Source: Acidimicrobiales bacterium (GTDB taxonomy: Bacteria; Actinomycetota; Acidimicrobiia; Acidimicrobiales; Poriferisodalaceae). From it: a DNA stretch of 64,000 bases. A model generated the notes under the pieces. It ran no database searches. It saw nothing but the letters and a program-made list of their open reading frames with translations, and was not told where the DNA came from. The number at the start of each line of letters is the position of its first letter. The stretch's first letter is position 1. The stretch spans positions 62,001 to 126,000 of the forward strand of contig JAAZYR010000006.1 of assembly GCA_014239555.1 (NCBI GenBank). The letters run 5' to 3'. Shown piece by piece: positions 1 through 64,000 of the stretch. The translations under genes and the position numbers were made by a program.

Positions 1-186
<186 letters not shown>

Positions 187-273
187 CTACAGAGGGGTGG
201 ACCAAAGGGTGCTTTCGCCATGAGGCAGAGGCCAAGCCGCTATCTCTAGGACACTTCATTGCGTCGGTCGCTA

Positions 274-371
274 GACCTCAGCCATATCCCTACACAAGGT
301 AGGCAAGCACCTTGGGTGTCCACCCCAGGTTGCTGGGTGCACCAAAGTGCACCGCTCTTGATAACGAGACC
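274..371 (-). ncRNA. SAM riboswitch aptamer (SAM-I/SAM-IV clan, short-P2 variant) upstream of metY
   Basis: Read on the minus strand, the region has the conserved core of the SAM-I/IV clan in order: UUAUCAAGAG after the first strand of P1, GCAACC after P2, and AAGGUGCU after P3. P1 pairs GGUCUCG (371-365) with UGAGGUC (280-274). P2 is a perfect GGUGCAC/GUGCACC stem with a 4-nt loop (353-336). P3 is GGGU/ACCC (325-314) and P4 is CCUAC/GUAGG. P2 is too short for the kink-turn and the P2 pseudoknot of classical SAM-I. GUGUCC at 254-249 downstream could pair with GGACAC around the P3 loop, as in the 3' pseudoknot described for SAM-IV-type aptamers. The expression platform was not resolved. Confidence 0.75.
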
Positions 372-490
372 ATCTGAGCATCTTTTGGCGCATCAGGCAA
401 CTCGATTATTGCGAGAGACTCCAGGGCGTAACCGTTGGACACTTTTTTGATTGAAGTGACGATGGTTTCTCGCTCTGGCACACTGAAGCC

Positions 491-757
491 GTGTCGAGAT
501 TCCAACGGGTAACTGAGACTGATGAGGCAGGAGCTACGCGGCTCGTCAGCCTAGAAGTCACGGATGAAGCCGTGTACCGAACATCAAAATCTCAAATGTG
601 GGATGGCCGACTCCCAATAGCGGCCGTAATAGATCTCAACATCAAGCGCGTCGGCTCCTCCGATCTCATAACAGCGAACACCAAGCATGGTTCGATTACG
701 TGGTCGTTGAAAAATGGCCAGCAATTGATTGACGCGATTGAATCCCACTTCGGTTAA
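491..757 (+). CDS. Hypothetical small protein, possibly PH-like fold
   Basis: An 88-residue frame with a GTG start, divergent from metY. Alternating short hydrophobic strands followed by a C-terminal helix (GQQLIDAIESHFG) resemble small bacterial PH-like domains, but no family motif is certain. There is no clear Shine-Dalgarno sequence or TANNNT box before the GTG, so the start is unsure. I do not recognise a function. Confidence 0.5.
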   Translation: MSRFQRVTETDEAGATRLVSLEVTDEAVYRTSKSQMWDGRLPIAAVIDLNIKRVGSSDLITANTKHGSITWSLKNGQQLIDAIESHFG

Positions 758-868
758 AAATTCGCTTGTTTCAAAAGGGCAAGAAGCCCTCCGTCAGGCT
801 GTGCGAGCATCCCAGCGCACCGCCCCGTCGCTAACGCTTAGGCTTCAAGACACAAGACAGGACTCACC

Positions 869-1636
869 ATGATCACAGCTATGCCTCGAATAGCAATTGC
901 CGTAAAGGATTTCGAAAGTGCAGTAGCGACTTTCAGGAATCACTTCGGAATGCCCGTCGCTGATTACTCGCCCGAAACAGTGCCCTCATTGGGTGCACAC
1001 GTTGCTATGTGTCAACCACCGGGAGGAAGCAATATTGAATTGATGGCGCCCTCCAATCCCAACGAACCTCTGAGCCAAGCTCTCCAAAAGTTCCTAGACC
1101 GCCGAGGTGAAGGGATATATGCGTTGATGCTTGAAGCGCCGGACCCCAACGCGGAGGCCGAAATACTTCTGGAACGAGGCGTAAAGGTTCTCCCCTTGAT
1201 GAGAGGTGCGGGCGGCAGAGATATTCACCCCAGTTCGACGCACGGTGTGCTCATCCGCATATACCCAGATGGATCGGTGGTTCAACCTGAAAACGCTGTC
1301 ACCCAAGCACCCAATTATTCGGGAATCCAAAAAGTCGTAGTGGCGACGCGCGACGCTGGTCTCGCATACGACGTGTATTCGCAAGGTCTGGGCTTGCCAG
1401 CCGACCCACCACAAGCAGACCTTGATAGGGGCGTAGTGAGTTCAATAGTCCGACCACCTCAAGGCGGAATTATCGAACTGGCATCACCCATCGACACATC
1501 GAAAGCGGCCGGAGCCGAGATTGACGAATTCCTCAACTCCAACGGAGAAGGAATTTGTTGTTTGGTTCTAAGTGCAGACGACGATGTCCCAGAACGAGAT
1601 ATCAGCCTTTTCGGAACTCGTATTCTGATCTCCTGA
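869..1636 (+). CDS. Two-domain VOC (glyoxalase/bleomycin-resistance) protein
   Basis: 255 residues with two repeated VOC half-modules: residues about 1-125 (begins MPRIAIAVKDFESAVATFRN) and about 140-250 (KVVVATRDAGLAYDVYSQ). Each has the beta-alpha-beta pattern and an internal IELM/IELAS strand that usually supplies a metal-binding Glu. VOC enzymes include epimerases, dioxygenases and lyases; here the order resembles methylmalonyl-CoA epimerase-like or lactoylglutathione lyase-like paired domains. It precedes a flavin monooxygenase on the same strand by 125 nt, so a role in the same catabolic route is possible. ATG at 869 has AGGA about 9 nt upstream; ATG at 884 is an alternative. Confidence 0.75.
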   Translation: MITAMPRIAIAVKDFESAVATFRNHFGMPVADYSPETVPSLGAHVAMCQPPGGSNIELMAPSNPNEPLSQALQKFLDRRGEGIYALMLEAPDPNAEAEILLERGVKVLPLMRGAGGRDIHPSSTHGVLIRIYPDGSVVQPENAVTQAPNYSGIQKVVVATRDAGLAYDVYSQGLGLPADPPQADLDRGVVSSIVRPPQGGIIELASPIDTSKAAGAEIDEFLNSNGEGICCLVLSADDDVPERDISLFGTRILIS

Positions 1637-1761
1637 TAATTAGCCGTTTGCGGTTGCTTATGCCCAGATGAAGAGAAGCGCGCGACGGTGAGAGTTTCAG
1701 CGCTCGAAGGCCAAAGAGCCGTATCATCGATAGCTACGGTCGAGTCGCGAGGACGTGGACT

Positions 1762-3423
1762 ATGAAAATCGATATTGATCTGGATTACGAGGTCATTGTC
1801 GTAGGAGCAGGTGTAGCGGGGATCTATCAGATCAAGCGCCTCAAAGACATGGGCATTACTGCGACGGTGTTGGAAGCTGACCCGGACCTTGGCGGAACCT
1901 GGTACAACAATCGATACCCAGGGGCCCGCTTTGATTCTGAGAGCTATACCTATGGCTATTCGTTTTCTCAAGAGCTACTAGATGAGTGGGATTGGAAAGA
2001 AATGTTTTCCGCTCAACCAGAAAACCTCGAATATTTGAATTTCGTAGCGGACAAGTTCGATCTGCGCCAACACATGCAGTTCAACTGTCGTGTCCAATCC
2101 GCCATCTTCGACGAAGATCGCCAAGTGTGGAAGGTAACCGTCTCCGACGGTCGCGAACTCACGTCCCGCTTTGTAGTGCTTGCTCTGGGGTTGTTGTCTC
2201 AGCCCACGATGCCGCGTATGGAAGGTGTTGAAGACTTCACAGGCCGTTCATGGCATACCTACAGTTGGCCACACGAACATGTCGACCTCAGTGATCAACG
2301 AGTCGCCGTCATCGGTACAGGAGCGACCGCCATACAGGTAATCGGTGAAATAGCCGACAAAGTAGGGGAACTCACCGTCTTTCAACGTCGACCGAATTGG
2401 GTCGCTCCGCTCAATAACAGCGAAATTAGCGCGGAACAAATGACAGAAATCCGTGATCGCTATGACGAAATATTTGAAACCTGTGCCCGAACTCCAGGCG
2501 GTTTCGAACACGAACCGGACCGTCGCGGATTTTATGAAGTGACACGCGAAGAACGTTATGAACTCTGGGACCAACTCTACGACGAACCTGGGTTCAGCAT
2601 TTGGTTGAGAAATTTTCGCGAGATCTTTACTGACGAAGAAGCCAACGCCGAACTTTCCGAGTACGTAGCCGAACGAATCCGTGGTCGCGTTCACGACCCT
2701 GTTGTTGCGGAAAAGCTAGTACCCAAAGACCACGGCTTCGGTGTTCAGCGAGTACCCATGGAAACTGGTTACCTCGAGGCCTACAACCGAGAAAACGTTC
2801 ATTTAGTCGACATCAATGAAACTCCATTAGAGCGCGTGATCGAAACAGGGATCCGCACCACGGAACGAGACTACGACTTCGACATCATCGTGTATGCAAC
2901 GGGGTTTGACGCCATAACAGGGTCGTTCGATCACATCGATATCCAAGGTCGAGATGGTCTTACCCTTAGAGAAAAGTGGTTCGATAATCCTTCGACGTTC
3001 CTCGGAATGTTGGTGTCCGGATTCCCTAACTTGCTGATGCCCTCGGGACCGCAAAGCGGATCGGCTTCGACTAACTACCCGCGCGGGATCGAAAACGGAG
3101 TGAACTGGTGCACAGATTTACTTGACTACATGCGGTCTCGCGACCTCCAATACGCCGAAGCGACAGAGGACGCCGAAGAACGCTGGACAGGCCACGTTGT
3201 CAAGATGTATTCCGTGATGCTGATGCGCAAAGCTCAATCATGGTTTACCGGCTACAACTCCAACGTTGACGGCCACGAAGCGGGCAAAGTGCGCTACATG
3301 GTGTACAACGGCGGGACGCCCAAATATGTGGCTACCATCAACGAGGTCGCCGCAAAAGACTACGAAGGTATCCGGTTTTCGCTGGACTCGAAGATGCCCC
3401 AAGATGTCATGGCGGCCGGGTAG
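1762..3423 (+). CDS. Flavin-containing Baeyer-Villiger-type monooxygenase
   Basis: 553 residues. An N-terminal FAD Rossmann motif (GAGVAGI, about residue 13) is followed by an NADPH Rossmann motif (GTGATAI, about residue 184). Between them FTGRSWHTYSWP (about residue 156) matches the Baeyer-Villiger fingerprint FxGxxxHxxxW. Length and layout match cyclohexanone/steroid/phenylacetone-type BVMOs, which insert oxygen into ketones to give esters or lactones using NADPH and O2. GAGGA lies 9 nt before the ATG. The methyltransferase follows on the same strand. The ketone substrate cannot be told from sequence. Confidence 0.9.
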   Translation: MKIDIDLDYEVIVVGAGVAGIYQIKRLKDMGITATVLEADPDLGGTWYNNRYPGARFDSESYTYGYSFSQELLDEWDWKEMFSAQPENLEYLNFVADKFDLRQHMQFNCRVQSAIFDEDRQVWKVTVSDGRELTSRFVVLALGLLSQPTMPRMEGVEDFTGRSWHTYSWPHEHVDLSDQRVAVIGTGATAIQVIGEIADKVGELTVFQRRPNWVAPLNNSEISAEQMTEIRDRYDEIFETCARTPGGFEHEPDRRGFYEVTREERYELWDQLYDEPGFSIWLRNFREIFTDEEANAELSEYVAERIRGRVHDPVVAEKLVPKDHGFGVQRVPMETGYLEAYNRENVHLVDINETPLERVIETGIRTTERDYDFDIIVYATGFDAITGSFDHIDIQGRDGLTLREKWFDNPSTFLGMLVSGFPNLLMPSGPQSGSASTNYPRGIENGVNWCTDLLDYMRSRDLQYAEATEDAEERWTGHVVKMYSVMLMRKAQSWFTGYNSNVDGHEAGKVRYMVYNGGTPKYVATINEVAAKDYEGIRFSLDSKMPQDVMAAG

Positions 3424-3517
3424 TCACATTCCTCACTTCTGAATCGCCCCTCAGGGTTGCGCCGGGCAACTATGTATGCGCGCCGTGAGAAGACAAGCAG
3501 CTACTACCTTCGTCTGG

Positions 3518-4285
3518 GTGACAGGTGACCCTTCGGCTGATCATGTCGAAATAAATCGAGACCTTTGGAACTCGTACGCTCCAGATTATTTAGCCAGTGG
3601 CGAACGCGCGTGGGCTAACTCAGAACCACGTTGGGGGATCTACCAGATTGTCGAGTCAGAACTGGGACTGTTGGACACCTTCATGGGTGGCGACGTCATC
3701 GAACTTGGATGCGGAACTGGGTACGTTTCGGCTTGGCTAGCTCGTTTGGGGGGCCGCCCAATCGGGATAGACAATTCCCCGTTACAGCTAGCCAACGCTG
3801 CGTATTTACAGAACCAATTCGGGACTCATTTTCCCTTGGTCCAAGCCAACGCCGAAAGATTGCCCTTTGTTGACGAGTCGTTTGATTACGCGATTTCTGA
3901 ATACGGCGCGGCGATCTGGTGCGATCCGCACCGGTGGATTCCTGAAGCTGCCAGAGTGTTGCGGAGCGGTGGACGCCTAGTTTTTTTGGGTAACTCGACG
4001 CAACTAATGCTCTGCGTCCCTGATGATGATGGCGCAGCGACAACGGAGTTACTGCGGCCTCAGTTCGGAATGCATCGCTTTGAATGGGCTGACGACCCCG
4101 GAGTGGAGTTCTACCTCTCGCATGGCGAGATGATCAAAGTTCTACGAACAAGCGGATTCGAGATTGAGGACTTGATTGAGCTTCGCCCGCCGGCACAAGC
4201 CGAGGAAAGTAGATACCCGCTTGTCGACCTGGAGTGGGCTAATCGCTGGCCGGCTGAGGAAGCATGGATTGTGCGTAAGCGTTGA
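3518..4285 (+). CDS. Class I SAM-dependent methyltransferase
   Basis: About 255 residues. VIELGCGTGYVSAWLARLG is motif I of the SAM-binding Rossmann fold; the acidic GIDNS strand end, the NAERLPF stretch and a FDYAISEYG strand follow, as in UbiE/COQ5-type methyltransferases. The GTG at 3518 is preferred because TACCTT lies 7 nt upstream (leaderless pattern) and because the protein then starts near the family-typical INRDLWNSYAPDY. An ATG at 3476 would add 14 residues that look unrelated. The substrate is unknown. It ends convergently with the next minus-strand gene. Confidence 0.8.
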   Translation: MTGDPSADHVEINRDLWNSYAPDYLASGERAWANSEPRWGIYQIVESELGLLDTFMGGDVIELGCGTGYVSAWLARLGGRPIGIDNSPLQLANAAYLQNQFGTHFPLVQANAERLPFVDESFDYAISEYGAAIWCDPHRWIPEAARVLRSGGRLVFLGNSTQLMLCVPDDDGAATTELLRPQFGMHRFEWADDPGVEFYLSHGEMIKVLRTSGFEIEDLIELRPPAQAEESRYPLVDLEWANRWPAEEAWIVRKR

Positions 4286-4289
4286 AACT

Positions 4290-4937
4290 TTAGGAGTCCT
4301 CCACAGGTAATGACGAAAGCATGTTCAGATTTCGGGCACAGTCGGGACACAAATAGCGACGATCGGAAACGGTTTCGTTGCGCAGTCGCCCATGGTGATC
4401 TGCCCAGATCTCGTTCCAGAACACATAGCCGGACTCTGTGTTGCCCTGCTCGTCTGCTTGCCATGAAAACGCGACGCCGCATAGCTGACACTCAACAAAA
4501 CCAATTTCCCCCAACAACTCGCTTCGCGTTCGCGATACCGGATCCGAAATCGGGGCTGGCACAACACGATGACACTCCAGATTGCTGTCGATTCGGAGAA
4601 GACCGATTCCGAACCGGAGAGCAACTTCTATCTGGTTCTCAGTGAAGCGCTCGTCCGCGGTGAAGCAAGCAAGATAAACCCGGTCAGCCTGCAATCGCTG
4701 AGCACTCGTTTCACCTGCGACCGAAATAAACCTTGTTGTCGAAGGGCGAACCAAGGCCGTCACCAGCTCAAAGTCACCGTTCAACTGACCACCGACGTGT
4801 GTAATCCCTACCAAATCGGGGCGTGGATCGCGGACTCCCTTGGGAAGCAAGGAAACGACTCTGCAGTTAAGACCCGATGGCATGGAAAGCCATGAACGAA
4901 CCGAGGCACGAAGTTCGACCTCGTCGACCTTGGTCAT
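4290..4937 (-). CDS. Hypothetical protein with C-terminal CxxC pair
   Basis: 215 residues of unknown function. The C-terminal third carries CQLC (about residue 150) and CPDC (about residue 196), a likely zinc knuckle or rubredoxin-like site. The middle (VEVALRFGIGLLRI region) resembles a small alpha/beta fold. It follows the GH51 gene on the same strand after 25 nt, so the two may be co-transcribed. I do not recognise a named family. Confidence 0.65.
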   Translation of the reverse strand: MTKVDEVELRASVRSWLSMPSGLNCRVVSLLPKGVRDPRPDLVGITHVGGQLNGDFELVTALVRPSTTRFISVAGETSAQRLQADRVYLACFTADERFTENQIEVALRFGIGLLRIDSNLECHRVVPAPISDPVSRTRSELLGEIGFVECQLCGVAFSWQADEQGNTESGYVFWNEIWADHHGRLRNETVSDRRYLCPDCARNLNMLSSLPVEDS

Positions 4938-4962
4938 CCTTTACCCCTGTCCTTCGCCAAGT

Positions 4963-6453
4963 TCATGAGACGCTCAATGTGGCAGCGATGAAAGAATGTG
5001 GGGGAAGCTTCACTACCGGTTGGGGGCCATCCGACATTTCCTCCGGAACTCGCCGCACAGCATTTGGGGTTTCCCAAGTGTTCTGCGTCGTCGGATCCGA
5101 ATGATGAAGAAGCTCCACAGAGAGCGTTTCGAGATGCCCCCCGAACAAATTAATTTGAAGGTCAACGCTTTCATCGACCGAACGATTTACCGCATAGATA
5201 TGCAGTTCCTGATCATCCCTGAGAATGGCTGCACCATCCACCATCGCAACATCTCCAAAATCGGGCGAAGGTACCAGCGGCCCGTCATATCCCATGTGTA
5301 GCGAAGTCCCATTTCTTCGGCCAACGAACATCGACAGCGCCTCGAAGATGCTCTGACGAAGCAGATTGTCTCCACTAGTCAGGACAGGAGCTATGACATT
5401 CACGATTTGAGCGATGTTGGCAATCTTCACTACATCGGCGTTTCGAATAAAACTCATTAAGAATTGGGCGCACACGAGCGCGTCTTGGAGATCGTAAACC
5501 TCCTCCACCAAATGAGCCGGGAAGGTTCCATCGGCCCACATACCGGACCTGTTCCGTGTCCGATACCAAACATTCCATTCATCAAAAGCGATAAATGGTC
5601 GCCGAGACGATCGTCGTCGACCGGCAACGTAGCGACACACAGAATCAATTTCTGCAATCTGTCGATCAACCGCAACCCCAGACGTCAAGAATGCGGCGGT
5701 GTCATTGGACCAGTTGTCCAAATAACGGTGGGTGGAAAGATAGTCAGCGAACCCGCCCACCGCCTCTAGTGACTCGCGATCCCAGTCCAGATAGGTCGGG
5801 TTATCAGGGAGCGAAGTGCCAGAAACAACCAACTCAATCGATGGGTCAACCAACTTCATCATGTGGGCGGCTTGACGGGCCTTACTTCCATATTCGCGTG
5901 CAGACATGTGCCCTATTTGCCACGGGCCGTCCATTTCGTTTCCGAGGCACCATAAAGGCACTCTGGGAGCGTTCGATTGACCATCAGCCTCACGCTCTGC
6001 GGTGATATCGGTTCCTAATGATCCGTTGGTGTATTCGACCCAATCCGCTGCTTCTTCGGGTGAACCTGTTCCCAGATTGACGGCGAACATTGGGGACCAC
6101 CCGGTGCGTTGACACAGCCCCAGGAACTCGTTCGTGCCGAAAGTGTTTGGTTCGATCGTCCCCCAGGCCAATTCACGACGAGTGGGTCTCGTATCTACCG
6201 GGCCGACCCCATCCCGCCAATGGTAATTAGAAACGAAGTTCCCTCCCGGATATCGCATCACTGTGAAGTCAAGTTCTGCGACGGCCGCTAAAACGTCTGA
6301 GCGGCAACCGTATGCATCAGCATGAACCGAAGAGGGATCGAAAACACCCTCATATACGGCGCGTCCCATGTGCTCGAGAAAGCCTCCAAAAATTCTTGGG
6401 TCAACTGGCCCCGAGTGGTGGCTGGCGTGAAGATTAAACGTGGCTTTGTTCAC
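4963..6453 (-). CDS. abfA: Alpha-L-arabinofuranosidase, glycoside hydrolase family 51
   Basis: 496 residues from a GTG at 6453. The N-terminus has the GH51 signature IFGGFLEHMGRAVYEGVF. The acid/base Glu is in CLGNEMDGPW (about residue 160) and the nucleophile Glu in FDEWNVWY (about residue 283). The C-terminus is the beta-sandwich usual for the family. GH51 enzymes release terminal L-arabinofuranose from arabinoxylan- or arabinan-derived oligosaccharides. No signal peptide is seen, so cytosolic action on imported oligosaccharides is likely. The start is decided by a TACGCT box 6 nt upstream; an upstream TTG (6555) would add 34 residues not expected for the family. Confidence 0.9.
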   Translation of the reverse strand: MNKATFNLHASHHSGPVDPRIFGGFLEHMGRAVYEGVFDPSSVHADAYGCRSDVLAAVAELDFTVMRYPGGNFVSNYHWRDGVGPVDTRPTRRELAWGTIEPNTFGTNEFLGLCQRTGWSPMFAVNLGTGSPEEAADWVEYTNGSLGTDITAEREADGQSNAPRVPLWCLGNEMDGPWQIGHMSAREYGSKARQAAHMMKLVDPSIELVVSGTSLPDNPTYLDWDRESLEAVGGFADYLSTHRYLDNWSNDTAAFLTSGVAVDRQIAEIDSVCRYVAGRRRSSRRPFIAFDEWNVWYRTRNRSGMWADGTFPAHLVEEVYDLQDALVCAQFLMSFIRNADVVKIANIAQIVNVIAPVLTSGDNLLRQSIFEALSMFVGRRNGTSLHMGYDGPLVPSPDFGDVAMVDGAAILRDDQELHIYAVNRSVDESVDLQINLFGGHLETLSVELLHHSDPTTQNTWETPNAVRRVPEEMSDGPQPVVKLPPHSFIAATLSVS

Positions 6454-6465
6454 TGCAAGAGCGTA
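6454..6465 (-). promoter_or_regulatory. Leaderless -10 box of the GH51 gene
   Basis: TACGCT lies 6 nt before the GTG at 6453 on the minus strand. This spacing recurs before many genes here and supports the GTG as start. Confidence 0.6.
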
Positions 6466-6551
6466 GTAAGCAAATCGGATGTAGATATCGAACTGTCGGC
6501 GAGTGGAGTGAGTTACATCCAAGGTCAACAGCAGCCCCGAGGTGATGCCGG

Positions 6552-6692
6552 TCAACCTTTACAAATTTTTTCGGTGAGTCGGTCTGCTGTTGCTAGCCCG
6601 ATTCCACTTGCCGTGACCGATATCAGGATTATCAAGGTTGACAAGCCAAACAAGATCCCAATAGGGATGTTCCTATTTTCGACCTGGTTCAT
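6552..6692 (-). CDS. Possible 46-residue single-span membrane peptide
   Basis: Reading from an ATG at 6692, a 46-residue frame has a central hydrophobic stretch (PIGILFGLSTLIILISVTAS) that would span the membrane once. It lies just upstream of GH51 on the same strand. There is no clear ribosome binding site or -10 box, and short hydrophobic frames arise by chance, so this is tentative. Confidence 0.25.
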   Translation of the reverse strand: MNQVENRNIPIGILFGLSTLIILISVTASGIGLATADRLTEKICKG

Positions 6693-6764
6693 GCGTGATG
6701 TGTCGCGATGAGAGCCCGGTGGTTCTAACCAACGGCCGTGGGTTAGCGACGTTTCGTAGTGACC

Positions 6765-6776
6765 TATATTTTTGTG
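6765..6776 (+). promoter_or_regulatory. Leaderless -10 box of the nitroreductase gene
   Basis: TATATT, the closest match to an extended -10 box in the window, lies 6 nt before the ATG at 6777. Confidence 0.65.
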
Positions 6777-7583
6777 ATGGACAAGCCGCTCCTCGACCAA
6801 GCCGCCCTCCAAGATTTCAACCGATTGGTGAGTGCTCGCCGAAGCGTTCGAAGCTTCGAGCCGGGACAGCCAATTCCCAAAGAAGCGCTCAAGAAAATCG
6901 CCGACGCTGGGCGATGGGCCCCATCAGGCGCGAATTCACAACCCTGGGAAATTTGCGTCGTTGAAGAATCTCAACGGGTACGCGACGTTGCATCTTTGAT
7001 GGCTAACCAAGCTGATCGCCTCAACGAACACTGCAAAGGATTTCCGCACGTTCATAAGAAGCATTGGGTGCATGATTCGGTGGCGCTCATGGTGGTGTTC
7101 GTTGACGCCCGCTGGGCTGATACGTACCCCACTGCGTTCGAACCTGAGCTTGATGCCACGGAGTACCAAGAAAACCGTTGGAACATTTTGCTTGTCTCTG
7201 TGGGAGCAGCGATCCAAAATATTCAGTTGGCGACCACGGCTGCCGGATTGAGTTCAGCCTGGCTTTCGGGAGGTGGCGAGCCACAAACCGCGCAAGACCT
7301 TCGAGAACTACTTGGCTTTCCATCGACCCATACCCCGTATGGAATTGTTCCCATCGGTTGGCCAAGAAGGCGAGCTGAAAGCCGTTGGAGGCGTCCGATC
7401 GAAGAAGTCATCCACTGGAATGAGGCAACAACGGACAACCTGCGAAGTCGCGAGGACATTGATCATTACATTGAAAAGGAACGCCGACACTCGATCTATA
7501 AAGATGCTCAGTCTCGAGACAGGCACCTCTCTGAAACTACTCCTGTCGACGGAGAAATCGACCTAGTCGACGACGGAAGCTGA
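6777..7583 (+). CDS. Nitroreductase-family FMN oxidoreductase
   Basis: 268 residues. The N-terminal SARRSVRSFEPGQPIP and GRWAPSGANSQPWEICVV are the FMN-binding signatures of the nitroreductase fold; GAAIQNIQLATTAAGLSSAW is the conserved second half. Such enzymes reduce nitro groups, quinones, flavins or conjugated systems using NAD(P)H, or belong to the BluB/iodotyrosine deiodinase-like branches. An insertion of about 30 residues after the first module and a C-terminal charged tail of about 50 residues are unusual additions. The start is set by the TATATT box rather than the in-frame GTG at 6759. Confidence 0.85.
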   Translation: MDKPLLDQAALQDFNRLVSARRSVRSFEPGQPIPKEALKKIADAGRWAPSGANSQPWEICVVEESQRVRDVASLMANQADRLNEHCKGFPHVHKKHWVHDSVALMVVFVDARWADTYPTAFEPELDATEYQENRWNILLVSVGAAIQNIQLATTAAGLSSAWLSGGGEPQTAQDLRELLGFPSTHTPYGIVPIGWPRRRAESRWRRPIEEVIHWNEATTDNLRSREDIDHYIEKERRHSIYKDAQSRDRHLSETTPVDGEIDLVDDGS

Positions 7584-7788
7584 TAGAGCGCTCACCTCGA
7601 ACGGCATCTTGACTTCGTAACTCAGCTAATGAGCCACAACCGCAATCGTCAGCCGCGGGGTCGGCGAGATGACGGTGGGGGCACCCCAAGTGGTGATCAA
7701 GAAACACCACAAACTCATAGGATTCTCCATTGGGTTCGATTCGCAAATAGCGTTGCGCCCCTCCGGCAAATCGGCGGTCGAATTTCAT
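7537..7788 (-). CDS. Doubtful small protein
   Basis: An 83-residue frame with ATG at 7788, containing HHLGCPHRHLADPAADDCGCGS, a His/Cys-rich run that could bind metal. The last 47 nt overlap the end of the nitroreductase gene tail to tail. No start signal is evident and the Arg-rich C-terminus is the antisense of a real gene, so it may be spurious. Confidence 0.3.
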   Translation of the reverse strand: MKFDRRFAGGAQRYLRIEPNGESYEFVVFLDHHLGCPHRHLADPAADDCGCGSLAELRSQDAVRGERSISFRRRLGRFLRRQE

Positions 7789-7817
7789 ATTCTGATGCTA
7801 CCCACCTGATGAGCACC

Positions 7818-7847
7818 GCTCCTTAAGCGAAATGAGGAGCCTTTTCT
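7818..7847 (+). terminator. Probable intrinsic terminator between nitroreductase and csp genes
   Basis: The inverted repeat GCTCCT (7818-7823) / AGGAGC (7835-7840) is followed by CTTTTCT. The stem is short (6 bp) and the loop 11 nt. The rest of 7584-7959 shows nothing clear beyond the doubtful minus-strand frame. Confidence 0.4.
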
Positions 7848-7959
7848 CAATTTCTGATGGATACTCAAAAACTCAATGTCATATTCCACAGGCGTTCTCC
7901 CTCATTCTGTTACCTCATTTATGTTCACACTTAGCGTCTCGTTGAGCCGTCCCGGTGAT

Positions 7960-7988
7960 TTGAGCTTAAAACCCCGTATCCTTGATAT
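7960..7988 (+). promoter_or_regulatory. Candidate promoter of the cold-shock gene
   Basis: TTGAGC (7960-7965) and TGATAT (7983-7988) are separated by 17 nt, a good sigma-70-type pair. The transcript would carry a short leader of roughly 40 nt before the cold-shock coding region. Confidence 0.45.
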
Positions 7989-8035
7989 TCGAGAGGTCGA
8001 AAACGGCTTCAATTTCATATATGAGGAGGGCCCAG

Positions 8036-8239
8036 ATGGCCCAAGGCAAAGTAAAATTTTTCAACTCACAGAAAGGGTTCGGCTTCATCACTCCTAGCGA
8101 TGGCGGCGATGACCTTTTCGTGCATTACTCAAACATTGCGGGCGACGGCTATAAGTCGCTTGACGAAGACCAAGACGTTTCTTTCGATATTGGTCAAGGA
8201 CGCAAGGGTGATGAAGCTCAGAACGTACGACCTCTTTGA
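8036..8239 (+). CDS. cspA: Cold-shock domain protein
   Basis: 67 residues starting [20 protein letters not shown], with both RNA-binding motifs, KGFGFI (RNP1) and DLFVHYSNI (RNP2). The five-stranded OB fold binds single-stranded RNA/DNA and acts as an RNA chaperone or transcription antiterminator. A strong Shine-Dalgarno (GAGGAGGG, 8023-8030) sits 5 nt before the ATG at 8036. It is followed by an intrinsic terminator, so it is a single-gene unit. Confidence 0.95.
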
Positions 8240-8353
8240 TCTGAACCAAAACTAACTACGGACACGATCGGTAGCGCTGCATTTACTGTTGGCCTACCGG
8301 TCGTTTCGTATGTTTTGTTGCCCATAAAGATTTCAACACCAACAAAGAACTAA

Positions 8354-8390
8354 ACCGATCCGCTCCTTGCGGGCGGTCTTTTGTCGTTTT
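8354..8390 (+). terminator. Intrinsic terminator after the cold-shock gene
   Basis: ACCG/CGGT (8354-8357 with 8374-8377) and CCGC/GCGG (8360-8363 with 8369-8372) stack around a 5-nt loop, followed by a T-rich run (CTTTTGTCGTTTT). Confidence 0.65.
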
Positions 8391-8399
8391 CACAAGACC

Positions 8400-8412
8400 T
8401 ACGATCGTGGCC
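8400..8412 (+). promoter_or_regulatory. Leaderless -10 box of the gene at 8413
   Basis: TACGAT lies 7 nt before the ATG at 8413. Confidence 0.5.
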
Positions 8413-8682
8413 ATGTCCCTTCCGAAGCACTATTCAGTGAACGAACTAGTGAATCAAGATAGCGAACTTCGGACGCATTGGATCTGGGATGAGGATCTCC
8501 CTCACGGCAATCAAATCGATGAGAACGGTAAATGCATCGTGTGTGCTTTACCTCACCCAAGCACGCCTCAACTATGGACGATGTGTAAACAGAGCGGCGA
8601 ATCAAAAATGATCGAAGAACGCCACGAAGGGCACGAATTCGTCTTGAACCAGAACCACGGGTCAGTCTCAAAAAATATTTGA
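8413..8682 (+). CDS. Hypothetical protein with a CxxC motif
   Basis: 89 residues, rich in His, Trp and acidic residues, with CIVC at about residue 43 and a further Cys near residue 58. A metal-binding or redox site is possible. I do not recognise a family. The leaderless box and a position directly after a terminator argue that it is a real single gene. Confidence 0.5.
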   Translation: MSLPKHYSVNELVNQDSELRTHWIWDEDLPHGNQIDENGKCIVCALPHPSTPQLWTMCKQSGESKMIEERHEGHEFVLNQNHGSVSKNI

Positions 8683-8958
8683 AGAATCACTCACGATGAC
8701 CGTCCTTTTGGTCCTGGTCTGCTCCCGTGTTGGGGAGAGAGCCTTAAACCCTGCGCTAATAAGTTGATACGCCAACGAGAAACGCGTTAGCAAACATCTC
8801 CCACGACAAAGTTGTAGCGACTCTTGGGTGGTTGCTGATTTAGTGTGGCACCCAAGTGCGATGATTTAACCCGCCGCGAAAGACGGTCCCTCACGGGCGC
8901 ACAAACAGCAACTTGAATGCGGTGCACCTGCATATACCTGGGGGCTAGGAGTGGTTTG

Positions 8959-9837
8959 ATGGTTGATTACGACGAAATATTCGTTCAAGCGGACTGGCTT
9001 GAAGAACACCTGGGCGACCCTGGCGTAGCAATTTTGGATGTTCGGACCGGTTTTCGTCCTCGCCCACCGGGAGCCTCAGATTTTTTTTCCATGCGCTCCA
9101 ACTACGAGGCCGGGCACCTTGACCGCGCTCACTACCTTCATATGGTCGACGATCTCTCCGACCCACACGGCTCATTTCCGTTCACGGCTTTGGATCCGAA
9201 CCAAGTTCGTGAACTGCTAGGTGCCCTGGGCGTTTCCAACGAGCAGACTTTGGTGCTGTATGGCGGCAATGTGCCCCCTGTCGTGCATCGATGCTGGTGG
9301 ATTCTCGCCCAGGCTGGAGCGACTGATGTACGTATCCTTGATTGCAGTTATGACACTTGGGTGGATGCTGGTCGTCCGGTGACAAGCGCACCAGTTGTAG
9401 TTGACTCCAAAAGATTTGAGGGGTCCGCAAGACCCGAATGGATTGCCAGTAAAGAGATGGTCTTTGCAGCAATAGATGACCCATCTATTGGATTGGTGAA
9501 TGCCCTGACGAAAGAGCAGTTCGAAGGAAGAGGACAGTTTTATGGCAAGCCAGGGCGCATCCCCCAAAGTATTAGCGTGCCCGCTGTCGACTTGACTGAT
9601 CCAATATCGGGAGCTTTGCGAAAGCCTGACGAACTTCAAGAAGCCTTTGACAAAGCTGGCGCTAACAATTTTGACCACCTAATCACTTACTGCGGCGGCG
9701 GAATAGCAGCCAGCACCGCTTTCCTTGCTTTGAAGCTGATTGGGTGGGATCACATAGCGTTATACGACGGCTCGCTTATGGAATGGAACGATGATCCTGT
9801 CGCTCCTATTGAGGTGGGTCCGCTTGTCAATGGTTGA
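8959..9837 (+). CDS. Two-domain rhodanese-type sulfurtransferase
   Basis: 292 residues with two rhodanese modules: an inactive N-terminal one (VAILDVRTGFRP... YEAGHLDRAHYLHM) and a C-terminal catalytic one. The active-site loop is YCGGGIAAS, with the persulfide Cys near residue 236. Such proteins transfer sulfane sulfur from thiosulfate or 3-mercaptopyruvate to cyanide or thiol acceptors. TAGGAGTGG lies upstream of the ATG at 8959. The 276 nt before it (8683-8958) hold no gene I could identify. Confidence 0.9.
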   Translation: MVDYDEIFVQADWLEEHLGDPGVAILDVRTGFRPRPPGASDFFSMRSNYEAGHLDRAHYLHMVDDLSDPHGSFPFTALDPNQVRELLGALGVSNEQTLVLYGGNVPPVVHRCWWILAQAGATDVRILDCSYDTWVDAGRPVTSAPVVVDSKRFEGSARPEWIASKEMVFAAIDDPSIGLVNALTKEQFEGRGQFYGKPGRIPQSISVPAVDLTDPISGALRKPDELQEAFDKAGANNFDHLITYCGGGIAASTAFLALKLIGWDHIALYDGSLMEWNDDPVAPIEVGPLVNG

Positions 9838-9960
9838 AGCGCCCGATGTCACCCAGCCTCACGATTTGTATGCCGGAGAGCTCTGCGGAGACTCAAAAGG
9901 TTAAGCAATGTGTTGGACTGCTACAGCCGATTTAGGCTCGGCTGCTAACTGAGGGAAGGA

Positions 9961-10284
9961 ATGAATGTGATTAGTGTCGTAACTCGATGGGAAGGTAGTC
10001 CTCAAGCTATTCATGGTGTTGAGGCTGGATCACGCGCTGCGAGGTCTCAACACATGGAGTGGGGGGCGGCGAACCCTCGTCTGATGCGCCCCGTGACTGG
10101 CACCGGAGGTCTGGAAGTCGCTTTGTATGTGTGTGATTTTGACTCCATGGAGGCTTATGGGCGTTTCTGGGATCAAGTTTCCGCTAGCGACTGGTTTGTG
10201 CAGCTTCGAAAAGATGTTGCAGCCGCTCACCCGCAACTGCGTATGGCTGACCAACAGATCATGTACGACGCGATCGCCGACTGA
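9961..10284 (+). CDS. Small dimeric alpha/beta-barrel-like protein (NIPSNAP/ABM-like)
   Basis: 107 residues: MNVISVVTRWEGSPQAIHGV opening, a central strand (LEVALYVCDFDSMEAYGRFWDQ) and a final helix. The pattern is that of ferredoxin-like dimeric alpha/beta barrels such as NIPSNAP or antibiotic-biosynthesis-monooxygenase domains. The function is unknown. GAGGGAAGGA immediately precedes the ATG. It lies on the other side of the tandem repeat from a similar-sized NIPSNAP-like protein on the minus strand. Confidence 0.65.
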   Translation: MNVISVVTRWEGSPQAIHGVEAGSRAARSQHMEWGAANPRLMRPVTGTGGLEVALYVCDFDSMEAYGRFWDQVSASDWFVQLRKDVAAAHPQLRMADQQIMYDAIAD

Positions 10285-10420
10285 AAAGGTTTAGTTGACC
10301 TCTTTTTGGTGGCTGGTCGTGGCCCTGTTTTTCTTGTGCTAAAACAACTGTTGGTCGGTTGACCAGGACTTCGGTCCACCATCATTATCAACTCAAGACG
10401 AAACTGAACTTGGGAACACG

Positions 10421-10560
10421 GAAGCGAAAGCGGAAGTGGGAACACGGAAGTAGGAACACCGAAGCGAAAGCGGAAGTGGGAACACGGAAGTAGGAACACC
10501 GAAGCGAGAGCGGAAGTGGGAACACGGAAGTAGGAACACCGAAGCGAGAGCGGAAGTGGC
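10421..10560. repeat. 3.5 copies of a 40-bp tandem repeat
   Basis: The unit begins GAAGCGAAAGCGGAAGTGGG at 10421, 10461 and 10501, with a half copy at 10541-10560. Copies differ only at GAAAG/GAGAG. Within each unit GGAAGTGGGAACAC and GGAAGTAGGAACAC are near-duplicates, so the array grew from a shorter motif. The region 10285-10647 contains no credible gene; both strands' frames through the repeat are low-complexity. Confidence 0.9.
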
Positions 10561-10649
10561 GTCGACTCGAAAGGGTTTGGCAGATCAAGGGACGGGAAGA
10601 CTTGTACTGGCAACGAATGGGGTAAACCGATTCGGAAGCTTCTGGGATA

Positions 10650-10670
10650 GGCCCCCTTCGGGGGGTCTTT
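10650..10670 (+). terminator. Strong GC-rich terminator
   Basis: CCCCC-TTCG-GGGGG hairpin (flanked by GGC/GTC) followed by TCTTT. The UUCG tetraloop makes it very stable. It separates the repeat region from the convergent minus-strand gene ending at 10698. Confidence 0.75.
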
Positions 10671-10697
10671 CCGCGTCCAGGCAGATCCCGGTTAGTT

Positions 10698-11030
10698 CTA
10701 GGGCCGAGGACCCCAGGGTGCCGCTTGCATCAACTGAATTTCTTGTTGTTTTACAAGTGGCCGCAGTTGAGCCGCAAAGGCCATGAAATCCTCGTCGCTA
10801 AACAAGTTTTTCCAGAACTCGCGACGTTCAGCATCGCTTCCGAACCGCCAAATATGAATCAACTGATGCAACGGACCGGTATCTGATACGAAATAACCCA
10901 CCAGGAATTTGGAGTGACCGCCCGCCTCGAGCGCAGGCCACCCTTCGTTCGAATACAACTCGAGGACCGTGCCCATTTGACCCACCGTCACGTCGTAGGT
11001 TCGTCGTTCGTAAAGTTCTAATTGGCTCAC
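10698..11030 (-). CDS. NIPSNAP-family protein
   Basis: 110 residues from a GTG at 11030: LYERRTYDVTVGQMG opening, GYFVSDTGPLHQLIHIWRF in the middle and a WKNLF helix. This is the ferredoxin-like NIPSNAP pattern, often found beside catabolic enzymes; the biochemical role is not established. A TAAGGT box 6 nt before the GTG supports the start. Confidence 0.75.
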   Translation of the reverse strand: MSQLELYERRTYDVTVGQMGTVLELYSNEGWPALEAGGHSKFLVGYFVSDTGPLHQLIHIWRFGSDAERREFWKNLFSDEDFMAFAAQLRPLVKQQEIQLMQAAPWGPRP

Positions 11031-11042
11031 GACGCGACCTTA
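11031..11042 (-). promoter_or_regulatory. Leaderless -10 box of the NIPSNAP gene
   Basis: TAAGGT lies 6 nt before the GTG at 11030 on the minus strand. Confidence 0.6.
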
Positions 11043-11095
11043 CTTGTGGCATTCGTAGCGCGCTTCGAGGTAGCTGAGGAGTTCGCCTAAATAAT

Positions 11096-11443
11096 TCAAA
11101 GCTGCTTGAGTGCTGCGAGTAATCCTCGCGGAGCGTTGCGATAGGAAGCGATTTCGTTGGAGTCCATTACTTGGACCCAACAATTCCCGTCGAATCGAAC
11201 GATTGCCGGAAGAGAGTCAATCGCCGAAAGTTGTTCAGGGTTCGCCTCATTTTTATGCAGCAGGTCAATCGGGACGCCGAGATCCTTGCGCGCTGTCTTC
11301 CACGACGATTTCCCGAAAGGGTTCCAACCGTGGGTCAGGTCACACAAACTGCAAGATGTACTTTTTGTCAATTTTGTGCGTAAATATCGAAGTTCGCCCA
11401 TGAGCGAACTGTCAGCGTTGTAAACACCAACAAACTTGGGCAT
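11096..11443 (-). CDS. Conserved-looking hypothetical protein with CSLC motif
   Basis: 115 residues from ATG 11443 (MPKFVGVYNADSSLMGELRY). CSLCDLTHG near residue 32 and a VPIDLLHKNE strand follow a pattern I associate with an uncharacterised bacterial family of about this length with a CALCDITHG motif. The CxxC suggests a thiol or metal site. The reading frame continues upstream to 11545 but without family-like sequence. Function unknown. Confidence 0.65.
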   Translation of the reverse strand: MPKFVGVYNADSSLMGELRYLRTKLTKSTSCSLCDLTHGWNPFGKSSWKTARKDLGVPIDLLHKNEANPEQLSAIDSLPAIVRFDGNCWVQVMDSNEIASYRNAPRGLLAALKQL

Positions 11444-11620
11444 CAATTTCCCGACTCCAACCGTTCTTAGACAACAGACTTCTAGCAACCTATGGGTGTT
11501 TGAGTACGTAACCCCGTTGTTAGGCGGTATCCAAAAATGACCCAAGGATTCATCCTGAGATCCGGTGCCCGAGCTATGACTATCTCAAGCTCGATCGACT
11601 TGTGGCGGCAGACCTTGGTT

Positions 11621-11632
11621 TAGGGTTCGAGA
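11621..11632 (+). promoter_or_regulatory. Leaderless -10 box of the gene at 11633
   Basis: TAGGGT lies 6 nt before the ATG at 11633. Confidence 0.6.
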
Positions 11633-12049
11633 ATGCCTGGTGATATCGATGCGGATGCTGTGAATGAATTCGTAGCGAGTTGCTACCCCCAGCTAGGTGT
11701 TCAGTGTCTCGATGTCGGTGAGGACTTCGTGACAGCTGAATACGACCTTTCTGAGATTGAGCGACGCCCAGGGGGCTTTATATCCGGCCCAGACCAATTT
11801 CGATTAGCGGACGGCGCTCTATGGTTTTTGACTTTTGCTGCGATTGGGCGTCTAGATGAAATGACCGTAACTAGCGAGTTGTCAATTCGGTTCTTACGAC
11901 CGGCTGTCGGCGAACGACTCTTTGCACGAGCGGGCCTCGAGGCACGAAACCGGAGGAGCGTCGTGGGTTCAGTTTGGCTTTGGTGCGACGACAAAACTGA
12001 GAAAACTGTTTCTACCGCTCAGGGAACGTATTCCTTGCCTAGTAAGTAA
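11633..12049 (+). CDS. Hotdog-fold thioesterase (PaaI-like)
   Basis: 138 residues with the hotdog pattern: GGFISGPDQFRLADGALWFLTFAAIGR (central helix with the catalytic-region Asp) and a strand SELSIRFLRPAVGERLFARAGL. Family members hydrolyse acyl-CoA thioesters. It lies 79 nt upstream of the two-domain CoA-transferase on the same strand, so acyl-CoA metabolism is the likely setting. Confidence 0.75.
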   Translation: MPGDIDADAVNEFVASCYPQLGVQCLDVGEDFVTAEYDLSEIERRPGGFISGPDQFRLADGALWFLTFAAIGRLDEMTVTSELSIRFLRPAVGERLFARAGLEARNRRSVVGSVWLWCDDKTEKTVSTAQGTYSLPSK

Positions 12050-12128
12050 CGATCAAGGCACGCCGCGTGCGCTACCAAGAATGGGAAACCTGTGGTGGAC
12101 TGGGCTCGCATCGGAGAGAGGCATATAG

Positions 12129-14510
12129 GTGCTAGATCGATTTCGCATTCTTGACCTGACCGACGACCGCGGGCACTTCTGCGGAATGATTCTGGCTCAA
12201 CTCGGAGCTGAAGTTATCGCTATAGAACCTCCCGAGGGGCAGCGATCCAGAAATCACGGACCTTTCGCTAAGGGCGAAGGAGACCCAGAGAAATCCCTCT
12301 CCCATTGGGCTTATAACCGGGGCAAACATTCTTTGGTTCTTGATCTCAAAAGCGCCGAGGGATTGATACGCCTTGAAGAATTGGCAGCTACCGCCGATGC
12401 CGTGGTGGTGTCGAAGCAAGATGAACTCGATTTAGACAATCTTCGCCTGCGATATCCACATCTCGTGACGGCTTCGATATCGGGATTCGGCGCGAGTGGC
12501 CCCAAAGCAACTTGGGCGGCAAGCGACATCGTCAATACAGCGGCGAGCGGAACCATGGGAATAACAGGAGATCGCGATCGTGCACCAATTCGACTCTCCC
12601 TCCCTCAAACCTGGCATTTCGCTGCCTCAGATGCTCTTTGCGGCATCTTGTTGGCGCTAAGAGAACGTGACTCGTCGGGACTTGGACAACATATAGATAT
12701 TGCGGCACAGCACAGCTACATAATTGCCTCGCAATACCAAATGCTTTACCCCTTTGTTGACGCTCCGAGTACGCGCCGCCTGTCTGGCGGAGCAGAAATT
12801 GGACCTATCACGCTCAGAATTGTTTACGAAGCAGCCGACGGGTTCGTGTCCATAGCATTTCTTGTCGGTCCAACTGTTGGCCCCTACAACACGCGTCTTT
12901 TTGAATGGATGGACGAAGAAAGCATGTGTCCTGACGAATTCCGAGATGTGGATTGGATCGGTTTTGGCAGCCAAATTCTCTCCGATCCCGAAGCGCCAGG
13001 TGTGTTGAACCGAGGCGCGGCCGTTATCAACGAATTCACGAAAACAAAATCAAAAGCTGATCTGTTGGCTGGGGCTTTGGAACGCAACTTGTTGCTAGCC
13101 CCAATCACGACTACCCGCGAACTCCTCGACATGGACCATGCAGCTGAACGACATTTTTGGAAGCCGATTGGTGGAGTGAGATTTGCTGGACCCATCGCCC
13201 GACTATCGGCATCGACGCTGTTAACAGAAAAGGGACCACCCAAGCTCGGTGAGCACAGTTTCTCGGATCGATCAGCACCAGCAACGACACCCACCTCAGA
13301 TCTGAAACAAAGCGGTGACCCGATGAGGGGCGTCAAGGTCCTAGACATGACGTGGGCGATCGCCGGACCGTATGCATCGCGCATAATGGGTGATTTCGGT
13401 GCTGATGTTCTTCGCATCGAATCGGAAACCAAACCATGCATTATGCGCGGCGCAGGCCCCTTTGTCGGCAAAGAAGCGGGAGCTGATAACTCTCTCAGTT
13501 ATTTGACGATAAATGCATCGAAACGAAGCCTTGCTATCGACCTTAGAGACCCTCGCGCTCTGCCAATTATGGAAGAACTGGTGGAATGGGCTGACGTTTT
13601 AATTGAGTCCTATTCGGTCGGTGTTATTAGCCGAATGGGATTGGACTATGAACGCCTTAGCGCAATTAACCCAGGTCTGATCATGGTGTCGACGTCGCTG
13701 ATGGGGCAGACCGGCCCAATCCGAGAAATTTCAGGCTTTGGAAATATTGGAGCTGCAGTGGCGGGGTTCTATCCATTTGGGGGATGGCCAGATAGGCAAC
13801 CATGCGGTCCGTTCGGTGCGTACTCCGATTACATATCACCCCGACTCACACTTGCTGTGGTGCTCACCGCTCTCGAGGAACGTGAACACAAAGGACATGG
13901 TCAACATATTGATTACTCCCAAATGGAGGCGGCAGCTCAGTTGCTGAGTCCAGCCTTTCTTGATGACGAAATCAATGGGGTGGTAGGCGGGCGCATCGGC
14001 AATAAAGACGCGAACTTCGCCCCACATGGCGCATACCCGGTGAAAGGCGAAGACAGATGGATCGCTATTGCCTGCGAGAGCCAACCACAATGGGAATCTT
14101 TGAGCCGACTTTTAGGAGCGGACCACTTAACGTCCATGACAATCGAGACGCGTCGAGAGCAACAAGACCTACTTGATTCACTTATCTCGAAATGGACGAG
14201 TCATCGCGACGGGCTTGAAGCTGAGGCCAAATTGCAAGGGGCCGGAGTTCCCGCCCATCAAATTCTTTACGCCCCCGATGTGGTTGCCGACCCACAACTT
14301 CGGCACCGCAACGCGTTTAGCCAAGTAAGTCACCCTCACCACGGACAGGTCTGGGTGGAAGATTCAGCGATCCACATGTCACGCACCCCGGGATTCGCTC
14401 GTTCGGCGGCGCCCCCGGCAGGAGAACACTTATTTGAAGTGCTTACCGAAATTCTTGGACGTAATCCTGACGAAGCAGCCGACCTGATCGCAACAGGGAT
14501 ATTTAGGTGA
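12129..14510 (+). CDS. Tandem two-domain type III CoA-transferase (CaiB/BaiF fusion)
   Basis: 793 residues made of two CaiB/BaiF domains, about 1-385 and 400-793. Each opens with the CoA-site pattern (MILAQLGAEVIAIEPP; IMGDFGADVLRIES) and has an NRGKHSLVLDL / NASKRSLAIDL strand and an SGFGASGP / TSLMGQTGP loop. Type III transferases move CoA between carboxylic acids through an Asp-anchored intermediate. At the aligned position the N-half has His (IDIAAQHSY) and the C-half Glu (IDYSQMEAA). The GTG start follows GAGAGAGG. A paralogue with the same fusion is at 60339-62825. Confidence 0.85.
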   Translation: MLDRFRILDLTDDRGHFCGMILAQLGAEVIAIEPPEGQRSRNHGPFAKGEGDPEKSLSHWAYNRGKHSLVLDLKSAEGLIRLEELAATADAVVVSKQDELDLDNLRLRYPHLVTASISGFGASGPKATWAASDIVNTAASGTMGITGDRDRAPIRLSLPQTWHFAASDALCGILLALRERDSSGLGQHIDIAAQHSYIIASQYQMLYPFVDAPSTRRLSGGAEIGPITLRIVYEAADGFVSIAFLVGPTVGPYNTRLFEWMDEESMCPDEFRDVDWIGFGSQILSDPEAPGVLNRGAAVINEFTKTKSKADLLAGALERNLLLAPITTTRELLDMDHAAERHFWKPIGGVRFAGPIARLSASTLLTEKGPPKLGEHSFSDRSAPATTPTSDLKQSGDPMRGVKVLDMTWAIAGPYASRIMGDFGADVLRIESETKPCIMRGAGPFVGKEAGADNSLSYLTINASKRSLAIDLRDPRALPIMEELVEWADVLIESYSVGVISRMGLDYERLSAINPGLIMVSTSLMGQTGPIREISGFGNIGAAVAGFYPFGGWPDRQPCGPFGAYSDYISPRLTLAVVLTALEEREHKGHGQHIDYSQMEAAAQLLSPAFLDDEINGVVGGRIGNKDANFAPHGAYPVKGEDRWIAIACESQPQWESLSRLLGADHLTSMTIETRREQQDLLDSLISKWTSHRDGLEAEAKLQGAGVPAHQILYAPDVVADPQLRHRNAFSQVSHPHHGQVWVEDSAIHMSRTPGFARSAAPPAGEHLFEVLTEILGRNPDEAADLIATGIFR

Positions 14511-14644
14511 CGTGGTGAGTATGGAGTCAGTTCAGGAGCCACCTATCGCATGTATGGGCGAAGTGGCAGGATCAACGAGCGCGGTGAACGCGGTCTGCCA
14601 TAACGTGCGACCATGCGACAATCCGCTATAGGGAGGTAAACAGC

Positions 14645-15385
14645 GTGCTTGCTGAGGAATACAGGAAAGCCTTTGAAGACGCTACGACCCGTATCGCAAA
14701 TCTCGCATCGGGAGACGGCGCTCGACCCGTCCCACACATTGCCGACTGGACGTTGGCCGACGCTGTGACCCATGTGGGACTCGTATTCTCTTTTGTTGCC
14801 AAATCAGTAAGCCAGGGAGGCCCAATCGGCGATGCAGGGGTCGCAGCATGGGCAAATGATCCAGCTAATCGCCCGCACACAGCGCAACTTTCGGAGTGGT
14901 TCCAAACAACTGCCAACGAAATGATCGAATCCATATGGCAACACGACTCCAATGATGAAGTCTGGACCTCAAGCCAGAGTACGAACCAGGCACGATATTG
15001 GATGCGTCGTATGGCTCAGGAAGCAACTGTGCATCGTTGGGACATAGAAGCCGTGACAGCGAGCAATACCGCGATCAACGCAGCGGTCGCAGTTGATGGC
15101 ATCAACGAGTTCTACGACTTCTTTGTGAGTGAGCGAATGCCTACGGCGTTCGCAGGTACCGGGACGATACACCTGCATGCCACAGACGCTGACGGTGAGT
15201 GGATGATCACCCGACACAAGGACGGAATTAACGTCGAGCGCGCTCACGGAAAAGGAGATGTTGCAGCTCGAGGGTCAGCGGGCGATCTTCTGTTATTGGT
15301 ATGGAACCGCGTAGACCACTCGATTCTCGAAACCTTTGGTAATACGGACTTGCTGGAAGACCACCAACGCCTCTTGCGAGTTTAA
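14645..15385 (+). CDS. Mycothiol-dependent maleylpyruvate isomerase-family (DinB-like) protein
   Basis: 246 residues: an N-terminal four-helix DinB-like bundle (WTLADAVTHVGLV; AQEATVHRWDIEAV, whose His is a typical metal ligand) and a C-terminal SCP2-like domain (about 150-245, IHLHATDADGEW... GSAGDLLLLVWNR). This is the architecture of the actinobacterial mycothiol-dependent enzyme family, which handles thiol-assisted isomerisation or detoxification. GGGAGGT precedes the GTG start. It likely forms a unit with the CoA-transferase and cupin genes. Confidence 0.8.
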   Translation: MLAEEYRKAFEDATTRIANLASGDGARPVPHIADWTLADAVTHVGLVFSFVAKSVSQGGPIGDAGVAAWANDPANRPHTAQLSEWFQTTANEMIESIWQHDSNDEVWTSSQSTNQARYWMRRMAQEATVHRWDIEAVTASNTAINAAVAVDGINEFYDFFVSERMPTAFAGTGTIHLHATDADGEWMITRHKDGINVERAHGKGDVAARGSAGDLLLLVWNRVDHSILETFGNTDLLEDHQRLLRV

Positions 15386-15425
15386 AAGTTAATGGTGTGA
15401 TCAACTAGAGCACAGGAGGGGAATA

Positions 15426-15821
15426 ATGAAATCGACAGCAATGACGGAATTGTTATGTCAGCAACTCGCCGACGGGGAATTTGGCAAAACAGGACGCCGA
15501 TCATTTTTCGAGTACCGAGAGACCGGCCTGGGTCAACTTACCGACGGCGAATATCGCGCTCAGGTAATGCGAGCTACTGACGTTATGGAGGCAACAGGCT
15601 GGCATTATCACGAATGTGACCTGCAATTCGTATACATCCTGAATGGTTGGGTAGACCTCGAGTTTGAAGGTGGCCGCACTGAACGCGTGTCCGCCGGAGC
15701 AGCACTATCCATCCCATCTGGGATGATCCACAACGAGATTGCATGCTCGCAAGACTTCGAAGCATTAGAGGTTGTGGCGCCAGCCGAGATGGTGACAGTG
15801 CCTTGCGGACCACCCGAGTGA
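15426..15821 (+). CDS. Cupin-domain protein
   Basis: 131 residues with one cupin barrel: GWHYHECDLQFVYILNGWVDLEFEGG is motif 1 (His-x-His and a Glu/Asp region) and IPSGMIHNEIA is motif 2 with its metal-ligand His. Substrate or regulatory role unknown. A strong AGGAGGGG lies upstream of the ATG. It is 40 nt after the mycothiol-type gene. Confidence 0.8.
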   Translation: MKSTAMTELLCQQLADGEFGKTGRRSFFEYRETGLGQLTDGEYRAQVMRATDVMEATGWHYHECDLQFVYILNGWVDLEFEGGRTERVSAGAALSIPSGMIHNEIACSQDFEALEVVAPAEMVTVPCGPPE

Positions 15822-15828
15822 AAGTGGT

Positions 15829-17097
15829 TTAAGACAGATTCGCAGCAGTTACATCAATAGCTTTGCGCGCAATAGTTACCATTTGATCAATGTGATCTTC
15901 ATCAACAACAAACGGTGGCCCGAACATGATTGCATCGTCAAAGACCCCCGAACCCGACGGATAAACCCACACCCCGTCTTCAAGAGCTGCACTTGTCACA
16001 TTGTCAGCGAATGCCGCCGAACGAGGAAATGGTTCGCCGGTATCACGGTCGGCTACTAGGCCCAGTCCCTGCAACAAGCCGCGCCCCCTGATGTCCTCGA
16101 CATTGGGATGATCTCGGAATTCTTCGTCCAGTCGATCTCTCAACACGGTTCCCATTTGCGCCGCCCGCTCTACCAGGTTCTCGTCACGGAGGATCTCTAA
16201 GACCTTCATTGCCACAGCGCAACTCAGATCGTGACCAGCGAAGGTGTAGAACATCAACGCGAGGTCAGTCGCTCCGATCGGTTCGACTACATCAGCGCGG
16301 GTATACACGCCGCCAATCGGTACGTACCCCCCTCCGAGGCCCTTACCTGCCGCAATGATGTCAGGAGTGAAGTCGAGTGCACGGTGCCCCATGACACTGC
16401 CGAGTCGACCAAAGCCTGTCATCACCTCATCAGCAATGAGGAGAATGCCATGACGCGCGCAAATCTCGGAGATTTGTGGCCAGTAACCATCGGGCGGAAC
16501 GTAGGCCCCAGCTGCTGCTCCAATAACTGGTTCCCCTATAAAAGCGCTAATGGTGTGAGGACCTTCAATCTCAATAACCTTTTCTAGTTGTTCTGGGTCA
16601 TAGTGGCTTGTTTTTGGCATGACAGGCAGAGCTGATTCCAAACCCTTTCGACGCCGGTCATGCGAACCGACAGCTAACGCCCCAATAGTTGCCCCGTGGT
16701 ATGAAACGTCGCGCCCGATTACTTTGTGGCGTTCTGGACGACCGCACGCGACGTGATGTAACTGCGCCACCCGTATTGCAGCATCAACCGACTCTGATCC
16801 GCCGCTGACGAAGACACAACGCCAAGATGGGTCCGGGAGCCAGTTATCAGCAACCTCATTGACCAGTGCCACCCGAGATTCAGTGGCAAATATTGGAACG
16901 ACATAATCCAGCCGTCTCAACGCGTGGGCGGCGACCTCGGCGATTTCGGGCCGTCCGTGACCAATGTTGGAAACGATCGCGCCGCCTCCCGCATCAAGTA
17001 TTCGACGCCCACCGGCAGCCTCAAGCCACACGCCCTCGCTACTGGTCACCAACATTGGTTGGGTGCCGGGGACAAGAGGAAAGCGTGATGTATCCAT
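15829..17097 (-). CDS. Class III PLP-dependent aminotransferase
   Basis: 422 residues from ATG 17097. LLIADEVMTGFGRLG carries the PLP-ring Asp, and IIAAGKGLGGGYVPIGG contains the Schiff-base Lys (near residue 267). SGGSESVDAAIRVAQ is the phosphate-binding loop. Class III enzymes transaminate omega-amino acids or amines (beta-alanine/pyruvate, taurine, putrescine and others). The TACTCT box 6 nt upstream selects ATG 17097 over a start two codons earlier. Confidence 0.9.
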   Translation of the reverse strand: MDTSRFPLVPGTQPMLVTSSEGVWLEAAGGRRILDAGGGAIVSNIGHGRPEIAEVAAHALRRLDYVVPIFATESRVALVNEVADNWLPDPSWRCVFVSGGSESVDAAIRVAQLHHVACGRPERHKVIGRDVSYHGATIGALAVGSHDRRRKGLESALPVMPKTSHYDPEQLEKVIEIEGPHTISAFIGEPVIGAAAGAYVPPDGYWPQISEICARHGILLIADEVMTGFGRLGSVMGHRALDFTPDIIAAGKGLGGGYVPIGGVYTRADVVEPIGATDLALMFYTFAGHDLSCAVAMKVLEILRDENLVERAAQMGTVLRDRLDEEFRDHPNVEDIRGRGLLQGLGLVADRDTGEPFPRSAAFADNVTSAALEDGVWVYPSGSGVFDDAIMFGPPFVVDEDHIDQMVTIARKAIDVTAANLS

Positions 17098-17309
17098 GCA
17101 CAAAGAGTACGCCTATCCCTGAGTTCAGGGAGGGGTCGTGGTTCACTAAAAGTGTGCGTTACCTAACACGACCTCTAGTTGCTGTGCTTGTGGCCCTGTT
17201 CATTCTGGCTAATGGAGGCGGTTGGCCCGAATTAGCTATCGGAGGCGGAATTTTCGTTTTCATTGATCTGGCCTCTCGTCAAGTTCTCAAAAGTCGAAAG
17301 AGGTCGTAA
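17088..17309 (+). CDS. Hypothetical small membrane protein
   Basis: 73 residues with two hydrophobic segments (PLVAVLVALFILAN and ELAIGGGIFVFIDLA) and a basic C-terminus (RQVLKSRKRS). ATG 17088 has AGAGGA upstream but overlaps the 5' end of the divergent aminotransferase by 10 bp; a later GTG (17154) is possible. It is followed closely by another small membrane-anchored protein. Function unknown. Confidence 0.5.
   Translation: MYPCTKSTPIPEFREGSWFTKSVRYLTRPLVAVLVALFILANGGGWPELAIGGGIFVFIDLASRQVLKSRKRS
17098..17109 (-). promoter_or_regulatory. Leaderless -10 box of the class III aminotransferase
   Basis: TACTCT lies 6 nt before the ATG at 17097 on the minus strand. Confidence 0.6.
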
Positions 17310-17322
17310 TGGTGGGAAAACT

Positions 17323-17334
17323 TAGGGGCATCAA
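17323..17334 (+). promoter_or_regulatory. Weak leaderless -10 box before 17335
   Basis: TAGGGG lies 6 nt before the TTG at 17335; the last base departs from TANNNT. Confidence 0.35.
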
Positions 17335-17871
17335 TTGACACTTGACGAGATCGCAAACTGGGCTCAAATTGCGGAAGCCGCAATTCTGTCTCTCTCGATC
17401 GTGTTTATCGGTGCTGAAGCTCGCCAGACGCTGCAGCACAGTCGTACGCAATTTGGCCATGGCCTTACTGACCGCTTGTACGACAGATATTTTGCGATTT
17501 CTCGAGACCCAAGCTTCAGTCAGTTTTTGATCAAGGACTGGTCCGGCGACGACCTTCAGGGCGAAGAGTACTTCCGCGCTCTAAATCTTCTCGGCGCGGA
17601 CCTAATTGACCTTTTTGACACGTATGACGCTTGGAAAGAAGGTCTAGTTGGCAAGATGCATTTGGAAATGCGGATGCAACTGGTCAAGTTGGGCGCCTTT
17701 TTGTCCCCCGTCGGGCGAGCTACATGGGATCACTGGCGAAGTACACGCGATCAGGAATTTCGTGACTGGTTTGAAACTGAGGTGTATGGCGCGCCACTAG
17801 ACAATGAGACGTCAGAGGACGAAGATCGCCGCGACGACCTCAACCTGGTCCACGATTCGGAAAAAGACTGA
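17335..17871 (+). CDS. Hypothetical membrane-anchored protein
   Basis: 178 residues with one N-terminal hydrophobic segment (AEAAILSLSIVFIGAEA) followed by a helical soluble domain rich in aromatic and acidic residues and an acidic tail (NETSEDEDRRDD). The layout resembles small one-span proteins with a cytosolic helical domain. The TTG start is uncertain. No function recognised. Confidence 0.6.
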   Translation: MTLDEIANWAQIAEAAILSLSIVFIGAEARQTLQHSRTQFGHGLTDRLYDRYFAISRDPSFSQFLIKDWSGDDLQGEEYFRALNLLGADLIDLFDTYDAWKEGLVGKMHLEMRMQLVKLGAFLSPVGRATWDHWRSTRDQEFRDWFETEVYGAPLDNETSEDEDRRDDLNLVHDSEKD

Positions 17872-17893
17872 GTCCCAGGGAATTATCTAGAAA

Positions 17894-19483
17894 TTAACCT
17901 TGCAGATCCTGCAACAAGTTCGAAATAGCGATGCGATCTATCTTCCCGATTGGGTTACGGGGAAGGTCATCAACCACTTCAACTCGTTCAGGCCAGGTGT
18001 ATCGAGCCGTGTCCAGCTCACGAAAAAATCTTCTCAACTCATCCAGATCGAATGAGGCTTCTGCGTGAAGAGACACGTACGCACACGCCCTTTCACCTAA
18101 TCGAGAATCAGGATATGGAACAACCGCTACTTCCCTCACGGCTGGATGTTCCTGCAACATATGCTCAATTTCTTCAGCGTAAATATTCAGCCCACCCCGA
18201 ATAATTGTGTGTTTAGATCGCCCCACCGGATTTAAGTAACCGTCGTTATCCATGAAGGCTAAATCGCCGCTAGCGAACCATCCGTCTGCGTCAATGGCCT
18301 GATTCGTAGCTTCATCATTTTTTAAATATCCGGCACAATTCATCGGCCCTCTGATGTGTACTTCTCCTGTCTCTCCCAACGCGAGCGGCAGGCCCGATTG
18401 GTCTCGAATCTCAATTTCGGTAGCAGGGGCCAACCGTCCTGAGGAGTACACCTTTTCGGGGGGATCCGTGATTCTCAAAAAGGTGCACCAACCGGTCTCG
18501 CTGAGACCGTACCCAGTGGCGGCGAGCGCATTAGGCCATTGTTCGTGAAACCGGTTTATTAGTTCTGCTGTTACAGGAGCCCCCGAAGCCAGAACAACTC
18601 TGAGCGACGTGGCGTCCCACTCTTCCTGGCCATGTAGATGAAGCAGGTCTGACACGATCGTTGGTATGCCCATAAAGGTCGTAACTTTTTGGGTTTCGAT
18701 AATGCTGGCAATCTCGCGCGTATTTCGAGCTTCACCCATCACCAAGCGAGAACCCGATACCAGCGAAGTCATTAATCCGACCATCAACGCACCTCGATGT
18801 GTCATGGGAGCGGCTGCAAGCATCACATCTTTCTTCCCAAACGTAAGACCCCGGCAGAGGGCCTTTGCTTCAAAGATTTGAGTTGCTTGTATGTGGATAT
18901 AAATCTTGGGTTTACCCGTTGTGCCTGAGGTGGTGCCAAGAAGCGCAGTACGCAGAGGATCTTGCGCAACATTATTCGCGCGCCCATCGAGGTCATAAAA
19001 ATTGGTCCACCCTGGTCTCGTAGTCCCCACGATGACCTTGATCGGGTAACAACTCAACCTGTCGGTGACTTCGTCTAGAAGATTTGCGTGATCGAATTCC
19101 ACGGAAGAATTCGAACAAATAACCGCCTTAGGGTCCACGGCTTCAATCAACGATTCGCACTCCGCTGCGCGGTACATAGGATTCAACGGTTGGTAAACAG
19201 CACCTATGTCCCAAATAGCAAGTACCGATATCGCGAGCTCGATGCAGTTATGTAGCTGAACTGACACTCGGTCCCCGACACCAACCCCCAAGCTAGAAAG
19301 ACCCCCTGCAACTCGCTCCACCTCGGACAAGTAATCGGACCAACTGATTGACACCTCTCCCTGACCTAATGCTGCGTCATTTGGCCTTGAGGTCGCGTGG
19401 ACGCGAAGAAATTGACCAAATGTTTCGCCCGTCCAATGGCCTTCCTGCACGTTCTTGTCAATCCATGAGGTCGCGTATTCCAC
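17894..19483 (-). CDS. Acyl-CoA synthetase / AMP-dependent ligase
   Basis: 529 residues with the full ANL-ligase motif set: GTTSGTTGKPK (ATP loop), GYGLSETG (adenine site), SGDLAFMDNDGYLNPVGRSKHTI (hinge) and PRNPIGKIDR with the catalytic Lys near the end. These enzymes activate carboxylic acids as acyl-AMP and then acyl-CoA. The GTG start follows GAAGGGGGA. The gene stands alone between convergent and divergent units. Confidence 0.9.
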   Translation of the reverse strand: MEYATSWIDKNVQEGHWTGETFGQFLRVHATSRPNDAALGQGEVSISWSDYLSEVERVAGGLSSLGVGVGDRVSVQLHNCIELAISVLAIWDIGAVYQPLNPMYRAAECESLIEAVDPKAVICSNSSVEFDHANLLDEVTDRLSCYPIKVIVGTTRPGWTNFYDLDGRANNVAQDPLRTALLGTTSGTTGKPKIYIHIQATQIFEAKALCRGLTFGKKDVMLAAAPMTHRGALMVGLMTSLVSGSRLVMGEARNTREIASIIETQKVTTFMGIPTIVSDLLHLHGQEEWDATSLRVVLASGAPVTAELINRFHEQWPNALAATGYGLSETGWCTFLRITDPPEKVYSSGRLAPATEIEIRDQSGLPLALGETGEVHIRGPMNCAGYLKNDEATNQAIDADGWFASGDLAFMDNDGYLNPVGRSKHTIIRGGLNIYAEEIEHMLQEHPAVREVAVVPYPDSRLGERACAYVSLHAEASFDLDELRRFFRELDTARYTWPERVEVVDDLPRNPIGKIDRIAISNLLQDLQG

Positions 19484-19811
19484 TATTTCCCCCTTCCGAT
19501 ATCAACGCCGTTGCGACCATAGTCTTGTCGGATGGGAGTGGGCGTGTAGGCAGAAAGTTTTGAACGCACCACTGTTTAACTCAGCCTGCACGGCGTAATT
19601 GTGGGTGTCTCATCAGTTTTGATGATTCGGACAGCGGGGTTGGTCACACCCCCATTAGGTGACGAACAGGATCCGTTTCTCCAAATGTAGGAAAGAACAC
19701 CCTGATTGCCCTTCCCTGAACGAACCATGGGTCACAAAATGTGAATTCGTAAGAGAGGTACTCATTGGTGGAGGAGGATAGGACCCCAAGGGTCAGACCG
19801 AATTGGGGGAC

Positions 19812-19823
19812 TAGGTTGGTGCC
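19812..19823 (+). promoter_or_regulatory. Leaderless -10 box before 19824
   Basis: TAGGTT lies 6 nt before a GTG at 19824, which opens a short lipoprotein-like frame. Confidence 0.45.
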
Positions 19824-20147
19824 GTGGCACGATCGAGCGAACATAACTCCTGGAATTGGAGCAGAGCTGGTCGGCTGTGGGGATGGTGGCTGGGCGCTTT
19901 CGTCCTCATGATGCTTGTGGGTAGAGCTTGTGGTGGTGGCTGATCCACCAAAACGGAAAACCCAGGAAACCCACCTGCACCAAATCATTGCGCAGAAGAA
20001 ATGAGCGTCGAAGCCCAATTCACCGAACCCATAATTCCTTGTGACCCGATCGTGAGTGGAACGATGCTCGGCGCTCATTCCGACCTTTCGCTGAACTCCG
20101 TTACCACTGCAAATTTCGAAATAATTTTGTTGATGGCAGTCACGTGA
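19824..20147 (+). pseudogene. Lipoprotein-like gene remnant with in-frame TGA
   Basis: From GTG 19824 the frame encodes 39 residues with a Trp-rich, hydrophobic leader (LWGWWLGAFVLMMLVGRACGGG), then a TGA at 19941-19943, and stays open for 67 more codons to 20145. The leader looks like a secreted or lipoprotein N-terminus, although the residues before the Cys are not an ideal lipobox. No SECIS-like hairpin follows this TGA, so decay or a 39-residue peptide is more likely than readthrough. Nothing else credible lies in 19484-20304. Confidence 0.35.
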
Positions 20148-20304
20148 TGAACAAAACTTCGATTTCCGGTTGGGTGATCATCGATGTTCGACATACACAA
20201 ATAGGCCGCAGCCCTAGGTTTCTTGTTACTGTTTGACACTTCCATACCCTCTCAAGCGTTGATTTCACGCGTTTTGTTCAGGGTTGCTACTTAGGAGCCG
20301 GCAA

Positions 20305-21279
20305 ATGCGAGCAGTACTGTGCAAACAATTCGGACCGCCAGAGGACTTGTCGCTCGTCGAACTAGAGGACCCCGTTCCTGGACCGCATGAAATTCTGGTT
20401 GACGTTAAGGCTGCGTCTGTCACATTTCCGGACACGTTGATGTTGGAGGATAAATACCAGTTCAAAGCGGATCTGCCGTATGTGCCCGGGGGAGAGGTCG
20501 CAGGTGTCGTCGCTGCTTTGGGCGATGAGGTCGACAACGTCGAACTCGGAGCGCGAGTCCTTTGTCCGCTCGGATCGGTGGGAGGATACGCGGAACTTGC
20601 AGTTACTCGGGCCTCTGCTGCGCGAGTGCTCCCTGACGCCGTGGAGTTTGCTGATGCCACCGGATTGCTGTACGCGCATGGAACCACCTACTACGGCTTG
20701 AAACACAGAGGGGACCTGCAAGAAGGCGAAACTCTTCTCGTTCTTGGCGCAGGAGGACATGTCGGGCTGTCAGCGGTGGAGCTAGGCAAACTAATGGGGG
20801 CGCGCGTTATTGCTGCCGCCTCAACTGAAGAAAAGCTTGATCTTTGTCGAGAACGAGGCGCTGATGAAACGATCAACTACGCGAAAGAAAATCTTAAAGA
20901 TCGAGCCAAAGAACTCACCGATGGAGCTGGTGTAGATGTCGTCTATGACGTCGTTGGCGGCGATTACGCGGAGCAATCGCTTCGAGCAATTGGATGGGGC
21001 GGACGCTTCTTAGTCATCGGCTTCACAGCAGGCATACCGTCCATACCATTGAACCTGACGCTATTAAAGAGCTGTCAAATCATCGGTGTTTTCTACGGAG
21101 CGATGACCGCCCGACAGCCCGACCTGGCGAATGAAATAGCAGAAGACCTCTTGCGATGGGTTGCTGACGGCCAACTCCGACCACATATTTCTGCGAGGTA
21201 TGGGCTAGAAGAAGCCTCGGATGCACTTCGAAGCCTGATCGACCGAAAAGCTGTCGGCAAAATCGTCATCGAGCCCTAG
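20305..21279 (+). CDS. NADPH:quinone oxidoreductase-like zinc-independent MDR enzyme
   Basis: 324 residues of the medium-chain dehydrogenase/reductase fold. PYVPGGEVAGVVAALG lies in the catalytic domain, GETLLVLGAGGHVGLSAVELGK in the NAD(P)-binding domain, and AASTEEKLDLCRERGADETINY is family-typical. The Cys/His zinc ligands of alcohol dehydrogenases are absent. Such enzymes reduce quinones or alpha,beta-unsaturated carbonyls. ATG 20305 follows TAGGAG; TTGTTA near 20220 and TACCCT 16 nt later are a possible promoter. Confidence 0.88.
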   Translation: MRAVLCKQFGPPEDLSLVELEDPVPGPHEILVDVKAASVTFPDTLMLEDKYQFKADLPYVPGGEVAGVVAALGDEVDNVELGARVLCPLGSVGGYAELAVTRASAARVLPDAVEFADATGLLYAHGTTYYGLKHRGDLQEGETLLVLGAGGHVGLSAVELGKLMGARVIAAASTEEKLDLCRERGADETINYAKENLKDRAKELTDGAGVDVVYDVVGGDYAEQSLRAIGWGGRFLVIGFTAGIPSIPLNLTLLKSCQIIGVFYGAMTARQPDLANEIAEDLLRWVADGQLRPHISARYGLEEASDALRSLIDRKAVGKIVIEP

Positions 21280-21397
21280 CTCGGCTTCGGGGGGCAATAA
21301 ACCGCTTGGTGTGACCACGCTGTGCTTTCGCTTTATCTGGTCAACAAACGTTGGCTAAGGAGCACCTACGGCCGCCCCAATATAGAAGGCGAACTCG

Positions 21398-21745
21398 TCA
21401 CCCACCGACAATGAAGCGCTGGTGAGTTCCCTGGGACACCAAGGTTTCCATGTGGCTTACCTTTACGTTAAAAACCAGTCGCTTACGATCAACCTCGGCT
21501 AGCTCAGCATCGATTACGACACTTTCCCCTGACGCGGCAGCCGCTTCGTGGCTAACACACACGTGAATGCCCACTGTGGTTTGTCCTTCGTCGAGGTGAG
21601 GTTGGACACCAAATAAACAAGTGCCCTCAATGAGACGGACCATATCGGGGGTCGACAAAACCTTGTTCGGTAGGTGTGGTGGCGACATCTCGTCCGTCAC
21701 TTCGACGGTGTCGCTGAAAAGCAGGCCGGCTTGGAGTTCACTCAT
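21398..21745 (-). CDS. Hotdog-fold acyl-CoA thioesterase-like protein
   Basis: 115 residues from ATG 21745. VGIHVCVSHEAAAASGESVVIDAELAEVDRKRLVFNVKV is typical of the fluoroacetyl-CoA-thioesterase-like hotdog group (FlK/YbgC-related): a His before the central strand and an ELxEVxxxxLxFxV strand. It would release a free acid from a CoA thioester. It is the last gene of the minus-strand selenoprotein operon, starting 10 nt after the phosphotriesterase-like gene; a TAGCCT box 7 nt before the ATG could give an extra internal transcript. Confidence 0.75.
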   Translation of the reverse strand: MSELQAGLLFSDTVEVTDEMSPPHLPNKVLSTPDMVRLIEGTCLFGVQPHLDEGQTTVGIHVCVSHEAAAASGESVVIDAELAEVDRKRLVFNVKVSHMETLVSQGTHQRFIVGG

Positions 21746-21758
21746 ATTTTCGAGGCTA
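21746..21758 (-). promoter_or_regulatory. Possible internal leaderless -10 box before the thioesterase
   Basis: TAGCCT (21758-21753) lies 7 nt before the ATG at 21745 and overlaps the upstream stop codon, so it may only be coincidence inside the operon. Confidence 0.35.
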
Positions 21759-22730
21759 GTACCCACCAAGATTTTGTGATTGGAGAAACCTTCGCGGTGT
21801 GTCCACCAACATCGTTTCGATCTGCGATTCTGTGACTCCAGCCGCAAGGAGAGCGGGTATGACGTCTTTGCTGATGTGTAAGTAGTGCCAGTTGGGTAAA
21901 GGAGCAAGCGGCACTTCTCCTTCAATCCAATCGATATAGCAGGAAGCGTCGTGACTTAATACCAGTTGATCTGCATGACCTCGCCTGCAGAGCTCGGCAA
22001 CGACTTCAACTCGTTGCTCCGTGGTCAGGTAGCCGTCGATGCCGAATCTATCCATACCCAGGATGCTTCCAGCGTCAAGAAGCTTTTGCAGGTAAGAAAG
22101 GTCTTGAGAGTCTCCGCAGTGTCCGATCACCACGCGACTCAAATCGACACCTTCTTCAGCAAAGATTTGTTGCTGGTCAAGCCCTCGTTCCAATTCTGCG
22201 TTTGTGTGGGTCGTGATGGGGCAGCCCGTTTCTCGATGGGCCTGAGCACACGCTCGAAGCACTCGCTCGACGTCAGGGGTGAGACCCGGCTTGTCTGTTG
22301 CGCATTTTATGACTCCTGCCTTAACTCCGGTATCGGCGAACCCACTAACGATGTCTTGGACAAAGTGAGCAGTGAGAGCGTCAGTCTTTTCGATGGTGCG
22401 CCTTCGGTAGTAATGGGGAAGTTCGTTAAATGTGTAGAGGCCAGTCGCACAGACAATCTTAAGATCGATTCTGTCGGCGACAGCCTGGATTCGTGGGATA
22501 TAGCGACCGAGACCGATCGCTGTTGGATCGACGATGGTGTCGATGCCACTGCCCTTTAATTCAGTGAGCCGGGCAACAGCGTCATCAATTCGAACCTGTT
22601 CTTCGCCCCACTCCTTAGGGTAGTTCTGTTGAATTTCAGTAGATATGACGAAAACATGTTCATGCATCAGTACTCGGCCTAGCTCTGATGCCAAAACGGG
22701 TCCCGTAGCGGTTTCAACGGCGGCTTTCAT
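21756..22730 (-). CDS. Phosphotriesterase-family metal hydrolase (lactonase-like)
   Basis: 324 residues with the binuclear-metal TIM-barrel ligands of the phosphotriesterase family: MHEHVF near the N-terminus, carbamylated-Lys context AGVIKCATD (about residue 140), ITTHTNAE, VIGHCGD and LSHDAS (Asp ligand, about residue 255). Most family members in catabolic loci act as lactonases. The ATG overlaps the stop of the selenoprotein gene by 4 nt (ATGA), showing translational coupling. In this operon it could open a lactone or hydrolyse an ester made upstream. Confidence 0.88.
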   Translation of the reverse strand: MKAAVETATGPVLASELGRVLMHEHVFVISTEIQQNYPKEWGEEQVRIDDAVARLTELKGSGIDTIVDPTAIGLGRYIPRIQAVADRIDLKIVCATGLYTFNELPHYYRRRTIEKTDALTAHFVQDIVSGFADTGVKAGVIKCATDKPGLTPDVERVLRACAQAHRETGCPITTHTNAELERGLDQQQIFAEEGVDLSRVVIGHCGDSQDLSYLQKLLDAGSILGMDRFGIDGYLTTEQRVEVVAELCRRGHADQLVLSHDASCYIDWIEGEVPLAPLPNWHYLHISKDVIPALLAAGVTESQIETMLVDTPRRFLQSQNLGGY

Positions 22731-24232
22731 GTACTTAGTGTTTCATCTGCAGCGGTCAACGTGAATGATGAACCGTCAGCGATCAACTCAATCTCTGTCG
22801 TGCCGCCGGCGACGTCCCAAGAAGTCAATGTTTCGTCGCTACTTCTAAGAATCCATTCGCCATCGATAGGTAGACGCCGGACGGTCATCGTCGTCCGAGC
22901 GCCGTTCGTAGCACCATTGCATGGGTCAGCGGCTAAATGCAGCGACCCTTCATCCCAGTGGGCTTGACTCATAGCGACTCGGGGAAAGTCAACTCCCTCG
23001 ACGCACGGTTGTGAATGCTTCGAAAGGTCGGGATTTTCGAAAATTTGAGCCCACGCTCCAGGCTGACAAACCCAGCCGGCCATAACTCTGGCGTTGAATT
23101 GTCCGCGAGGGTGGAGTTCGTTGAGGCCGAACCCGAAGGTGAACTCGCCGGAGTCTGAGTCCAACGTGGGTTCGAAGAAGGTGTCACATGCTTCCCACAG
23201 TTTCTCTTTGACGGCCCCATCGGCAAACTCACCTGTAAACCAGGCCAGCATGACGCCATCGCGAGCGTCAGCCATGCCAACGTCGCTATCTCCCAAGAGA
23301 CCCATTGCCGTGGCACCGAACTTCCAAGCGGATTCCGCGACTTCTCTTCGTTGAGGAGCGAGATACCAAGTTGGTGCAATTAAACCGACCGGAGTCCGAA
23401 GATGTTCGTCAACAACGGGGTCGTAATAAAGGTCCATAGCGACGGCTTTATCTCCGTCCCAAGTTATGTAATTGTCTGCCGCGTACTCCCACCAGTGATC
23501 GAACGCATCATGATGGTTTGTGCCTAGAAGTTGATCGTGAAGTCTCAGACCGAGACCGGCGCCGGCCAGTCAGTAAGGCCATATCTTTGTATTTTCGCAA
23601 TGGCAACCCATTTGACGCCCGTGCCATTGCTCGGCGAGATGGCTCACCACCTCAGAATGAGTCCACGTAAACGTGTGATCGCCGTCGCGAATCATTTCAA
23701 ACGGGTTGTTCCACTTTGGGTCATTGGATACGTAACGATGTAGGCCAAGAATTAAACCGAAGAAGCCTTTAAAGAAGAGCATTCCATCGGCTGCCACAGG
23801 ATCCATTTGAACCCCGTAGGGCTCGATTCCGTTCGCTGTCCATCCCGGCACGTCGTAGTCGCCCCACAAAGCTTCTGGGATCAGAGCCCGGTATTTGTCG
23901 GGGTAATTGCTGCGTTCAGGGTCAGGGCCGAACTGAGTCATCCAATCTTCCGCCGCCCACCACGAAGTGTGACGTTCGACTACTTCGTCAAGTACACGCG
24001 AATAGACCTCACTCCACGCCGGTGTTCGATCACTCATCAACGCCATGGCGTAGGCAGAATCAATGAGATCAAAGCGGTGGAAAGAGGTCATAGGAGGACC
24101 AGTTTTGTTGTCCCAATGAGGATGCGGATGACCGTTCCGACTCCAGTCATCTGGCGTCGTGGCTTTCCGATACAAATAGCGGAGCCAACCGAGTGAACGC
24201 TGGTCAAGTGGGTCGTGCGTCCTAACCGTCAT
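22727..24232 (-). CDS. Putative selenoprotein: Ldi (linalool dehydratase/isomerase)-like enzyme with Sec221
   Basis: One continuous 501-codon frame from ATG 24232, broken only by TGA at 23572-23570 (codon 221). On both sides the protein resembles the Ldi alpha/alpha-barrel family: FFKGFFGLILGLHRY, then GCHCENTKIWPY-U-LAGAGLGLRLHD, then a DLYYDP strand. In Castellaniella Ldi (sequence recalled) the catalytic Cys171 and Cys180 are nine residues apart and followed by a YDRLHGT helix; here Cys212 and the TGA are nine apart and followed by HDQLLGT. The TGA therefore occupies the second catalytic Cys position. A SECIS-like hairpin follows (23569-23542). The residue matching Ldi His129 appears to be Phe, so the reaction may differ from myrcene/linalool conversion. 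Its start overlaps the upstream flavoprotein gene by 11 bp and its stop overlaps the hydrolase start. Normal TGA stops elsewhere exclude a code change. A sequencing error or nonsense mutation is the alternative. Confidence 0.8.
23542..23572 (-). promoter_or_regulatory. Bacterial SECIS element with UGA(Sec) codon
   Basis: On the minus strand the UGA (23572-23570) is followed by 18 nt and then the loop GGUCU (23551-23547), closed by GUCUC (23556-23552) and GAGAC (23546-23542). Two further G-U pairs can extend the stem. In E. coli fdhF the loop sequence GGUCU also starts 18 nt after the UGA, and the loop G and U contact SelB. The bulged U of fdhF is not evident here. Confidence 0.8.
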
Positions 24233-25250
24233 TGTGCAACCTTTGCGTTATAGAGCTAGCTGTCAACCGTTCTAGGTGATGCCGTTTGATTTCTGGAGTT
24301 TGACCTTGTACCAGCAAAAAGAGTGCCTCTCTTGCCAGGCGTTGTGCTTGGTGTTCGACAAATAGAGCCGAACCTCCAGTGCTCGCCACAAGAGCTGAGG
24401 TGGCACGCACACAAAGATCTCCTAGACGTGCACGAGCCTCAGGTAATTGATCCGCTGTAGCAGCGTTGATGTGTTGCCTCGCTTCTGACAACTGATCATC
24501 CAAGAGACTCGGCCCTAGAAGACGCATAGCGCGTGCTGCGACGCCAAGCGGGTTAGAACCATTGGATCGCAATCCGTGCCGGTATCGCTCTTTCCAGTCT
24601 TTCAACTGTTCCACCGAAGTGACGGCCTTCGTTGCCACAGGATGCTTATCGAAACGCAGTTCGACCGTCACAGCCGAATCAATTGCTGTCAGCGAAAGTC
24701 TGCGGCTCGTAATAGTTTCACAATCTCGAGCATCAACCATGGCCCAGACAATTGAGTCAGCCCAACGAGCTGCCGTTAGGACGACATCTATGTGACCCCA
24801 CCCAGTTACAAACGGGGCCGTTCCCGAGAAAAGCCATCCGTCGCTACAGGGGTCAGCTAGAAGCATTGGAGAACCTGGTCGATTCAAATGAGCGAATGCG
24901 ACTCCGCCTCGCGCTTCGCCGGTGGCAAGAGCTTCGGCCCACTGATCTCGCATCGGCCCCGTGGTTTCGACTGATGCTCGGCTAGGGCCAGCGTGTTGAG
25001 CCCAAACAAAACTTGTAGTCAGACATCCACCAGCTAAAGCTTCAAGAACGGCCCACTGAGTTTCAGCCGATGCGCCCAGACCTCCGAACTCGGTTGGTGA
25101 AAACAGCCCATGAAAGCCAGCGCCACAGACAAGGTCGAGCGCTGCTACGGGAACTTCTCCTTTCGCATCCACCGCGAGTGCGCCCGGGAAAAGGTTGGCA
25201 TCGGCGAGTTCAGCGGCCCTCGCAACGATTTCACCGTCGATTTTGCTCAT
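24222..25250 (-). CDS. Acyl-CoA dehydrogenase-like flavoprotein
   Basis: 342 residues of the acyl-CoA dehydrogenase fold: GFHGLFSPTEFGGLGAS in the N-terminal helical domain, GVAFAHLNRPGSPMLLADPCSDGWLFSGTAPFVTGWGHIDVVLTAA in the beta domain and QTPEIKRHHLERL in the C-terminal helices. It is shorter than classical acyl-CoA dehydrogenases and lacks their usual catalytic-Glu signature, so it may be a desaturase of a CoA or ACP ester or a flavin monooxygenase-like relative. Both ends overlap neighbours (4 bp ATGA upstream, 11 bp with the selenoprotein gene), so the genes are translated as a block. Confidence 0.75.
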   Translation of the reverse strand: MSKIDGEIVARAAELADANLFPGALAVDAKGEVPVAALDLVCGAGFHGLFSPTEFGGLGASAETQWAVLEALAGGCLTTSFVWAQHAGPSRASVETTGPMRDQWAEALATGEARGGVAFAHLNRPGSPMLLADPCSDGWLFSGTAPFVTGWGHIDVVLTAARWADSIVWAMVDARDCETITSRRLSLTAIDSAVTVELRFDKHPVATKAVTSVEQLKDWKERYRHGLRSNGSNPLGVAARAMRLLGPSLLDDQLSEARQHINAATADQLPEARARLGDLCVRATSALVASTGGSALFVEHQAQRLAREALFLLVQGQTPEIKRHHLERLTASSITQRLHNDG

Positions 25251-26134
25251 TCGTCGTCAAACAGTTCATAGACGACTGGCGAATAGAAGTGCCCCATGCC
25301 TTTATCGACAATTTCAGAGAAACGGTCCCGAATTAAGCGGGCACCTTGGGCGTCCACACCAACTTGGTTTGCAAGGTCCAACGCGTAATCAAGATCTTTA
25401 AGGGAGTACGTCGTGGGAAATCGGTCCGTGGGGTACTCGCCGCTTGTCATAAAGGAGCCGTGGCGCCGAAGAGCGAAACTGTCCGCCGATCCTTGACCCA
25501 ATAAATCGAATACGCGACTGCGCGGCACCCCCGCTCGCGTCGCAATCGCCATCGCCTCCGCCAGAGCGGAAACGTTTTCGAATAAGACCATGTTGTTCAT
25601 CAGCTTCATCACGGTCCCGGTCCCCACAGGACCACAGTATGCAACGTCGGAGCCCATACAACCGAGCCAAGGTGCTATCCGGTCGAAGATGTTTTCAGAA
25701 GCGCCCACTGTGATCGAAAGCGTCCCATCGTGAGCGTTCGGGACGCCGCGAGCGACTGGAGCGTCGGCGAAATGGGCGCCCTTAGCGGCGAGCGCTTCAG
25801 AAACGTCTAAGTTCACTTTGACTGTCGCTGTCGTGCAATCAACCACGATCTGCCCAGCCCTCGCATAATCGCAAAGCCCGCCTTTGGCAAGGCTAATCGA
25901 TCGAGTTTGCTCTTCTCCGGGCACACAGATGAAGATGATGTCAGCACGAGATATGTCAGCTAAACCGTTGGCCGCGATGCTTCCTGAGTTGACCGCTGCC
26001 TGAACCGCTTTCGAATCAAGATCGTGTGCGAGTACGGGGACAGGTGATTTGCGCACCAAATTTGCGCACATCGGTCCCCCCATCGCTCCAAGACCCACGA
26101 ACGCGACGAGCTCGACCGAAGAATCAAACATAAG
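25247..26134 (-). CDS. 3-hydroxyisobutyrate dehydrogenase-like NAD(P)-dependent beta-hydroxyacid dehydrogenase
   Basis: 295 residues from ATG 26134. VAFVGLGAMGGPMCANLVRK is the dinucleotide-binding start, VDCTTATVKVNLDVSEALAAKGAHFADAPVARGVPNAHDGTL the substrate-binding stretch, and GTGTVMKLMNNMVLF holds the catalytic Lys. Family members oxidise beta-hydroxy acids or reduce short aldehydes or tartronate semialdehyde. It is the first gene of the selenoprotein operon and is divergent from the PhyH gene with 60 nt between the starts. A longer in-frame start at 26245 would overlap that gene and is unlikely. Confidence 0.85.
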   Translation of the reverse strand, partial: LMFDSSVELVAFVGLGAMGGPMCANLVRKSPVPVLAHDLDSKAVQAAVNSGSIAANGLADISRADIIFICVPGEEQTRSISLAKGGLCDYARAGQIVVDCTTATVKVNLDVSEALAAKGAHFADAPVARGVPNAHDGTLSITVGASENIFDRIAPWLGCMGSDVAYCGPVGTGTVMKLMNNMVLFENVSALAEAMAIATRAGVPRSRVFDLLGQGSADSFALRRHGSFMTSGEYPTDRFPTTYSLKDLDYALDLANQVGVDAQGARLIRDRFSEIVDKGMGHFYSPVVYELFDDE

Positions 26135-26194
26135 AGGATTCTGGCTCACAGCGCGTACCCGATGTGGGCATCTAGAGTGAAGAGGGGGGAGCAC

Positions 26195-27349
26195 ATGCAG
26201 ACCGCACAACGGAAATCTGAATGGCGTAACTCTGAATTCAGACAATATTGCGCTGAAGGTAAGAAAAGAGCTCTCGATCTCGGGAATAGAGGACCGATTC
26301 GGTTTGCGTCCGATGGTCAGCTTGCCTCCGAGATCTTAGAGGCGTATGAGCGTTGCGGGTTTTACGTGTTCGAGAATGTCGTTGGGGAAGAAGAGTTGAC
26401 GGAATGTCGCTCTGAAATTGACGAGTTGCTGCAGCGAGCTCCTTGGCCCCGTCGGGACTCGAAGACAGACCGTCAGGGCCGAGAGGCGCTTGGTTTAGAC
26501 CTCGCTATCAACCCGTGGATCATGACCAGACCGCTCAGTGACCCCGTGGGAGGTACCGCAGAGAACAATGGTCGACACCCAGTAAAAATGTACGAACCTG
26601 AGCCCGCTGCGAACAGTCCCATCCATGTTCCCTACTTGGTTGCCGGCTGCCTGCAGTTACTCCCGTCGTTTCTACGGATCTTCGGCCACCCGGGGATCTT
26701 GCGAGTTGCTGAAGCCATAAATGGACCAGACTTCACGCCCTTTACGGAAGTGCTCTTTGTTAAGGAACCCGAGCTAGGGCCCTCTGTTTCATGGCATCAA
26801 GATGGCCAAATTCATTGGGATAATCCCGACTGGAACCCGAACATTCATGGGTTCAATGTGCAGGTACAGCTTTATGGAAGTACCCCTGCAAATGGAGTTT
26901 GGGTACTGCCCGGCACACACAGCGAAGGCAAAGTAGATATCGCGGATCGAATAAGGAAAAATAACGGTTCCGACTGGTTCGAAGACGCTGTCCCTCTTGT
27001 CTGCGCTCCGGGAGACGCGTTCATTACCAATCGACAGACAGTCCACGGCTCGTTCCCGAACACCTCAAAAGATCGGCGAATAACGGTCAATTTTGGGTTT
27101 CATCGATATTCGTCGGTGATTGGTCAAACCGGAAAGTTAAGCGGTGCCGGAAATGTGTACACCGATGACTACATTCGGCAGCGCTGCCGTTGCATCCCGT
27201 TGGCAATAGACGCTCGAATCCAACGTTTTCCTGAAGAAGAGCGGTATAGCTATCAGCCGTTTATGGGGCTGGAAGAAGAACATCGCTACGAACCTGACAC
27301 CGCACGAGATATCTTGACTAACTACAACCTCCGAGATTTAGGTATTTAA
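26195..27349 (+). CDS. PhyH-family Fe(II)/2-oxoglutarate dioxygenase
   Basis: 384 residues. SWHQDG supplies the His and Asp of the iron triad, QTVHGSFPN the distal His, and RRITVNFGFHR the 2-oxoglutarate-binding Arg. Phytanoyl-CoA dioxygenase relatives hydroxylate alkyl chains, often of branched or isoprenoid compounds. GAGGGGGGA precedes ATG 26195. The flavin monooxygenase gene starts 3 nt after its stop, so the two oxygenases are made together. Confidence 0.88.
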   Translation: MQTAQRKSEWRNSEFRQYCAEGKKRALDLGNRGPIRFASDGQLASEILEAYERCGFYVFENVVGEEELTECRSEIDELLQRAPWPRRDSKTDRQGREALGLDLAINPWIMTRPLSDPVGGTAENNGRHPVKMYEPEPAANSPIHVPYLVAGCLQLLPSFLRIFGHPGILRVAEAINGPDFTPFTEVLFVKEPELGPSVSWHQDGQIHWDNPDWNPNIHGFNVQVQLYGSTPANGVWVLPGTHSEGKVDIADRIRKNNGSDWFEDAVPLVCAPGDAFITNRQTVHGSFPNTSKDRRITVNFGFHRYSSVIGQTGKLSGAGNVYTDDYIRQRCRCIPLAIDARIQRFPEEERYSYQPFMGLEEEHRYEPDTARDILTNYNLRDLGI

Positions 27350-27351
27350 AA

Positions 27352-29271
27352 ATGAACCTGGACCCTGACGAACAGATCTTCGCTGACGCAATCGAAGTAG
27401 CGAACATTCCCACGCTTCTCATGGTGATCGTCCAACTCACAGGCGAACTTGAATGGTTGGAGGCGCCGTACACCCCGAAGCGACAACCAGGCCTTGGTGA
27501 TAACGACAGTGGTGGGCTGGATCCTCGACACCAACGCGAAGTTCGAGAAGCGGCACTTGAGGCTATTTTAGCTTGGCGCGCAGGACGCGCTGTGGCGCTC
27601 CCCGAGCCTGACGAAGAACTCATAGTACGCATGCTGAGTGTCTCGATGGCAGAGACCGTTCCATCTGAATACGGACAATTCACCGCGGCTCAATTAGGTC
27701 AAGTGAAGTTTTTGGACCACGAACCTGTGAACGCCCCGGCAGATTTCAAAGTTCTAGTCATTGGTGCCGGCGTTTCAGGTTTGTGTGCAGCCATCAACCT
27801 CCAAATGCTTGGCATCAACTTCGAAGTAGTGGAACGGAACTCAACTGTTGGCGGCGTCTGGTGGGAAAACCATTACCCCGGAGCTGGCGTAGACACACCC
27901 AACCATCTGTACTCGTACTCGTTCGCTCCGTACGATTGGCAAAAATATTTTTGTCTCCGGGATGAACTCCACGCATATCTCGAACACGTATGCGACAACT
28001 TTGAGGTACGCAACAACATTCGCTTCGACACTGGTGTGGAGCGCATCGAATACCAAGAGTCGCGTCAGAAATGGTTAGTAACACTTCGCCTACCTGATGG
28101 CACATTGGAACAAACCGAAGCCAACGTCGTAATCAGCGCAGCCGGAATCTTTAATCCACCCGTTTTCCCCAACATCGACGGACTGGATGAATGGAAAGGC
28201 GAAAAATGGCACACAGCGCGATGGCCTAAAGACGCCGATTTGGCAGGGAAGCGTGTTGCGATCATCGGCAACGGTGCTAGCTGCATGCAGATCGCTCCCG
28301 AAATTCAAGATGAAGTCGAATCCCTGACGATCTTCCAAAAGTCGGTTCATTGGGCTGCACCGTTTGAGCAATTTCGAAAAGAAGTCCCCGACCCGATACG
28401 CACTCTCTTGCGCGAGGTGCCTTTGTATCGAAACTGGTACCGCGTCCGGTTGGGATGGACTTTCAACGACCGCATCCACTCTGCGTTACAAAAAGACCCG
28501 GATTGGGAGCATCCTGAGCGGTCGCTCAACGCGCAGAACGACGCTCACAGGGCATATTTCACTCAATACGTCGTCGATGAATTAGGCGATAAAGCCCCTG
28601 AGCTACTTGAACGTGTACTTCCCACGTACCCGCCCTTCGGAAAGCGAATGCTGATGGACAACGGGTGGTACCGCATGCTCCGTAATCCAAAAGTCACGTT
28701 GGTAGATAACCACGTCGACCGAATTGAGCATGACCGTCTCCGCACCGAGGAAGGCACTGAATATGAAGCTGACGTGCTTTTGTTGGCGACAGGATTTGAC
28801 GTGTTGAATTTCATCACGACATACGACGCGGTGGGACGTTCTGGTGCGTCGTTGACGGATCAATGGGAACAGGACAATGCCAAGGCGTATCTCGGTACGG
28901 TCGTGCCTGACTTCCCGAACTTATTTACCTTGTATGGGCCAAATCTTCAGCCAGGCCATGGGGGGAGTCTCATCTTCGTCGTAGAGATGCAAGTTAGGTA
29001 CATCATGGACATGATCCAAAAAATGCTTCAAGACAACATCGGGGCAGTGGAGATCCGCAAAGAAGTGCACGATGCGTACAACGACAAGGTCGACCTAGCG
29101 CATGAGCAAATGGTGTGGGCGCACCCGGGAATGACCTCTTATTACCGCAACGAGCGCGGGCGAATCGTCGTGAACTCGCCATGGAGAAATGTGGATTTCT
29201 ATCAGATGACGCGAGAAGCCAATCTAGAAGAATATGTAGCTGAACCGGTGGGCGAACTAATTGCCGATTAG
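27352..29271 (+). CDS. Long FMO/Baeyer-Villiger monooxygenase with N-terminal extension
   Basis: 639 residues. An N-terminal extension of about 125 residues precedes the FAD motif VIGAGVSGLCAAINL. The fingerprint WKGEKWHTARWP (about residue 282) matches FxGxxxHxxxW except for Trp in place of Phe, and AIIGNGASCMQIAPEI is the NADPH motif. This layout is that of the long 'type I-like' BVMOs such as 4-hydroxyacetophenone or steroid-type monooxygenases. It starts 3 nt after the PhyH stop. A role in oxygenating a ketone derived from the same substrate is inferred. Its end overlaps the convergent threonine aldolase gene by 4 bp. Confidence 0.9.
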   Translation: MNLDPDEQIFADAIEVANIPTLLMVIVQLTGELEWLEAPYTPKRQPGLGDNDSGGLDPRHQREVREAALEAILAWRAGRAVALPEPDEELIVRMLSVSMAETVPSEYGQFTAAQLGQVKFLDHEPVNAPADFKVLVIGAGVSGLCAAINLQMLGINFEVVERNSTVGGVWWENHYPGAGVDTPNHLYSYSFAPYDWQKYFCLRDELHAYLEHVCDNFEVRNNIRFDTGVERIEYQESRQKWLVTLRLPDGTLEQTEANVVISAAGIFNPPVFPNIDGLDEWKGEKWHTARWPKDADLAGKRVAIIGNGASCMQIAPEIQDEVESLTIFQKSVHWAAPFEQFRKEVPDPIRTLLREVPLYRNWYRVRLGWTFNDRIHSALQKDPDWEHPERSLNAQNDAHRAYFTQYVVDELGDKAPELLERVLPTYPPFGKRMLMDNGWYRMLRNPKVTLVDNHVDRIEHDRLRTEEGTEYEADVLLLATGFDVLNFITTYDAVGRSGASLTDQWEQDNAKAYLGTVVPDFPNLFTLYGPNLQPGHGGSLIFVVEMQVRYIMDMIQKMLQDNIGAVEIRKEVHDAYNDKVDLAHEQMVWAHPGMTSYYRNERGRIVVNSPWRNVDFYQMTREANLEEYVAEPVGELIAD

Positions 29272-30272
29272 TCGTTCAATTCGCTGCTAACAGCAGCGAG
29301 CACGCTTTTAACATCAGCTTCGCTCACGTCTAAGTGCACAACCATTCGGCTGTGATTACCCGACCAGCGTGTTTGCACTCCTCGACGCAAGAGTCCTTGT
29401 TCCAGTTCGGGCATCCTCTCGGGGGTACGAACAAAAACCATGTTGGTGTTCTGAGCCTCAAGTTCAATGCCATCGATCTGAGCTAAACCTTCCGCCAGTA
29501 GTTGCGCATTCTCGTGGTCTTCAGCGAGACGCTCGATGTGGTTGTCAATTGCGTGGCGCCCAGCAGCGGCCAGTAGTCCCACTTGACGCATCGCGCCCCC
29601 GAGCATCTTGCGCCACTTTCTGGCCTCATTTATAAGCGAAGCCGAGCCCACTAACACCGAACCAACAGGCGCACCGAGTCCTTTAGAAAGGCAAACAGAA
29701 ACACTATCGAAGGGTGCCGCAATAACTGCGGGCGGTACTTCCAAAGCCACTGATGCGTTCCAAAGTCTCGCTCCGTCAAGGTGGTAACCGAGGTTATGTC
29801 GGTCGGCTAGTTCTCGACCAGCTTTGAGATCCTCCAACGTAATGACTTTTCCGTCGGTGGTGTTTTCAAGGCAAAGAAGACGAGTGCGTGCAAAATGTGC
29901 ATCGTCAGGTTTGATCGCTGCCTCAGCGGATTGGAGATCAAGCATGCCGGAATCAAGCATCGGAACGGTCTGAGGTTGAATGCTGCCGAGCACTGCAGCC
30001 CCACCTCCCTCAAACATGTATGTATGCGCGTGATCACCAACCAGGTATTCGTCACCCCGCTGGCAATGGGCCATTAGGGCACACAGATTTGATTGGGTTC
30101 CCGACGAAACAAACACGGCAGCTTCTTTGTCAAGGAGTCCGGCGGTATGGCTCTCGAGGTCGCGTACTGTCGGGTCATCCCCAAATACGTCATCGCCCAC
30201 TTCAGCTGTCGCCATCGCGCGACGCATCGCTGGAGTTGGTCTGGAAACGGTGTCAGATCTTAAGTCGATCAC
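29268..30272 (-). CDS. ltaE: Low-specificity L-threonine aldolase (beta-eliminating-type PLP enzyme)
   Basis: 334 residues from a GTG at 30272, opening IDLRSDTVSRPTPAMRRAMA and GDDVFGDDPTVRDLE, the family signature. The PLP Lys is in VSVCLSKGLGAPVGSVL (near residue 197), and HLDGARLWNA holds the ring-stacking region. It cleaves L-threonine or allo-threonine to glycine and acetaldehyde. The 255 nt upstream (30273-30527) show no gene. Confidence 0.9.
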   Translation of the reverse strand: MIDLRSDTVSRPTPAMRRAMATAEVGDDVFGDDPTVRDLESHTAGLLDKEAAVFVSSGTQSNLCALMAHCQRGDEYLVGDHAHTYMFEGGGAAVLGSIQPQTVPMLDSGMLDLQSAEAAIKPDDAHFARTRLLCLENTTDGKVITLEDLKAGRELADRHNLGYHLDGARLWNASVALEVPPAVIAAPFDSVSVCLSKGLGAPVGSVLVGSASLINEARKWRKMLGGAMRQVGLLAAAGRHAIDNHIERLAEDHENAQLLAEGLAQIDGIELEAQNTNMVFVRTPERMPELEQGLLRRGVQTRWSGNHSRMVVHLDVSEADVKSVLAAVSSELND

Positions 30273-30527
30273 CCTCTTAATCTGCCACGTAAATGAACAT
30301 AGACCTAGTCTGAATTTATGAGTGCCATATCAGTCGGGGACAAAGCGCCGCGCTGCTTGAATGCCTTTGCCGACATATGGAGAACCCGAATTTCCATTTT
30401 TGGCTTCATTGGACGGCCCACTGGTTAGTTATGTGGGATAACCACTGCGTGCAACATTTGGCGACCTGGGATTATTTTCCTGCACCCATCAGAGTTTCAG
30501 AGTGACTTAGAGCAGGGTGAAGCCGGT

Positions 30528-32129
30528 CTAGGGGCGAACAGCACGTTTAGGACGATTAGCTAATTCTGCAAGCTTGGGTTGAGCTAACTTCACGAACCGG
30601 CACGCTAAAGCGCGCGTTTCACGTGGATCAATGAGATCGACTACATCTCCCTTGTGTGCGGCCTTAAAGGGAGACCGAAGCCGGAGAAGTCTCTCCTCGA
30701 TCGCTTCGCGATGAGCAGCTGGGTCTTCAGCTGCTTCGATTTCTCGACGATACGCGGCGGCGACGCCACCCTCGATGGGAATGCCGCCCCACTCACCCGA
30801 TGGCCAACCGAAACGCAAGTTGATCCCACTGGGTAAGCCAATGGAATTAGGAGCGTCAGCCGCGACGCCGTAGCTCTTGCGAACCATGAACTCAATCTTT
30901 GGTACCTGACACTCAGCGGATGCAATGAGCGCGCGGGCGCCACGTCGCATGGTGGCTATGCGTTCGGCATGTGAACCCAACATAAAGCCGGGCATATCAA
31001 GGAAGATCAGTAGGGGCAGGTTAAAACTGTCGCAAAGATCCAAGAAATGGGTGTACTTGTCTGCAGCGTTTCCATCCATCGCACCCGCTTTACTCATGGG
31101 ATCGCTGCCAATCACCCCAACAGACCAACCATCCATTCGCGCAAAACCAGTGATGATTCCACTGGCGTAGAGCTTCCGCATCTCGAAGAAATCGCCGTTA
31201 TCTACAACGTGGCGAATCAAAGCACGGGCATCGTATCCCTGTCGCCGATTCGTAGGAATTATCTCTAATAACTCTTGCGGTCGACGTTCGGGGTCGTCGC
31301 CAGTATCGACCCGCTGAGCGACCTCTCCCACTGTGTTTGGAAGGTAGGAAATGAAGTCGCGGATCTGCTGGAAAGCATCATCTTCGTCCTCGGCCACGTT
31401 GTCGATCTGGCCGCTCTGCACAACGTGCATGTCCCAACCGCCAAGCTCTTCTTTGGAAAGTTTCTCACCGATGGCGCGCTCAACTACTGGCGGTCCGGAG
31501 GGGAAGATTTGAGATCTTCCCTTGACCATCACCGTGAAATGAGACAGCAGCGCTGCTGCCGCTGGCCACCCGGCAACTGACCCCAAGATTGCTGCAGCTA
31601 CTGGAACCTTGCCAAGAAGTTCTACCCCTTGATGCCACAGATCACCTTGGGGAAGACCCATATGCCCATCTTCCTCATCCTGCTTGGATGAATGCCCTAC
31701 ACCTTCGCGAAGTTGCACGTAGGGGATCCCATATTGCAGCGCGAGCGGTTGAGCAAAATGATGCGGCAATTTGTGAACGTCGTGCGGGCTTCCCCCAGAG
31801 ATAGTGAAGTCATCACCACCGACGGACACAGGGCGACCGGAAATTTCTCCTAGGCCCATGACGTAGCCCCCCGGAGAAAACTCAACCAAGTTCCCCTCGG
31901 CGTCATAATCGGCAGCGCCTATTAAATGGCCCATTTCTAGAAATGAACCCGGATCGCAGAACTTTTCCATCCGTTCGCGAACCGTGTAACGGCCGCCGTC
32001 GTGCTGTCGCTTGACCCGATCTGTTCCGCCCATTTCGTCGGCAAGGCCTTTGACGTACTCGACGTCGTCAATGGCTTTTAACCAACCCATGCCGGGCTTC
32101 CAAAATTCTCGATTGTGGTCTACGGGCAC
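30528..32129 (-). CDS. Acyl-CoA carboxylase carboxyltransferase (beta) subunit
   Basis: 533 residues of the carboxyltransferase crotonase-like superfamily: an N-domain with YTVRERMEKFCDPGSFLEMG and a C-domain with GFARMDGWSVGVIGSDP, FLDMPGFMLGSHAE and RKSYGVAADAPN. Such subunits carry CO2 from biotin to propionyl-, acetyl-, methylcrotonyl- or geranyl-CoA. No biotin carboxylase or biotin carrier is encoded in the window, so the partner must be elsewhere. The GTG start lies just after the D-aminoacylase-like gene, whose stop is at 32133, suggesting an operon. Confidence 0.88.
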   Translation of the reverse strand: MPVDHNREFWKPGMGWLKAIDDVEYVKGLADEMGGTDRVKRQHDGGRYTVRERMEKFCDPGSFLEMGHLIGAADYDAEGNLVEFSPGGYVMGLGEISGRPVSVGGDDFTISGGSPHDVHKLPHHFAQPLALQYGIPYVQLREGVGHSSKQDEEDGHMGLPQGDLWHQGVELLGKVPVAAAILGSVAGWPAAAALLSHFTVMVKGRSQIFPSGPPVVERAIGEKLSKEELGGWDMHVVQSGQIDNVAEDEDDAFQQIRDFISYLPNTVGEVAQRVDTGDDPERRPQELLEIIPTNRRQGYDARALIRHVVDNGDFFEMRKLYASGIITGFARMDGWSVGVIGSDPMSKAGAMDGNAADKYTHFLDLCDSFNLPLLIFLDMPGFMLGSHAERIATMRRGARALIASAECQVPKIEFMVRKSYGVAADAPNSIGLPSGINLRFGWPSGEWGGIPIEGGVAAAYRREIEAAEDPAAHREAIEERLLRLRSPFKAAHKGDVVDLIDPRETRALACRFVKLAQPKLAELANRPKRAVRP

Positions 32130-32132
32130 TAC

Positions 32133-33806
32133 TTATGCCTTGCCGTGGCGCAGCAATTTACCGGGAAGCGCCGAGTCCGCGGTCACAGCGTCTTCCTCGT
32201 TCTCCCTAATGACGGTCCCGTTCACTACGACTGCATCGATGCCCTTGGCATCCGAAACCAACCGGTCAGCTCCCGCCGGGAGGTCGTACACACGTCGTTT
32301 ACCTTCGTGGCCCACGTTCTCCATATCGAACACCACAACGTCGGCCCATCCACCATCTTTTAAGGTGCCGCGATCTTCAATCCCAAATACTTGGGCAGGT
32401 CGCTGCGTAAGCATGTGAACCGCTTGTTCGAGATCAAAGCTTTCTCTCTCACGAACAAATGTTGAGAGAAACTCTGTGGAATATTTGGCGTCACAAAGCT
32501 GACTTGCGTGAGCACCCGCGTCAGAAAGACCAATGACTGTGGTTGGATCATGCAAAAGTTCATCGATCTCGTTCCGGTCATGATTGACCACATCTTGGAC
32601 TATGCGCATGTCCAAATCTGCGTCTAGGGCCATGTCAAGCATCACATCGACAGGGTCCTGACCTAATTCGTCCGCTAACTCTTGAACGTTCTTACCTTCC
32701 ATCGCTGGATCTGGTGGGAACCAAGTAATCTCGGTTCGCGCCCAGCGGTCACCAATTTTTCCGCCGTTACCGGCTTTTTCTTTGAACTGTTCGCGCCAGT
32801 CGCGATCAGCGTAGTAAGCCTTTCGCCCGTCGATGTCGCTTTTTGCTACGGGCTGAAACACCCGCATCCCCTCGTAGATGAACGGTGCCTTCCAACTCAT
32901 TTCAAACTGGACTGGTTGGACTGCGACCTGAGGGAATACCGGAAGGCCACGCTCAGCTAGCGCGTGGGCTTTCTCGACATCTTTAAGGTGGCTTCCTGGA
33001 CCAACAGTGCTTGCCAGTAACGCAGTCCAGCTCACATTTGCGCCAGTGGTTTCAGCAACGCGAGCAAATTCGTCGTGACTTAAGCCGCGACCTTGGGTCG
33101 CTTGCATGATTCCGCCAGCGTCGCCGAGGGCTTGAGCTATCTCAATTATTTCTTCAGAGGTAGCGAGACGACTAGGAACCGGTCGCCCCTCGTATCCAAC
33201 ATGGGTGTTGGCCCTGCTCGTGGCGAACCCTAAGGCACCTGCCTCTAGAGCTTCGGTAACCAGTTCGCGTTGTCGGGCGATTTCCTCTTCAGTTGCTTCG
33301 CGCTCGGTTGCTTCTTCGCCCAGTACGTACATGCGAAGAGCGGTGTGTCCGATCATTGCTGCCATATTGACTGCGCACCCGTTGGCATCCAGAGCGTCGA
33401 GGTACTCAGGAAAAGTTTCAAAGCCCCAGTCCCCTAATCCGGCCCGTAAGGCGTCAACACTCATCCCTTCAACGTTCTCCAATGTTCGCATGATCAAATC
33501 CCGATGTTCGGGGCGGGTGGGTGCAACAGAGAAACCACAGTTACCCATGACGATTGTCGTGACTCCGTGCCATGGAGAACAACTGACTAATGGGTCCCAA
33601 AGCACTTGTGCGTCGTAGTGGGTGTGAATATCAACGAAACCAGGCGCAACGATGCGTCCTGTAGCGTCGATGGTTCGTTGAGCCTCTGCCGGCGCACTGC
33701 CCATTGCGACAATACGACCATCCTTGATTCCCAAGTCGCCTAAATATCGGGCGGCTCCTGTGCCATCAACGATTGTGCCGCCTGTAATTTTCAGGTCGTA
33801 AGACAT
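32133..33806 (-). CDS. N-acyl-D-amino-acid deacylase-like amidohydrolase
   Basis: 557 residues. Composite beta-sandwich ends flank a TIM barrel with FVDIHTHYDAQ (metal ligands), IVMGNCGFSVAPTRPEHRD, and LSDAGAHASQLCD near the C-terminus. This is the D-aminoacylase family, which removes acyl groups from D-amino acids or opens related amides. AAGGGG lies upstream of ATG 33806. The 267 nt upstream (33807-34073) contain nothing I could identify. Co-transcription with the carboxyltransferase is likely. Confidence 0.85.
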   Translation of the reverse strand: MSYDLKITGGTIVDGTGAARYLGDLGIKDGRIVAMGSAPAEAQRTIDATGRIVAPGFVDIHTHYDAQVLWDPLVSCSPWHGVTTIVMGNCGFSVAPTRPEHRDLIMRTLENVEGMSVDALRAGLGDWGFETFPEYLDALDANGCAVNMAAMIGHTALRMYVLGEEATEREATEEEIARQRELVTEALEAGALGFATSRANTHVGYEGRPVPSRLATSEEIIEIAQALGDAGGIMQATQGRGLSHDEFARVAETTGANVSWTALLASTVGPGSHLKDVEKAHALAERGLPVFPQVAVQPVQFEMSWKAPFIYEGMRVFQPVAKSDIDGRKAYYADRDWREQFKEKAGNGGKIGDRWARTEITWFPPDPAMEGKNVQELADELGQDPVDVMLDMALDADLDMRIVQDVVNHDRNEIDELLHDPTTVIGLSDAGAHASQLCDAKYSTEFLSTFVRERESFDLEQAVHMLTQRPAQVFGIEDRGTLKDGGWADVVVFDMENVGHEGKRRVYDLPAGADRLVSDAKGIDAVVVNGTVIRENEEDAVTADSALPGKLLRHGKA

Positions 33807-34073
33807 TTAGGTCCCCTTGTACGGCTGACAAATCCCTAACTCATGCCAGCAACACAAGTTTATCTCAGCACCCGAGTTTCAGCCGTTTTGCTACTTCGAA
33901 GTGATTCCCGTGTCCTCTCGACTCCTGTATTCGATGATCGCGACCGGGGGCCGTTGCGGTTCATACGGAGCGCTCCACGCGAACCAGTTTGAGACTCCTT
34001 GCGCTCTACAACGATGGCGATGGACTCGACTATCGGGTGGATAAGGTTTGATGGCACGAGAAAATGAGGACGC

Positions 34074-34424
34074 ATGGATTTCGAGTTCACGACTAGCAAG
34101 CCCGTTAGCGAAGTTGCGGCACTACTCGAAGCGGAGAAGATGGGCTTGCATGGTTTGGCGATCGATCTTGAAATACCTGAGGACGAAGAACTGCACTGGC
34201 ATGAATTCGGTGCCACGTTGTGGCTGATCGAGGGTGCAGCGAGTTTGGCTGACGAACACGGCACCATCTATGAAGCGAAACCCGGCTGTCGGATAACCGC
34301 GCCTGCCGGCTGGTTACACCGTGCCCTTGCCAGTCCAACCCACCGCCTCGTAGTCGGAGCTGACATCCCTTTTGAGGATTGGACTGCGCCACTCAACAAA
34401 CCTCCGGCTGATCTTCTCGGCTGA
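34074..34424 (+). CDS. Cupin-like small protein
   Basis: 116 residues of a single cupin barrel: ELHWHEFGATLWLIEGAASLADEHG is motif 1 (His-x-His) and ITAPAGWLHRALAS motif 2. Function unknown. GAGGA lies a few nt before the ATG. Confidence 0.65.
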   Translation: MDFEFTTSKPVSEVAALLEAEKMGLHGLAIDLEIPEDEELHWHEFGATLWLIEGAASLADEHGTIYEAKPGCRITAPAGWLHRALASPTHRLVVGADIPFEDWTAPLNKPPADLLG

Positions 34425-34530
34425 CTTCGCCTTCACACCGGGGGTCGTGTCAGCTAAAGATTTCATTCACCCATGCTTACTTGAGCGTTGGTTTCCCGCA
34501 CTTTGCTCAAGAAATTAAGCAGTGGGGTTT

Positions 34531-34557
34531 TTGTCACCGGTAGAACTTTTTTAAAAT
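34531..34557 (+). promoter_or_regulatory. Candidate promoter of infA
   Basis: TTGTCA (34531-34536) and TAAAAT (34552-34557) with a 15-nt spacer. The predicted leader of about 80 nt contains an ACCGG/CCGGT hairpin (34594-34608). Confidence 0.4.
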
Positions 34558-34642
34558 TTTCGCTAGGAGTTACCGTGCTCATTTATCAGCCACACCGGCC
34601 TCTCCGGTAGGATGGGTGGTCAGCTAGCGAAGGGAAAATAGT

Positions 34643-34867
34643 TTGCCGAAACAGAAGGACGACGCCATCCTGCTCGAAGGTAAGACGGTTGAAGCGCTTA
34701 AAGGCGGCCACTTCCGCATCGAGTTGGACAATGGACACGAAGTTCTCGGCCATCTGAGCGGCAAAATGCGTAAGCATCACATCCGTATTCTTCCCGGAGA
34801 CCGCGTTCAGGTCGAGGTTTCTGCTTACGACCTGACCCGAGGGCGAATCACCTACCGCTACAAATAG
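34643..34867 (+). CDS. infA: Translation initiation factor IF-1
   Basis: 74 residues of a single S1/OB domain: [62 protein letters not shown] matches IF-1 along its whole length (about 72 residues in most bacteria). IF-1 binds the 30S A site during initiation. The start is a TTG with GAAGGGA upstream; TTG is rare for this gene. It stands alone, away from the rpmJ/rpsM ribosomal operon where infA is usually found. Confidence 0.93.
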
Positions 34868-34891
34868 GCCCACATTTGATTTGCCGTGGGT

Positions 34892-35875
34892 TTAACCAAT
34901 TGTCGGTTCCGCTGACCATTGACAAGGCGTGAGTACCTGAAGCCAGGCGTAGCTTTCCAACGAAACCTCAAAAGTTTTCTTTTCTAATTCAGATTTGACC
35001 GGTCGAATGGTCCGCTGCAAGAAATTGCTCCCGACCTCTTTAATGGACACTCCTGGAGTATTCGTACAATCGGATCCCAGTTCGAAGATCCACGTGATTG
35101 TCCCCTCGTTGCATGGAGGGTGGCAGGCGTTGTAAATCCTGAGGTCACCGATACCTTGTGCGGCCGGACTTTCCTCAGAGCCGACAAAGGTGAGACCTTG
35201 CGAGGAAAAAAGCATTAAATCTTCAGCCTGGGGCGTGTTACCTGCATCTATTTGCTGATTCCACAAGAAAGCATCAGGAAGGAGATCGATTTCCCAGCCA
35301 GCAGTAGCTGTGACGACTATGTCTTGGACACCTTCTGTAATTTCAGTGAGGAAACGCAGACCTTCGATGGGGGAGTCGCGATCTGAATACCCGAATGAGA
35401 AAACCGGGACGGGGTCATCGCCCACCAGTTCGATAAGTAGTTCCGACCCTGGGCCATCACTTCTGTAGATGACTGTTCGATAATTTGACCACTCATCGCT
35501 TGCGTCCACGACCTTGGTTCCGTACCCGCTGATTCTTACGGCCCCTTCACCAATAGAGGTGATCGAAATTGGTGGGTCATACATGCTGGTTTGAGGGCTG
35601 GACGAAGGAGCCGGTGTGATGGTGGTTGAAGGAGCTGGTGTGATGGTGGTTGAAGGAGCGCTAGTCGGTGGGAGCGAGATAGGTGCAATGTCAGAATCTG
35701 TTGCCGCTGTTTCATGAGACGAAGGGAATGACGCCGTTTCAGGATCGACAGGGTCTGGCGAGTTGTTGCCGCCAATTGCCTGAATGATGGCGGCAACGCC
35801 TAACAAGATGCCGACGGTTATGACAAGTAGCCTCGAACGGTTGGGCGCCACTTCCTCCAGAGTAAAGATAACCAT
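34892..35875 (-). CDS. Hypothetical membrane-anchored protein with Thr/Pro linker
   Basis: About 327 residues from ATG 35875. One N-terminal transmembrane helix (RLLVITVGILLGVAAIIQAI, near residue 20) is followed by a Ser/Thr/Pro-rich linker with a perfect repeat (TTITPAPS twice) and a beta-rich extracytoplasmic domain. That domain contains CHPPC and a second Cys pair (CTNT... TPCQW), likely disulfides. The shape suggests a surface or periplasmic binding domain; no family recognised. Confidence 0.65.
   Translation of the reverse strand: MVIFTLEEVAPNRSRLLVITVGILLGVAAIIQAIGGNNSPDPVDPETASFPSSHETAATDSDIAPISLPPTSAPSTTITPAPSTTITPAPSSSPQTSMYDPPISITSIGEGAVRISGYGTKVVDASDEWSNYRTVIYRSDGPGSELLIELVGDDPVPVFSFGYSDRDSPIEGLRFLTEITEGVQDIVVTATAGWEIDLLPDAFLWNQQIDAGNTPQAEDLMLFSSQGLTFVGSEESPAAQGIGDLRIYNACHPPCNEGTITWIFELGSDCTNTPGVSIKEVGSNFLQRTIRPVKSELEKKTFEVSLESYAWLQVLTPCQWSAEPTIG
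35604..35660. repeat. 24-bp direct repeat encoding the Thr/Pro linker
   Basis: GAAGGAGCCGGTGTGATGGTGGTT at 35604-35627 is repeated at 35628-35651 with one change, followed by a partial third copy. It encodes the TTITPAPS repeat of the minus-strand protein and could vary in copy number. Confidence 0.85.
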
Positions 35876-35939
35876 CCCCAAAGAGTGGAATGCCGAGGCC
35901 TCGTGCAAGGTTTCGTTACATCGCCGGTGGCTTGGGATC

Positions 35940-35951
35940 TACGCTCCAAAG
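35940..35951 (+). promoter_or_regulatory. Leaderless -10 box of the CoA-transferase at 35952
   Basis: TACGCT lies 6 nt before the GTG at 35952 and decides the start. Confidence 0.65.
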
Positions 35952-37202
35952 GTGGACGAAACTCAACAAGGACATCAACCCGGAGTCACCCCGTACCTAG
36001 AAGGCGTCACGGTTCTCGACTTCACCCAATATCTTGCGGGACCTTCCTGTACGAGACTCCTGGTGGAGATGGGAGCCGATGTAATCAAGGTTGAGTACCC
36101 ACCCTATGGCGACCCAGTTCGGCCAAGCCCGCCGAGACGAAATGGAAGATCCGCATACCATGTGCAGCAAAATCGTGGGAAACGAAGCCTGTCTGTCGAT
36201 TTGACCAGATCGGAGGGCGTATCCCTTATTGAGGACCTCATCCCTAAGGTCGACATCGTTGTAGAAAATTACAGCCCCGGAGTTATGGAACGCCGCGGCC
36301 TCGGTTACTCAAGGCTAAGAGAACTAAACCCTCAAATCATCATGGCGTCCATCTCCGGGTTTGGGCAGTCTGGCCCGCTCTCAGAAAAGACTGCATTCGA
36401 CTTCATAGCGCAGGCTTACTCAGGTTTGATGCACATGACCGGTGAGCCCGATGGCCCGCCAATGCTGATCGGCGCAGGAATTGCTGACACGTCCACAGGT
36501 GTGCACGCATTTGCTGCTCTCGGCTATGCGCTTTACCGCCGCGATAGAACCGGCGAGGGGTCTCATCTGGATATCGCAATGGTCGACGTGATGTATCACA
36601 TGCAGGAATCAGCGGTCTCGGGCCCGTCCCTGTCACCAGACGAAGCTGTCGGTATGCGAACCGGCCGCCACTACGCCCCAGCAAGCCCAGCCGGCATTTT
36701 CAAAGGCCCCGAAGAATGGATCGTGGTTTTTGCTTTAGAGAACCAGATATCCAACCTGTGGACCGCCTTGGGTCAGCCAGAGTTGGCTGATGACCCCCGG
36801 TTCACGAACAATCGAACTCGACTCGAGAATCGCGATGCGTTAACAAAAATCATTGAAGACTGGATGGCCAAGTTCGACAATGACAAAGAAGTAGTGGCGA
36901 CACTCGAAGAACACCGAGTTCCATGCGGCCCTGTCGTTGAGCCGGTCAAACTGGCCGAGACCCATCCGCATTTCCTTGAGCGCGGCACCGTCAGAGAAGT
37001 CACGGACCCCCTCGCAGGATCCATGCTGATACCGGGATTTCCCTTACGTTTCTCTGATGCCCCGGACCTGCCAGACCTTGTGGCAGCAGAGGTTGGGGAA
37101 CACAACCAGTCTGTGCTTGAAGATTTACTTGCAATGGATGCGCGATCCGTAGCGGCTCTAGAGCAAGACGGGATCCTCTATAGACGACCCCCCCGAACTT
37201 GA
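35952..37202 (+). CDS. Type III CoA-transferase (CaiB/BaiF family), single domain
   Basis: 416 residues from GTG 35952: GVTVLDFTQYLAGPSCTRLLVEMGADVIKVE opening, QNRGKRSLSVDL and SGFGQSGPLSEK loops. The catalytic Asp is kept in IDIAMVDVM (near residue 212), unlike in the two-domain homologues. It transfers CoA between carboxylic acids. A frame extension upstream to 35784 overlaps the divergent gene and lacks family-like sequence. Enoyl-CoA hydratase follows after 14 nt and acyl-CoA dehydrogenase after that, so this is a CoA-activation plus beta-oxidation cassette. Confidence 0.9.
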   Translation: MDETQQGHQPGVTPYLEGVTVLDFTQYLAGPSCTRLLVEMGADVIKVEYPPYGDPVRPSPPRRNGRSAYHVQQNRGKRSLSVDLTRSEGVSLIEDLIPKVDIVVENYSPGVMERRGLGYSRLRELNPQIIMASISGFGQSGPLSEKTAFDFIAQAYSGLMHMTGEPDGPPMLIGAGIADTSTGVHAFAALGYALYRRDRTGEGSHLDIAMVDVMYHMQESAVSGPSLSPDEAVGMRTGRHYAPASPAGIFKGPEEWIVVFALENQISNLWTALGQPELADDPRFTNNRTRLENRDALTKIIEDWMAKFDNDKEVVATLEEHRVPCGPVVEPVKLAETHPHFLERGTVREVTDPLAGSMLIPGFPLRFSDAPDLPDLVAAEVGEHNQSVLEDLLAMDARSVAALEQDGILYRRPPRT

Positions 37203-37204
37203 CC

Positions 37205-37216
37205 TAGCTTTTCGCT
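37205..37216 (+). promoter_or_regulatory. Leaderless -10 box of the enoyl-CoA hydratase
   Basis: TAGCTT lies 6 nt before the ATG at 37217, inside the 14-nt gap after the CoA-transferase stop. Confidence 0.55.
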
Positions 37217-38032
37217 ATGACTATTTCCAGCATGCCTAATGGAGTTGTTCACTTCGCTCTCGAAGATGGGGTCGGGACCATTACTTTGGACCGCCCTGAA
37301 TCGCTCAACTCGATGAACGACGAACTCATGCAAGACCTCAGCAGCGCCTTATCGGTAGTGGAAGAAGATGAGAATGTCCGGGTAATTGTGATCACTGGCA
37401 ACGGACGTGGGTTCTGTTCGGGTGCTGACCTCAATAATGCGGCGGACCCAGACCAGACGATGACGAATGTCACCCCAGCATTTTCTCCGGGTGACTTCTT
37501 TAATCCCGCGCTGAAGGCGCTACACCACTGCCCTGTGCCGACCATCGCTCGCATAAACGGAGTTGCTGCTGGGGGTGGACTGGGAATTGCTCTGGCTTGC
37601 GACATAACCATCGCGGTGAGATCCACCTTCTTCGTTGCGACCTTTGGGCCCCGTCTGGGAATTGTCCCTGACATGGGCTCAACCTGGAGTCTCCCAAGAC
37701 GCACCGGGCGCGCTCGAGCTATGGGAATGGCAATGCTCGGTGACCGAATCTCTGCAGAGCAGGCTGCACAGTGGGGCCTAATCTGGAAATGCGTAGACGA
37801 CGAAGAACTGGATGCAGAAGTCGAAGCGGCGACCGAAACCCTCAAAAGAACTAGCCCAGATGCCATGGTTCGTATTCGTCAGTCAATAGACGGCGCCTCC
37901 ACAGCGGGGTTTGTTGACCAGCTAGGGGTTGAGATGGAGCATCAAGCAGTTCTGATTCCGCGAAACATGGCTGAGGGAGCTCAAGCCTTCCTAGAAAAGC
38001 GTGACCCAGAGTTTGACGGCACCAGAAACTAG
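37217..38032 (+). CDS. Enoyl-CoA hydratase/isomerase
   Basis: 271 residues of the crotonase fold. TGNGRGFCSGADL and ARINGVAAGGGLGIALACD form the oxyanion hole, and FGPRLGIVPDMGSTWSLPR is the stretch that holds a catalytic acid in many members. It hydrates 2-enoyl-CoA or isomerises the double bond. It is flanked by CoA-transferase and acyl-CoA dehydrogenase genes on the same strand. Confidence 0.9.
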   Translation: MTISSMPNGVVHFALEDGVGTITLDRPESLNSMNDELMQDLSSALSVVEEDENVRVIVITGNGRGFCSGADLNNAADPDQTMTNVTPAFSPGDFFNPALKALHHCPVPTIARINGVAAGGGLGIALACDITIAVRSTFFVATFGPRLGIVPDMGSTWSLPRRTGRARAMGMAMLGDRISAEQAAQWGLIWKCVDDEELDAEVEAATETLKRTSPDAMVRIRQSIDGASTAGFVDQLGVEMEHQAVLIPRNMAEGAQAFLEKRDPEFDGTRN

Positions 38033-38105
38033 ATAACACAGGCTTTTGTGACCAACCCCTGTCTTGGGCTTGTACTTAGGGTGCTTCGTTGGCAAGACTG
38101 TCGAT

Positions 38106-39332
38106 ATGTCTGAAACAGCCAACACAGCTAGCACGACAGAAGAGGCTCGCGTTGCAGCCGCTCTAGACGCGTTGTTAGGTGACAACGACCCGAAACAGAT
38201 GAGCTATGAAGATTTCCGTGGTGCCCAATTTGATCATGGGCTCGCTTGGGTTTATTTCGATGAAGGTTATGGAGGTCTGGATGTAAGTCCGGTTCTACAA
38301 AAACAGGTCGAAGTACGTTTACGCGAAGCGGGTGCATCACCGATGAAGCCCGTGATGTTCTTTATGCATTTGGCTGGCCCAACGATCCACACTCATGGCA
38401 GCGCGGAATCAAAGAGCCGGTTTTTGAGGCCGATGTTCACCGGAGAGGAGCGGTGGTGTCAGCTGTTTAGCGAACCTGGGGCAGGTAGCGACTTTGCTGG
38501 ACTGGGAACGCGTGCCGTGCGCGACGGCGATTCCTGGATTGTTAACGGCCAAAAAGTCTGGAACACCTTGGCTCATCTCGGCGACAGGGGGATGCTCGTC
38601 ACTCGAACCGATCCCGAAATGCCGAAGCATCGCGGAATGACCTACTTCGCTGTTGACATGAAGAGTCCGGGAGTAGACGTTCAACCCTTACGACAAATCA
38701 CGGGTGAAGCTGAATTCAATGAAGTCTTCTTAACTGATGTCGAAATTCCTGAGGCCGATCGAATTGGCGACATAGGAGACGGTTGGAGAGTTTCTTTGAC
38801 AACGCTCATGAATGAGCGAAACGCCATCGGTGCCGGGACCGGCGGTGGTCCGCCAAAAGCAGGATCGGGACCGGTATCGATTCTCACCAACATGTGGCGT
38901 GACACGCCGGAAGGTCTTCGCAGTGGCGTGACTCGTGATCGAATGATGCAGCTGTACGTTCGCTCCGAAACGCAACGCCTCACGAACATCCGGGCAGGTG
39001 AGAACCGCAGAAAAGGAAATCCAGGACCAGAGATGTCCATAGCGAAACTGGCTTTTGCCGAACTCAATCAGGATTTACTAACAGCAGCTGTGGACATGAT
39101 GGGAATGGCTGGACAAGTTGACTGTGACTACACGTTTCGCAGACCTGAGGATTTGTCGGTAGACGGATCTGTGAACGGAGTGCAGCATGGCTTCTTGAGA
39201 GTCCGAGCAAACTCCATTGAAGGTGGGACATCGGAAATCATGCGCAACATTTTGGGTGAGCAGGTCTTGGGGCTCCCTGGCGAACCCCGCGTCGATAAAG
39301 ATATTCCCTGGATTGAAGTTCCTCGCGGCTGA
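38106..39332 (+). CDS. Acyl-CoA dehydrogenase
   Basis: 408 residues. QLFSEPGAGSDFAGLGTRA and IVNGQKVWNTLAHLGD are the FAD/substrate signatures, and the C-terminus has NSIEGGTSEIMRNILGEQVLGLP, typical of the family. It oxidises an acyl-CoA to the 2-enoyl-CoA and passes electrons to ETF. ATG 38106 (MSETANTAS) is preferred over an upstream frame start at 38064. It completes the cassette begun at 35952. Confidence 0.9.
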   Translation: MSETANTASTTEEARVAAALDALLGDNDPKQMSYEDFRGAQFDHGLAWVYFDEGYGGLDVSPVLQKQVEVRLREAGASPMKPVMFFMHLAGPTIHTHGSAESKSRFLRPMFTGEERWCQLFSEPGAGSDFAGLGTRAVRDGDSWIVNGQKVWNTLAHLGDRGMLVTRTDPEMPKHRGMTYFAVDMKSPGVDVQPLRQITGEAEFNEVFLTDVEIPEADRIGDIGDGWRVSLTTLMNERNAIGAGTGGGPPKAGSGPVSILTNMWRDTPEGLRSGVTRDRMMQLYVRSETQRLTNIRAGENRRKGNPGPEMSIAKLAFAELNQDLLTAAVDMMGMAGQVDCDYTFRRPEDLSVDGSVNGVQHGFLRVRANSIEGGTSEIMRNILGEQVLGLPGEPRVDKDIPWIEVPRG

Positions 39333-39358
39333 AAACTTGCTCGCAGCGCCCTCTCGAC

Positions 39359-40408
39359 TCAAATTTTGAGTAGACGGCGAATCGTCGGAGCCCAAGTCAA
39401 GGTGCCCGGTCTGTTGTGAGTGATAGCCCCTCCCAGTGTCTTCGCAGCTGGGTGGCCGCCTGAAACGATCGCTACTTGTTGGGTGCATCTAGGGCTTCCG
39501 TGGTTGCCCCGAGCTAATGGTTCGCCGCGACCGAACATGCGATTTGGTTCTGTCCAGGCGAGCAGGACGTTATGGTCAGCAAGTATCACGTCTTCAACCC
39601 CGTCTAGCCGCCTAATTTCCGATTTCACTAGAGCAAACTCTTCGCCAGTGACGTCAGGCAAAGCGACCACAATCGCTCCTGTGCCGTCGTGTCTTACTTG
39701 CACAGGCCAACCGGCACTCTCGGCGTGACGTTTGAGGTCAACACATTCGGGATGTTCAGTTGGTTCTTGGCAATGATCACTTACGGTGATCAGAACGGTG
39801 TCCTGCCACTGGGGACGCAGCAGATCCACCAGTAGTCCGTATGACTCGTCGCTCTTTCGGTATTGAGACATGGCGGCTTCCGATTCGGGTCCATACATAT
39901 GCATGGTGGTATCTGGTTCATTCAGGTGGAAGAGAAGAAAATCGGCGTTTAGGTCCATGTTCGATGCTGCTTCGATAACGGCTTGATCTTCGGGGTAACC
40001 GTAAGCATCGAGCGAAGTTCCGTCGGGAGGGGTGCCGGCGGGAGGCCAAGAGTCGTCAGCGTCTAATGCCCCCATGGTTCCAAGCAGCTTGTGATCGCCA
40101 ACGGCTGCGATGCATCGGCGCCCGGCCTCCATGCAATCATCGAAGACAGTTCGGCCTTGGGGACCACTGTCATAGGTGCGGACGAACTCTCCGTCGATCC
40201 AAGCCCAATTTCCCCAATGTCCTGTTTCGCTCGGCGATAAACCTGTCGAGAAAGCTGCGTGATTTGAATAGGTGACAGAAAGCATTAGCGATTCGCCTCC
40301 GCGTGAAGCCATCGCCCCCTCGGCAGCTTGCGCCCACAAATTCGGGGTATCGCTTTCTCGAATAGCCGAATGAGGAAACGCATCAAGAACCGTGAGGACT
40401 ACCCGCAT
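39359..40408 (-). CDS. Alkaline-phosphatase-superfamily phosphodiesterase/nucleotide pyrophosphatase-like
   Basis: 349 residues. VVLTVLDAFPHSAI has the first metal Asp, SVTYSNHAAFSTG the nucleophile-Thr/Ser region, DFLLFHLNEPDTTMHMYG a metal-binding stretch, and VTVSDHCQ plus a late His the remaining ligands. The fold is that of nucleotide pyrophosphatase/phosphodiesterase and phosphonoacetate hydrolase relatives. No signal peptide is seen, so it is probably cytosolic. It is divergent from the 40458 gene with only 49 nt between starts. Confidence 0.8.
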   Translation of the reverse strand: MRVVLTVLDAFPHSAIRESDTPNLWAQAAEGAMASRGGESLMLSVTYSNHAAFSTGLSPSETGHWGNWAWIDGEFVRTYDSGPQGRTVFDDCMEAGRRCIAAVGDHKLLGTMGALDADDSWPPAGTPPDGTSLDAYGYPEDQAVIEAASNMDLNADFLLFHLNEPDTTMHMYGPESEAAMSQYRKSDESYGLLVDLLRPQWQDTVLITVSDHCQEPTEHPECVDLKRHAESAGWPVQVRHDGTGAIVVALPDVTGEEFALVKSEIRRLDGVEDVILADHNVLLAWTEPNRMFGRGEPLARGNHGSPRCTQQVAIVSGGHPAAKTLGGAITHNRPGTLTWAPTIRRLLKI

Positions 40409-40420
40409 ATCTTCACCGTA
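40409..40420 (-). promoter_or_regulatory. Leaderless -10 box of the phosphodiesterase gene
   Basis: TACGGT lies 6 nt before the ATG at 40408 on the minus strand. Confidence 0.6.
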
Positions 40421-40435
40421 TGCGACACGGTGAAG
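40411..40435. promoter_or_regulatory. Perfect 9-bp inverted repeat in a divergent promoter, candidate operator
   Basis: CTTCACCGT (40411-40419) and ACGGTGAAG (40427-40435) are perfect inverse complements with a 7-nt spacer. The repeat covers the minus-strand -10 box and lies just upstream of the plus-strand one, the usual place for a dimeric repressor. No regulator gene is adjacent. Confidence 0.5.
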
Positions 40436-40445
40436 CTGCTGGGTC

Positions 40446-40457
40446 TACCGTGATGAT
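40446..40457 (+). promoter_or_regulatory. Leaderless -10 box of the gene at 40458
   Basis: TACCGT lies 6 nt before the ATG at 40458. Confidence 0.6.
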
Positions 40458-41201
40458 ATGAGCGAACTTTTGACCCTTGAACAGCACGGGCAAGTCAGTG
40501 TTCTCACACTCAATAACGGTGAGAACAGATGGACAACCACCATGGTGCGTGAACTTGAAAAAGCGCTAGATGAGGTCCAAGCCACCGAAGGACCCCATGC
40601 GCTTGTAACAGCATCGTCAGATCAAAAGTTCTTTTCGAACGGGCTTGACCTTGATTGGATTACTAGCAAAGGCGAGCACCCCGGCGGCGATCGACGCGTC
40701 TTCGGAGATGAAGCAATGAAAGTGTTTTCCCGACTGATTACCTTTCCCATGCCCACTATCGCGGCAGTCAACGGGCACGCCTTCGGCGCCGGATTCATGT
40801 GGGCCCTATGTCATGACCAGAGAGTCATGCGGCGCGACCGAGGAATGATGTGTGCGAATGAGATCGAAATCGGAGTACCCATCCCCGAGCCAGAGTTAGC
40901 TCTGTTTCATCACAAGCTTCCACGGCACGCGTTTTATGAGACCGTTCAGTTTGCGAAACGTTGGACGGGTGAGGAGGCATTCGCCTCGGGTTTCGTTCAA
41001 GAACTCGCCGACGTGGACGAGGTAACCGAACGGGCCATGAACCGTGCTGGGGAGGTGGCAGGTTTGGGGGCCAACCGGAAGCTTTTCGGTTGGCAAAAAG
41101 AACACATCTGGGGGGCAGAAGCGGCTATCAACCGCTCAGACGGACCCGCTCACATGCTCGCAAACAATGCCGATTATCCCCATCCCCCTCGAAATTCCTA
41201 A
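40458..41201 (+). CDS. Enoyl-CoA isomerase-like crotonase
   Basis: 247 residues. ASSDQKFFSNGLDLDWI and IAAVNGHAFGAGFMWALCHD form the oxyanion hole; SNGLDLDW and NEIEIGVPIPE resemble plant-type delta3,delta2-enoyl-CoA isomerases, where the Glu in that stretch is catalytic. It would move double bonds during unsaturated acyl-CoA oxidation. Stand-alone plus-strand gene, ending 27 nt before a convergent hydrolase. Confidence 0.85.
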   Translation: MSELLTLEQHGQVSVLTLNNGENRWTTTMVRELEKALDEVQATEGPHALVTASSDQKFFSNGLDLDWITSKGEHPGGDRRVFGDEAMKVFSRLITFPMPTIAAVNGHAFGAGFMWALCHDQRVMRRDRGMMCANEIEIGVPIPEPELALFHHKLPRHAFYETVQFAKRWTGEEAFASGFVQELADVDEVTERAMNRAGEVAGLGANRKLFGWQKEHIWGAEAAINRSDGPAHMLANNADYPHPPRNS

Positions 41202-41228
41202 ACGCAGTTCTTAGCGACGGCCGTACCG

Positions 41229-42104
41229 TTATTGCGCCGCATCTAATCGGTATCCGTCTCCGTCGGGATGCATTGTTCCGGCAGTCGGAGTGCCGAAATG
41301 GGTTCCAATAATTAGTGTTTCGCCATCGGCCCATCTAGCGAATGCCTCGAAGCGAGTAGCGCGAGCCATATCGGGATCTGAATCGAAGCTAGAACTCAAA
41401 TTGGGTTCGGCAATTTGGATGGGGCTGTGAGCCATGTCGCCGGTGATTATTGCTCGATCGCTGTGCGACTCAATCAATACGCTGATGTGTCCGGGGGTGT
41501 GTCCGGGGGTGGATTCAAACGACACGCAGTTTCCGATTGAGTGATTCGATGTGACCAGATTGGCTAGCCCTGCTTGATGGATAGGTGCAACAGAATCGTC
41601 GAAAACCGGGTCTCCGAAGAGATCTTCAGTAGCAGACCAATGTTCGAATTCAACAGCCACAAAGACGTATTCCGCGTTAGGAAATGTTGGCACCCATTGA
41701 CCATCGACAAATTGTGTGTTCCACCCAACATGATCAACGTGAAGATGGGTGCAGACAACATGTGTAATCGAGTCCGGTGGATAACCCGCCTCCGTCAGTA
41801 GCTCCAGGAAAGGGCCTTGTTGCTCGTGCCAGAGAGGATTCCCACGTTGCTTGTCATTGCCAACACACGTGTCGACGGCGATGCGCTCTTCGCCGGTGTC
41901 AATAATGCAGCAATGAATCTTTTGAAGAAGGTGACCCTTTTCTCCAACGAAAGGTCCGAGCCAAGGTGACGTTCTTTGTAGCTCAAGGACACCCTCCTTA
42001 TCGATCGAAGAAAACATGAACTTCGGTGAAGTGGGATCCGAAGATTCAGGGATCGACGTGATCTTCACATCTCCGATTTGCCAGCTGAGGATGTCATTGC
42101 TCAT
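41229..42104 (-). CDS. Metallo-beta-lactamase-fold hydrolase (lactonase-like)
   Basis: 291 residues from ATG 42104. VVCTHLHVDHVGWN is the HxHxDH zinc motif, STPGHTPGHISVLIE and ITGDMAHSP carry further ligands. The N-terminal strand pattern is that of N-acyl-homoserine-lactonase/methyl-parathion-hydrolase relatives. A TATCGT box 6 nt upstream sets the start; the frame upstream to 42266 is not family-like. Confidence 0.85.
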   Translation of the reverse strand: MSNDILSWQIGDVKITSIPESSDPTSPKFMFSSIDKEGVLELQRTSPWLGPFVGEKGHLLQKIHCCIIDTGEERIAVDTCVGNDKQRGNPLWHEQQGPFLELLTEAGYPPDSITHVVCTHLHVDHVGWNTQFVDGQWVPTFPNAEYVFVAVEFEHWSATEDLFGDPVFDDSVAPIHQAGLANLVTSNHSIGNCVSFESTPGHTPGHISVLIESHSDRAIITGDMAHSPIQIAEPNLSSSFDSDPDMARATRFEAFARWADGETLIIGTHFGTPTAGTMHPDGDGYRLDAAQ

Positions 42105-42116
42105 AACCCGACGATA
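42105..42116 (-). promoter_or_regulatory. Leaderless -10 box of the MBL-fold hydrolase
   Basis: TATCGT lies 6 nt before the ATG at 42104 on the minus strand. Confidence 0.6.
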
Positions 42117-42330
42117 GTGCCCGAGATGTGATGCTTTCTGGGAAAACGTTCCCAGAGCTAGCGCACCTACTCTCCGATAACTCGTCGTTGGCTGCGTCGG
42201 TGCCCTTATTTGAATCAGATGATTTAGTGACACGAGATCCCTGAAGAGTGCTGCATTTCGCAGCACATCACCACAAAGAAGAACAACGTTGGTTCTCCTC
42301 CGTAGATCTCAGACGCCCAAGCTAATTTTA

Positions 42331-43395
42331 TTAGTGACCGGTCCAAGCCATGGCATCTCTATAAGGGTTCGCGTCAAACCCGAAACTCCCATATCTCGCT
42401 TCGACGGCATCAATTTTCTCTGTTGTCCAATAACTATGACCGGGCGCGGGAAAGCCGAGAACGGCTCGTTGATCAACACTTGAAGCGGCAATGATGCGTT
42501 CCATGCGTTGGTCTTGTTTGTACATGGCCCATGCCCAACCGGGGTGGAGTGTGCTGATCCAGTCAGCTGTTATTTTCCGAAAGGTTAGGTTGTGAGCGAG
42601 TCGCATCCGTCCGGCTTGCAAAGGGGTTCCACGATGCCAGGTGTCGTGGCGATAAAAGAGCACGGAACCCTCGGTGAAATCGGTGTACACCTCCCGCTGG
42701 TAAAGACGGGACCGAAATTTGGCCGTGTCGGGTTGATGCTCACGAAACCACGCCTCGGCTCTGGCACGGTCATTAATCCACGGAATATCTCCGATACCAG
42801 GTGCCTCCATAATCGGCCACCGGTATGCAGTGTCACTGCGCCCCTCGCGCGGAACCACCGCCGTTGCACCACCGACGTCAGCTTGGTCGCACAAGTAGAT
42901 AACGATCTCAACAGCTTCGGGGTCGTTCCAGGGCGCAGGGTGCGTCAACGTGTGGTTCGGATAGTCAACGTGAATTCGTTGGTCCTGGTTGTCGTACTCT
43001 CCGCGATCGCCCTCAAGTCGACCGTATTTGGGCCAAAGATCTGATTGGGTGAGACGCAGTTCGTGAACAGGCACGCCTAGAAGTTGCGACGCGGCTTCTA
43101 ATAAACGGGGATGCAAGGTGAGTTCGTTGAAGGTGGAGTCTTGATCGGGAAATGTTATGCCCCCTCCGAAATCGTTAAGGCCGCGAGCGTCACCCGAATC
43201 AGAGGTGGGAAACCTGGTTTGTGCAATTTCAATGAGGCTTCGAACAAGAGTGCGAGGTAGGAGATCATCAACGAGAGCGAAGCCTTGGTCACTCCAATTT
43301 TGAACGTGCGTTGTCGTTAAGGGAGAATTCGCAGGGAGGGCGGAAGTTGGTTTGACGAAGCGGTGATTCGGCGAAACATTCGCCGGAGCAATCAA
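42331..43395 (-). CDS. PhyH-family Fe(II)/2-oxoglutarate dioxygenase
   Basis: 354 residues from TTG 43395. RIHVDYPNHTL provides His and Asp, RHDTWHRGTPL the distal His, and RMRLAHNLTFRK the 2-oxoglutarate Arg region. WGTKEEA-type substrate residues are not identifiable. The TTG overlaps the stop of the upstream mycothiol-type gene (TTGA), so the two are translationally coupled. Substrate unknown. Confidence 0.85.
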   Translation of the reverse strand: MIAPANVSPNHRFVKPTSALPANSPLTTTHVQNWSDQGFALVDDLLPRTLVRSLIEIAQTRFPTSDSGDARGLNDFGGGITFPDQDSTFNELTLHPRLLEAASQLLGVPVHELRLTQSDLWPKYGRLEGDRGEYDNQDQRIHVDYPNHTLTHPAPWNDPEAVEIVIYLCDQADVGGATAVVPREGRSDTAYRWPIMEAPGIGDIPWINDRARAEAWFREHQPDTAKFRSRLYQREVYTDFTEGSVLFYRHDTWHRGTPLQAGRMRLAHNLTFRKITADWISTLHPGWAWAMYKQDQRMERIIAASSVDQRAVLGFPAPGHSYWTTEKIDAVEARYGSFGFDANPYRDAMAWTGH

Positions 43396-43949
43396 CTGGG
43401 ATCTCGCCCAATCATGGCGAGGAAACGTTGCGCAGCGTCGGCGCCTTCAGGAGCTTCGACCGCATCGGCGAGCAGTCCCCAACCTGCAAGCGTGTCACGC
43501 ATTTGTCCTATGACCTCGTGGCTAATTCCTGCGAGATCATGAGGAATATGAGCCTCAACTCCGGTCGCTTTGGCTATATCCCAAGCATGAGCGATTGAGT
43601 CCCACTGAACGGCCTGAATCCACTGGTCGACTGACATTGGGCCGAACCAAAATTTCCCTTCCCGTTCAAGAATTCCCGGAGTGTCAAGCGCCTCGAGGGC
43701 GGTATCTCGAGTTTGCGTCCAAACCATTGCTGGATCGTCTGCCGATTCAATTGATACAGGCGGAACAGTTTCGCCACTCTCGAGAGTTGCAGCCAAAGCT
43801 GTTAAGACTCCGCAATGGTGTCGTAACACGTCTCTGGCGGTCCACTCATCGCACGGGGATTGGTTGTCCCATTTCCCATCAGGTACTCGATGAACGACCG
43901 CATCAAAGGTGTACACGGCTTTAGTGAAGTTACGGAGGTTAAGGCTCAC
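43392..43949 (-). CDS. DinB-like/maleylpyruvate isomerase-family protein
   Basis: 185 residues. WDNQSPCDEWTARDVLRHHCGVLTAL and WDSIAHAWDIAKATGVE are the helices that carry His metal ligands in the actinobacterial DinB/mycothiol-dependent family (TIGR03086-like). These proteins use mycothiol or similar thiols. GAGGAG precedes the GTG start. It is coupled to the PhyH gene downstream. Confidence 0.75.
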   Translation of the reverse strand: MSLNLRNFTKAVYTFDAVVHRVPDGKWDNQSPCDEWTARDVLRHHCGVLTALAATLESGETVPPVSIESADDPAMVWTQTRDTALEALDTPGILEREGKFWFGPMSVDQWIQAVQWDSIAHAWDIAKATGVEAHIPHDLAGISHEVIGQMRDTLAGWGLLADAVEAPEGADAAQRFLAMIGRDPS

Positions 43950-43993
43950 AGGAAATCGCTCCTCTTCGTTTGCTTTGTCTAATTAAATCGTAA

Positions 43994-44773
43994 TTAGTCT
44001 CTCAGGTAGACCCTGAGGCCGCCGAGAAGTACAAGGTCGTCGTTCACGCCACAATTTCTTTGTTGGGCACCAGCAAGTACAGCATCGCGGTCGACGCACA
44101 CCACATCGATACCCCCGAGTCCGTCACCCCGTCCGTCAACGGCTTCCACGAACCGAATTGACGCGTTCTCAAACTGAATCGATGGAATCCCATTTCCGTC
44201 TTCGCCCACCTCTAGTTGGGCTATTTGGGCCCAGCGCGCGGCCAGTCGGTCAGGGTCAACGGCCTGGAGTTCTGCAGCGGAGATCCCACTCACGCGTTCG
44301 GTTCGACAAAAGTCAGACCACTGAGATCCAGCGGGCCACCAGGGACCATCGGGAACCTCGCTACCTTCGACTTTCATCTGATCCATTTCAAAGAAACTTC
44401 CTCCGGTGTCGGCAGGATGCAACTGGAGACCCTCGAACCCACCTTTGTCATATTCCATGTGGTTTGCCACCCGTACCCCCAACTCTTGTACGTGAGCTAG
44501 ACGCGCAGCGACATCGTCGACCTGGTTGATGACCATGTACCCGGAGTCACCACCTCTTCGCTTGATGTAGCGGCCTCCGGCGGTGTCTTCGGTCACCGGT
44601 GTCACACACTCCAGGAACTGGCTACCAATCGGCCAAAGGGTGTTCTTGAGCCCGAAAGCTCCCACCCCGGGATCGATGTGACATGCCTCAACACCTAAAA
44701 CTGTTTGAATATCAAGAGCTGTTTTGAGCAGGTCTGAGGTAACTACGGCGATTTGACGAAGGCGAATCCACAT
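43994..44773 (-). CDS. VOC-family glyoxalase-like protein
   Basis: 259 residues. The opening RLRQIAVVTSDLLKTALDIQTVLGVEACH is a VOC first strand and helix. YMVINQVDDVAARLAHVQELGVRV is the second module, and a third partial beta-alpha unit follows after residue 160. A role in isomerising or cleaving small oxo compounds is possible; the metal ligands are not clear. ATG 44773 has a TAGTGT box 6 nt upstream. Confidence 0.7.
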   Translation of the reverse strand: MWIRLRQIAVVTSDLLKTALDIQTVLGVEACHIDPGVGAFGLKNTLWPIGSQFLECVTPVTEDTAGGRYIKRRGGDSGYMVINQVDDVAARLAHVQELGVRVANHMEYDKGGFEGLQLHPADTGGSFFEMDQMKVEGSEVPDGPWWPAGSQWSDFCRTERVSGISAAELQAVDPDRLAARWAQIAQLEVGEDGNGIPSIQFENASIRFVEAVDGRGDGLGGIDVVCVDRDAVLAGAQQRNCGVNDDLVLLGGLRVYLRD

Positions 44774-44785
44774 AGTTCCACACTA
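44774..44785 (-). promoter_or_regulatory. Leaderless -10 box of the VOC gene at 44773
   Basis: TAGTGT lies 6 nt before the ATG at 44773 on the minus strand. Confidence 0.6.
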
Positions 44786-44946
44786 TGGGGATAGGGAACC
44801 ACCTTGCAGCTTTGTTGCTGACAAGAGAGCAATCGTATGGTCAGAGTCGTCATCAACTTCCGACCCCAATGAACGCGTATTCACCATCGAACCCCAGTAA
44901 TTGACTGGCGGTGAAACGGAGCCGTCATGAGATGCCCGCCGAGACG

Positions 44947-44958
44947 TAGCCTTGAGCC
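44947..44958 (+). promoter_or_regulatory. Leaderless -10 box of the VOC gene at 44959
   Basis: TAGCCT lies 6 nt before the ATG at 44959. Confidence 0.6.
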
Positions 44959-45642
44959 ATGGCCCTTCACCCAAACGGCGTCAACCACCTTGCTATAGCG
45001 ACTAACGACATGAAAACTCAACTGAGCTTTTTCGCGGAGGTACTCGGTTGTCCGACGAAGGCCCTGTACTGGATGCATGGAGTAAAAGGCTGCTTCCACG
45101 GTTTCGCTGAACTTTCCGAAAGTTCCTATGTGGCCTTTGTTCAGCACCCAGAAAATGCTGATGAAGTGCAGTGGGGCATCACACATGCAGGCAATGGGGG
45201 TGAACCCGTCACCAAAGGCACCATGCAACATGTCGCGTTCAACGTTGACGACCTTGAAGAACTTCTGGCGCTTCGAGATCGGATCAGATCTCAGGGCATC
45301 CAAGTACTGGGCCCAATTGATCATGGTTTCATCCAATCGATGTATTTTGCGGGCCCAGAAGGGCTGAGCCTCGAAGTGTGCGCCGGAAGCAACATTGATG
45401 CGCAGGCTTGGGTCGATCCGGAAGTTCGCGACCTTTGCGGCATTGACGCACAGGAGATGGAAGCGCTCAAGAGTCCTACTGAATTCGACGCATCGAGCGA
45501 ACCGCTGCCCAATCCGCCGTTCGATGTGAATAAACCTCACATGCATTACCCACCTGGAGCACTTGAGAAAGTGATGGCAATACCTGACGAAGCGGTTTGG
45601 AAGAAGTTCAGCGAGACCACCCCACCAGTTGACATCAACTGA
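44959..45642 (+). CDS. VOC-family dioxygenase/glyoxalase-like protein
   Basis: 227 residues. GVNHLAIATNDMKTQLSFFAEVLG and GTMQHVAFNVDDLEELLALRDRI both begin with a His at the usual metal position, and YFAGPEGLSLEVC ends with the metal Glu. This is the arrangement of extradiol-dioxygenase-like and glyoxalase VOC enzymes. A C-terminal tail of about 60 residues is added. An MFS transporter gene follows after 18 nt. Confidence 0.8.
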   Translation: MALHPNGVNHLAIATNDMKTQLSFFAEVLGCPTKALYWMHGVKGCFHGFAELSESSYVAFVQHPENADEVQWGITHAGNGGEPVTKGTMQHVAFNVDDLEELLALRDRIRSQGIQVLGPIDHGFIQSMYFAGPEGLSLEVCAGSNIDAQAWVDPEVRDLCGIDAQEMEALKSPTEFDASSEPLPNPPFDVNKPHMHYPPGALEKVMAIPDEAVWKKFSETTPPVDIN

Positions 45643-45660
45643 TCGTCGAGCGAACTGCAC

Positions 45661-46905
45661 GTGGTAGGCGAGGAGCGTCGCCCTAAAGTTTTTGTCGTTC
45701 GGCGAGAAGAGTCAGCCGACTTAGGCACTGATCTGAGTCAGCCGTTACTAACACCCCATTTTCTGGTGTTATGCGTCTCGTCGCTGTTTTCTGCTCTGGG
45801 CTTTTCATCAGTGATACCAACGGTTGCGAGATTCGTCGCGAATGACCTCAACGGAGGTGATCTGGAGGTTGGTGTCGCCCTCGGAGTCTTTTCCTTCTCA
45901 GCGATCCTTGCCCGACCATGGATAGGACGCCTCGGAGATCGCAGAGGACGACGTGTGCTGATCGCAGGCGGTTCGTTTGTGACTGCCGCAGTTCTGGCCT
46001 GTCATGTTTTCGCTGACAGTTACGGTTGGTTACTGGTTGCTCGCTTAGCCATGGGTGCCGTTCAAGGAGCGTTTTTCGTTGGCACGGTGACCTTAACTAC
46101 CGACTTAGCGCCTGATCACAGAAGAGGTGAAGCTGCAAGCTATTTTTCGGTAGCGATCTATGGAGGAATGGCGTTCGGTCCGTGGCTAGGAGAGTGGGTT
46201 GTTGCTCGTTGGGGCTTCGACGGCGGATTCCTTGTGGGCGCTCTTTGTATGGCTATAGCCGCCGTGGTGGCGTGCTGGCTTCCTGACTTTGTTGGCTCAA
46301 ACGGGCCGAACATTACTTCCGCCTCGGACGCTGAACGTCGTCGAGTTCTCTTGTACCGGACCGCGATTTGGCCCGGAATTGTCATGGCGCTTGGAATCAT
46401 GATTTTCCCAGCGCTGCATGGCTTTATGCCTAAGTTGATGGACGAAAGGGCGTTGGGTGATGCGGGCCCCATTTACGCTCTCTATGGCCTTCTTGTCTTG
46501 GCGCTGAGGCTTGCGTGTAGCCGCTTGCCGGACACTCTAGGAACCACCAAAACGGCAGCTCTTGCGTTGACGGGCTCAGCAATCGGGATGCTTGTTATGG
46601 GCAGCTTCGTCAGCCGGCCTGGGATGTTTGTAGGGGCAGCGATTCTCGCCATCGGAGGATCGTTGCTTTACCCCGCTCTAATGGTCGCTGCGGTAGAGGG
46701 CGTACCAGCGAACGAACGAGCTCAAGCGATGAGCACCTTCACCATGTTTTTTGAATTATCAGGAGGGGTAGGCGGCCCAGTATTGGGTTTAGTTGCGTGG
46801 ATGTCAGGCACCACGGTCGCAGCCTTCTTCGGTGCTTCACTGATTGCGGCAGCGGGACTACCTGTTCTCTTGGTGTGGAAGAGAAGGAACCCTGCGATCA
46901 CGTAG
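45661..46905 (+). CDS. MFS transporter
   Basis: 414 residues with 12 hydrophobic segments and the MFS loop motif GRLGDRRGRRVLIAGG between helices 2 and 3. TDLAPDHRRGEAASYFSVAIYGG and GVPANERAQAMSTFTMFFELSGG are the paired helix-5/11-type motifs of multidrug and sugar efflux MFS groups. The substrate is unknown. It probably shares a transcript with the VOC gene before it and possibly the sulfatase after it. Confidence 0.88.
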   Translation: MVGEERRPKVFVVRREESADLGTDLSQPLLTPHFLVLCVSSLFSALGFSSVIPTVARFVANDLNGGDLEVGVALGVFSFSAILARPWIGRLGDRRGRRVLIAGGSFVTAAVLACHVFADSYGWLLVARLAMGAVQGAFFVGTVTLTTDLAPDHRRGEAASYFSVAIYGGMAFGPWLGEWVVARWGFDGGFLVGALCMAIAAVVACWLPDFVGSNGPNITSASDAERRRVLLYRTAIWPGIVMALGIMIFPALHGFMPKLMDERALGDAGPIYALYGLLVLALRLACSRLPDTLGTTKTAALALTGSAIGMLVMGSFVSRPGMFVGAAILAIGGSLLYPALMVAAVEGVPANERAQAMSTFTMFFELSGGVGGPVLGLVAWMSGTTVAAFFGASLIAAAGLPVLLVWKRRNPAIT

Positions 46906-46947
46906 CTATGGGTACCAGGGACGCTGGTGGTCGGTAATGATGCATGC

Positions 46948-48510
46948 GTGACCAACGTCTTATTTTTCATTACTGACCAACAGCGCGCCGACCACGTCGG
47001 ATTTACAGGGAACGAAATACTTCGTACTCCGAACCTTGATGCGATTGCCGAACGTGGCATGGTTTTTGATGAGGGATGGGTGGCGAATCCCATCTGTATG
47101 CCGAACCGATCCAGCATCATGACCGGTCGACTTCCGAGCGCGCATGGATGCATCTTCAACGACCGTTCCTTGGACTGGAACGCCAACACTTTCGTTAGAC
47201 GTTTTCGCGCCGCGGGCTACCGCACTGGTTTGGTAGGTAAATCACATCTTCAGCACGGACCTAGTCGTAACTCGGTTGCCCAGGTCCGTTCGAGTGGCAT
47301 GTTGGCAACACCTCACCACCTCCAAGGATGGGACCAACTAGAAAATTTCGAGAATTACCTTGATGGAAACGAACCAGATATCGAAGACTTTTATGGCTTT
47401 GACCATGTCGAGTTTGCTCTAGAGCATGGTTCGTCGGTCTTAGGGCATCACTTGAACTGGGCTCTTAACCGAGGAGGCCGAATCGAAGATCTAGTGGTTC
47501 CGATGACCGAGGCAGCACCCGGCCTCGACAGGTCAGAACGTTGGTGGCAGATCTATCGAGCTCCCTACGAACCGGAATTTCACTCGACGACGTTTGTCGC
47601 CGAGCGCACCATCGCGTTTATTGAGGAGGCCGTAGGTCAAGAGAAACCATTTTTGGCTTGGGCATCGTTCCCGGACCCGCATCACCCGATGACCCCACCA
47701 GGTGCATGGTTTGATCGACACAACCCCGACGACATGCCGGTACCTGATTCCATTGATGACCCGTCTGACTACATGCCTCACCATCTCAAAGAGGCGCATC
47801 GGCGACACCCAAGAGATCAGCGTTTCTGGGTTCAGCCATGCGGCGTCGGGGGCGACCATGCTGTTGTCAGAGAAGCAATATCGGCGACCTATGGAATGAT
47901 CGAGATGATTGACGACGCAATCGGACGTGTTGTGTCAACGCTAGATCGGCTTGGGCAGATCGAGGACACCATCATCGTTTTCACGTCTGATCATGGTGAC
48001 ATGATGGGCGAGCATGGACTCATGCTGAAGGGTTATATGCCGTTTCGAGGAACCCAACAAATTCCTCTGCTGATCTCGGCTCCGAAGTGCCTGCCGGGCC
48101 GCACCGACTCCCTGGCTTCGAGCATGGATCTGGGACCGACGCTCATGGACCTCTGTGGAATCGACGCTTACGACGGGATACAGGGCGTAAGTTTGGCTCC
48201 GATCCTGGATGATCCATCCGCCAGTGTTCGAGATCACGTCTTGATCGAGGAAGATTTCCCCGATTTTTTGGCTTCTGTGACGTCAACGCCGTCAAAGACC
48301 AGAACCTTGGTAACCAGAGACACTCGATACACCCGCAACAGCGATGGACACGAAATGATGTTCGACACAATCGCTGATCGCGATGAGCGTCACGAGATAG
48401 CGTCTTCGGATCAGCCGCGCCGTAACGAAATTTTAGAACGTTTAACAGATGCGTTGATCGCTAGCGCTGACGCTGCTCGCGGCACTCCTACCGACCCGAG
48501 TTATGCCTAA
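46948..48510 (+). CDS. Cys-type sulfatase
   Basis: 520 residues of the sulfatase/alkaline-phosphatase fold. NVLFFITDQQRADHVG holds the first metal ligands, and CMPNRSSIMTGR (near residue 50) is the CxPxR motif whose Cys becomes formylglycine. FTSDHGDMMGEHGLMLKG carries the second metal pair. Arylsulfatase- or choline-sulfatase-like hydrolysis of sulfate esters is expected. No signal peptide is evident, pointing to cytosolic action, perhaps after import by the preceding MFS protein. TAATGAT lies 6 nt before GTG 46948. Confidence 0.88.
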   Translation: MTNVLFFITDQQRADHVGFTGNEILRTPNLDAIAERGMVFDEGWVANPICMPNRSSIMTGRLPSAHGCIFNDRSLDWNANTFVRRFRAAGYRTGLVGKSHLQHGPSRNSVAQVRSSGMLATPHHLQGWDQLENFENYLDGNEPDIEDFYGFDHVEFALEHGSSVLGHHLNWALNRGGRIEDLVVPMTEAAPGLDRSERWWQIYRAPYEPEFHSTTFVAERTIAFIEEAVGQEKPFLAWASFPDPHHPMTPPGAWFDRHNPDDMPVPDSIDDPSDYMPHHLKEAHRRHPRDQRFWVQPCGVGGDHAVVREAISATYGMIEMIDDAIGRVVSTLDRLGQIEDTIIVFTSDHGDMMGEHGLMLKGYMPFRGTQQIPLLISAPKCLPGRTDSLASSMDLGPTLMDLCGIDAYDGIQGVSLAPILDDPSASVRDHVLIEEDFPDFLASVTSTPSKTRTLVTRDTRYTRNSDGHEMMFDTIADRDERHEIASSDQPRRNEILERLTDALIASADAARGTPTDPSYA

Positions 48511-48515
48511 CGAAC

Positions 48516-49397
48516 CTAACTGCCAGTCGGGTGGTGTCGGCCCAGGAATTCTGCAACCGCTTCGGTAAAGGCATCGTTGTCGTCTCCTGCCACCATGTGC
48601 CCCGTGCCAGCAACATCTACAAACTCCGCTTCGGGCACTAGCTCTCGAAAACCACGCACAGCTTCGGGAGTCACCAGATCAGACTGCCCCCCTCGCACTA
48701 GCAGCATCGGCACGCTGACGGCTTGCGCCCCTTCGCTCATGATCCGGCTCGTTCGTTCCATATGAGAGGCCATGTTGCTCTCGTTGTCAGAGTCAAACCC
48801 AGGCTTCGACGTGACATAAGCAGGATCCCACCGCCACATCCAGCGCCCATCGGGGCGTTGCCGCAGAACGCGCGTTAACCCCGAAGAATCAGCAGGGCGG
48901 GGCCGGTGAGGGTTGTACGCCGCGATGGCGTCTGCAGCTTCATCAAGATCGGTAAAGCCATCAGGATTACCAGACATAAAAGAGATAATTCTCCTGGCGC
49001 CTTCCAGATCGAAGTGAGGAGTGATGTCAACTAAAATTACGGCGTTATACAACTGGCTAGCGGCGGTTCTTTGCGCGGCCAAACTTGCCATTCCACCCAT
49101 CGACGCCCCAACTATCGCCGGCGGCCGGTCGAACCTTTGAAGAAGAGCAACTATGTCACGGCCGATGTCTTCGGAGTCATAGCGTGCGTCGGTGGACCAG
49201 TCGCTGTCACCATGTCCTCTTGCATCTACCGTTGTAACGAACCAGCCGCTGCTAGCGAGCGCGTCGGCGGTGTTTTTCCACGCATGTCGATTTTGTCCAG
49301 CTCCATGACACATAAGAACAGGGGGCCCCGAAGGGTTACCCCACTCGTCAGCGGTGAGTTGAAGGCCCTCGGTTGCAACAATTTTTACCGTACGCAC
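48516..49397 (-). CDS. Alpha/beta-hydrolase
   Basis: About 293 residues from GTG 49397. LMCHGAGQNRHAW is the oxyanion loop, VGASMGGMASLAA the nucleophile elbow (Ser), RGGQSDLVTPE the acid region and GTGHMVAGDDND the catalytic His. Esterase, lactonase or C-C hydrolase activity cannot be separated. TAGGCT 8 nt before the GTG fits the leaderless style. It ends convergently with the sulfatase gene. Confidence 0.85.
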   Translation of the reverse strand: MRTVKIVATEGLQLTADEWGNPSGPPVLMCHGAGQNRHAWKNTADALASSGWFVTTVDARGHGDSDWSTDARYDSEDIGRDIVALLQRFDRPPAIVGASMGGMASLAAQRTAASQLYNAVILVDITPHFDLEGARRIISFMSGNPDGFTDLDEAADAIAAYNPHRPRPADSSGLTRVLRQRPDGRWMWRWDPAYVTSKPGFDSDNESNMASHMERTSRIMSEGAQAVSVPMLLVRGGQSDLVTPEAVRGFRELVPEAEFVDVAGTGHMVAGDDNDAFTEAVAEFLGRHHPTGS

Positions 49398-49436
49398 GAC
49401 GAGCGAGCCTAGGCCGTGCGCGGGCCTCATGTCGTG

Positions 49437-50126
49437 CTACCAAGGGTGAGTCGATCCATCCCAACGCAGGAACGACCCGCTGTGTTCAAGGCCAAGTTGT
49501 TCCAGTGTGGACAAGATCCCTACTGCAGATTCTTCGGTACTGATATCTGCTTGCGAACCACCCATATCGGTACGAACCCAACCAGGATGAAAAGCCACGA
49601 CCGTGATTTCTTTGTCGCGCAGTTGCGAAGCAAGCTGCACCGTCACCATGTTCATCACCGCTTTAGAGGTTGAGTACGGCAGATCGTCGAATCGGGCACC
49701 TACGATCATCGAACCAATTTGGCTGGTGATGTTTACGACTTGACTCCCGTTACCCAAATGATCAAGAAGGCTTCGCGTCATGCTTGCAGCACTCAACCCG
49801 TTGATTCGTATGAGATCGAGCGTCAGATCGACCGGAGCGTTAAGAACCCCAGCTGAACCGCGTTCTAAACCCAAGTTGGTTGCGCTTGTTCCGGCATTGT
49901 TGATGAGGATGTCCACATGATCGTCGATCGAAGCAGCAAATTGCTCGATTGACTCCTCATGACCTACGTCGAGGCTGAGAATTTTAGCGGGACCTAAAGC
50001 TGTGAGATCCTTCGCCTCAGCGGGGTTCCGACAGCCTGCAATTACATTGTCGCCCCGATCTAAACACTGACGAACAAATTCGAGGCCTAGGCCTCTGTTG
50101 GCTCCTGTAACGACTGTGGTTGTCAT
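49437..50126 (-). CDS. Short-chain dehydrogenase/reductase
   Basis: 229 residues. TGANRGLGLEF is the NAD(P)-binding motif, LINNAGTSA the NNAG motif, VNITSQIGSM holds the catalytic Ser and YSTSKAVMN the Tyr-x-x-x-Lys pair. It interconverts an alcohol and carbonyl of unknown identity. Confidence 0.88.
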   Translation of the reverse strand: MTTTVVTGANRGLGLEFVRQCLDRGDNVIAGCRNPAEAKDLTALGPAKILSLDVGHEESIEQFAASIDDHVDILINNAGTSATNLGLERGSAGVLNAPVDLTLDLIRINGLSAASMTRSLLDHLGNGSQVVNITSQIGSMIVGARFDDLPYSTSKAVMNMVTVQLASQLRDKEITVVAFHPGWVRTDMGGSQADISTEESAVGILSTLEQLGLEHSGSFLRWDGSTHPW

Positions 50127-50169
50127 GTTCGCTCCGATGTTGAAGTCATTGCCACGGTAGATCGCCGTC

Positions 50170-50181
50170 TAGCCTCAATGC
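50170..50181 (+). promoter_or_regulatory. Leaderless -10 box of the M20 hydrolase
   Basis: TAGCCT lies 6 nt before the ATG at 50182. Confidence 0.6.
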
Positions 50182-51375
50182 ATGACCCTTGACCCTAAAG
50201 AGATCGTTCGTTCTGACAACACCGCAGCCGCTGATGTCGTCGTTGATTTGTCTCATGCGGTGTGGGACACCCCAGAGGTTGCCTTCGAAGAGTACAAAAC
50301 CGCTGAGATGACATCGCGAGTGTTAGCCGATGCCGGCTTCGAAGTTGAAACTGAGATTGCAGACCTTCCCACTGCGTGGAGCGCCACCTACGGAAATGGC
50401 GAATTGACGGTCACTATTTGCGCAGAACTCGATGCTCTGCCCGATATCGGCCATGCCTGTGGCCACAACGTAATCGCAGCAGCAGGAGTCGGAGTTGGCC
50501 TAGCACTGCAAAACGTGGCCGATGACCTTGGCATCACCATTCGTGTGCTGGGAACACCCGCAGAAGAACAGGGCGGTGGAAAGATTTTGATGCTCGAGAG
50601 GGGCGCTTTCGACGGCACCCATATGGCGATGATGGTCCACCCTTCACCGAATGAAGGTGATCGATTCCCAACGCTCGCAATCTCTCAATGTGACTTCCAC
50701 TTTCATGGCCGAACAGCGCACGCTTCTGTAACGCCGCACATGGGTGTTAATGCAGCAGACGCCATAACGGTCGCTCAGGTCGGGTTGGGATTATTACGAC
50801 AACACCTTGATCCCGAAGATCAAGTTCACGGAATTGTCACCAAAGGGGGAGAAGCAGCGAACATTGTCCCAGGCAACGCGACAGCGCGGTATTTCTACCG
50901 AGCCCCGGACCTTGAAGCGCTCTCTCGGCTTGAACCTCGAATAAGGGCATGCTTCGAAGCAGGGGCACTGGCAACCGGCGCTACTTTAGAAATCCAACCG
51001 TTGGGGCCTCCGTACTCAGAGTTCGCGCATGATCTAGACCTGGTTGCGAAATACCGGAACAACGCCGAAGCCTTGGGGAGAACCTTCGACTCAACGCCTC
51101 GGCGAGGCGCGGGATCTACGGACATGGCCAACGTTTCGCTTCTTATGCCAACTATTCACCCGATGCTCGGTCTGGACTCCGGGTCCGCCGTAAATCACCA
51201 GCCCGAATTCGCCGCGTACTGTCGAACACCAGTAGCGGATAAGGCGGCGGTGGAAGGGGCATTGGCAATGGCCCTTACTGCGGTTGACGCGGCAACAGAC
51301 GAGAGCACTAGGGCCCGCCTATTGAGCCACGAAACTTCTTATAGCGGAGCCGAAGCGTATCCTTGGAGTTTCTAG
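50182..51375 (+). CDS. M20-family amidohydrolase/carboxypeptidase
   Basis: 397 residues. CAELDALPDIGHACGHNV has the first metal ligands, GTPAEEQGGGK the catalytic Glu-Glu, and FHFHGRTAHASVTPHMGVNAADA the dimerisation-domain motif. The layout matches M20D amidohydrolases (aminobenzoyl-glutamate or N-acyl-amino-acid hydrolases). With the D-aminoacylase-like and YtcJ-like genes it forms part of a set for blocked amino acids or amides. Confidence 0.88.
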   Translation: MTLDPKEIVRSDNTAAADVVVDLSHAVWDTPEVAFEEYKTAEMTSRVLADAGFEVETEIADLPTAWSATYGNGELTVTICAELDALPDIGHACGHNVIAAAGVGVGLALQNVADDLGITIRVLGTPAEEQGGGKILMLERGAFDGTHMAMMVHPSPNEGDRFPTLAISQCDFHFHGRTAHASVTPHMGVNAADAITVAQVGLGLLRQHLDPEDQVHGIVTKGGEAANIVPGNATARYFYRAPDLEALSRLEPRIRACFEAGALATGATLEIQPLGPPYSEFAHDLDLVAKYRNNAEALGRTFDSTPRRGAGSTDMANVSLLMPTIHPMLGLDSGSAVNHQPEFAAYCRTPVADKAAVEGALAMALTAVDAATDESTRARLLSHETSYSGAEAYPWSF

Positions 51376-51386
51376 CTACTCAGCGG

Positions 51387-52310
51387 TCAAATCACTGCAA
51401 GAACCACATTAGTTACGGCGTAAATAGCTAGGAGTAGCAGCGCGTCAACGCGACTGATGCACGATTTTCGAACACCTAGACAATAGGCCAACACAACGAC
51501 GACCAACATTGATCCGATCCCAAATCCGGTAAGGGACGGGTCATTGATCTGTCCAGCTCCGACCAGTCCCATAGCACCCGCGACAGCCAGGGAGTTGAAA
51601 ACGTTGGAGCCGAAGAGGTTCCCAATTATTAAACCGGTTTCCTCTTTGCGCGCCGCCACTATCACGGTAACTAGTTCAGGAAGCGAGGTTCCCACGGCTA
51701 CCAGTGAGAATCCGATGAAACCACCGCTCAATCCCCACTTTTCGGCCAGAGTCGTCGCACCTGTTACAGCGAATTGCGCTCCAGCTAGGACCCCAACGAG
51801 ACCAGTGGTCGCGACAAACAAACTTCTACGAACGCTGAGTTCTCCCTCGACGGATTCTTCAACGCTGCCAGAAGGCGACCGAACGAGGTAGATAATCGTG
51901 GCAATTAGTAGTGCGCTCAAGATGACGCCATCGGTTCGCGTCAACCTCCCGTCCATAACGAATAACGCGAACACTGCAACTGACGCGATTGATAAAGGGG
52001 CCTGGCGACGAATGACCGAGGGCGGCAGCTTTACTGCCGTGATAAGGCCCGCGCAGCCCAAAATAAGACTCAGATTGGCGACGTTGGAGCCCACGATGTT
52101 TCCGACGCCAAGGGCAGGGTTGCCTCTCCATGCAGCGATTGTCGACACCACTAGCTCTGGGGCAGAGGTACCGAAACCTAAAACCACGGCCCCGATCACT
52201 ACCGAACTCAAGTTGAGAGACCGGGCCAAAGACGCGGAACCGTCTACGAGCCAATTTCCGGACTTGAACAAAAGAGCTAAGCCGATGATTAGAAAAATTG
52301 CTGCGAGCAC
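51387..52310 (-). CDS. Calcium/sodium antiporter of the CaCA family (YrbG-like)
   Basis: 307 residues, about 10 transmembrane segments. The two inverted alpha-repeats are visible: GFGTSAPELVVSTIAAWRGNPALGVGNIVGSNVANLSLILG and AVGTSLPELVTVIVAARKEETGLIIGNLFGSNVFN, each with the ion-binding Glu. It exchanges Na+ or H+ for Ca2+. Its start is 8 nt after the pentonate dehydratase gene, so the two share a transcript. Confidence 0.9.
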   Translation of the reverse strand: MLAAIFLIIGLALLFKSGNWLVDGSASLARSLNLSSVVIGAVVLGFGTSAPELVVSTIAAWRGNPALGVGNIVGSNVANLSLILGCAGLITAVKLPPSVIRRQAPLSIASVAVFALFVMDGRLTRTDGVILSALLIATIIYLVRSPSGSVEESVEGELSVRRSLFVATTGLVGVLAGAQFAVTGATTLAEKWGLSGGFIGFSLVAVGTSLPELVTVIVAARKEETGLIIGNLFGSNVFNSLAVAGAMGLVGAGQINDPSLTGFGIGSMLVVVVLAYCLGVRKSCISRVDALLLLAIYAVTNVVLAVI

Positions 52311-52317
52311 GCGACCT

Positions 52318-54186
52318 CTAATGGTTGTTCCGTGGTGGACCGAATCTGCGAGCGGTGTCCTGATATTTCACCGCTGGTTTGAGCACCATTCCTTCGTCGA
52401 ACTGCGCGACCATGCTTCGTTGTATCTCCTGCCATGGAGTATGGCTTTCAGGAAACGCAAAGCCCCCTCTTTCTTCGAGATCTCGTCGCCTGGAGTTGAG
52501 CTCCTCCTCAGAAATCAGCATGTCGGCGGTACCGAGCCTCAAGTCAATCCTGATTTGATCCCCGGTGCGGAGAATCGCTAAGCCGCCTCCGGCTGCCGCT
52601 TCGGGTGCAGCATTGAGAATCGATGGCGATCCGGAAGTACCTGACTGCCGGCCATCGCCAATGCAGGGTAAAGAGTGAACTCCACGGATCAACAATGCCG
52701 AAGGAGGTTGCATGTTTACGACTTCAGCGCCACCGGGGTATCCGATAGGTCCTGTTCCGCGAACAATGAGCATCGAGTATTCGTCGATTTCGAGCGATGG
52801 ATCATCTATTCGGTCGTGGTAGTCCTCTGGCCCCTCAAAAACAATAGCTCTGCCTTCAAAGGCGTCAGGGTCATCAGGGTTAGATAAATAGCGGCCTCGG
52901 AATTCCTCTCCAATAACACTCGTTTTCATGATTGCGCTGTCGAACAAATTTCCGGAGAGGTGAACAAATCCAGCGTCTGGAACGAGCGGAGCTTCCACGG
53001 GCCATATCACCTTGGAATCGAGAACTTCGGCAGTTGCGCAGTTCTCTCCAATCGTGGAGCCATTGACTGTCATCGCATCTGAGTGAGGTAACAAACCAGA
53101 ATCCATTAGTTGTTTGACGACCGCTGGGACTCCGCCAGCGTGAAAGTAGTCCTCACCCAGGTATTCGCCCGCCGGTTGCATGTTGACGAGAAGGGGAATG
53201 TGTAAACCGAGTTCTTGCCAGTCATTGTTGCTGAGAGGAACATCGAGATGTCGCGCAATTGCATTGAGGTGGATAGGGGCGTTAGTCGATCCGCCAATAG
53301 CCGAATTGACCACAATCGCGTTTTCGAACGCCTCTCGGGTCATGACATCGGAGGGCCGCACATCGTCATGGACCATTTCAACGATACGAAGACCAGTTTT
53401 GTACGCGACTTGGGCCCGTTCGCGATACGGCGCAGGTATTGCGGCGGAGCCAGGTAACTGCATACCAAGAACTTCGGCGAGAGAGTTCATGGTCGTTGCG
53501 GTTCCCATAGTCGAGCAGTAACCCGTTGATGTTGCAGAGGAGGCAACCAGGTCGGCGAATTCTCCGTCATCGATTTGACCGGCCGCGTGTAACTCGCGTG
53601 CTTTCCACACGATGGTTCCTGACCCCGTCCGTTCTCCTTGATGCCAACCGTTGAGCATTGGGCCGACTGATAGAGCGATCGCCGGAATGTTCACTGTTGC
53701 TGCGGCCATAAGGCAGGCAGGAGTCGTCTTGTCGCAGCCGATAGTGAGCACAACGCCGTCGATTGGGTATCCCTGAAGGATCTCAACCAACCCGAGATAA
53801 GCCAAATTTCGGTCAAGAGCGGCTGTTGGTCGTTTCCCTGTTTCCTGAATCGGATGGACCGGGAATTCAAAACAGATTCCGCCGGCCTCTCTGATTCCTT
53901 CTCGGACACGTTTCGCGAGTTCCAGGTGATGTCGATTACAGGGGGAGATATCTGAACCTGTCTGAGCTATGCCAATGATCGGCTTACCCGACTGCAGTTC
54001 GTCTCGCGTTAAACCGAAATTGACGTAACGCTCTAAATAGAGCGCAGTCATCAACGGATCACCGGGAATGTCGAACCAAGCTGCTGATCTTAATTTCAAT
54101 TCGTCGTTGTTCTGCACGACATCCTCCGCTGCGTTGGCTTGAATTGGTTCTAGCAGTCGCGAGGTCACTCCTTGGCGCTGAATCAT
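52318..54186 (-). CDS. Pentonate (D-xylonate-type) dehydratase, IlvD/Edd family
   Basis: 622 residues. The iron-sulfur and active-site Cys are in [29 protein letters not shown] and [13 protein letters not shown]; a further family stretch is [11 protein letters not shown]. The overall sequence ([34 protein letters not shown]) is closest in my recognition to xylonate dehydratases rather than to amino-acid IlvD. It dehydrates an aldonate to the 2-keto-3-deoxy sugar acid. A link to the GH51 arabinofuranosidase 46 kb away is plausible for pentose use. The exact sugar acid is inferred. Confidence 0.85.
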
Positions 54187-54410
54187 AAAAGCGTTTCATA
54201 GATCAAGCAGAATCAACCGCTAAGTTGCCTGGATTTGAGCGACTAACAAGCTTGTGATGTGGTTTCGGCTATTAAACATTGCCTTATGGACTATGAATGC
54301 AGGGGAGGCGATCCCTACAGAACGGGTCTTCGCCCCTATGCGTCCCCTTGGTATTTGGCCCTCCAGGATCGACGACAAATTGAGAGCGACGACGGTTTAG
54401 GAGGTCGATT

Positions 54411-56090
54411 ATGAGCAACGAAAGCGTGGAGATTTTTACTGCAAAGAGAATTATCACCATGAGCCCTGCATTGCCCTTCGCTCAGGCAATCGCTGTACGA
54501 GGTGACCGAATTCTTGGTGTGGGAACAGTCGACGACCTCTCACAATGGGGCGACTATGAACTTAACGAACAGTTCAAAGATCACATTTTGCTGCCAGGTT
54601 TTGTTGAAGCCCATAGCCATGTCATGGCGGGCGCTGTTTGGGAGTTCCCCTACGTGGGATTTTATGACCGCGCCGACCCGGCAGGTCGCACTTGGTTGGG
54701 CTGTCAAACTATCGCGGCGGTAGTTGATCGACTAGCGGAGTGTGAACGCGACCTCACCGACCCAGACCAAACATTGCTCGCTTGGGGGCTTGACCCCATC
54801 TTTCTCGAAGGTGAGCGACTCGTTGCAAAACACTTGGATCAAATTTCGACCACGCGCCCGATCTTCGTGTTCCACGCGAGCGGGCATCTAGCGACCGTCA
54901 ATTCAGAGATGATGCGCCGATCTGGCATCGATCGTCACACCCCGACGCCGGGTGTAGCTAAAGATGTTGACGGGGAACCGAACGGAGAACTCCAGGAACC
55001 TGCGGCCATGTCGCTAGCGCAGGGGGGTCTCTCTGCGATCGGGATTGCAATGATGTCACCCAACGCAAAATGGAACTATGCGCGTGAGGCACGCAACTGC
55101 GGGGTTACAACCATCGCCGATCTTGGCACCACCCGTTTGGCGTTGGACGGCCAGCTTGAGGCCTGGCGTCAAGCGACCGATGACGCCAATTACCCCGCAC
55201 GAGTAGTGGTGGCTTTTGGACACTTCGACATCAGTTTAGAAAACAAAGACTCCAACCCAATGGTGTCACTCGCAGTGCGGCTGCGTGACGAGGAAGAAAC
55301 GGCCAAGCTTCGGTTTGGAATAGTGAAATTGGTGCTTGACGGATCTATTCAAGGTTTTACGGCACGGATTTCATGGCCTCATTACGTAAATCCGCCCCCG
55401 GGCCACCCAGGAAATGGATTGTGGCTGATTCCACCCGAACAAATGGCAGATATTGTGAGCTCGTACCACGAAGCTGGTCTCACAGTTCATTGCCACTGCA
55501 ACGGTGATGAGGCGGCACAAGTTTTCATTGACGCTGTTGAGACAGCACTTCAACGACACCCGCGGTGGGACCACCGCCATACGGTTCAACACTGCCAACT
55601 CACGACAACAGCCCAATACAAACAAATGGCCGCGCTCGGAATGAATGCAAATATTTTCAGCAACCACATCTTCCATTGGGGTGACCAACATGCCTCCACC
55701 ACCGTTGGCGAAGAGCGTGCGGCGGGGATGGACGCATGCGCGACTGCTGAGCGAGAAGGAGTAAAATTTTCTGTCCATAGCGACGCGCCCATCACCCCAA
55801 TGGGCCACCTGCACACAGCATGGTGCGCTGTGAATCGCCTTACTGCTTCTGGAAGAGTGCTAGGCCCGGAAGAGCGAATAAGCGTCGCCAAAGCGCTCGA
55901 GGCCTGCACCATTGACGCGGCGCATCAGCTTAAGTTGGACCATGACATTGGGTCTCTAGAAGCAGGCAAACTCGCTGACTTTGCTGTGCTGGAGGAAGAC
56001 CCTTTTGAAGTGAGCCCTGAAGAACTGAAAGACATCCCCGTGTGGGGCACCGTAGTGGGAGGTATCTCGCACGTTGCTGGCTCGAAGTAA
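54411..56090 (+). CDS. Amidohydrolase family 3 (YtcJ-like) protein
   Basis: 559 residues. ILLPGFVEAHSHVMAGAVW has the HxH metal ligands, FHASGHLATVN and VHCHCNGDEAAQ further His, and HSDAPITPMGHLHTAW the late Asp. The protein resembles the exoenzyme-regulatory/amide hydrolases of the YtcJ group. AGGAGG precedes ATG 54411. The G3E GTPase gene follows directly, suggesting that this metal enzyme may receive its metal from it. Confidence 0.85.
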   Translation: MSNESVEIFTAKRIITMSPALPFAQAIAVRGDRILGVGTVDDLSQWGDYELNEQFKDHILLPGFVEAHSHVMAGAVWEFPYVGFYDRADPAGRTWLGCQTIAAVVDRLAECERDLTDPDQTLLAWGLDPIFLEGERLVAKHLDQISTTRPIFVFHASGHLATVNSEMMRRSGIDRHTPTPGVAKDVDGEPNGELQEPAAMSLAQGGLSAIGIAMMSPNAKWNYAREARNCGVTTIADLGTTRLALDGQLEAWRQATDDANYPARVVVAFGHFDISLENKDSNPMVSLAVRLRDEEETAKLRFGIVKLVLDGSIQGFTARISWPHYVNPPPGHPGNGLWLIPPEQMADIVSSYHEAGLTVHCHCNGDEAAQVFIDAVETALQRHPRWDHRHTVQHCQLTTTAQYKQMAALGMNANIFSNHIFHWGDQHASTTVGEERAAGMDACATAEREGVKFSVHSDAPITPMGHLHTAWCAVNRLTASGRVLGPEERISVAKALEACTIDAAHQLKLDHDIGSLEAGKLADFAVLEEDPFEVSPEELKDIPVWGTVVGGISHVAGSK

Positions 56091-56098
56091 GGCAAAAA

Positions 56099-57004
56099 AT
56101 GGAGCCCTCTGAAGGCTTAATGGAGGTATCTGTCATCGGCGGGTACCTCGGGGCCGGAAAAACGACACTCGTTAATCACATTTTGCGTCAAGCCTCGGAA
56201 CGCGTGGCCGTAATGGTGAACGACTTCGGAGAAATCAACATCGACCAAGCCTTGATTGATTCGAGAAGTGAGAACACCATCAGCTTGACTAATGGATGTA
56301 TCTGTTGTTCGCTCGTTGACGGCTTCGTCTCGGCACTGGAATCGGTAACGTCTTTTCGTCCGAGACCCACCCGTTTGGTCATTGAAGCGAGCGGTGTAGC
56401 TGATCCAGGAGCCGTAGCCGCGTACGGGCATGGTCCTGGCCTAGCGCTCGACGCTGTTGTTGTCGTAACCGATGCAACCAGGTTGTCTGAACAGATCGCT
56501 GATCCGCTCATTGGGCAAACAGTCGCCAGCCAAATAGTTTCAGCGGACGTAATTGTGGTCAACAAAATCGACCTGGTTGACAATTTGGCAGTCGCGAAAA
56601 GCGAGTTGGGTAAATTGAATCCTGACGCACTCTTGGCTTATGCGAGCCATGGGGAGGTGAACCTCGACCTTTTCTTTGGTCGAGAAATAGCAAGGACAGA
56701 CCGCCCTACGGGTCATGTGGGAATGTTCGAGTCACGCACTCATGAATCAACTAAACCGATATCGAGAGAAGCATTTGAAGTTCTGGTTGAGAACTTGCCT
56801 CAAGAGATTCAGCGCGTAAAAGGTATCGTCCGACTAACTGAGGCCCCTCACGTTGCAATGGTGTTTCAGCTAGTTGGACGAAACTGGGAACTGCGAGCGC
56901 TAGCAGACCGACAGAACTCACCTCATGGCAACCGGCTCGTAGTGATCGGACCGAAAGGATCCATACCAATGGAGTGGGATAATGCTCTCAGATCAGGGAA
57001 CTAG
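56099..57004 (+). CDS. G3E GTPase / CobW-type metallochaperone
   Basis: 301 residues (294 if ATG 56120 is used). VIGGYLGAGKTTLVNHIL is the Walker A, NGCICCSL the CxCC metal-binding motif, and NKIDLVD the guanine-specificity motif. COG0523 proteins deliver Zn, Co or Ni to particular enzymes. Starting 9 nt after the amidohydrolase gene, it is probably that enzyme's dedicated metal supplier (inference). Confidence 0.9.
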   Translation: MEPSEGLMEVSVIGGYLGAGKTTLVNHILRQASERVAVMVNDFGEINIDQALIDSRSENTISLTNGCICCSLVDGFVSALESVTSFRPRPTRLVIEASGVADPGAVAAYGHGPGLALDAVVVVTDATRLSEQIADPLIGQTVASQIVSADVIVVNKIDLVDNLAVAKSELGKLNPDALLAYASHGEVNLDLFFGREIARTDRPTGHVGMFESRTHESTKPISREAFEVLVENLPQEIQRVKGIVRLTEAPHVAMVFQLVGRNWELRALADRQNSPHGNRLVVIGPKGSIPMEWDNALRSGN

Positions 57005-57028
57005 ATGATTGCGCTAAGCAGATCAGCA

Positions 57029-58231
57029 TCAGTGTCCGCCATCGCTTGCCATCTCCATGATTTGAGCTAAGCGCTGCACCCCTTCTCGAATCGACTCTGC
57101 AGAAGGATTACCAAAGCAGAGACGCATCTTGTTGGCACCCCAATGAGGATCGACCGACCACCCAGCGCCAGCGTTGAATTCAACCCCGCTCGCGGCAGCC
57201 TCGGTTGAAAACGCGGCGGTATCGACTCCTTCAGCGAACGTGAGCCACATAAAAATCCCGCCTTGAGGCATTTCAAAATCAACCGAGTCTCCAAAGTGTC
57301 GTTCTAACGCTTCAGCCATAACTTCAGCTTTAGCCTTCAATACAGATGTCAAACGGTCCGCGTGTTTGTCAAAATGCGCACTCGCATACTCTGCGACGAC
57401 CATCTGCTCAAGCGCCCCGGACCCGGCATCAGTTTTCAGGGAAAGGATCTGCTGAAGTACAGGTGACTCGGCGACGATGTACCCAACTCGCAAGGCGGGG
57501 GCAATAGATTTCGAAAAAGAACCGCAGTAAATGACGCGGCGATTCGGAGCATCTAATTCCCAAAGAGTGGGAGGCCGATCGCAACCCCACAGCAAATCGG
57601 CGTAACAATCATCCTCAAAAATGGCCGTTTGTTGTCCCTCCATTGCCTCCAAAATTTCGACTCGCCGTTCCAGAGGCATGCAAGAACCGGTCGGGTTTTG
57701 GACCGTTGGAATCGTGTAAAGGTATTTAGCTGGACGTCCTTGCGAGGAACACCTTTCGAGAAGCTCAACAAGGTGATCCGGTCGCACACCGCTCTGGTCA
57801 AGACTCACGCCGTGCACCACGGCACCTAAACGCGTTAACCGACTGATCATCCCGCCATAAGTTGCCTCTTCAACAATCACGTTGTCGCCAGGAACCAGCA
57901 ACAAATTGTTGACAAGGTCTAAAGCTTGCAGCGACCCTGAAGTAATAAGAACTTCGTCGAGGTCGACGCTGGTGGAAGCTCGCACACCGAGCTTCTGACA
58001 TATAAAGCTGCGCAGGTCTTCGTGTCCTAGGGGACTGCCTCCTAGGTTGTACACCGCCAGCTTCCGTCCCTCGCGTTGAAGTACCCGTGTGACAGCTTCG
58101 GTAAGGCCCGCGACAGGTACGTTTTCTTCATCGTTGTTGCCGCCGACGAAGCTAAACGCTGGAATGCCGCCCCACTGGGACTCAGCGGGAGGCAGATCTG
58201 TTCGATACAACTCGCTAATTTCGAAACTCAT
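57029..58231 (-). CDS. Fold-type I PLP aminotransferase (2-aminoadipate-transaminase-like)
   Basis: 400 residues, no N-terminal DNA-binding domain, unlike the related MocR regulators. TSGSLQALDLVNNLLLVPGDNVIVEEATY and TVQNPTGSCMPLERR are typical, and YCGSFSKSIAPALRVGY contains the PLP Lys. It probably transaminates branched or aromatic amino acids or 2-aminoadipate. GAGGGGAA lies before the ATG. Confidence 0.88.
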   Translation of the reverse strand: MSFEISELYRTDLPPAESQWGGIPAFSFVGGNNDEENVPVAGLTEAVTRVLQREGRKLAVYNLGGSPLGHEDLRSFICQKLGVRASTSVDLDEVLITSGSLQALDLVNNLLLVPGDNVIVEEATYGGMISRLTRLGAVVHGVSLDQSGVRPDHLVELLERCSSQGRPAKYLYTIPTVQNPTGSCMPLERRVEILEAMEGQQTAIFEDDCYADLLWGCDRPPTLWELDAPNRRVIYCGSFSKSIAPALRVGYIVAESPVLQQILSLKTDAGSGALEQMVVAEYASAHFDKHADRLTSVLKAKAEVMAEALERHFGDSVDFEMPQGGIFMWLTFAEGVDTAAFSTEAAASGVEFNAGAGWSVDPHWGANKMRLCFGNPSAESIREGVQRLAQIMEMASDGGH

Positions 58232-58336
58232 TGGTTCCCCTCGACCAAATTATGATCCGCATCGTAGGGCCGAAAAGGCTGACCAGCGCCACTAGCGTGT
58301 TTTTTGAGCCTTAGGTGGCTGAACAGAGAGGGCCCG

Positions 58337-59119
58337 GTGACTAACTACGAGGTTCACGCAATCAAGTACGCCGAGCGCGACGCCGTTCGTGCCGAACATT
58401 TCATCGGGGGAGACCCACATGACGATGCGCCGATGCCTATGGACTATTTTGTTTGGTTGATTCGCAGCAGCAGTGGACAAGAATGGGTTGTCGACACCGG
58501 CTTTGAACAAGATGATGCTCAGGCTCGAAACCGAACACTGCTGCGAACAGCAGCAGAAGGGGTCGCGTTGTTAGGTGTGAACTCCGAAACGGTGTCGGAT
58601 GTGATCATTACTCACTTCCACTATGACCATGCTGGGGGCGTAAACCAGTTCCCCAAAGCGACATTTCACGTTCAGGACGACGAGATGTCCTTCGCTACTG
58701 GACGCGACATGACCCACAAGGCTTATCGGCATGCCTTCAACGTCCGTCACGTCAAAGACCTCGTGGAGCGGGTCTTCTCCGAAAGAGTTACTTTCCACGC
58801 AGGTGACGCAGAACTTTCACCTGGGCTGACGCTGCACCACATCGGCGGCCACACCCGAGGTCTCCAAGTAGTTCGCATTGACACGGGCAGCAGCGTGGTA
58901 GTTCTCGCCTCAGACGCAAGCCATTACTGGGCGAACATGGACGAGGGCCGCCCGTTTCCTATCGTCGATGACCTATCGAAAATGATCCAAGGGTGGCAAA
59001 CCCTCCGGCACCTCGCGGGCTCCGGTGGCGTAATTGTTCCCGGACACGACCCTCTGGTGTTTGAACGGTTCCCACCATCGTCTCCACAACTCGAAGGGGT
59101 AGCCGTTCGCTTGAATTAA
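58337..59119 (+). CDS. Metallo-beta-lactamase-fold hydrolase, AHL-lactonase-like
   Basis: 260 residues from GTG 58337. ITHFHYDHAGGVNQFP is the HxHxDH motif, LHHIGGHTRGLQVV and VLASDASHYW carry the other ligands, in the layout of quorum-quenching lactonases (AiiA/AttM group). It opens a lactone ring. GAGAGGG lies a few nt upstream. It is the second MBL lactonase-like enzyme in the window. Confidence 0.85.
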   Translation: MTNYEVHAIKYAERDAVRAEHFIGGDPHDDAPMPMDYFVWLIRSSSGQEWVVDTGFEQDDAQARNRTLLRTAAEGVALLGVNSETVSDVIITHFHYDHAGGVNQFPKATFHVQDDEMSFATGRDMTHKAYRHAFNVRHVKDLVERVFSERVTFHAGDAELSPGLTLHHIGGHTRGLQVVRIDTGSSVVVLASDASHYWANMDEGRPFPIVDDLSKMIQGWQTLRHLAGSGGVIVPGHDPLVFERFPPSSPQLEGVAVRLN

Positions 59120-59145
59120 GCCAACGGCAGTGGCCTATCGCAGCG

Positions 59146-60294
59146 CTAGAACGCTGGATCCCCAGCTTCGAGGCCGAGCAGCACTCTGCCGGCCGTGTCG
59201 ATTTGGTAGGAACCCACCATGAAATGTCCGGCGACTGCTCTAGCGTCGTCAAGTAAACCCATTAGCCCTGAAGCTTCAAAATTGGCGGTGCTTCCTGCTG
59301 CATCCACCAAATGCTGGATAGCACTGATTGAGTTCTGCACCGACCAAGAACATGCCAAACGGACCCGAGCGTGAAGGTCGGCGTCAACGGGCTCATCGTT
59401 TTTTGCTGCTTCCCATATCGAGTCGAGTTGTTCATGCACCCATGATTGTCCTGCTCCAGCCAGCGCCTCGGCCTTTGCGATAGCGGAGGCGGCATCAGGC
59501 CGCTCATGCAGAGGACGCTTTGAATTAAGCGGCTGCTTTGCCCCTGCCAATAGCTTGAAATCGGTTATTGCTCTGCGGGCCAGGCCGGATGCAACTCCTG
59601 TTTTGGGAAAGGGAAATCTCAACGCAGACGGCAACCGGTAGAACGGTAAATCGGGAAGCGGCAACGAATTGTTTGGGACGACTCCGCACCAAGCTTCATC
59701 CACGAAGAAGTCTTCGAGCACAACATCATTGGAGCCGGTTCCTCTCAGACCGACGGTGTGCCACGTGTCCTCGATGAACTGGGGATCAGCATCCATTACA
59801 ACAAAGCAAAGTTCAATCGGTGAACTCCCTTTGACCACGTTGTTCAGCACCCACTTGTTTGCTGCTGTGCAGCCACTAACGAAATTCCATCGACCGCTGA
59901 CACGCCATCCACCGGGGGCCTGAACAGCGCGTCCTCGAGGCACCCCCGATCCAGCGATTACCAGCTCAGGGTTGTCACGCCAAATCTGACGACACGTATC
60001 GGGAGGCAGGTAAGCCGAAACCAGCTCGGCCTCCTCGTTGCAGGTCATCGCTACCCATGCGGTGGATCCATGTATCTGAGCTACTTGTGCTGTGAATTCG
60101 ATGAGATCAGCAGGGTGCACTTCGTGGCCGCCGTACTCCCGTGGGACCAAAAGTTTCATCAAGTCGGCTTTTGCCAGAGCCGCAATTACTTCTGGATCCG
60201 GCCGCCGCTTTTCATCGCACTGCTGAGCGCGGTCAGAAATCAGATTTCCGATATCAGCGGGGAGCTGCTCGAACATCAAGGAGGCCTTTGCCAT
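59146..60294 (-). CDS. Acyl-CoA dehydrogenase-like flavin monooxygenase (group D-like)
   Basis: 382 residues. The acyl-CoA dehydrogenase fold is clear (LVPREYGGHEVHPADLIEFTAQVAQIHGSTAWVAM; GGWRVSGRWNFVSGC; VGLRGTGSNDVVLEDFFV). FVSGC and the C-terminal helices resemble the two-component hydroxylases (HsaA/3-hydroxy-9,10-seconandrost- or p-hydroxyphenylacetate-type) that use reduced flavin from a partner reductase. No reductase is adjacent. ATG 60294 has a TAGTTT box 6 nt upstream. Confidence 0.8.
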   Translation of the reverse strand: MAKASLMFEQLPADIGNLISDRAQQCDEKRRPDPEVIAALAKADLMKLLVPREYGGHEVHPADLIEFTAQVAQIHGSTAWVAMTCNEEAELVSAYLPPDTCRQIWRDNPELVIAGSGVPRGRAVQAPGGWRVSGRWNFVSGCTAANKWVLNNVVKGSSPIELCFVVMDADPQFIEDTWHTVGLRGTGSNDVVLEDFFVDEAWCGVVPNNSLPLPDLPFYRLPSALRFPFPKTGVASGLARRAITDFKLLAGAKQPLNSKRPLHERPDAASAIAKAEALAGAGQSWVHEQLDSIWEAAKNDEPVDADLHARVRLACSWSVQNSISAIQHLVDAAGSTANFEASGLMGLLDDARAVAGHFMVGSYQIDTAGRVLLGLEAGDPAF

Positions 60295-60306
60295 AAAGGC
60301 AAACTA
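60295..60306 (-). promoter_or_regulatory. Leaderless -10 box of the flavin monooxygenase-like gene
   Basis: TAGTTT lies 6 nt before the ATG at 60294 on the minus strand. Confidence 0.6.
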
Positions 60307-60338
60307 TCGTCTGGAGTCGCTAGTGAAGGAGGGGCTCA

Positions 60339-62825
60339 TTGAATTCAACCAATTCCGGCACCACCAACGCAAGCGCCGAAAGGTTGACTGCTACGCGACC
60401 TCTTGCGGGTATTCGAGTGATCGACCTTACTGACCACCGCGGCGACGTCGGCCCGTGGATGTTGGCCGAATTAGGGGCAGATGTCATCAAAGTTGAGCCC
60501 CCAAACGGCTGTTCAACTAGAGCGCTGCAACCCATTCGTGACGACGACACCTCCGATCTGCGCAGCCTCCACTTTTCGGCATATGCGTCAAATAAGCGGT
60601 CCATTCAACTGGACTTAGATGATCTAAGCGATCGAGAATCTTTTTTGAGGCTTGTCGAAACAGCCGACTTTCTATACGAGTCTGGTTTGCCCTGCCGGAC
60701 TTCTGATGCTGGTCTTGACCGTTCTCAAATCAGTGAACGCAGCCCGAGAATCGTTCATGTAGTGGTCACTCCTTTTGGTGCCGACGGGCCTCGAGCCAAA
60801 GATTCCAATAGTGAATTGTCGATTGCATCACTTGGCGGTTCCACTAACTTGCAAGGAGTACCGCAGAGGCCCCCGGTCAAGGCATCGATTCCTCAAGTTT
60901 GGCGACACGCAGGAGCCGAATCAGCGGTAGCGGGACTAGTAGCGCATTCTCGAATGTTGACAACTGGCGAAGGACAGTACGTCGTTGTTTCAGCGCAGGC
61001 ATGCATGACTTGGACTTTGTTGAACGCTATGGAGGCTCACGAAATCCAGGGCGCTGATATTCACAGATCAGGAACCCAGATTCGACTTACCGAGATACCG
61101 CTACAGATTCGAATTGAAGCGTCGGATGGATGGCTCATAGCGTTGAGCAGAGGAGATACAGCCAAGGCTCTTGGCCCCTGGTTGATCGAAGAGCGCATAG
61201 TTGACCCAAGTTGGTTGGAGGAAGACTGGGACACGCTGGATCACCGGGTCCTCAGCGGCGAGGACACCGGTCACACATTTTCAGACATCTTCGATGCGGT
61301 GAGCACCTTGTGTTTGCGATATCCGCGCGATGTGCTCATGCGTCGAGGTCTCAAGCTAGGCGTGACCTTGGCGCCTATCAACGATGTCGAAGATCTGCTC
61401 AATTTTGACCATCTGGAGCTTCGGAAGTTTTGGCGAACAGCTGCAGATAACAGAGGTTTTTCAGATGAACGAATTCCAGGTGGTTTCTTATCTTTCGATG
61501 GACAACGGTTAGCTGGGCCCCGACAGCCACCGCACTTGGACGAACACCACGAAGAGATCCGCAATGAACTGAAAAGCGATCGAAAGAAGGGGAACAGAGC
61601 GGCCGCCCTTCCCTCAGAATTGCCGTTACAGGGACTTAAAGTCGCAGATTTTAGTTGGGTGGGAGTAGGGCCGATCACTGCAAAAGCGTTAGCCGATCAC
61701 GGGGCAACGGTGGTGCGGGTCGAGTCCGGCGGGCGCCTAGACCCTCTCCGAGTTAATGCTCCGTTTAAAGATGGCATATTTGGCGAGAACCGGTCGCATT
61801 TTTATGGCACGTTCAATACTTCGAAGATGAGCATTGATATCGATCTAAAGAATCCGAGTGGGATTGAAATTGCCCAAAAATTGATTGCATGGGCCGACGT
61901 CGTCATCGAGTCTTGGAGCCCCGGGGCTTTTTCTCGAGCGGGCTTAAGCGATGAGGTCATCAATTCGTTGAACCCGTCCGCGATCGTGGTCCACACTTCG
62001 TTGCTTGCTAGCGGCGGTCCGCTCTCACCCTTGGCTGGGTACGGCTATCACGCCGCGGCAATTGCTGGTTACTACGAGGTAGTTGGCTGGCCAGACCTTC
62101 CGCCCGACGGGCCATACCTGGCATACACCGACACGATTTCCCCGCGTTTCATTACCCCAGCGCTTTTGGCAGCAATCGACCGGCGAAGACAAACCGGGAC
62201 CGGCTGTGTAATCGAAGCAGCTCAGCTCGAATGCGGATTGCAGTTGATGGCACCCGAAGTACTGGATTTTCAGATAAATAATTACAAAGCGACCCGAAGA
62301 GGGAATCGAGACCTCGCCATGGGGCCACAAGGTGTTTATCCAGTTCAGGGAGATGACCGGTGGATAGCGATCACGGTGCAAAGCGACGAAAATTGGTTGT
62401 CACTCCAAATGCTCATGGGAGCGCCGCAATGGGCTGCGGACAAACGATTCGAGACGACGTCGGGACGGATTGACGGTCATGACCTTCTCGATAGAGGAAT
62501 CAGCGAATGGACTGCCGAACTCGACGGCCGTGATCTTGAAACCAAACTTTTAGCGGAAGGAGTCCCAGCAGGTTTGGTGGCACGGAGCAGCGACTTATTC
62601 GCAGACGCGCAATACCAGCACTTGGGATTTTATCGGTGGCATGACCACCCAGCGATGGGCCGAGTCCCTTACGCAGGCCACCAGTATTCCATCGAAGGGT
62701 ACGATCACGGTCCCCGAGCAGCCTCACCGCTTTTAGGTGAACACACCTTTGAGGTTCTAACTGATTTCCTCGACTTCGATGCTGACGCGATCGCTCGGCT
62801 GGCAATTGACGGAGGGTTGGGATGA
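60339..62825 (+). CDS. Tandem two-domain type III CoA-transferase (CaiB/BaiF fusion)
   Basis: 828 residues in two CaiB/BaiF domains (about 1-400 and 425-828): GIRVIDLTDHRGDVGPWMLAELGADVIKVEPPNG opens the first, GLKVADFSWVGVGPITAKALADHGATVVRVESGG the second. It is a paralogue of the 12129 gene with the same DLTDxRG opening. At the catalytic-Asp position the N-half has Ala (VVVSAQACM) and the C-half Glu (IEAAQLECG). A TTG start follows a strong AAGGAGG. The next gene overlaps its stop. Confidence 0.85.
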   Translation: MNSTNSGTTNASAERLTATRPLAGIRVIDLTDHRGDVGPWMLAELGADVIKVEPPNGCSTRALQPIRDDDTSDLRSLHFSAYASNKRSIQLDLDDLSDRESFLRLVETADFLYESGLPCRTSDAGLDRSQISERSPRIVHVVVTPFGADGPRAKDSNSELSIASLGGSTNLQGVPQRPPVKASIPQVWRHAGAESAVAGLVAHSRMLTTGEGQYVVVSAQACMTWTLLNAMEAHEIQGADIHRSGTQIRLTEIPLQIRIEASDGWLIALSRGDTAKALGPWLIEERIVDPSWLEEDWDTLDHRVLSGEDTGHTFSDIFDAVSTLCLRYPRDVLMRRGLKLGVTLAPINDVEDLLNFDHLELRKFWRTAADNRGFSDERIPGGFLSFDGQRLAGPRQPPHLDEHHEEIRNELKSDRKKGNRAAALPSELPLQGLKVADFSWVGVGPITAKALADHGATVVRVESGGRLDPLRVNAPFKDGIFGENRSHFYGTFNTSKMSIDIDLKNPSGIEIAQKLIAWADVVIESWSPGAFSRAGLSDEVINSLNPSAIVVHTSLLASGGPLSPLAGYGYHAAAIAGYYEVVGWPDLPPDGPYLAYTDTISPRFITPALLAAIDRRRQTGTGCVIEAAQLECGLQLMAPEVLDFQINNYKATRRGNRDLAMGPQGVYPVQGDDRWIAITVQSDENWLSLQMLMGAPQWAADKRFETTSGRIDGHDLLDRGISEWTAELDGRDLETKLLAEGVPAGLVARSSDLFADAQYQHLGFYRWHDHPAMGRVPYAGHQYSIEGYDHGPRAASPLLGEHTFEVLTDFLDFDADAIARLAIDGGLG

Positions 62826-63316
62826 AGCCGATCACATTTGGAGACTTAATCAACGCCGCGAAGGAACTCGCGGAGGTGTTGCGGGCACAGCAAGAATCGA
62901 TTGCGGTTTCGGAATCAGCGGCGGGGGGACTAATCAATGCCGCACTCGTCGCCGTCCCGGGCGCTAGCGATTTCTACAGAGGCGGAATGATCGTCTACAC
63001 CAGTGCTGGAAGAAATCTTCTAGCGACGAACGAGCCGTTACCTTCGAACCTTCGCGGAGCCACTGAAGCTTTCGCTGTAGTCCAAGCGAGTCGAGCGAAA
63101 CAGATGTACGACGCTGACTGGGGCATAGGTGAGACTGGTGCCACTGGGCCTTCAGCAAACCCATACGGCGACCCAGCGGGCTTCGGGTGGGTGGCGTGCA
63201 ACGGAACGTTGGAAACAACTCTTCGTTTGCAGACCGAAATCGACGACCGAGTAGCCAATATGCACACTTTTGCGTTGGCGGCATTACAACTCGCTGTCGA
63301 GACTATTAAGGCGTAG
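62822..63316 (+). CDS. CinA C-terminal-domain protein (nicotinamide-nucleotide amidohydrolase-like)
   Basis: 164 residues of the CinA-C/PncC fold: SIAVSESAAGGLINAALVAVPGASDFYRGGMIVYTSAGR, then SRAKQMYDADWGIGETGATGPSANPYGDPAG. PncC deamidates NMN in NAD salvage. Here the usual ESLTGG is ESAAGG and the context is catabolic, so the substrate may differ. ATG overlaps the CoA-transferase stop by 4 bp (ATGA). Confidence 0.85.
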   Translation: MKPITFGDLINAAKELAEVLRAQQESIAVSESAAGGLINAALVAVPGASDFYRGGMIVYTSAGRNLLATNEPLPSNLRGATEAFAVVQASRAKQMYDADWGIGETGATGPSANPYGDPAGFGWVACNGTLETTLRLQTEIDDRVANMHTFALAALQLAVETIKA

Positions 63317-63325
63317 ATTTTAGTG
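63314..63325 (+). promoter_or_regulatory. Leaderless -10 box of the luciferase-like gene
   Basis: TAGATT overlaps the CinA-C stop codon and lies 6 nt before the GTG at 63326. Confidence 0.55.
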
Positions 63326-64000
63326 GTGGAGTCCATACCGTTATCGGTTCTCGATCTAGCGACTGTTGCCAGTGACGCTACGAGTTCACAGGCGCTGACC
63401 GAAGCAACTCTCGTCGCTAAACGGGCAGAAGAACTGGGGTATTTTCGATTTTGGGTGGCTGAGCATCACAACATGGACACCGTGGCGAGCACCTCGCCAG
63501 CGGTACTTATCGCCCACGTCGCGGCATCAACAAAACGAATCAAAGTGGGCTCAGGTGGCGTGATGTTGCCCAACCACGCACCACTAGTTATTGCGGAACA
63601 ATTCGCCCTCCTTGAGGCGCTGCATCCTGGTCGTATCGACTTAGGCATAGGCAGGGCACCTGGTAGCGACCGTCAAACCATGGCGGTGATTCGAGGATCT
63701 GCAACGGCACTGTCGGTTGAAGATTTTCCACGCGATCTCATTGATTTAATGGGCCTGCTAGGTGATGTGCGAACTGACCACGGATTGTGGAACAAGTTCT
63801 CTGCGACTCCAGTGGCCACCTCGTCTCCCGACGTTATTCTTCTTGGCTCAAGTGGATTTAGCGCCCAATTGTCAGGAGTGTTAGGTCTCCCCTTCACGTT
63901 TGCAAACCACTTCGACACTGGAGGCACCTTCGAAGCTGTTCAGATGTACCGCGAAGCCTTCCGACCCTCACCGATTCTGGATGAGCCTTACACCATTGTC
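63326..64000 (+). CDS. Luciferase-like (LLM) flavin-dependent oxidoreductase, 3' end outside the window
   Basis: 225 codons to the window edge. LSVLDLATVASDATSSQALTEATLVAKRAEELGYFRFWVAEHHNMDTVA is the opening of the bacterial luciferase-like group, and ALLEALHPGRIDLGIGRAPGSDRQTM the substrate/flavin loop. Such enzymes use FMNH2 or F420. GTG 63326 is chosen because of the TAGATT box; another GTG lies 3 nt earlier. Confidence 0.88.
   Translation, partial: MESIPLSVLDLATVASDATSSQALTEATLVAKRAEELGYFRFWVAEHHNMDTVASTSPAVLIAHVAASTKRIKVGSGGVMLPNHAPLVIAEQFALLEALHPGRIDLGIGRAPGSDRQTMAVIRGSATALSVEDFPRDLIDLMGLLGDVRTDHGLWNKFSATPVATSSPDVILLGSSGFSAQLSGVLGLPFTFANHFDTGGTFEAVQMYREAFRPSPILDEPYTIV

Follow-up and report, generated by a model that had tools for sequence, protein, structure and literature searches.

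A predicted selenocysteine at the second catalytic position of an Ldi-family enzyme, with a related form predicted to carry two

What does a lone TGA codon mean in the middle of an otherwise open gene of the linalool dehydratase/isomerase (Ldi) family, where relatives encode a cysteine that aligns with a catalytic one? The question is raised by a locus in the window, that is, the whole 64,000-nucleotide stretch of DNA analysed here, which comes from a draft genome (2,720,553 bases, 68 contigs, 95.6% completeness). The first-pass annotation had described a 501-codon frame with a single in-frame TGA, without giving its strand. This frame was confirmed on the minus strand, where it runs from 24232 to 22730 with the TGA at 23572-23570, and its terminal stop is a further TGA at 22729-22727. 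A plus-strand reading of 22727-24232 was rejected, as that frame is not open and contains many stops. The gene (22727..24232, minus strand) is thus predicted to encode a selenocysteine-containing Ldi-family enzyme of 501 residues followed by a TGA stop. The predicted selenocysteine codon is codon 221 (23570..23572, minus strand), and the codon for Cys212 is a TGC (23597..23599, minus strand); the nine-residue spacing that had been claimed between them holds in the minus-strand frame.

Both halves of the frame had been assigned to one protein family, and the Pfam Ldi model (PF18566) indeed matches residues 142-305, spanning the TGA, and scores 42 bits where the gathering cut-off is 26.1. NCBIfam holds no model matching the read-through protein. 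A search of the PDB with the single window sequence found no relative, and Ldi was found only with a profile of 25 sequences. The 25-member profile places residues 212 and 221 on the cysteines of the Ldi sequence CEPDNYFVQC, which upholds the proposed alignment with the catalytic pair: Cys212 falls on the first catalytic cysteine and codon 221 on the second, giving chalcogen residues at both positions, nine apart, if codon 221 is read as selenocysteine. The predicted fold of the protein matches the Ldi-type (alpha,alpha)6-barrel, and in the structure model a single helix (residues 219-236) runs across site 221.

The closest known system is the Ldi/LinD enzyme of Castellaniella defragrans (PDB 5G1U, 5HLR and 5I3T; mutants 6TFR, 6TFT and 6T9H), which is 15% identical to the window protein. 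While Ldi/LinD has a cysteine at the second catalytic position, the window protein has a predicted selenocysteine, and at the position of the catalytic His129 it has Phe157. The first-pass annotation had suggested this His-to-Phe exchange, and Phe157 does align with the histidine of the Ldi sequence KGH. The exchange is not linked to selenium, because it characterises the subfamily as a whole (column 157 has Phe 106, Trp 12, Asp 2 and gap 1 in 121 rows including the window's, among the matches listed). Ldi/LinD also contains a disulfide, Cys48-Cys101, which caps the substrate channel according to an excerpt of PMC6600392. The window protein has no cysteine before residue 210 and so lacks a counterpart of this disulfide. 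Beyond about residue 410, the model of the window protein shows a beta-rich C-terminal part that Ldi/LinD lacks. With His129 replaced by Phe and the capping disulfide missing, we regard the protein as an Ldi-family enzyme, yet do not file it as a linalool dehydratase.

Homologues were then inspected at the two catalytic columns. Among the matches listed (120 of 840), every relative that reaches column 221 has Cys there (119/119), and all 119 that reach both columns have Cys at 212 as well. These Ldi-domain proteins of the Cys type (P0002-P0121; Actinobacteria and metagenomes) are 44-57% identical to the window protein over most of its length, and nearly all of them, among the matches listed, carry the motif HCENTKxWPxC; they have Cys at both positions, whereas the window gene has Cys212 and a TGA at 221. 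At the DNA level, P0001 as query matched 25/198 near-relative genomes, 9/395 genomes of the class and 3/396 of the phylum, while a relative with two in-frame TGAs matched 38/397 genomes of the order. The genome sets searched overlap, and 12 loci from named records were added. In total, 47 distinct loci were readable through the motif: 25 Cys-Sec (including the window's), 15 Sec-Sec, 5 Cys-Cys and 2 Ser-His, with no Sec-Cys arrangement among the 47. Within the 198 near-relative genomes, a single TGA at codon 221 was present in 10 besides the window's and two in-frame TGAs were present in 8, a recurrence beyond chance. A pattern search of viral contigs gave no match, and Cys-type DNA sought in the order of genome G317 matched only 2/58 genomes.

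Downstream of the TGA lies a SECIS-like hairpin (23541..23557, minus strand) with a 6-bp stem and a GGUCU loop (23547-23551) that begins 18 nt after the TGA. In E. coli MG1655, the SECIS of fdhF, the gene for formate dehydrogenase H, likewise has a GGUCU loop starting 18 nt after the UGA, although that enzyme is unrelated to the window protein. The stem of the fdhF element has a bulged U, which is not evident in the window stem. The sequence CTCGGTCTGAG[A/G] at codons 227-230 was found in 40/40 Sec-type loci and in 0/7 others (5 Cys-Cys, 2 Ser-His), and a hairpin scan recovered the GGUCU loop, the 18 nt spacing and a stem of 6-7 bp in 27/27 loci. Codon choice points the same way. In 27 aligned Sec-type loci, codons 227-229 are the only ones of 58 invariant four- or sixfold degenerate columns in which a single codon is used throughout, and Arg230 is always AGA or AGG. 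With each gene's own codon usage as the expectation, log10 P over 21 loci below 80% identity was -9.4, -14.0 and -12.1 for the invariant codons 227, 228 and 229, and -20.3 for AGA/AGG at 230. Arg230 occurs in just 11/119 Cys-type relatives among the matches listed, and so the RNA seems to dictate residue 230.

Covariation was seen at one pair, between the third positions of codons 226 and 230 (C-G 24, U-A 13, U-G 3 and C-A 0 in the 40 Sec-type loci); five of the six stem pairs never vary. The state of the covarying pair changed six times on the tree. A sign test had too few independent pairs to settle the matter. In a shuffle control that ignores relatedness, none of 500 shuffles reached the observed percentage paired, the cells with changes on both sides or the covariation score, while two other measures were not exceptional (reached by 150/500 and 500/500). 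The folding energy of the window hairpin is -6.5 kcal/mol for the core and -7.4 for 29 nt, slightly short of the published model cut-off of -7.5, which was passed by 19/27 loci in the 29-nt fold and by 13/27 with the core. As background, 11.2% of the 2348 TGAs in the window are followed by a hairpin of -5 or better, and 3.8% by one of -7.5 or better. An unconstrained 57-nt fold around the TGA favoured another structure and was not significant (z -0.91). A covariance-model search of 21700-24400 against Rfam, one of the checks proposed earlier, gave no SECIS match, only two microRNA matches far under their cut-offs. The argument stands on conservation, not on energy.

Taken together, these results make it very probable that the protein has selenocysteine at residue 221. 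The whole reading, in which the UGA is read as selenocysteine at the second catalytic position, likely directed by the hairpin, for non-redox catalysis on an Ldi fold, is in our judgement moderately probable. In this model, SelB attached to the GGUCU loop would bring Sec-tRNA, whose anticodon is UCA, to the UGA, in the manner of E. coli fdhF. In the active site of the (alpha,alpha)6-barrel, Sec221 would then be the base or nucleophile and Cys212 the acid, with water being added to or removed from an unsaturated alcohol, or the alcohol being isomerised. Selenols are ionised at neutral pH, and the benefit of selenium might lie in this property together with resistance to irreversible oxidation. 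An excerpt of PMC6013536 describes Ldi as sensitive to oxygen and dependent on a mild reductant, and thus selenium may serve in air. The same excerpt presents the role of the Ldi cysteines as disputed between a covalent thioterpene and acid/base catalysis, and a later paper, going by its title in the reference list of PMC12455561, favours noncovalent mechanisms. Since the acidity and nucleophilicity of selenocysteine differ from those of cysteine, this dispute would become directly testable.

The chemistry is less certain than the selenocysteine, given that the protein lacks both the His129 and the capping disulfide of Ldi and that most selenoproteins are redox proteins. It might instead be a selenoprotein, such as a peroxidase or reductase, whose Cys/Sec or Sec/Sec pair is redox-active on an Ldi scaffold and forms a selenenyl-sulfide or diselenide in its cycle. 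Selenoproteins are mostly thought to be redox-active, and most uncharacterised ones are considered likely redox proteins, in a 2026 review (PMC13188914); two chalcogen residues lie nine apart in one site, the His129 of Ldi is lost, and a 1-Cys peroxiredoxin gene is found near one double-form locus (L075 10848-11717). The fold, the position of the residue and the Ser-His pair found at two loci (L037 and L038) would speak for a non-redox role, the last because a Ser-His pair fits acid/base rather than redox work. We consider the redox alternative rather unlikely, though a serious one, and a non-redox reaction of the Cys212/Sec221 pair moderately probable.

Two further alternatives do without selenocysteine. 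Translation could stop at the TGA and restart behind it to give a second chain, about 280 residues long. An ATG directly after the TGA, or such a start, is encoded in three distinct loci (L025, L032 and P0044, which begins MAGAGLG), but in the remaining Sec-type loci the following codon is not ATG (mostly CTG or CTA; CAG in L088). Moreover, the hairpin shows no variation even at synonymous bases, and the single modelled helix 219-236 would cross the site. We consider such a pair of proteins very unlikely. P0044 is also the sole Sec-type entry among the matches listed (120 proteins), a fragment starting after the TGA.

The UGA could also be read with another amino acid, such as cysteine through a tRNA-Cys with a UCA anticodon, as known elsewhere, and the relatives, among the matches listed, do have Cys at column 221. 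Against this stand the fdhF-type loop and spacing in all 40 Sec-type loci and the content of the genome. The machinery had been named as something to look for, and selA, selB, tRNA-Sec (selC) and selD are all present, which is a weak test: selA and selB are adjacent, the tRNA-Sec with its UCA anticodon lies about 17 kb away, and the tRNA-Sec model RF01852 gives just one match above cut-off. We regard decoding as another amino acid as highly improbable. Co-occurrence with selA was rejected as evidence for the gene. Of 51 related genomes that were chosen, 31 gave a match to the protein and 20 gave none, yet selA was present in all 51 (50 over the cut-off), also in genomes whose gene is of the Cys type or in which no copy turned up, so the sel machinery does not discriminate. 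The selD gene (L068 1501-2442; G000:C44:173025-173966) has an in-frame TGA of its own, in a classical GAGUACK site, and is a second predicted selenoprotein gene.

Finally, a lone in-frame stop in a draft genome might be a sequencing error or the mark of a decayed gene, an explanation that can be set aside, as the check for error found the TGA kept at codon 221 in 40 distinct loci and dN/dS lies at 0.04-0.13 for the part preceding it and at 0.05-0.20 for the part that follows (pairs with finite dS out of 12 run). Both halves of the frame are under purifying selection.

In 15 of the 40 Sec-type loci codon 212 is a TGA as well, within the motif HUENTKxWPFU, and these loci are predicted from sequence to encode a double-selenium site, in which selenocysteine would take both catalytic roles. 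More than one in-frame UGA per gene is also a feature of known multi-Sec prokaryotic selenoproteins (UxxU Prx-like, MduS, MbdU and others; PMC13188914, Table 1), but none of the multi-Sec families in that table is an Ldi family and no U-x8-U motif is listed. The first UGA of the double form lies 45 nt from the conserved loop, beyond the accepted 16-37 nt, which poses the question how bacterial SelB reads it. A second hairpin serving the first UGA was considered and rejected: a candidate was present at 20 nt in 5 of 9 double-form loci scanned (of 15), but also in two single-form loci, and its loop G is unconserved.

In a quick tree of 148 rows, L063 joins the double forms in one group, which also takes in two Cys-Sec loci and, on a long branch, the two Ser-His loci. 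This free tree separates the double-form group from the window's clade. Two separate origins of selenocysteine, as the split would imply, were not upheld, because a tree constrained to keep the 27 Sec rows and the 2 Ser-His rows in one group scored 37.6 log units better (p-AU 0.836); a single origin is thus not rejected. The simplest history would have one gain at 221 and a later one at 212, along with some reversions and a single loss of the two together. A stepwise passage of a non-redox pair from Cys/Cys through Cys/Sec to Sec/Sec, with the selenols of the double form in acid/base or nucleophilic roles and one fdhF-type hairpin serving both UGAs, is a tentative proposal that we hold to be possible.

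Several loci deserve separate mention. L037 and L038 (G187:C29 and G078:C20), where Ser and His occupy the catalytic positions, sit inside the double-Sec group. Genome G996 carries both a Cys-Sec copy (L088, G996:C230) and a Sec-Sec copy (L113, G996:C101). L043 (G004:C186, 3633 bases) is a Cys-Cys paralogue on a short contig in a genome that also has a Cys-Sec gene, and may be a binning contaminant. L063 (G742:C17) is a Cys-Sec gene with the same hairpin from a genome outside the window's class and of the same phylum only; its frame lacks parts of the protein, perhaps through misassembly. In L062 (G371:C1:486895-487206), a 789-residue frame joins a hydrophobic N-terminal part to a Cys-type Ldi domain, a layout that recalls the membrane-anchored linalool isomerase described in a portion of PMC4791888.

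The first-pass annotation knew of no described selenoprotein in the Ldi family. None was found in the literature searched, a body of work with preprints and most subscription papers outside it, and the 119 prokaryotic selenoprotein families in Table 1 of the 2026 review (PMC13188914) include no Ldi family. We place the locus in a new family of predicted selenoproteins, one branch of which would have two Sec residues. If true, selenium has entered the catalytic pair of a dehydratase/isomerase fold, at both positions in 15 of 40 loci, and the natural Cys/Cys, Cys/Sec, Sec/Sec and Ser/His series could be used to measure its contribution. Genes of this type are easily overlooked, with a fragmentary database entry (P0044) and no matching NCBIfam model. 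In simple ORF calling, long antisense frames beat the broken Sec frame at L055, L070-L074, L076-L079 and L081, so that annotation of such genes is easily wrong.

The read-through gene lies in an apparent four-gene operon, all on the minus strand. Upstream are a 3-hydroxyisobutyrate dehydrogenase-like gene (25247..26245), whose true start is probably inside the listed ORF, and an acyl-CoA dehydrogenase-like gene (24222..25250), which overlap by 4 nt. The latter overlaps the Sec gene by 11 nt. Downstream is a phosphotriesterase-family gene (21756..22730; PF02126, 338 bits), and by the ORF coordinates its start and the stop of the Sec gene share an ATGA (22727..22730), a 4-nt overlap. With overlaps at both ends, the read-through frame sits tightly in this operon. 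The four-gene order is kept in 8/8 long-flank loci of the closest group (L045-L051 and L056) and was not found in the remaining four long-flank loci (L052-L055), and Pfam searches on 30 neighbours from 12 further loci gave no common theme. Assigning a function from gene neighbours was rejected on these grounds. Beside the operon, at 26162-29271, lie divergent genes for a PhyH-family dioxygenase and a flavin monooxygenase; the one exception to the lack of a common theme is a PhyH-family neighbour of the double-form locus L035/L077, which is 49% identical to the window's PhyH protein.
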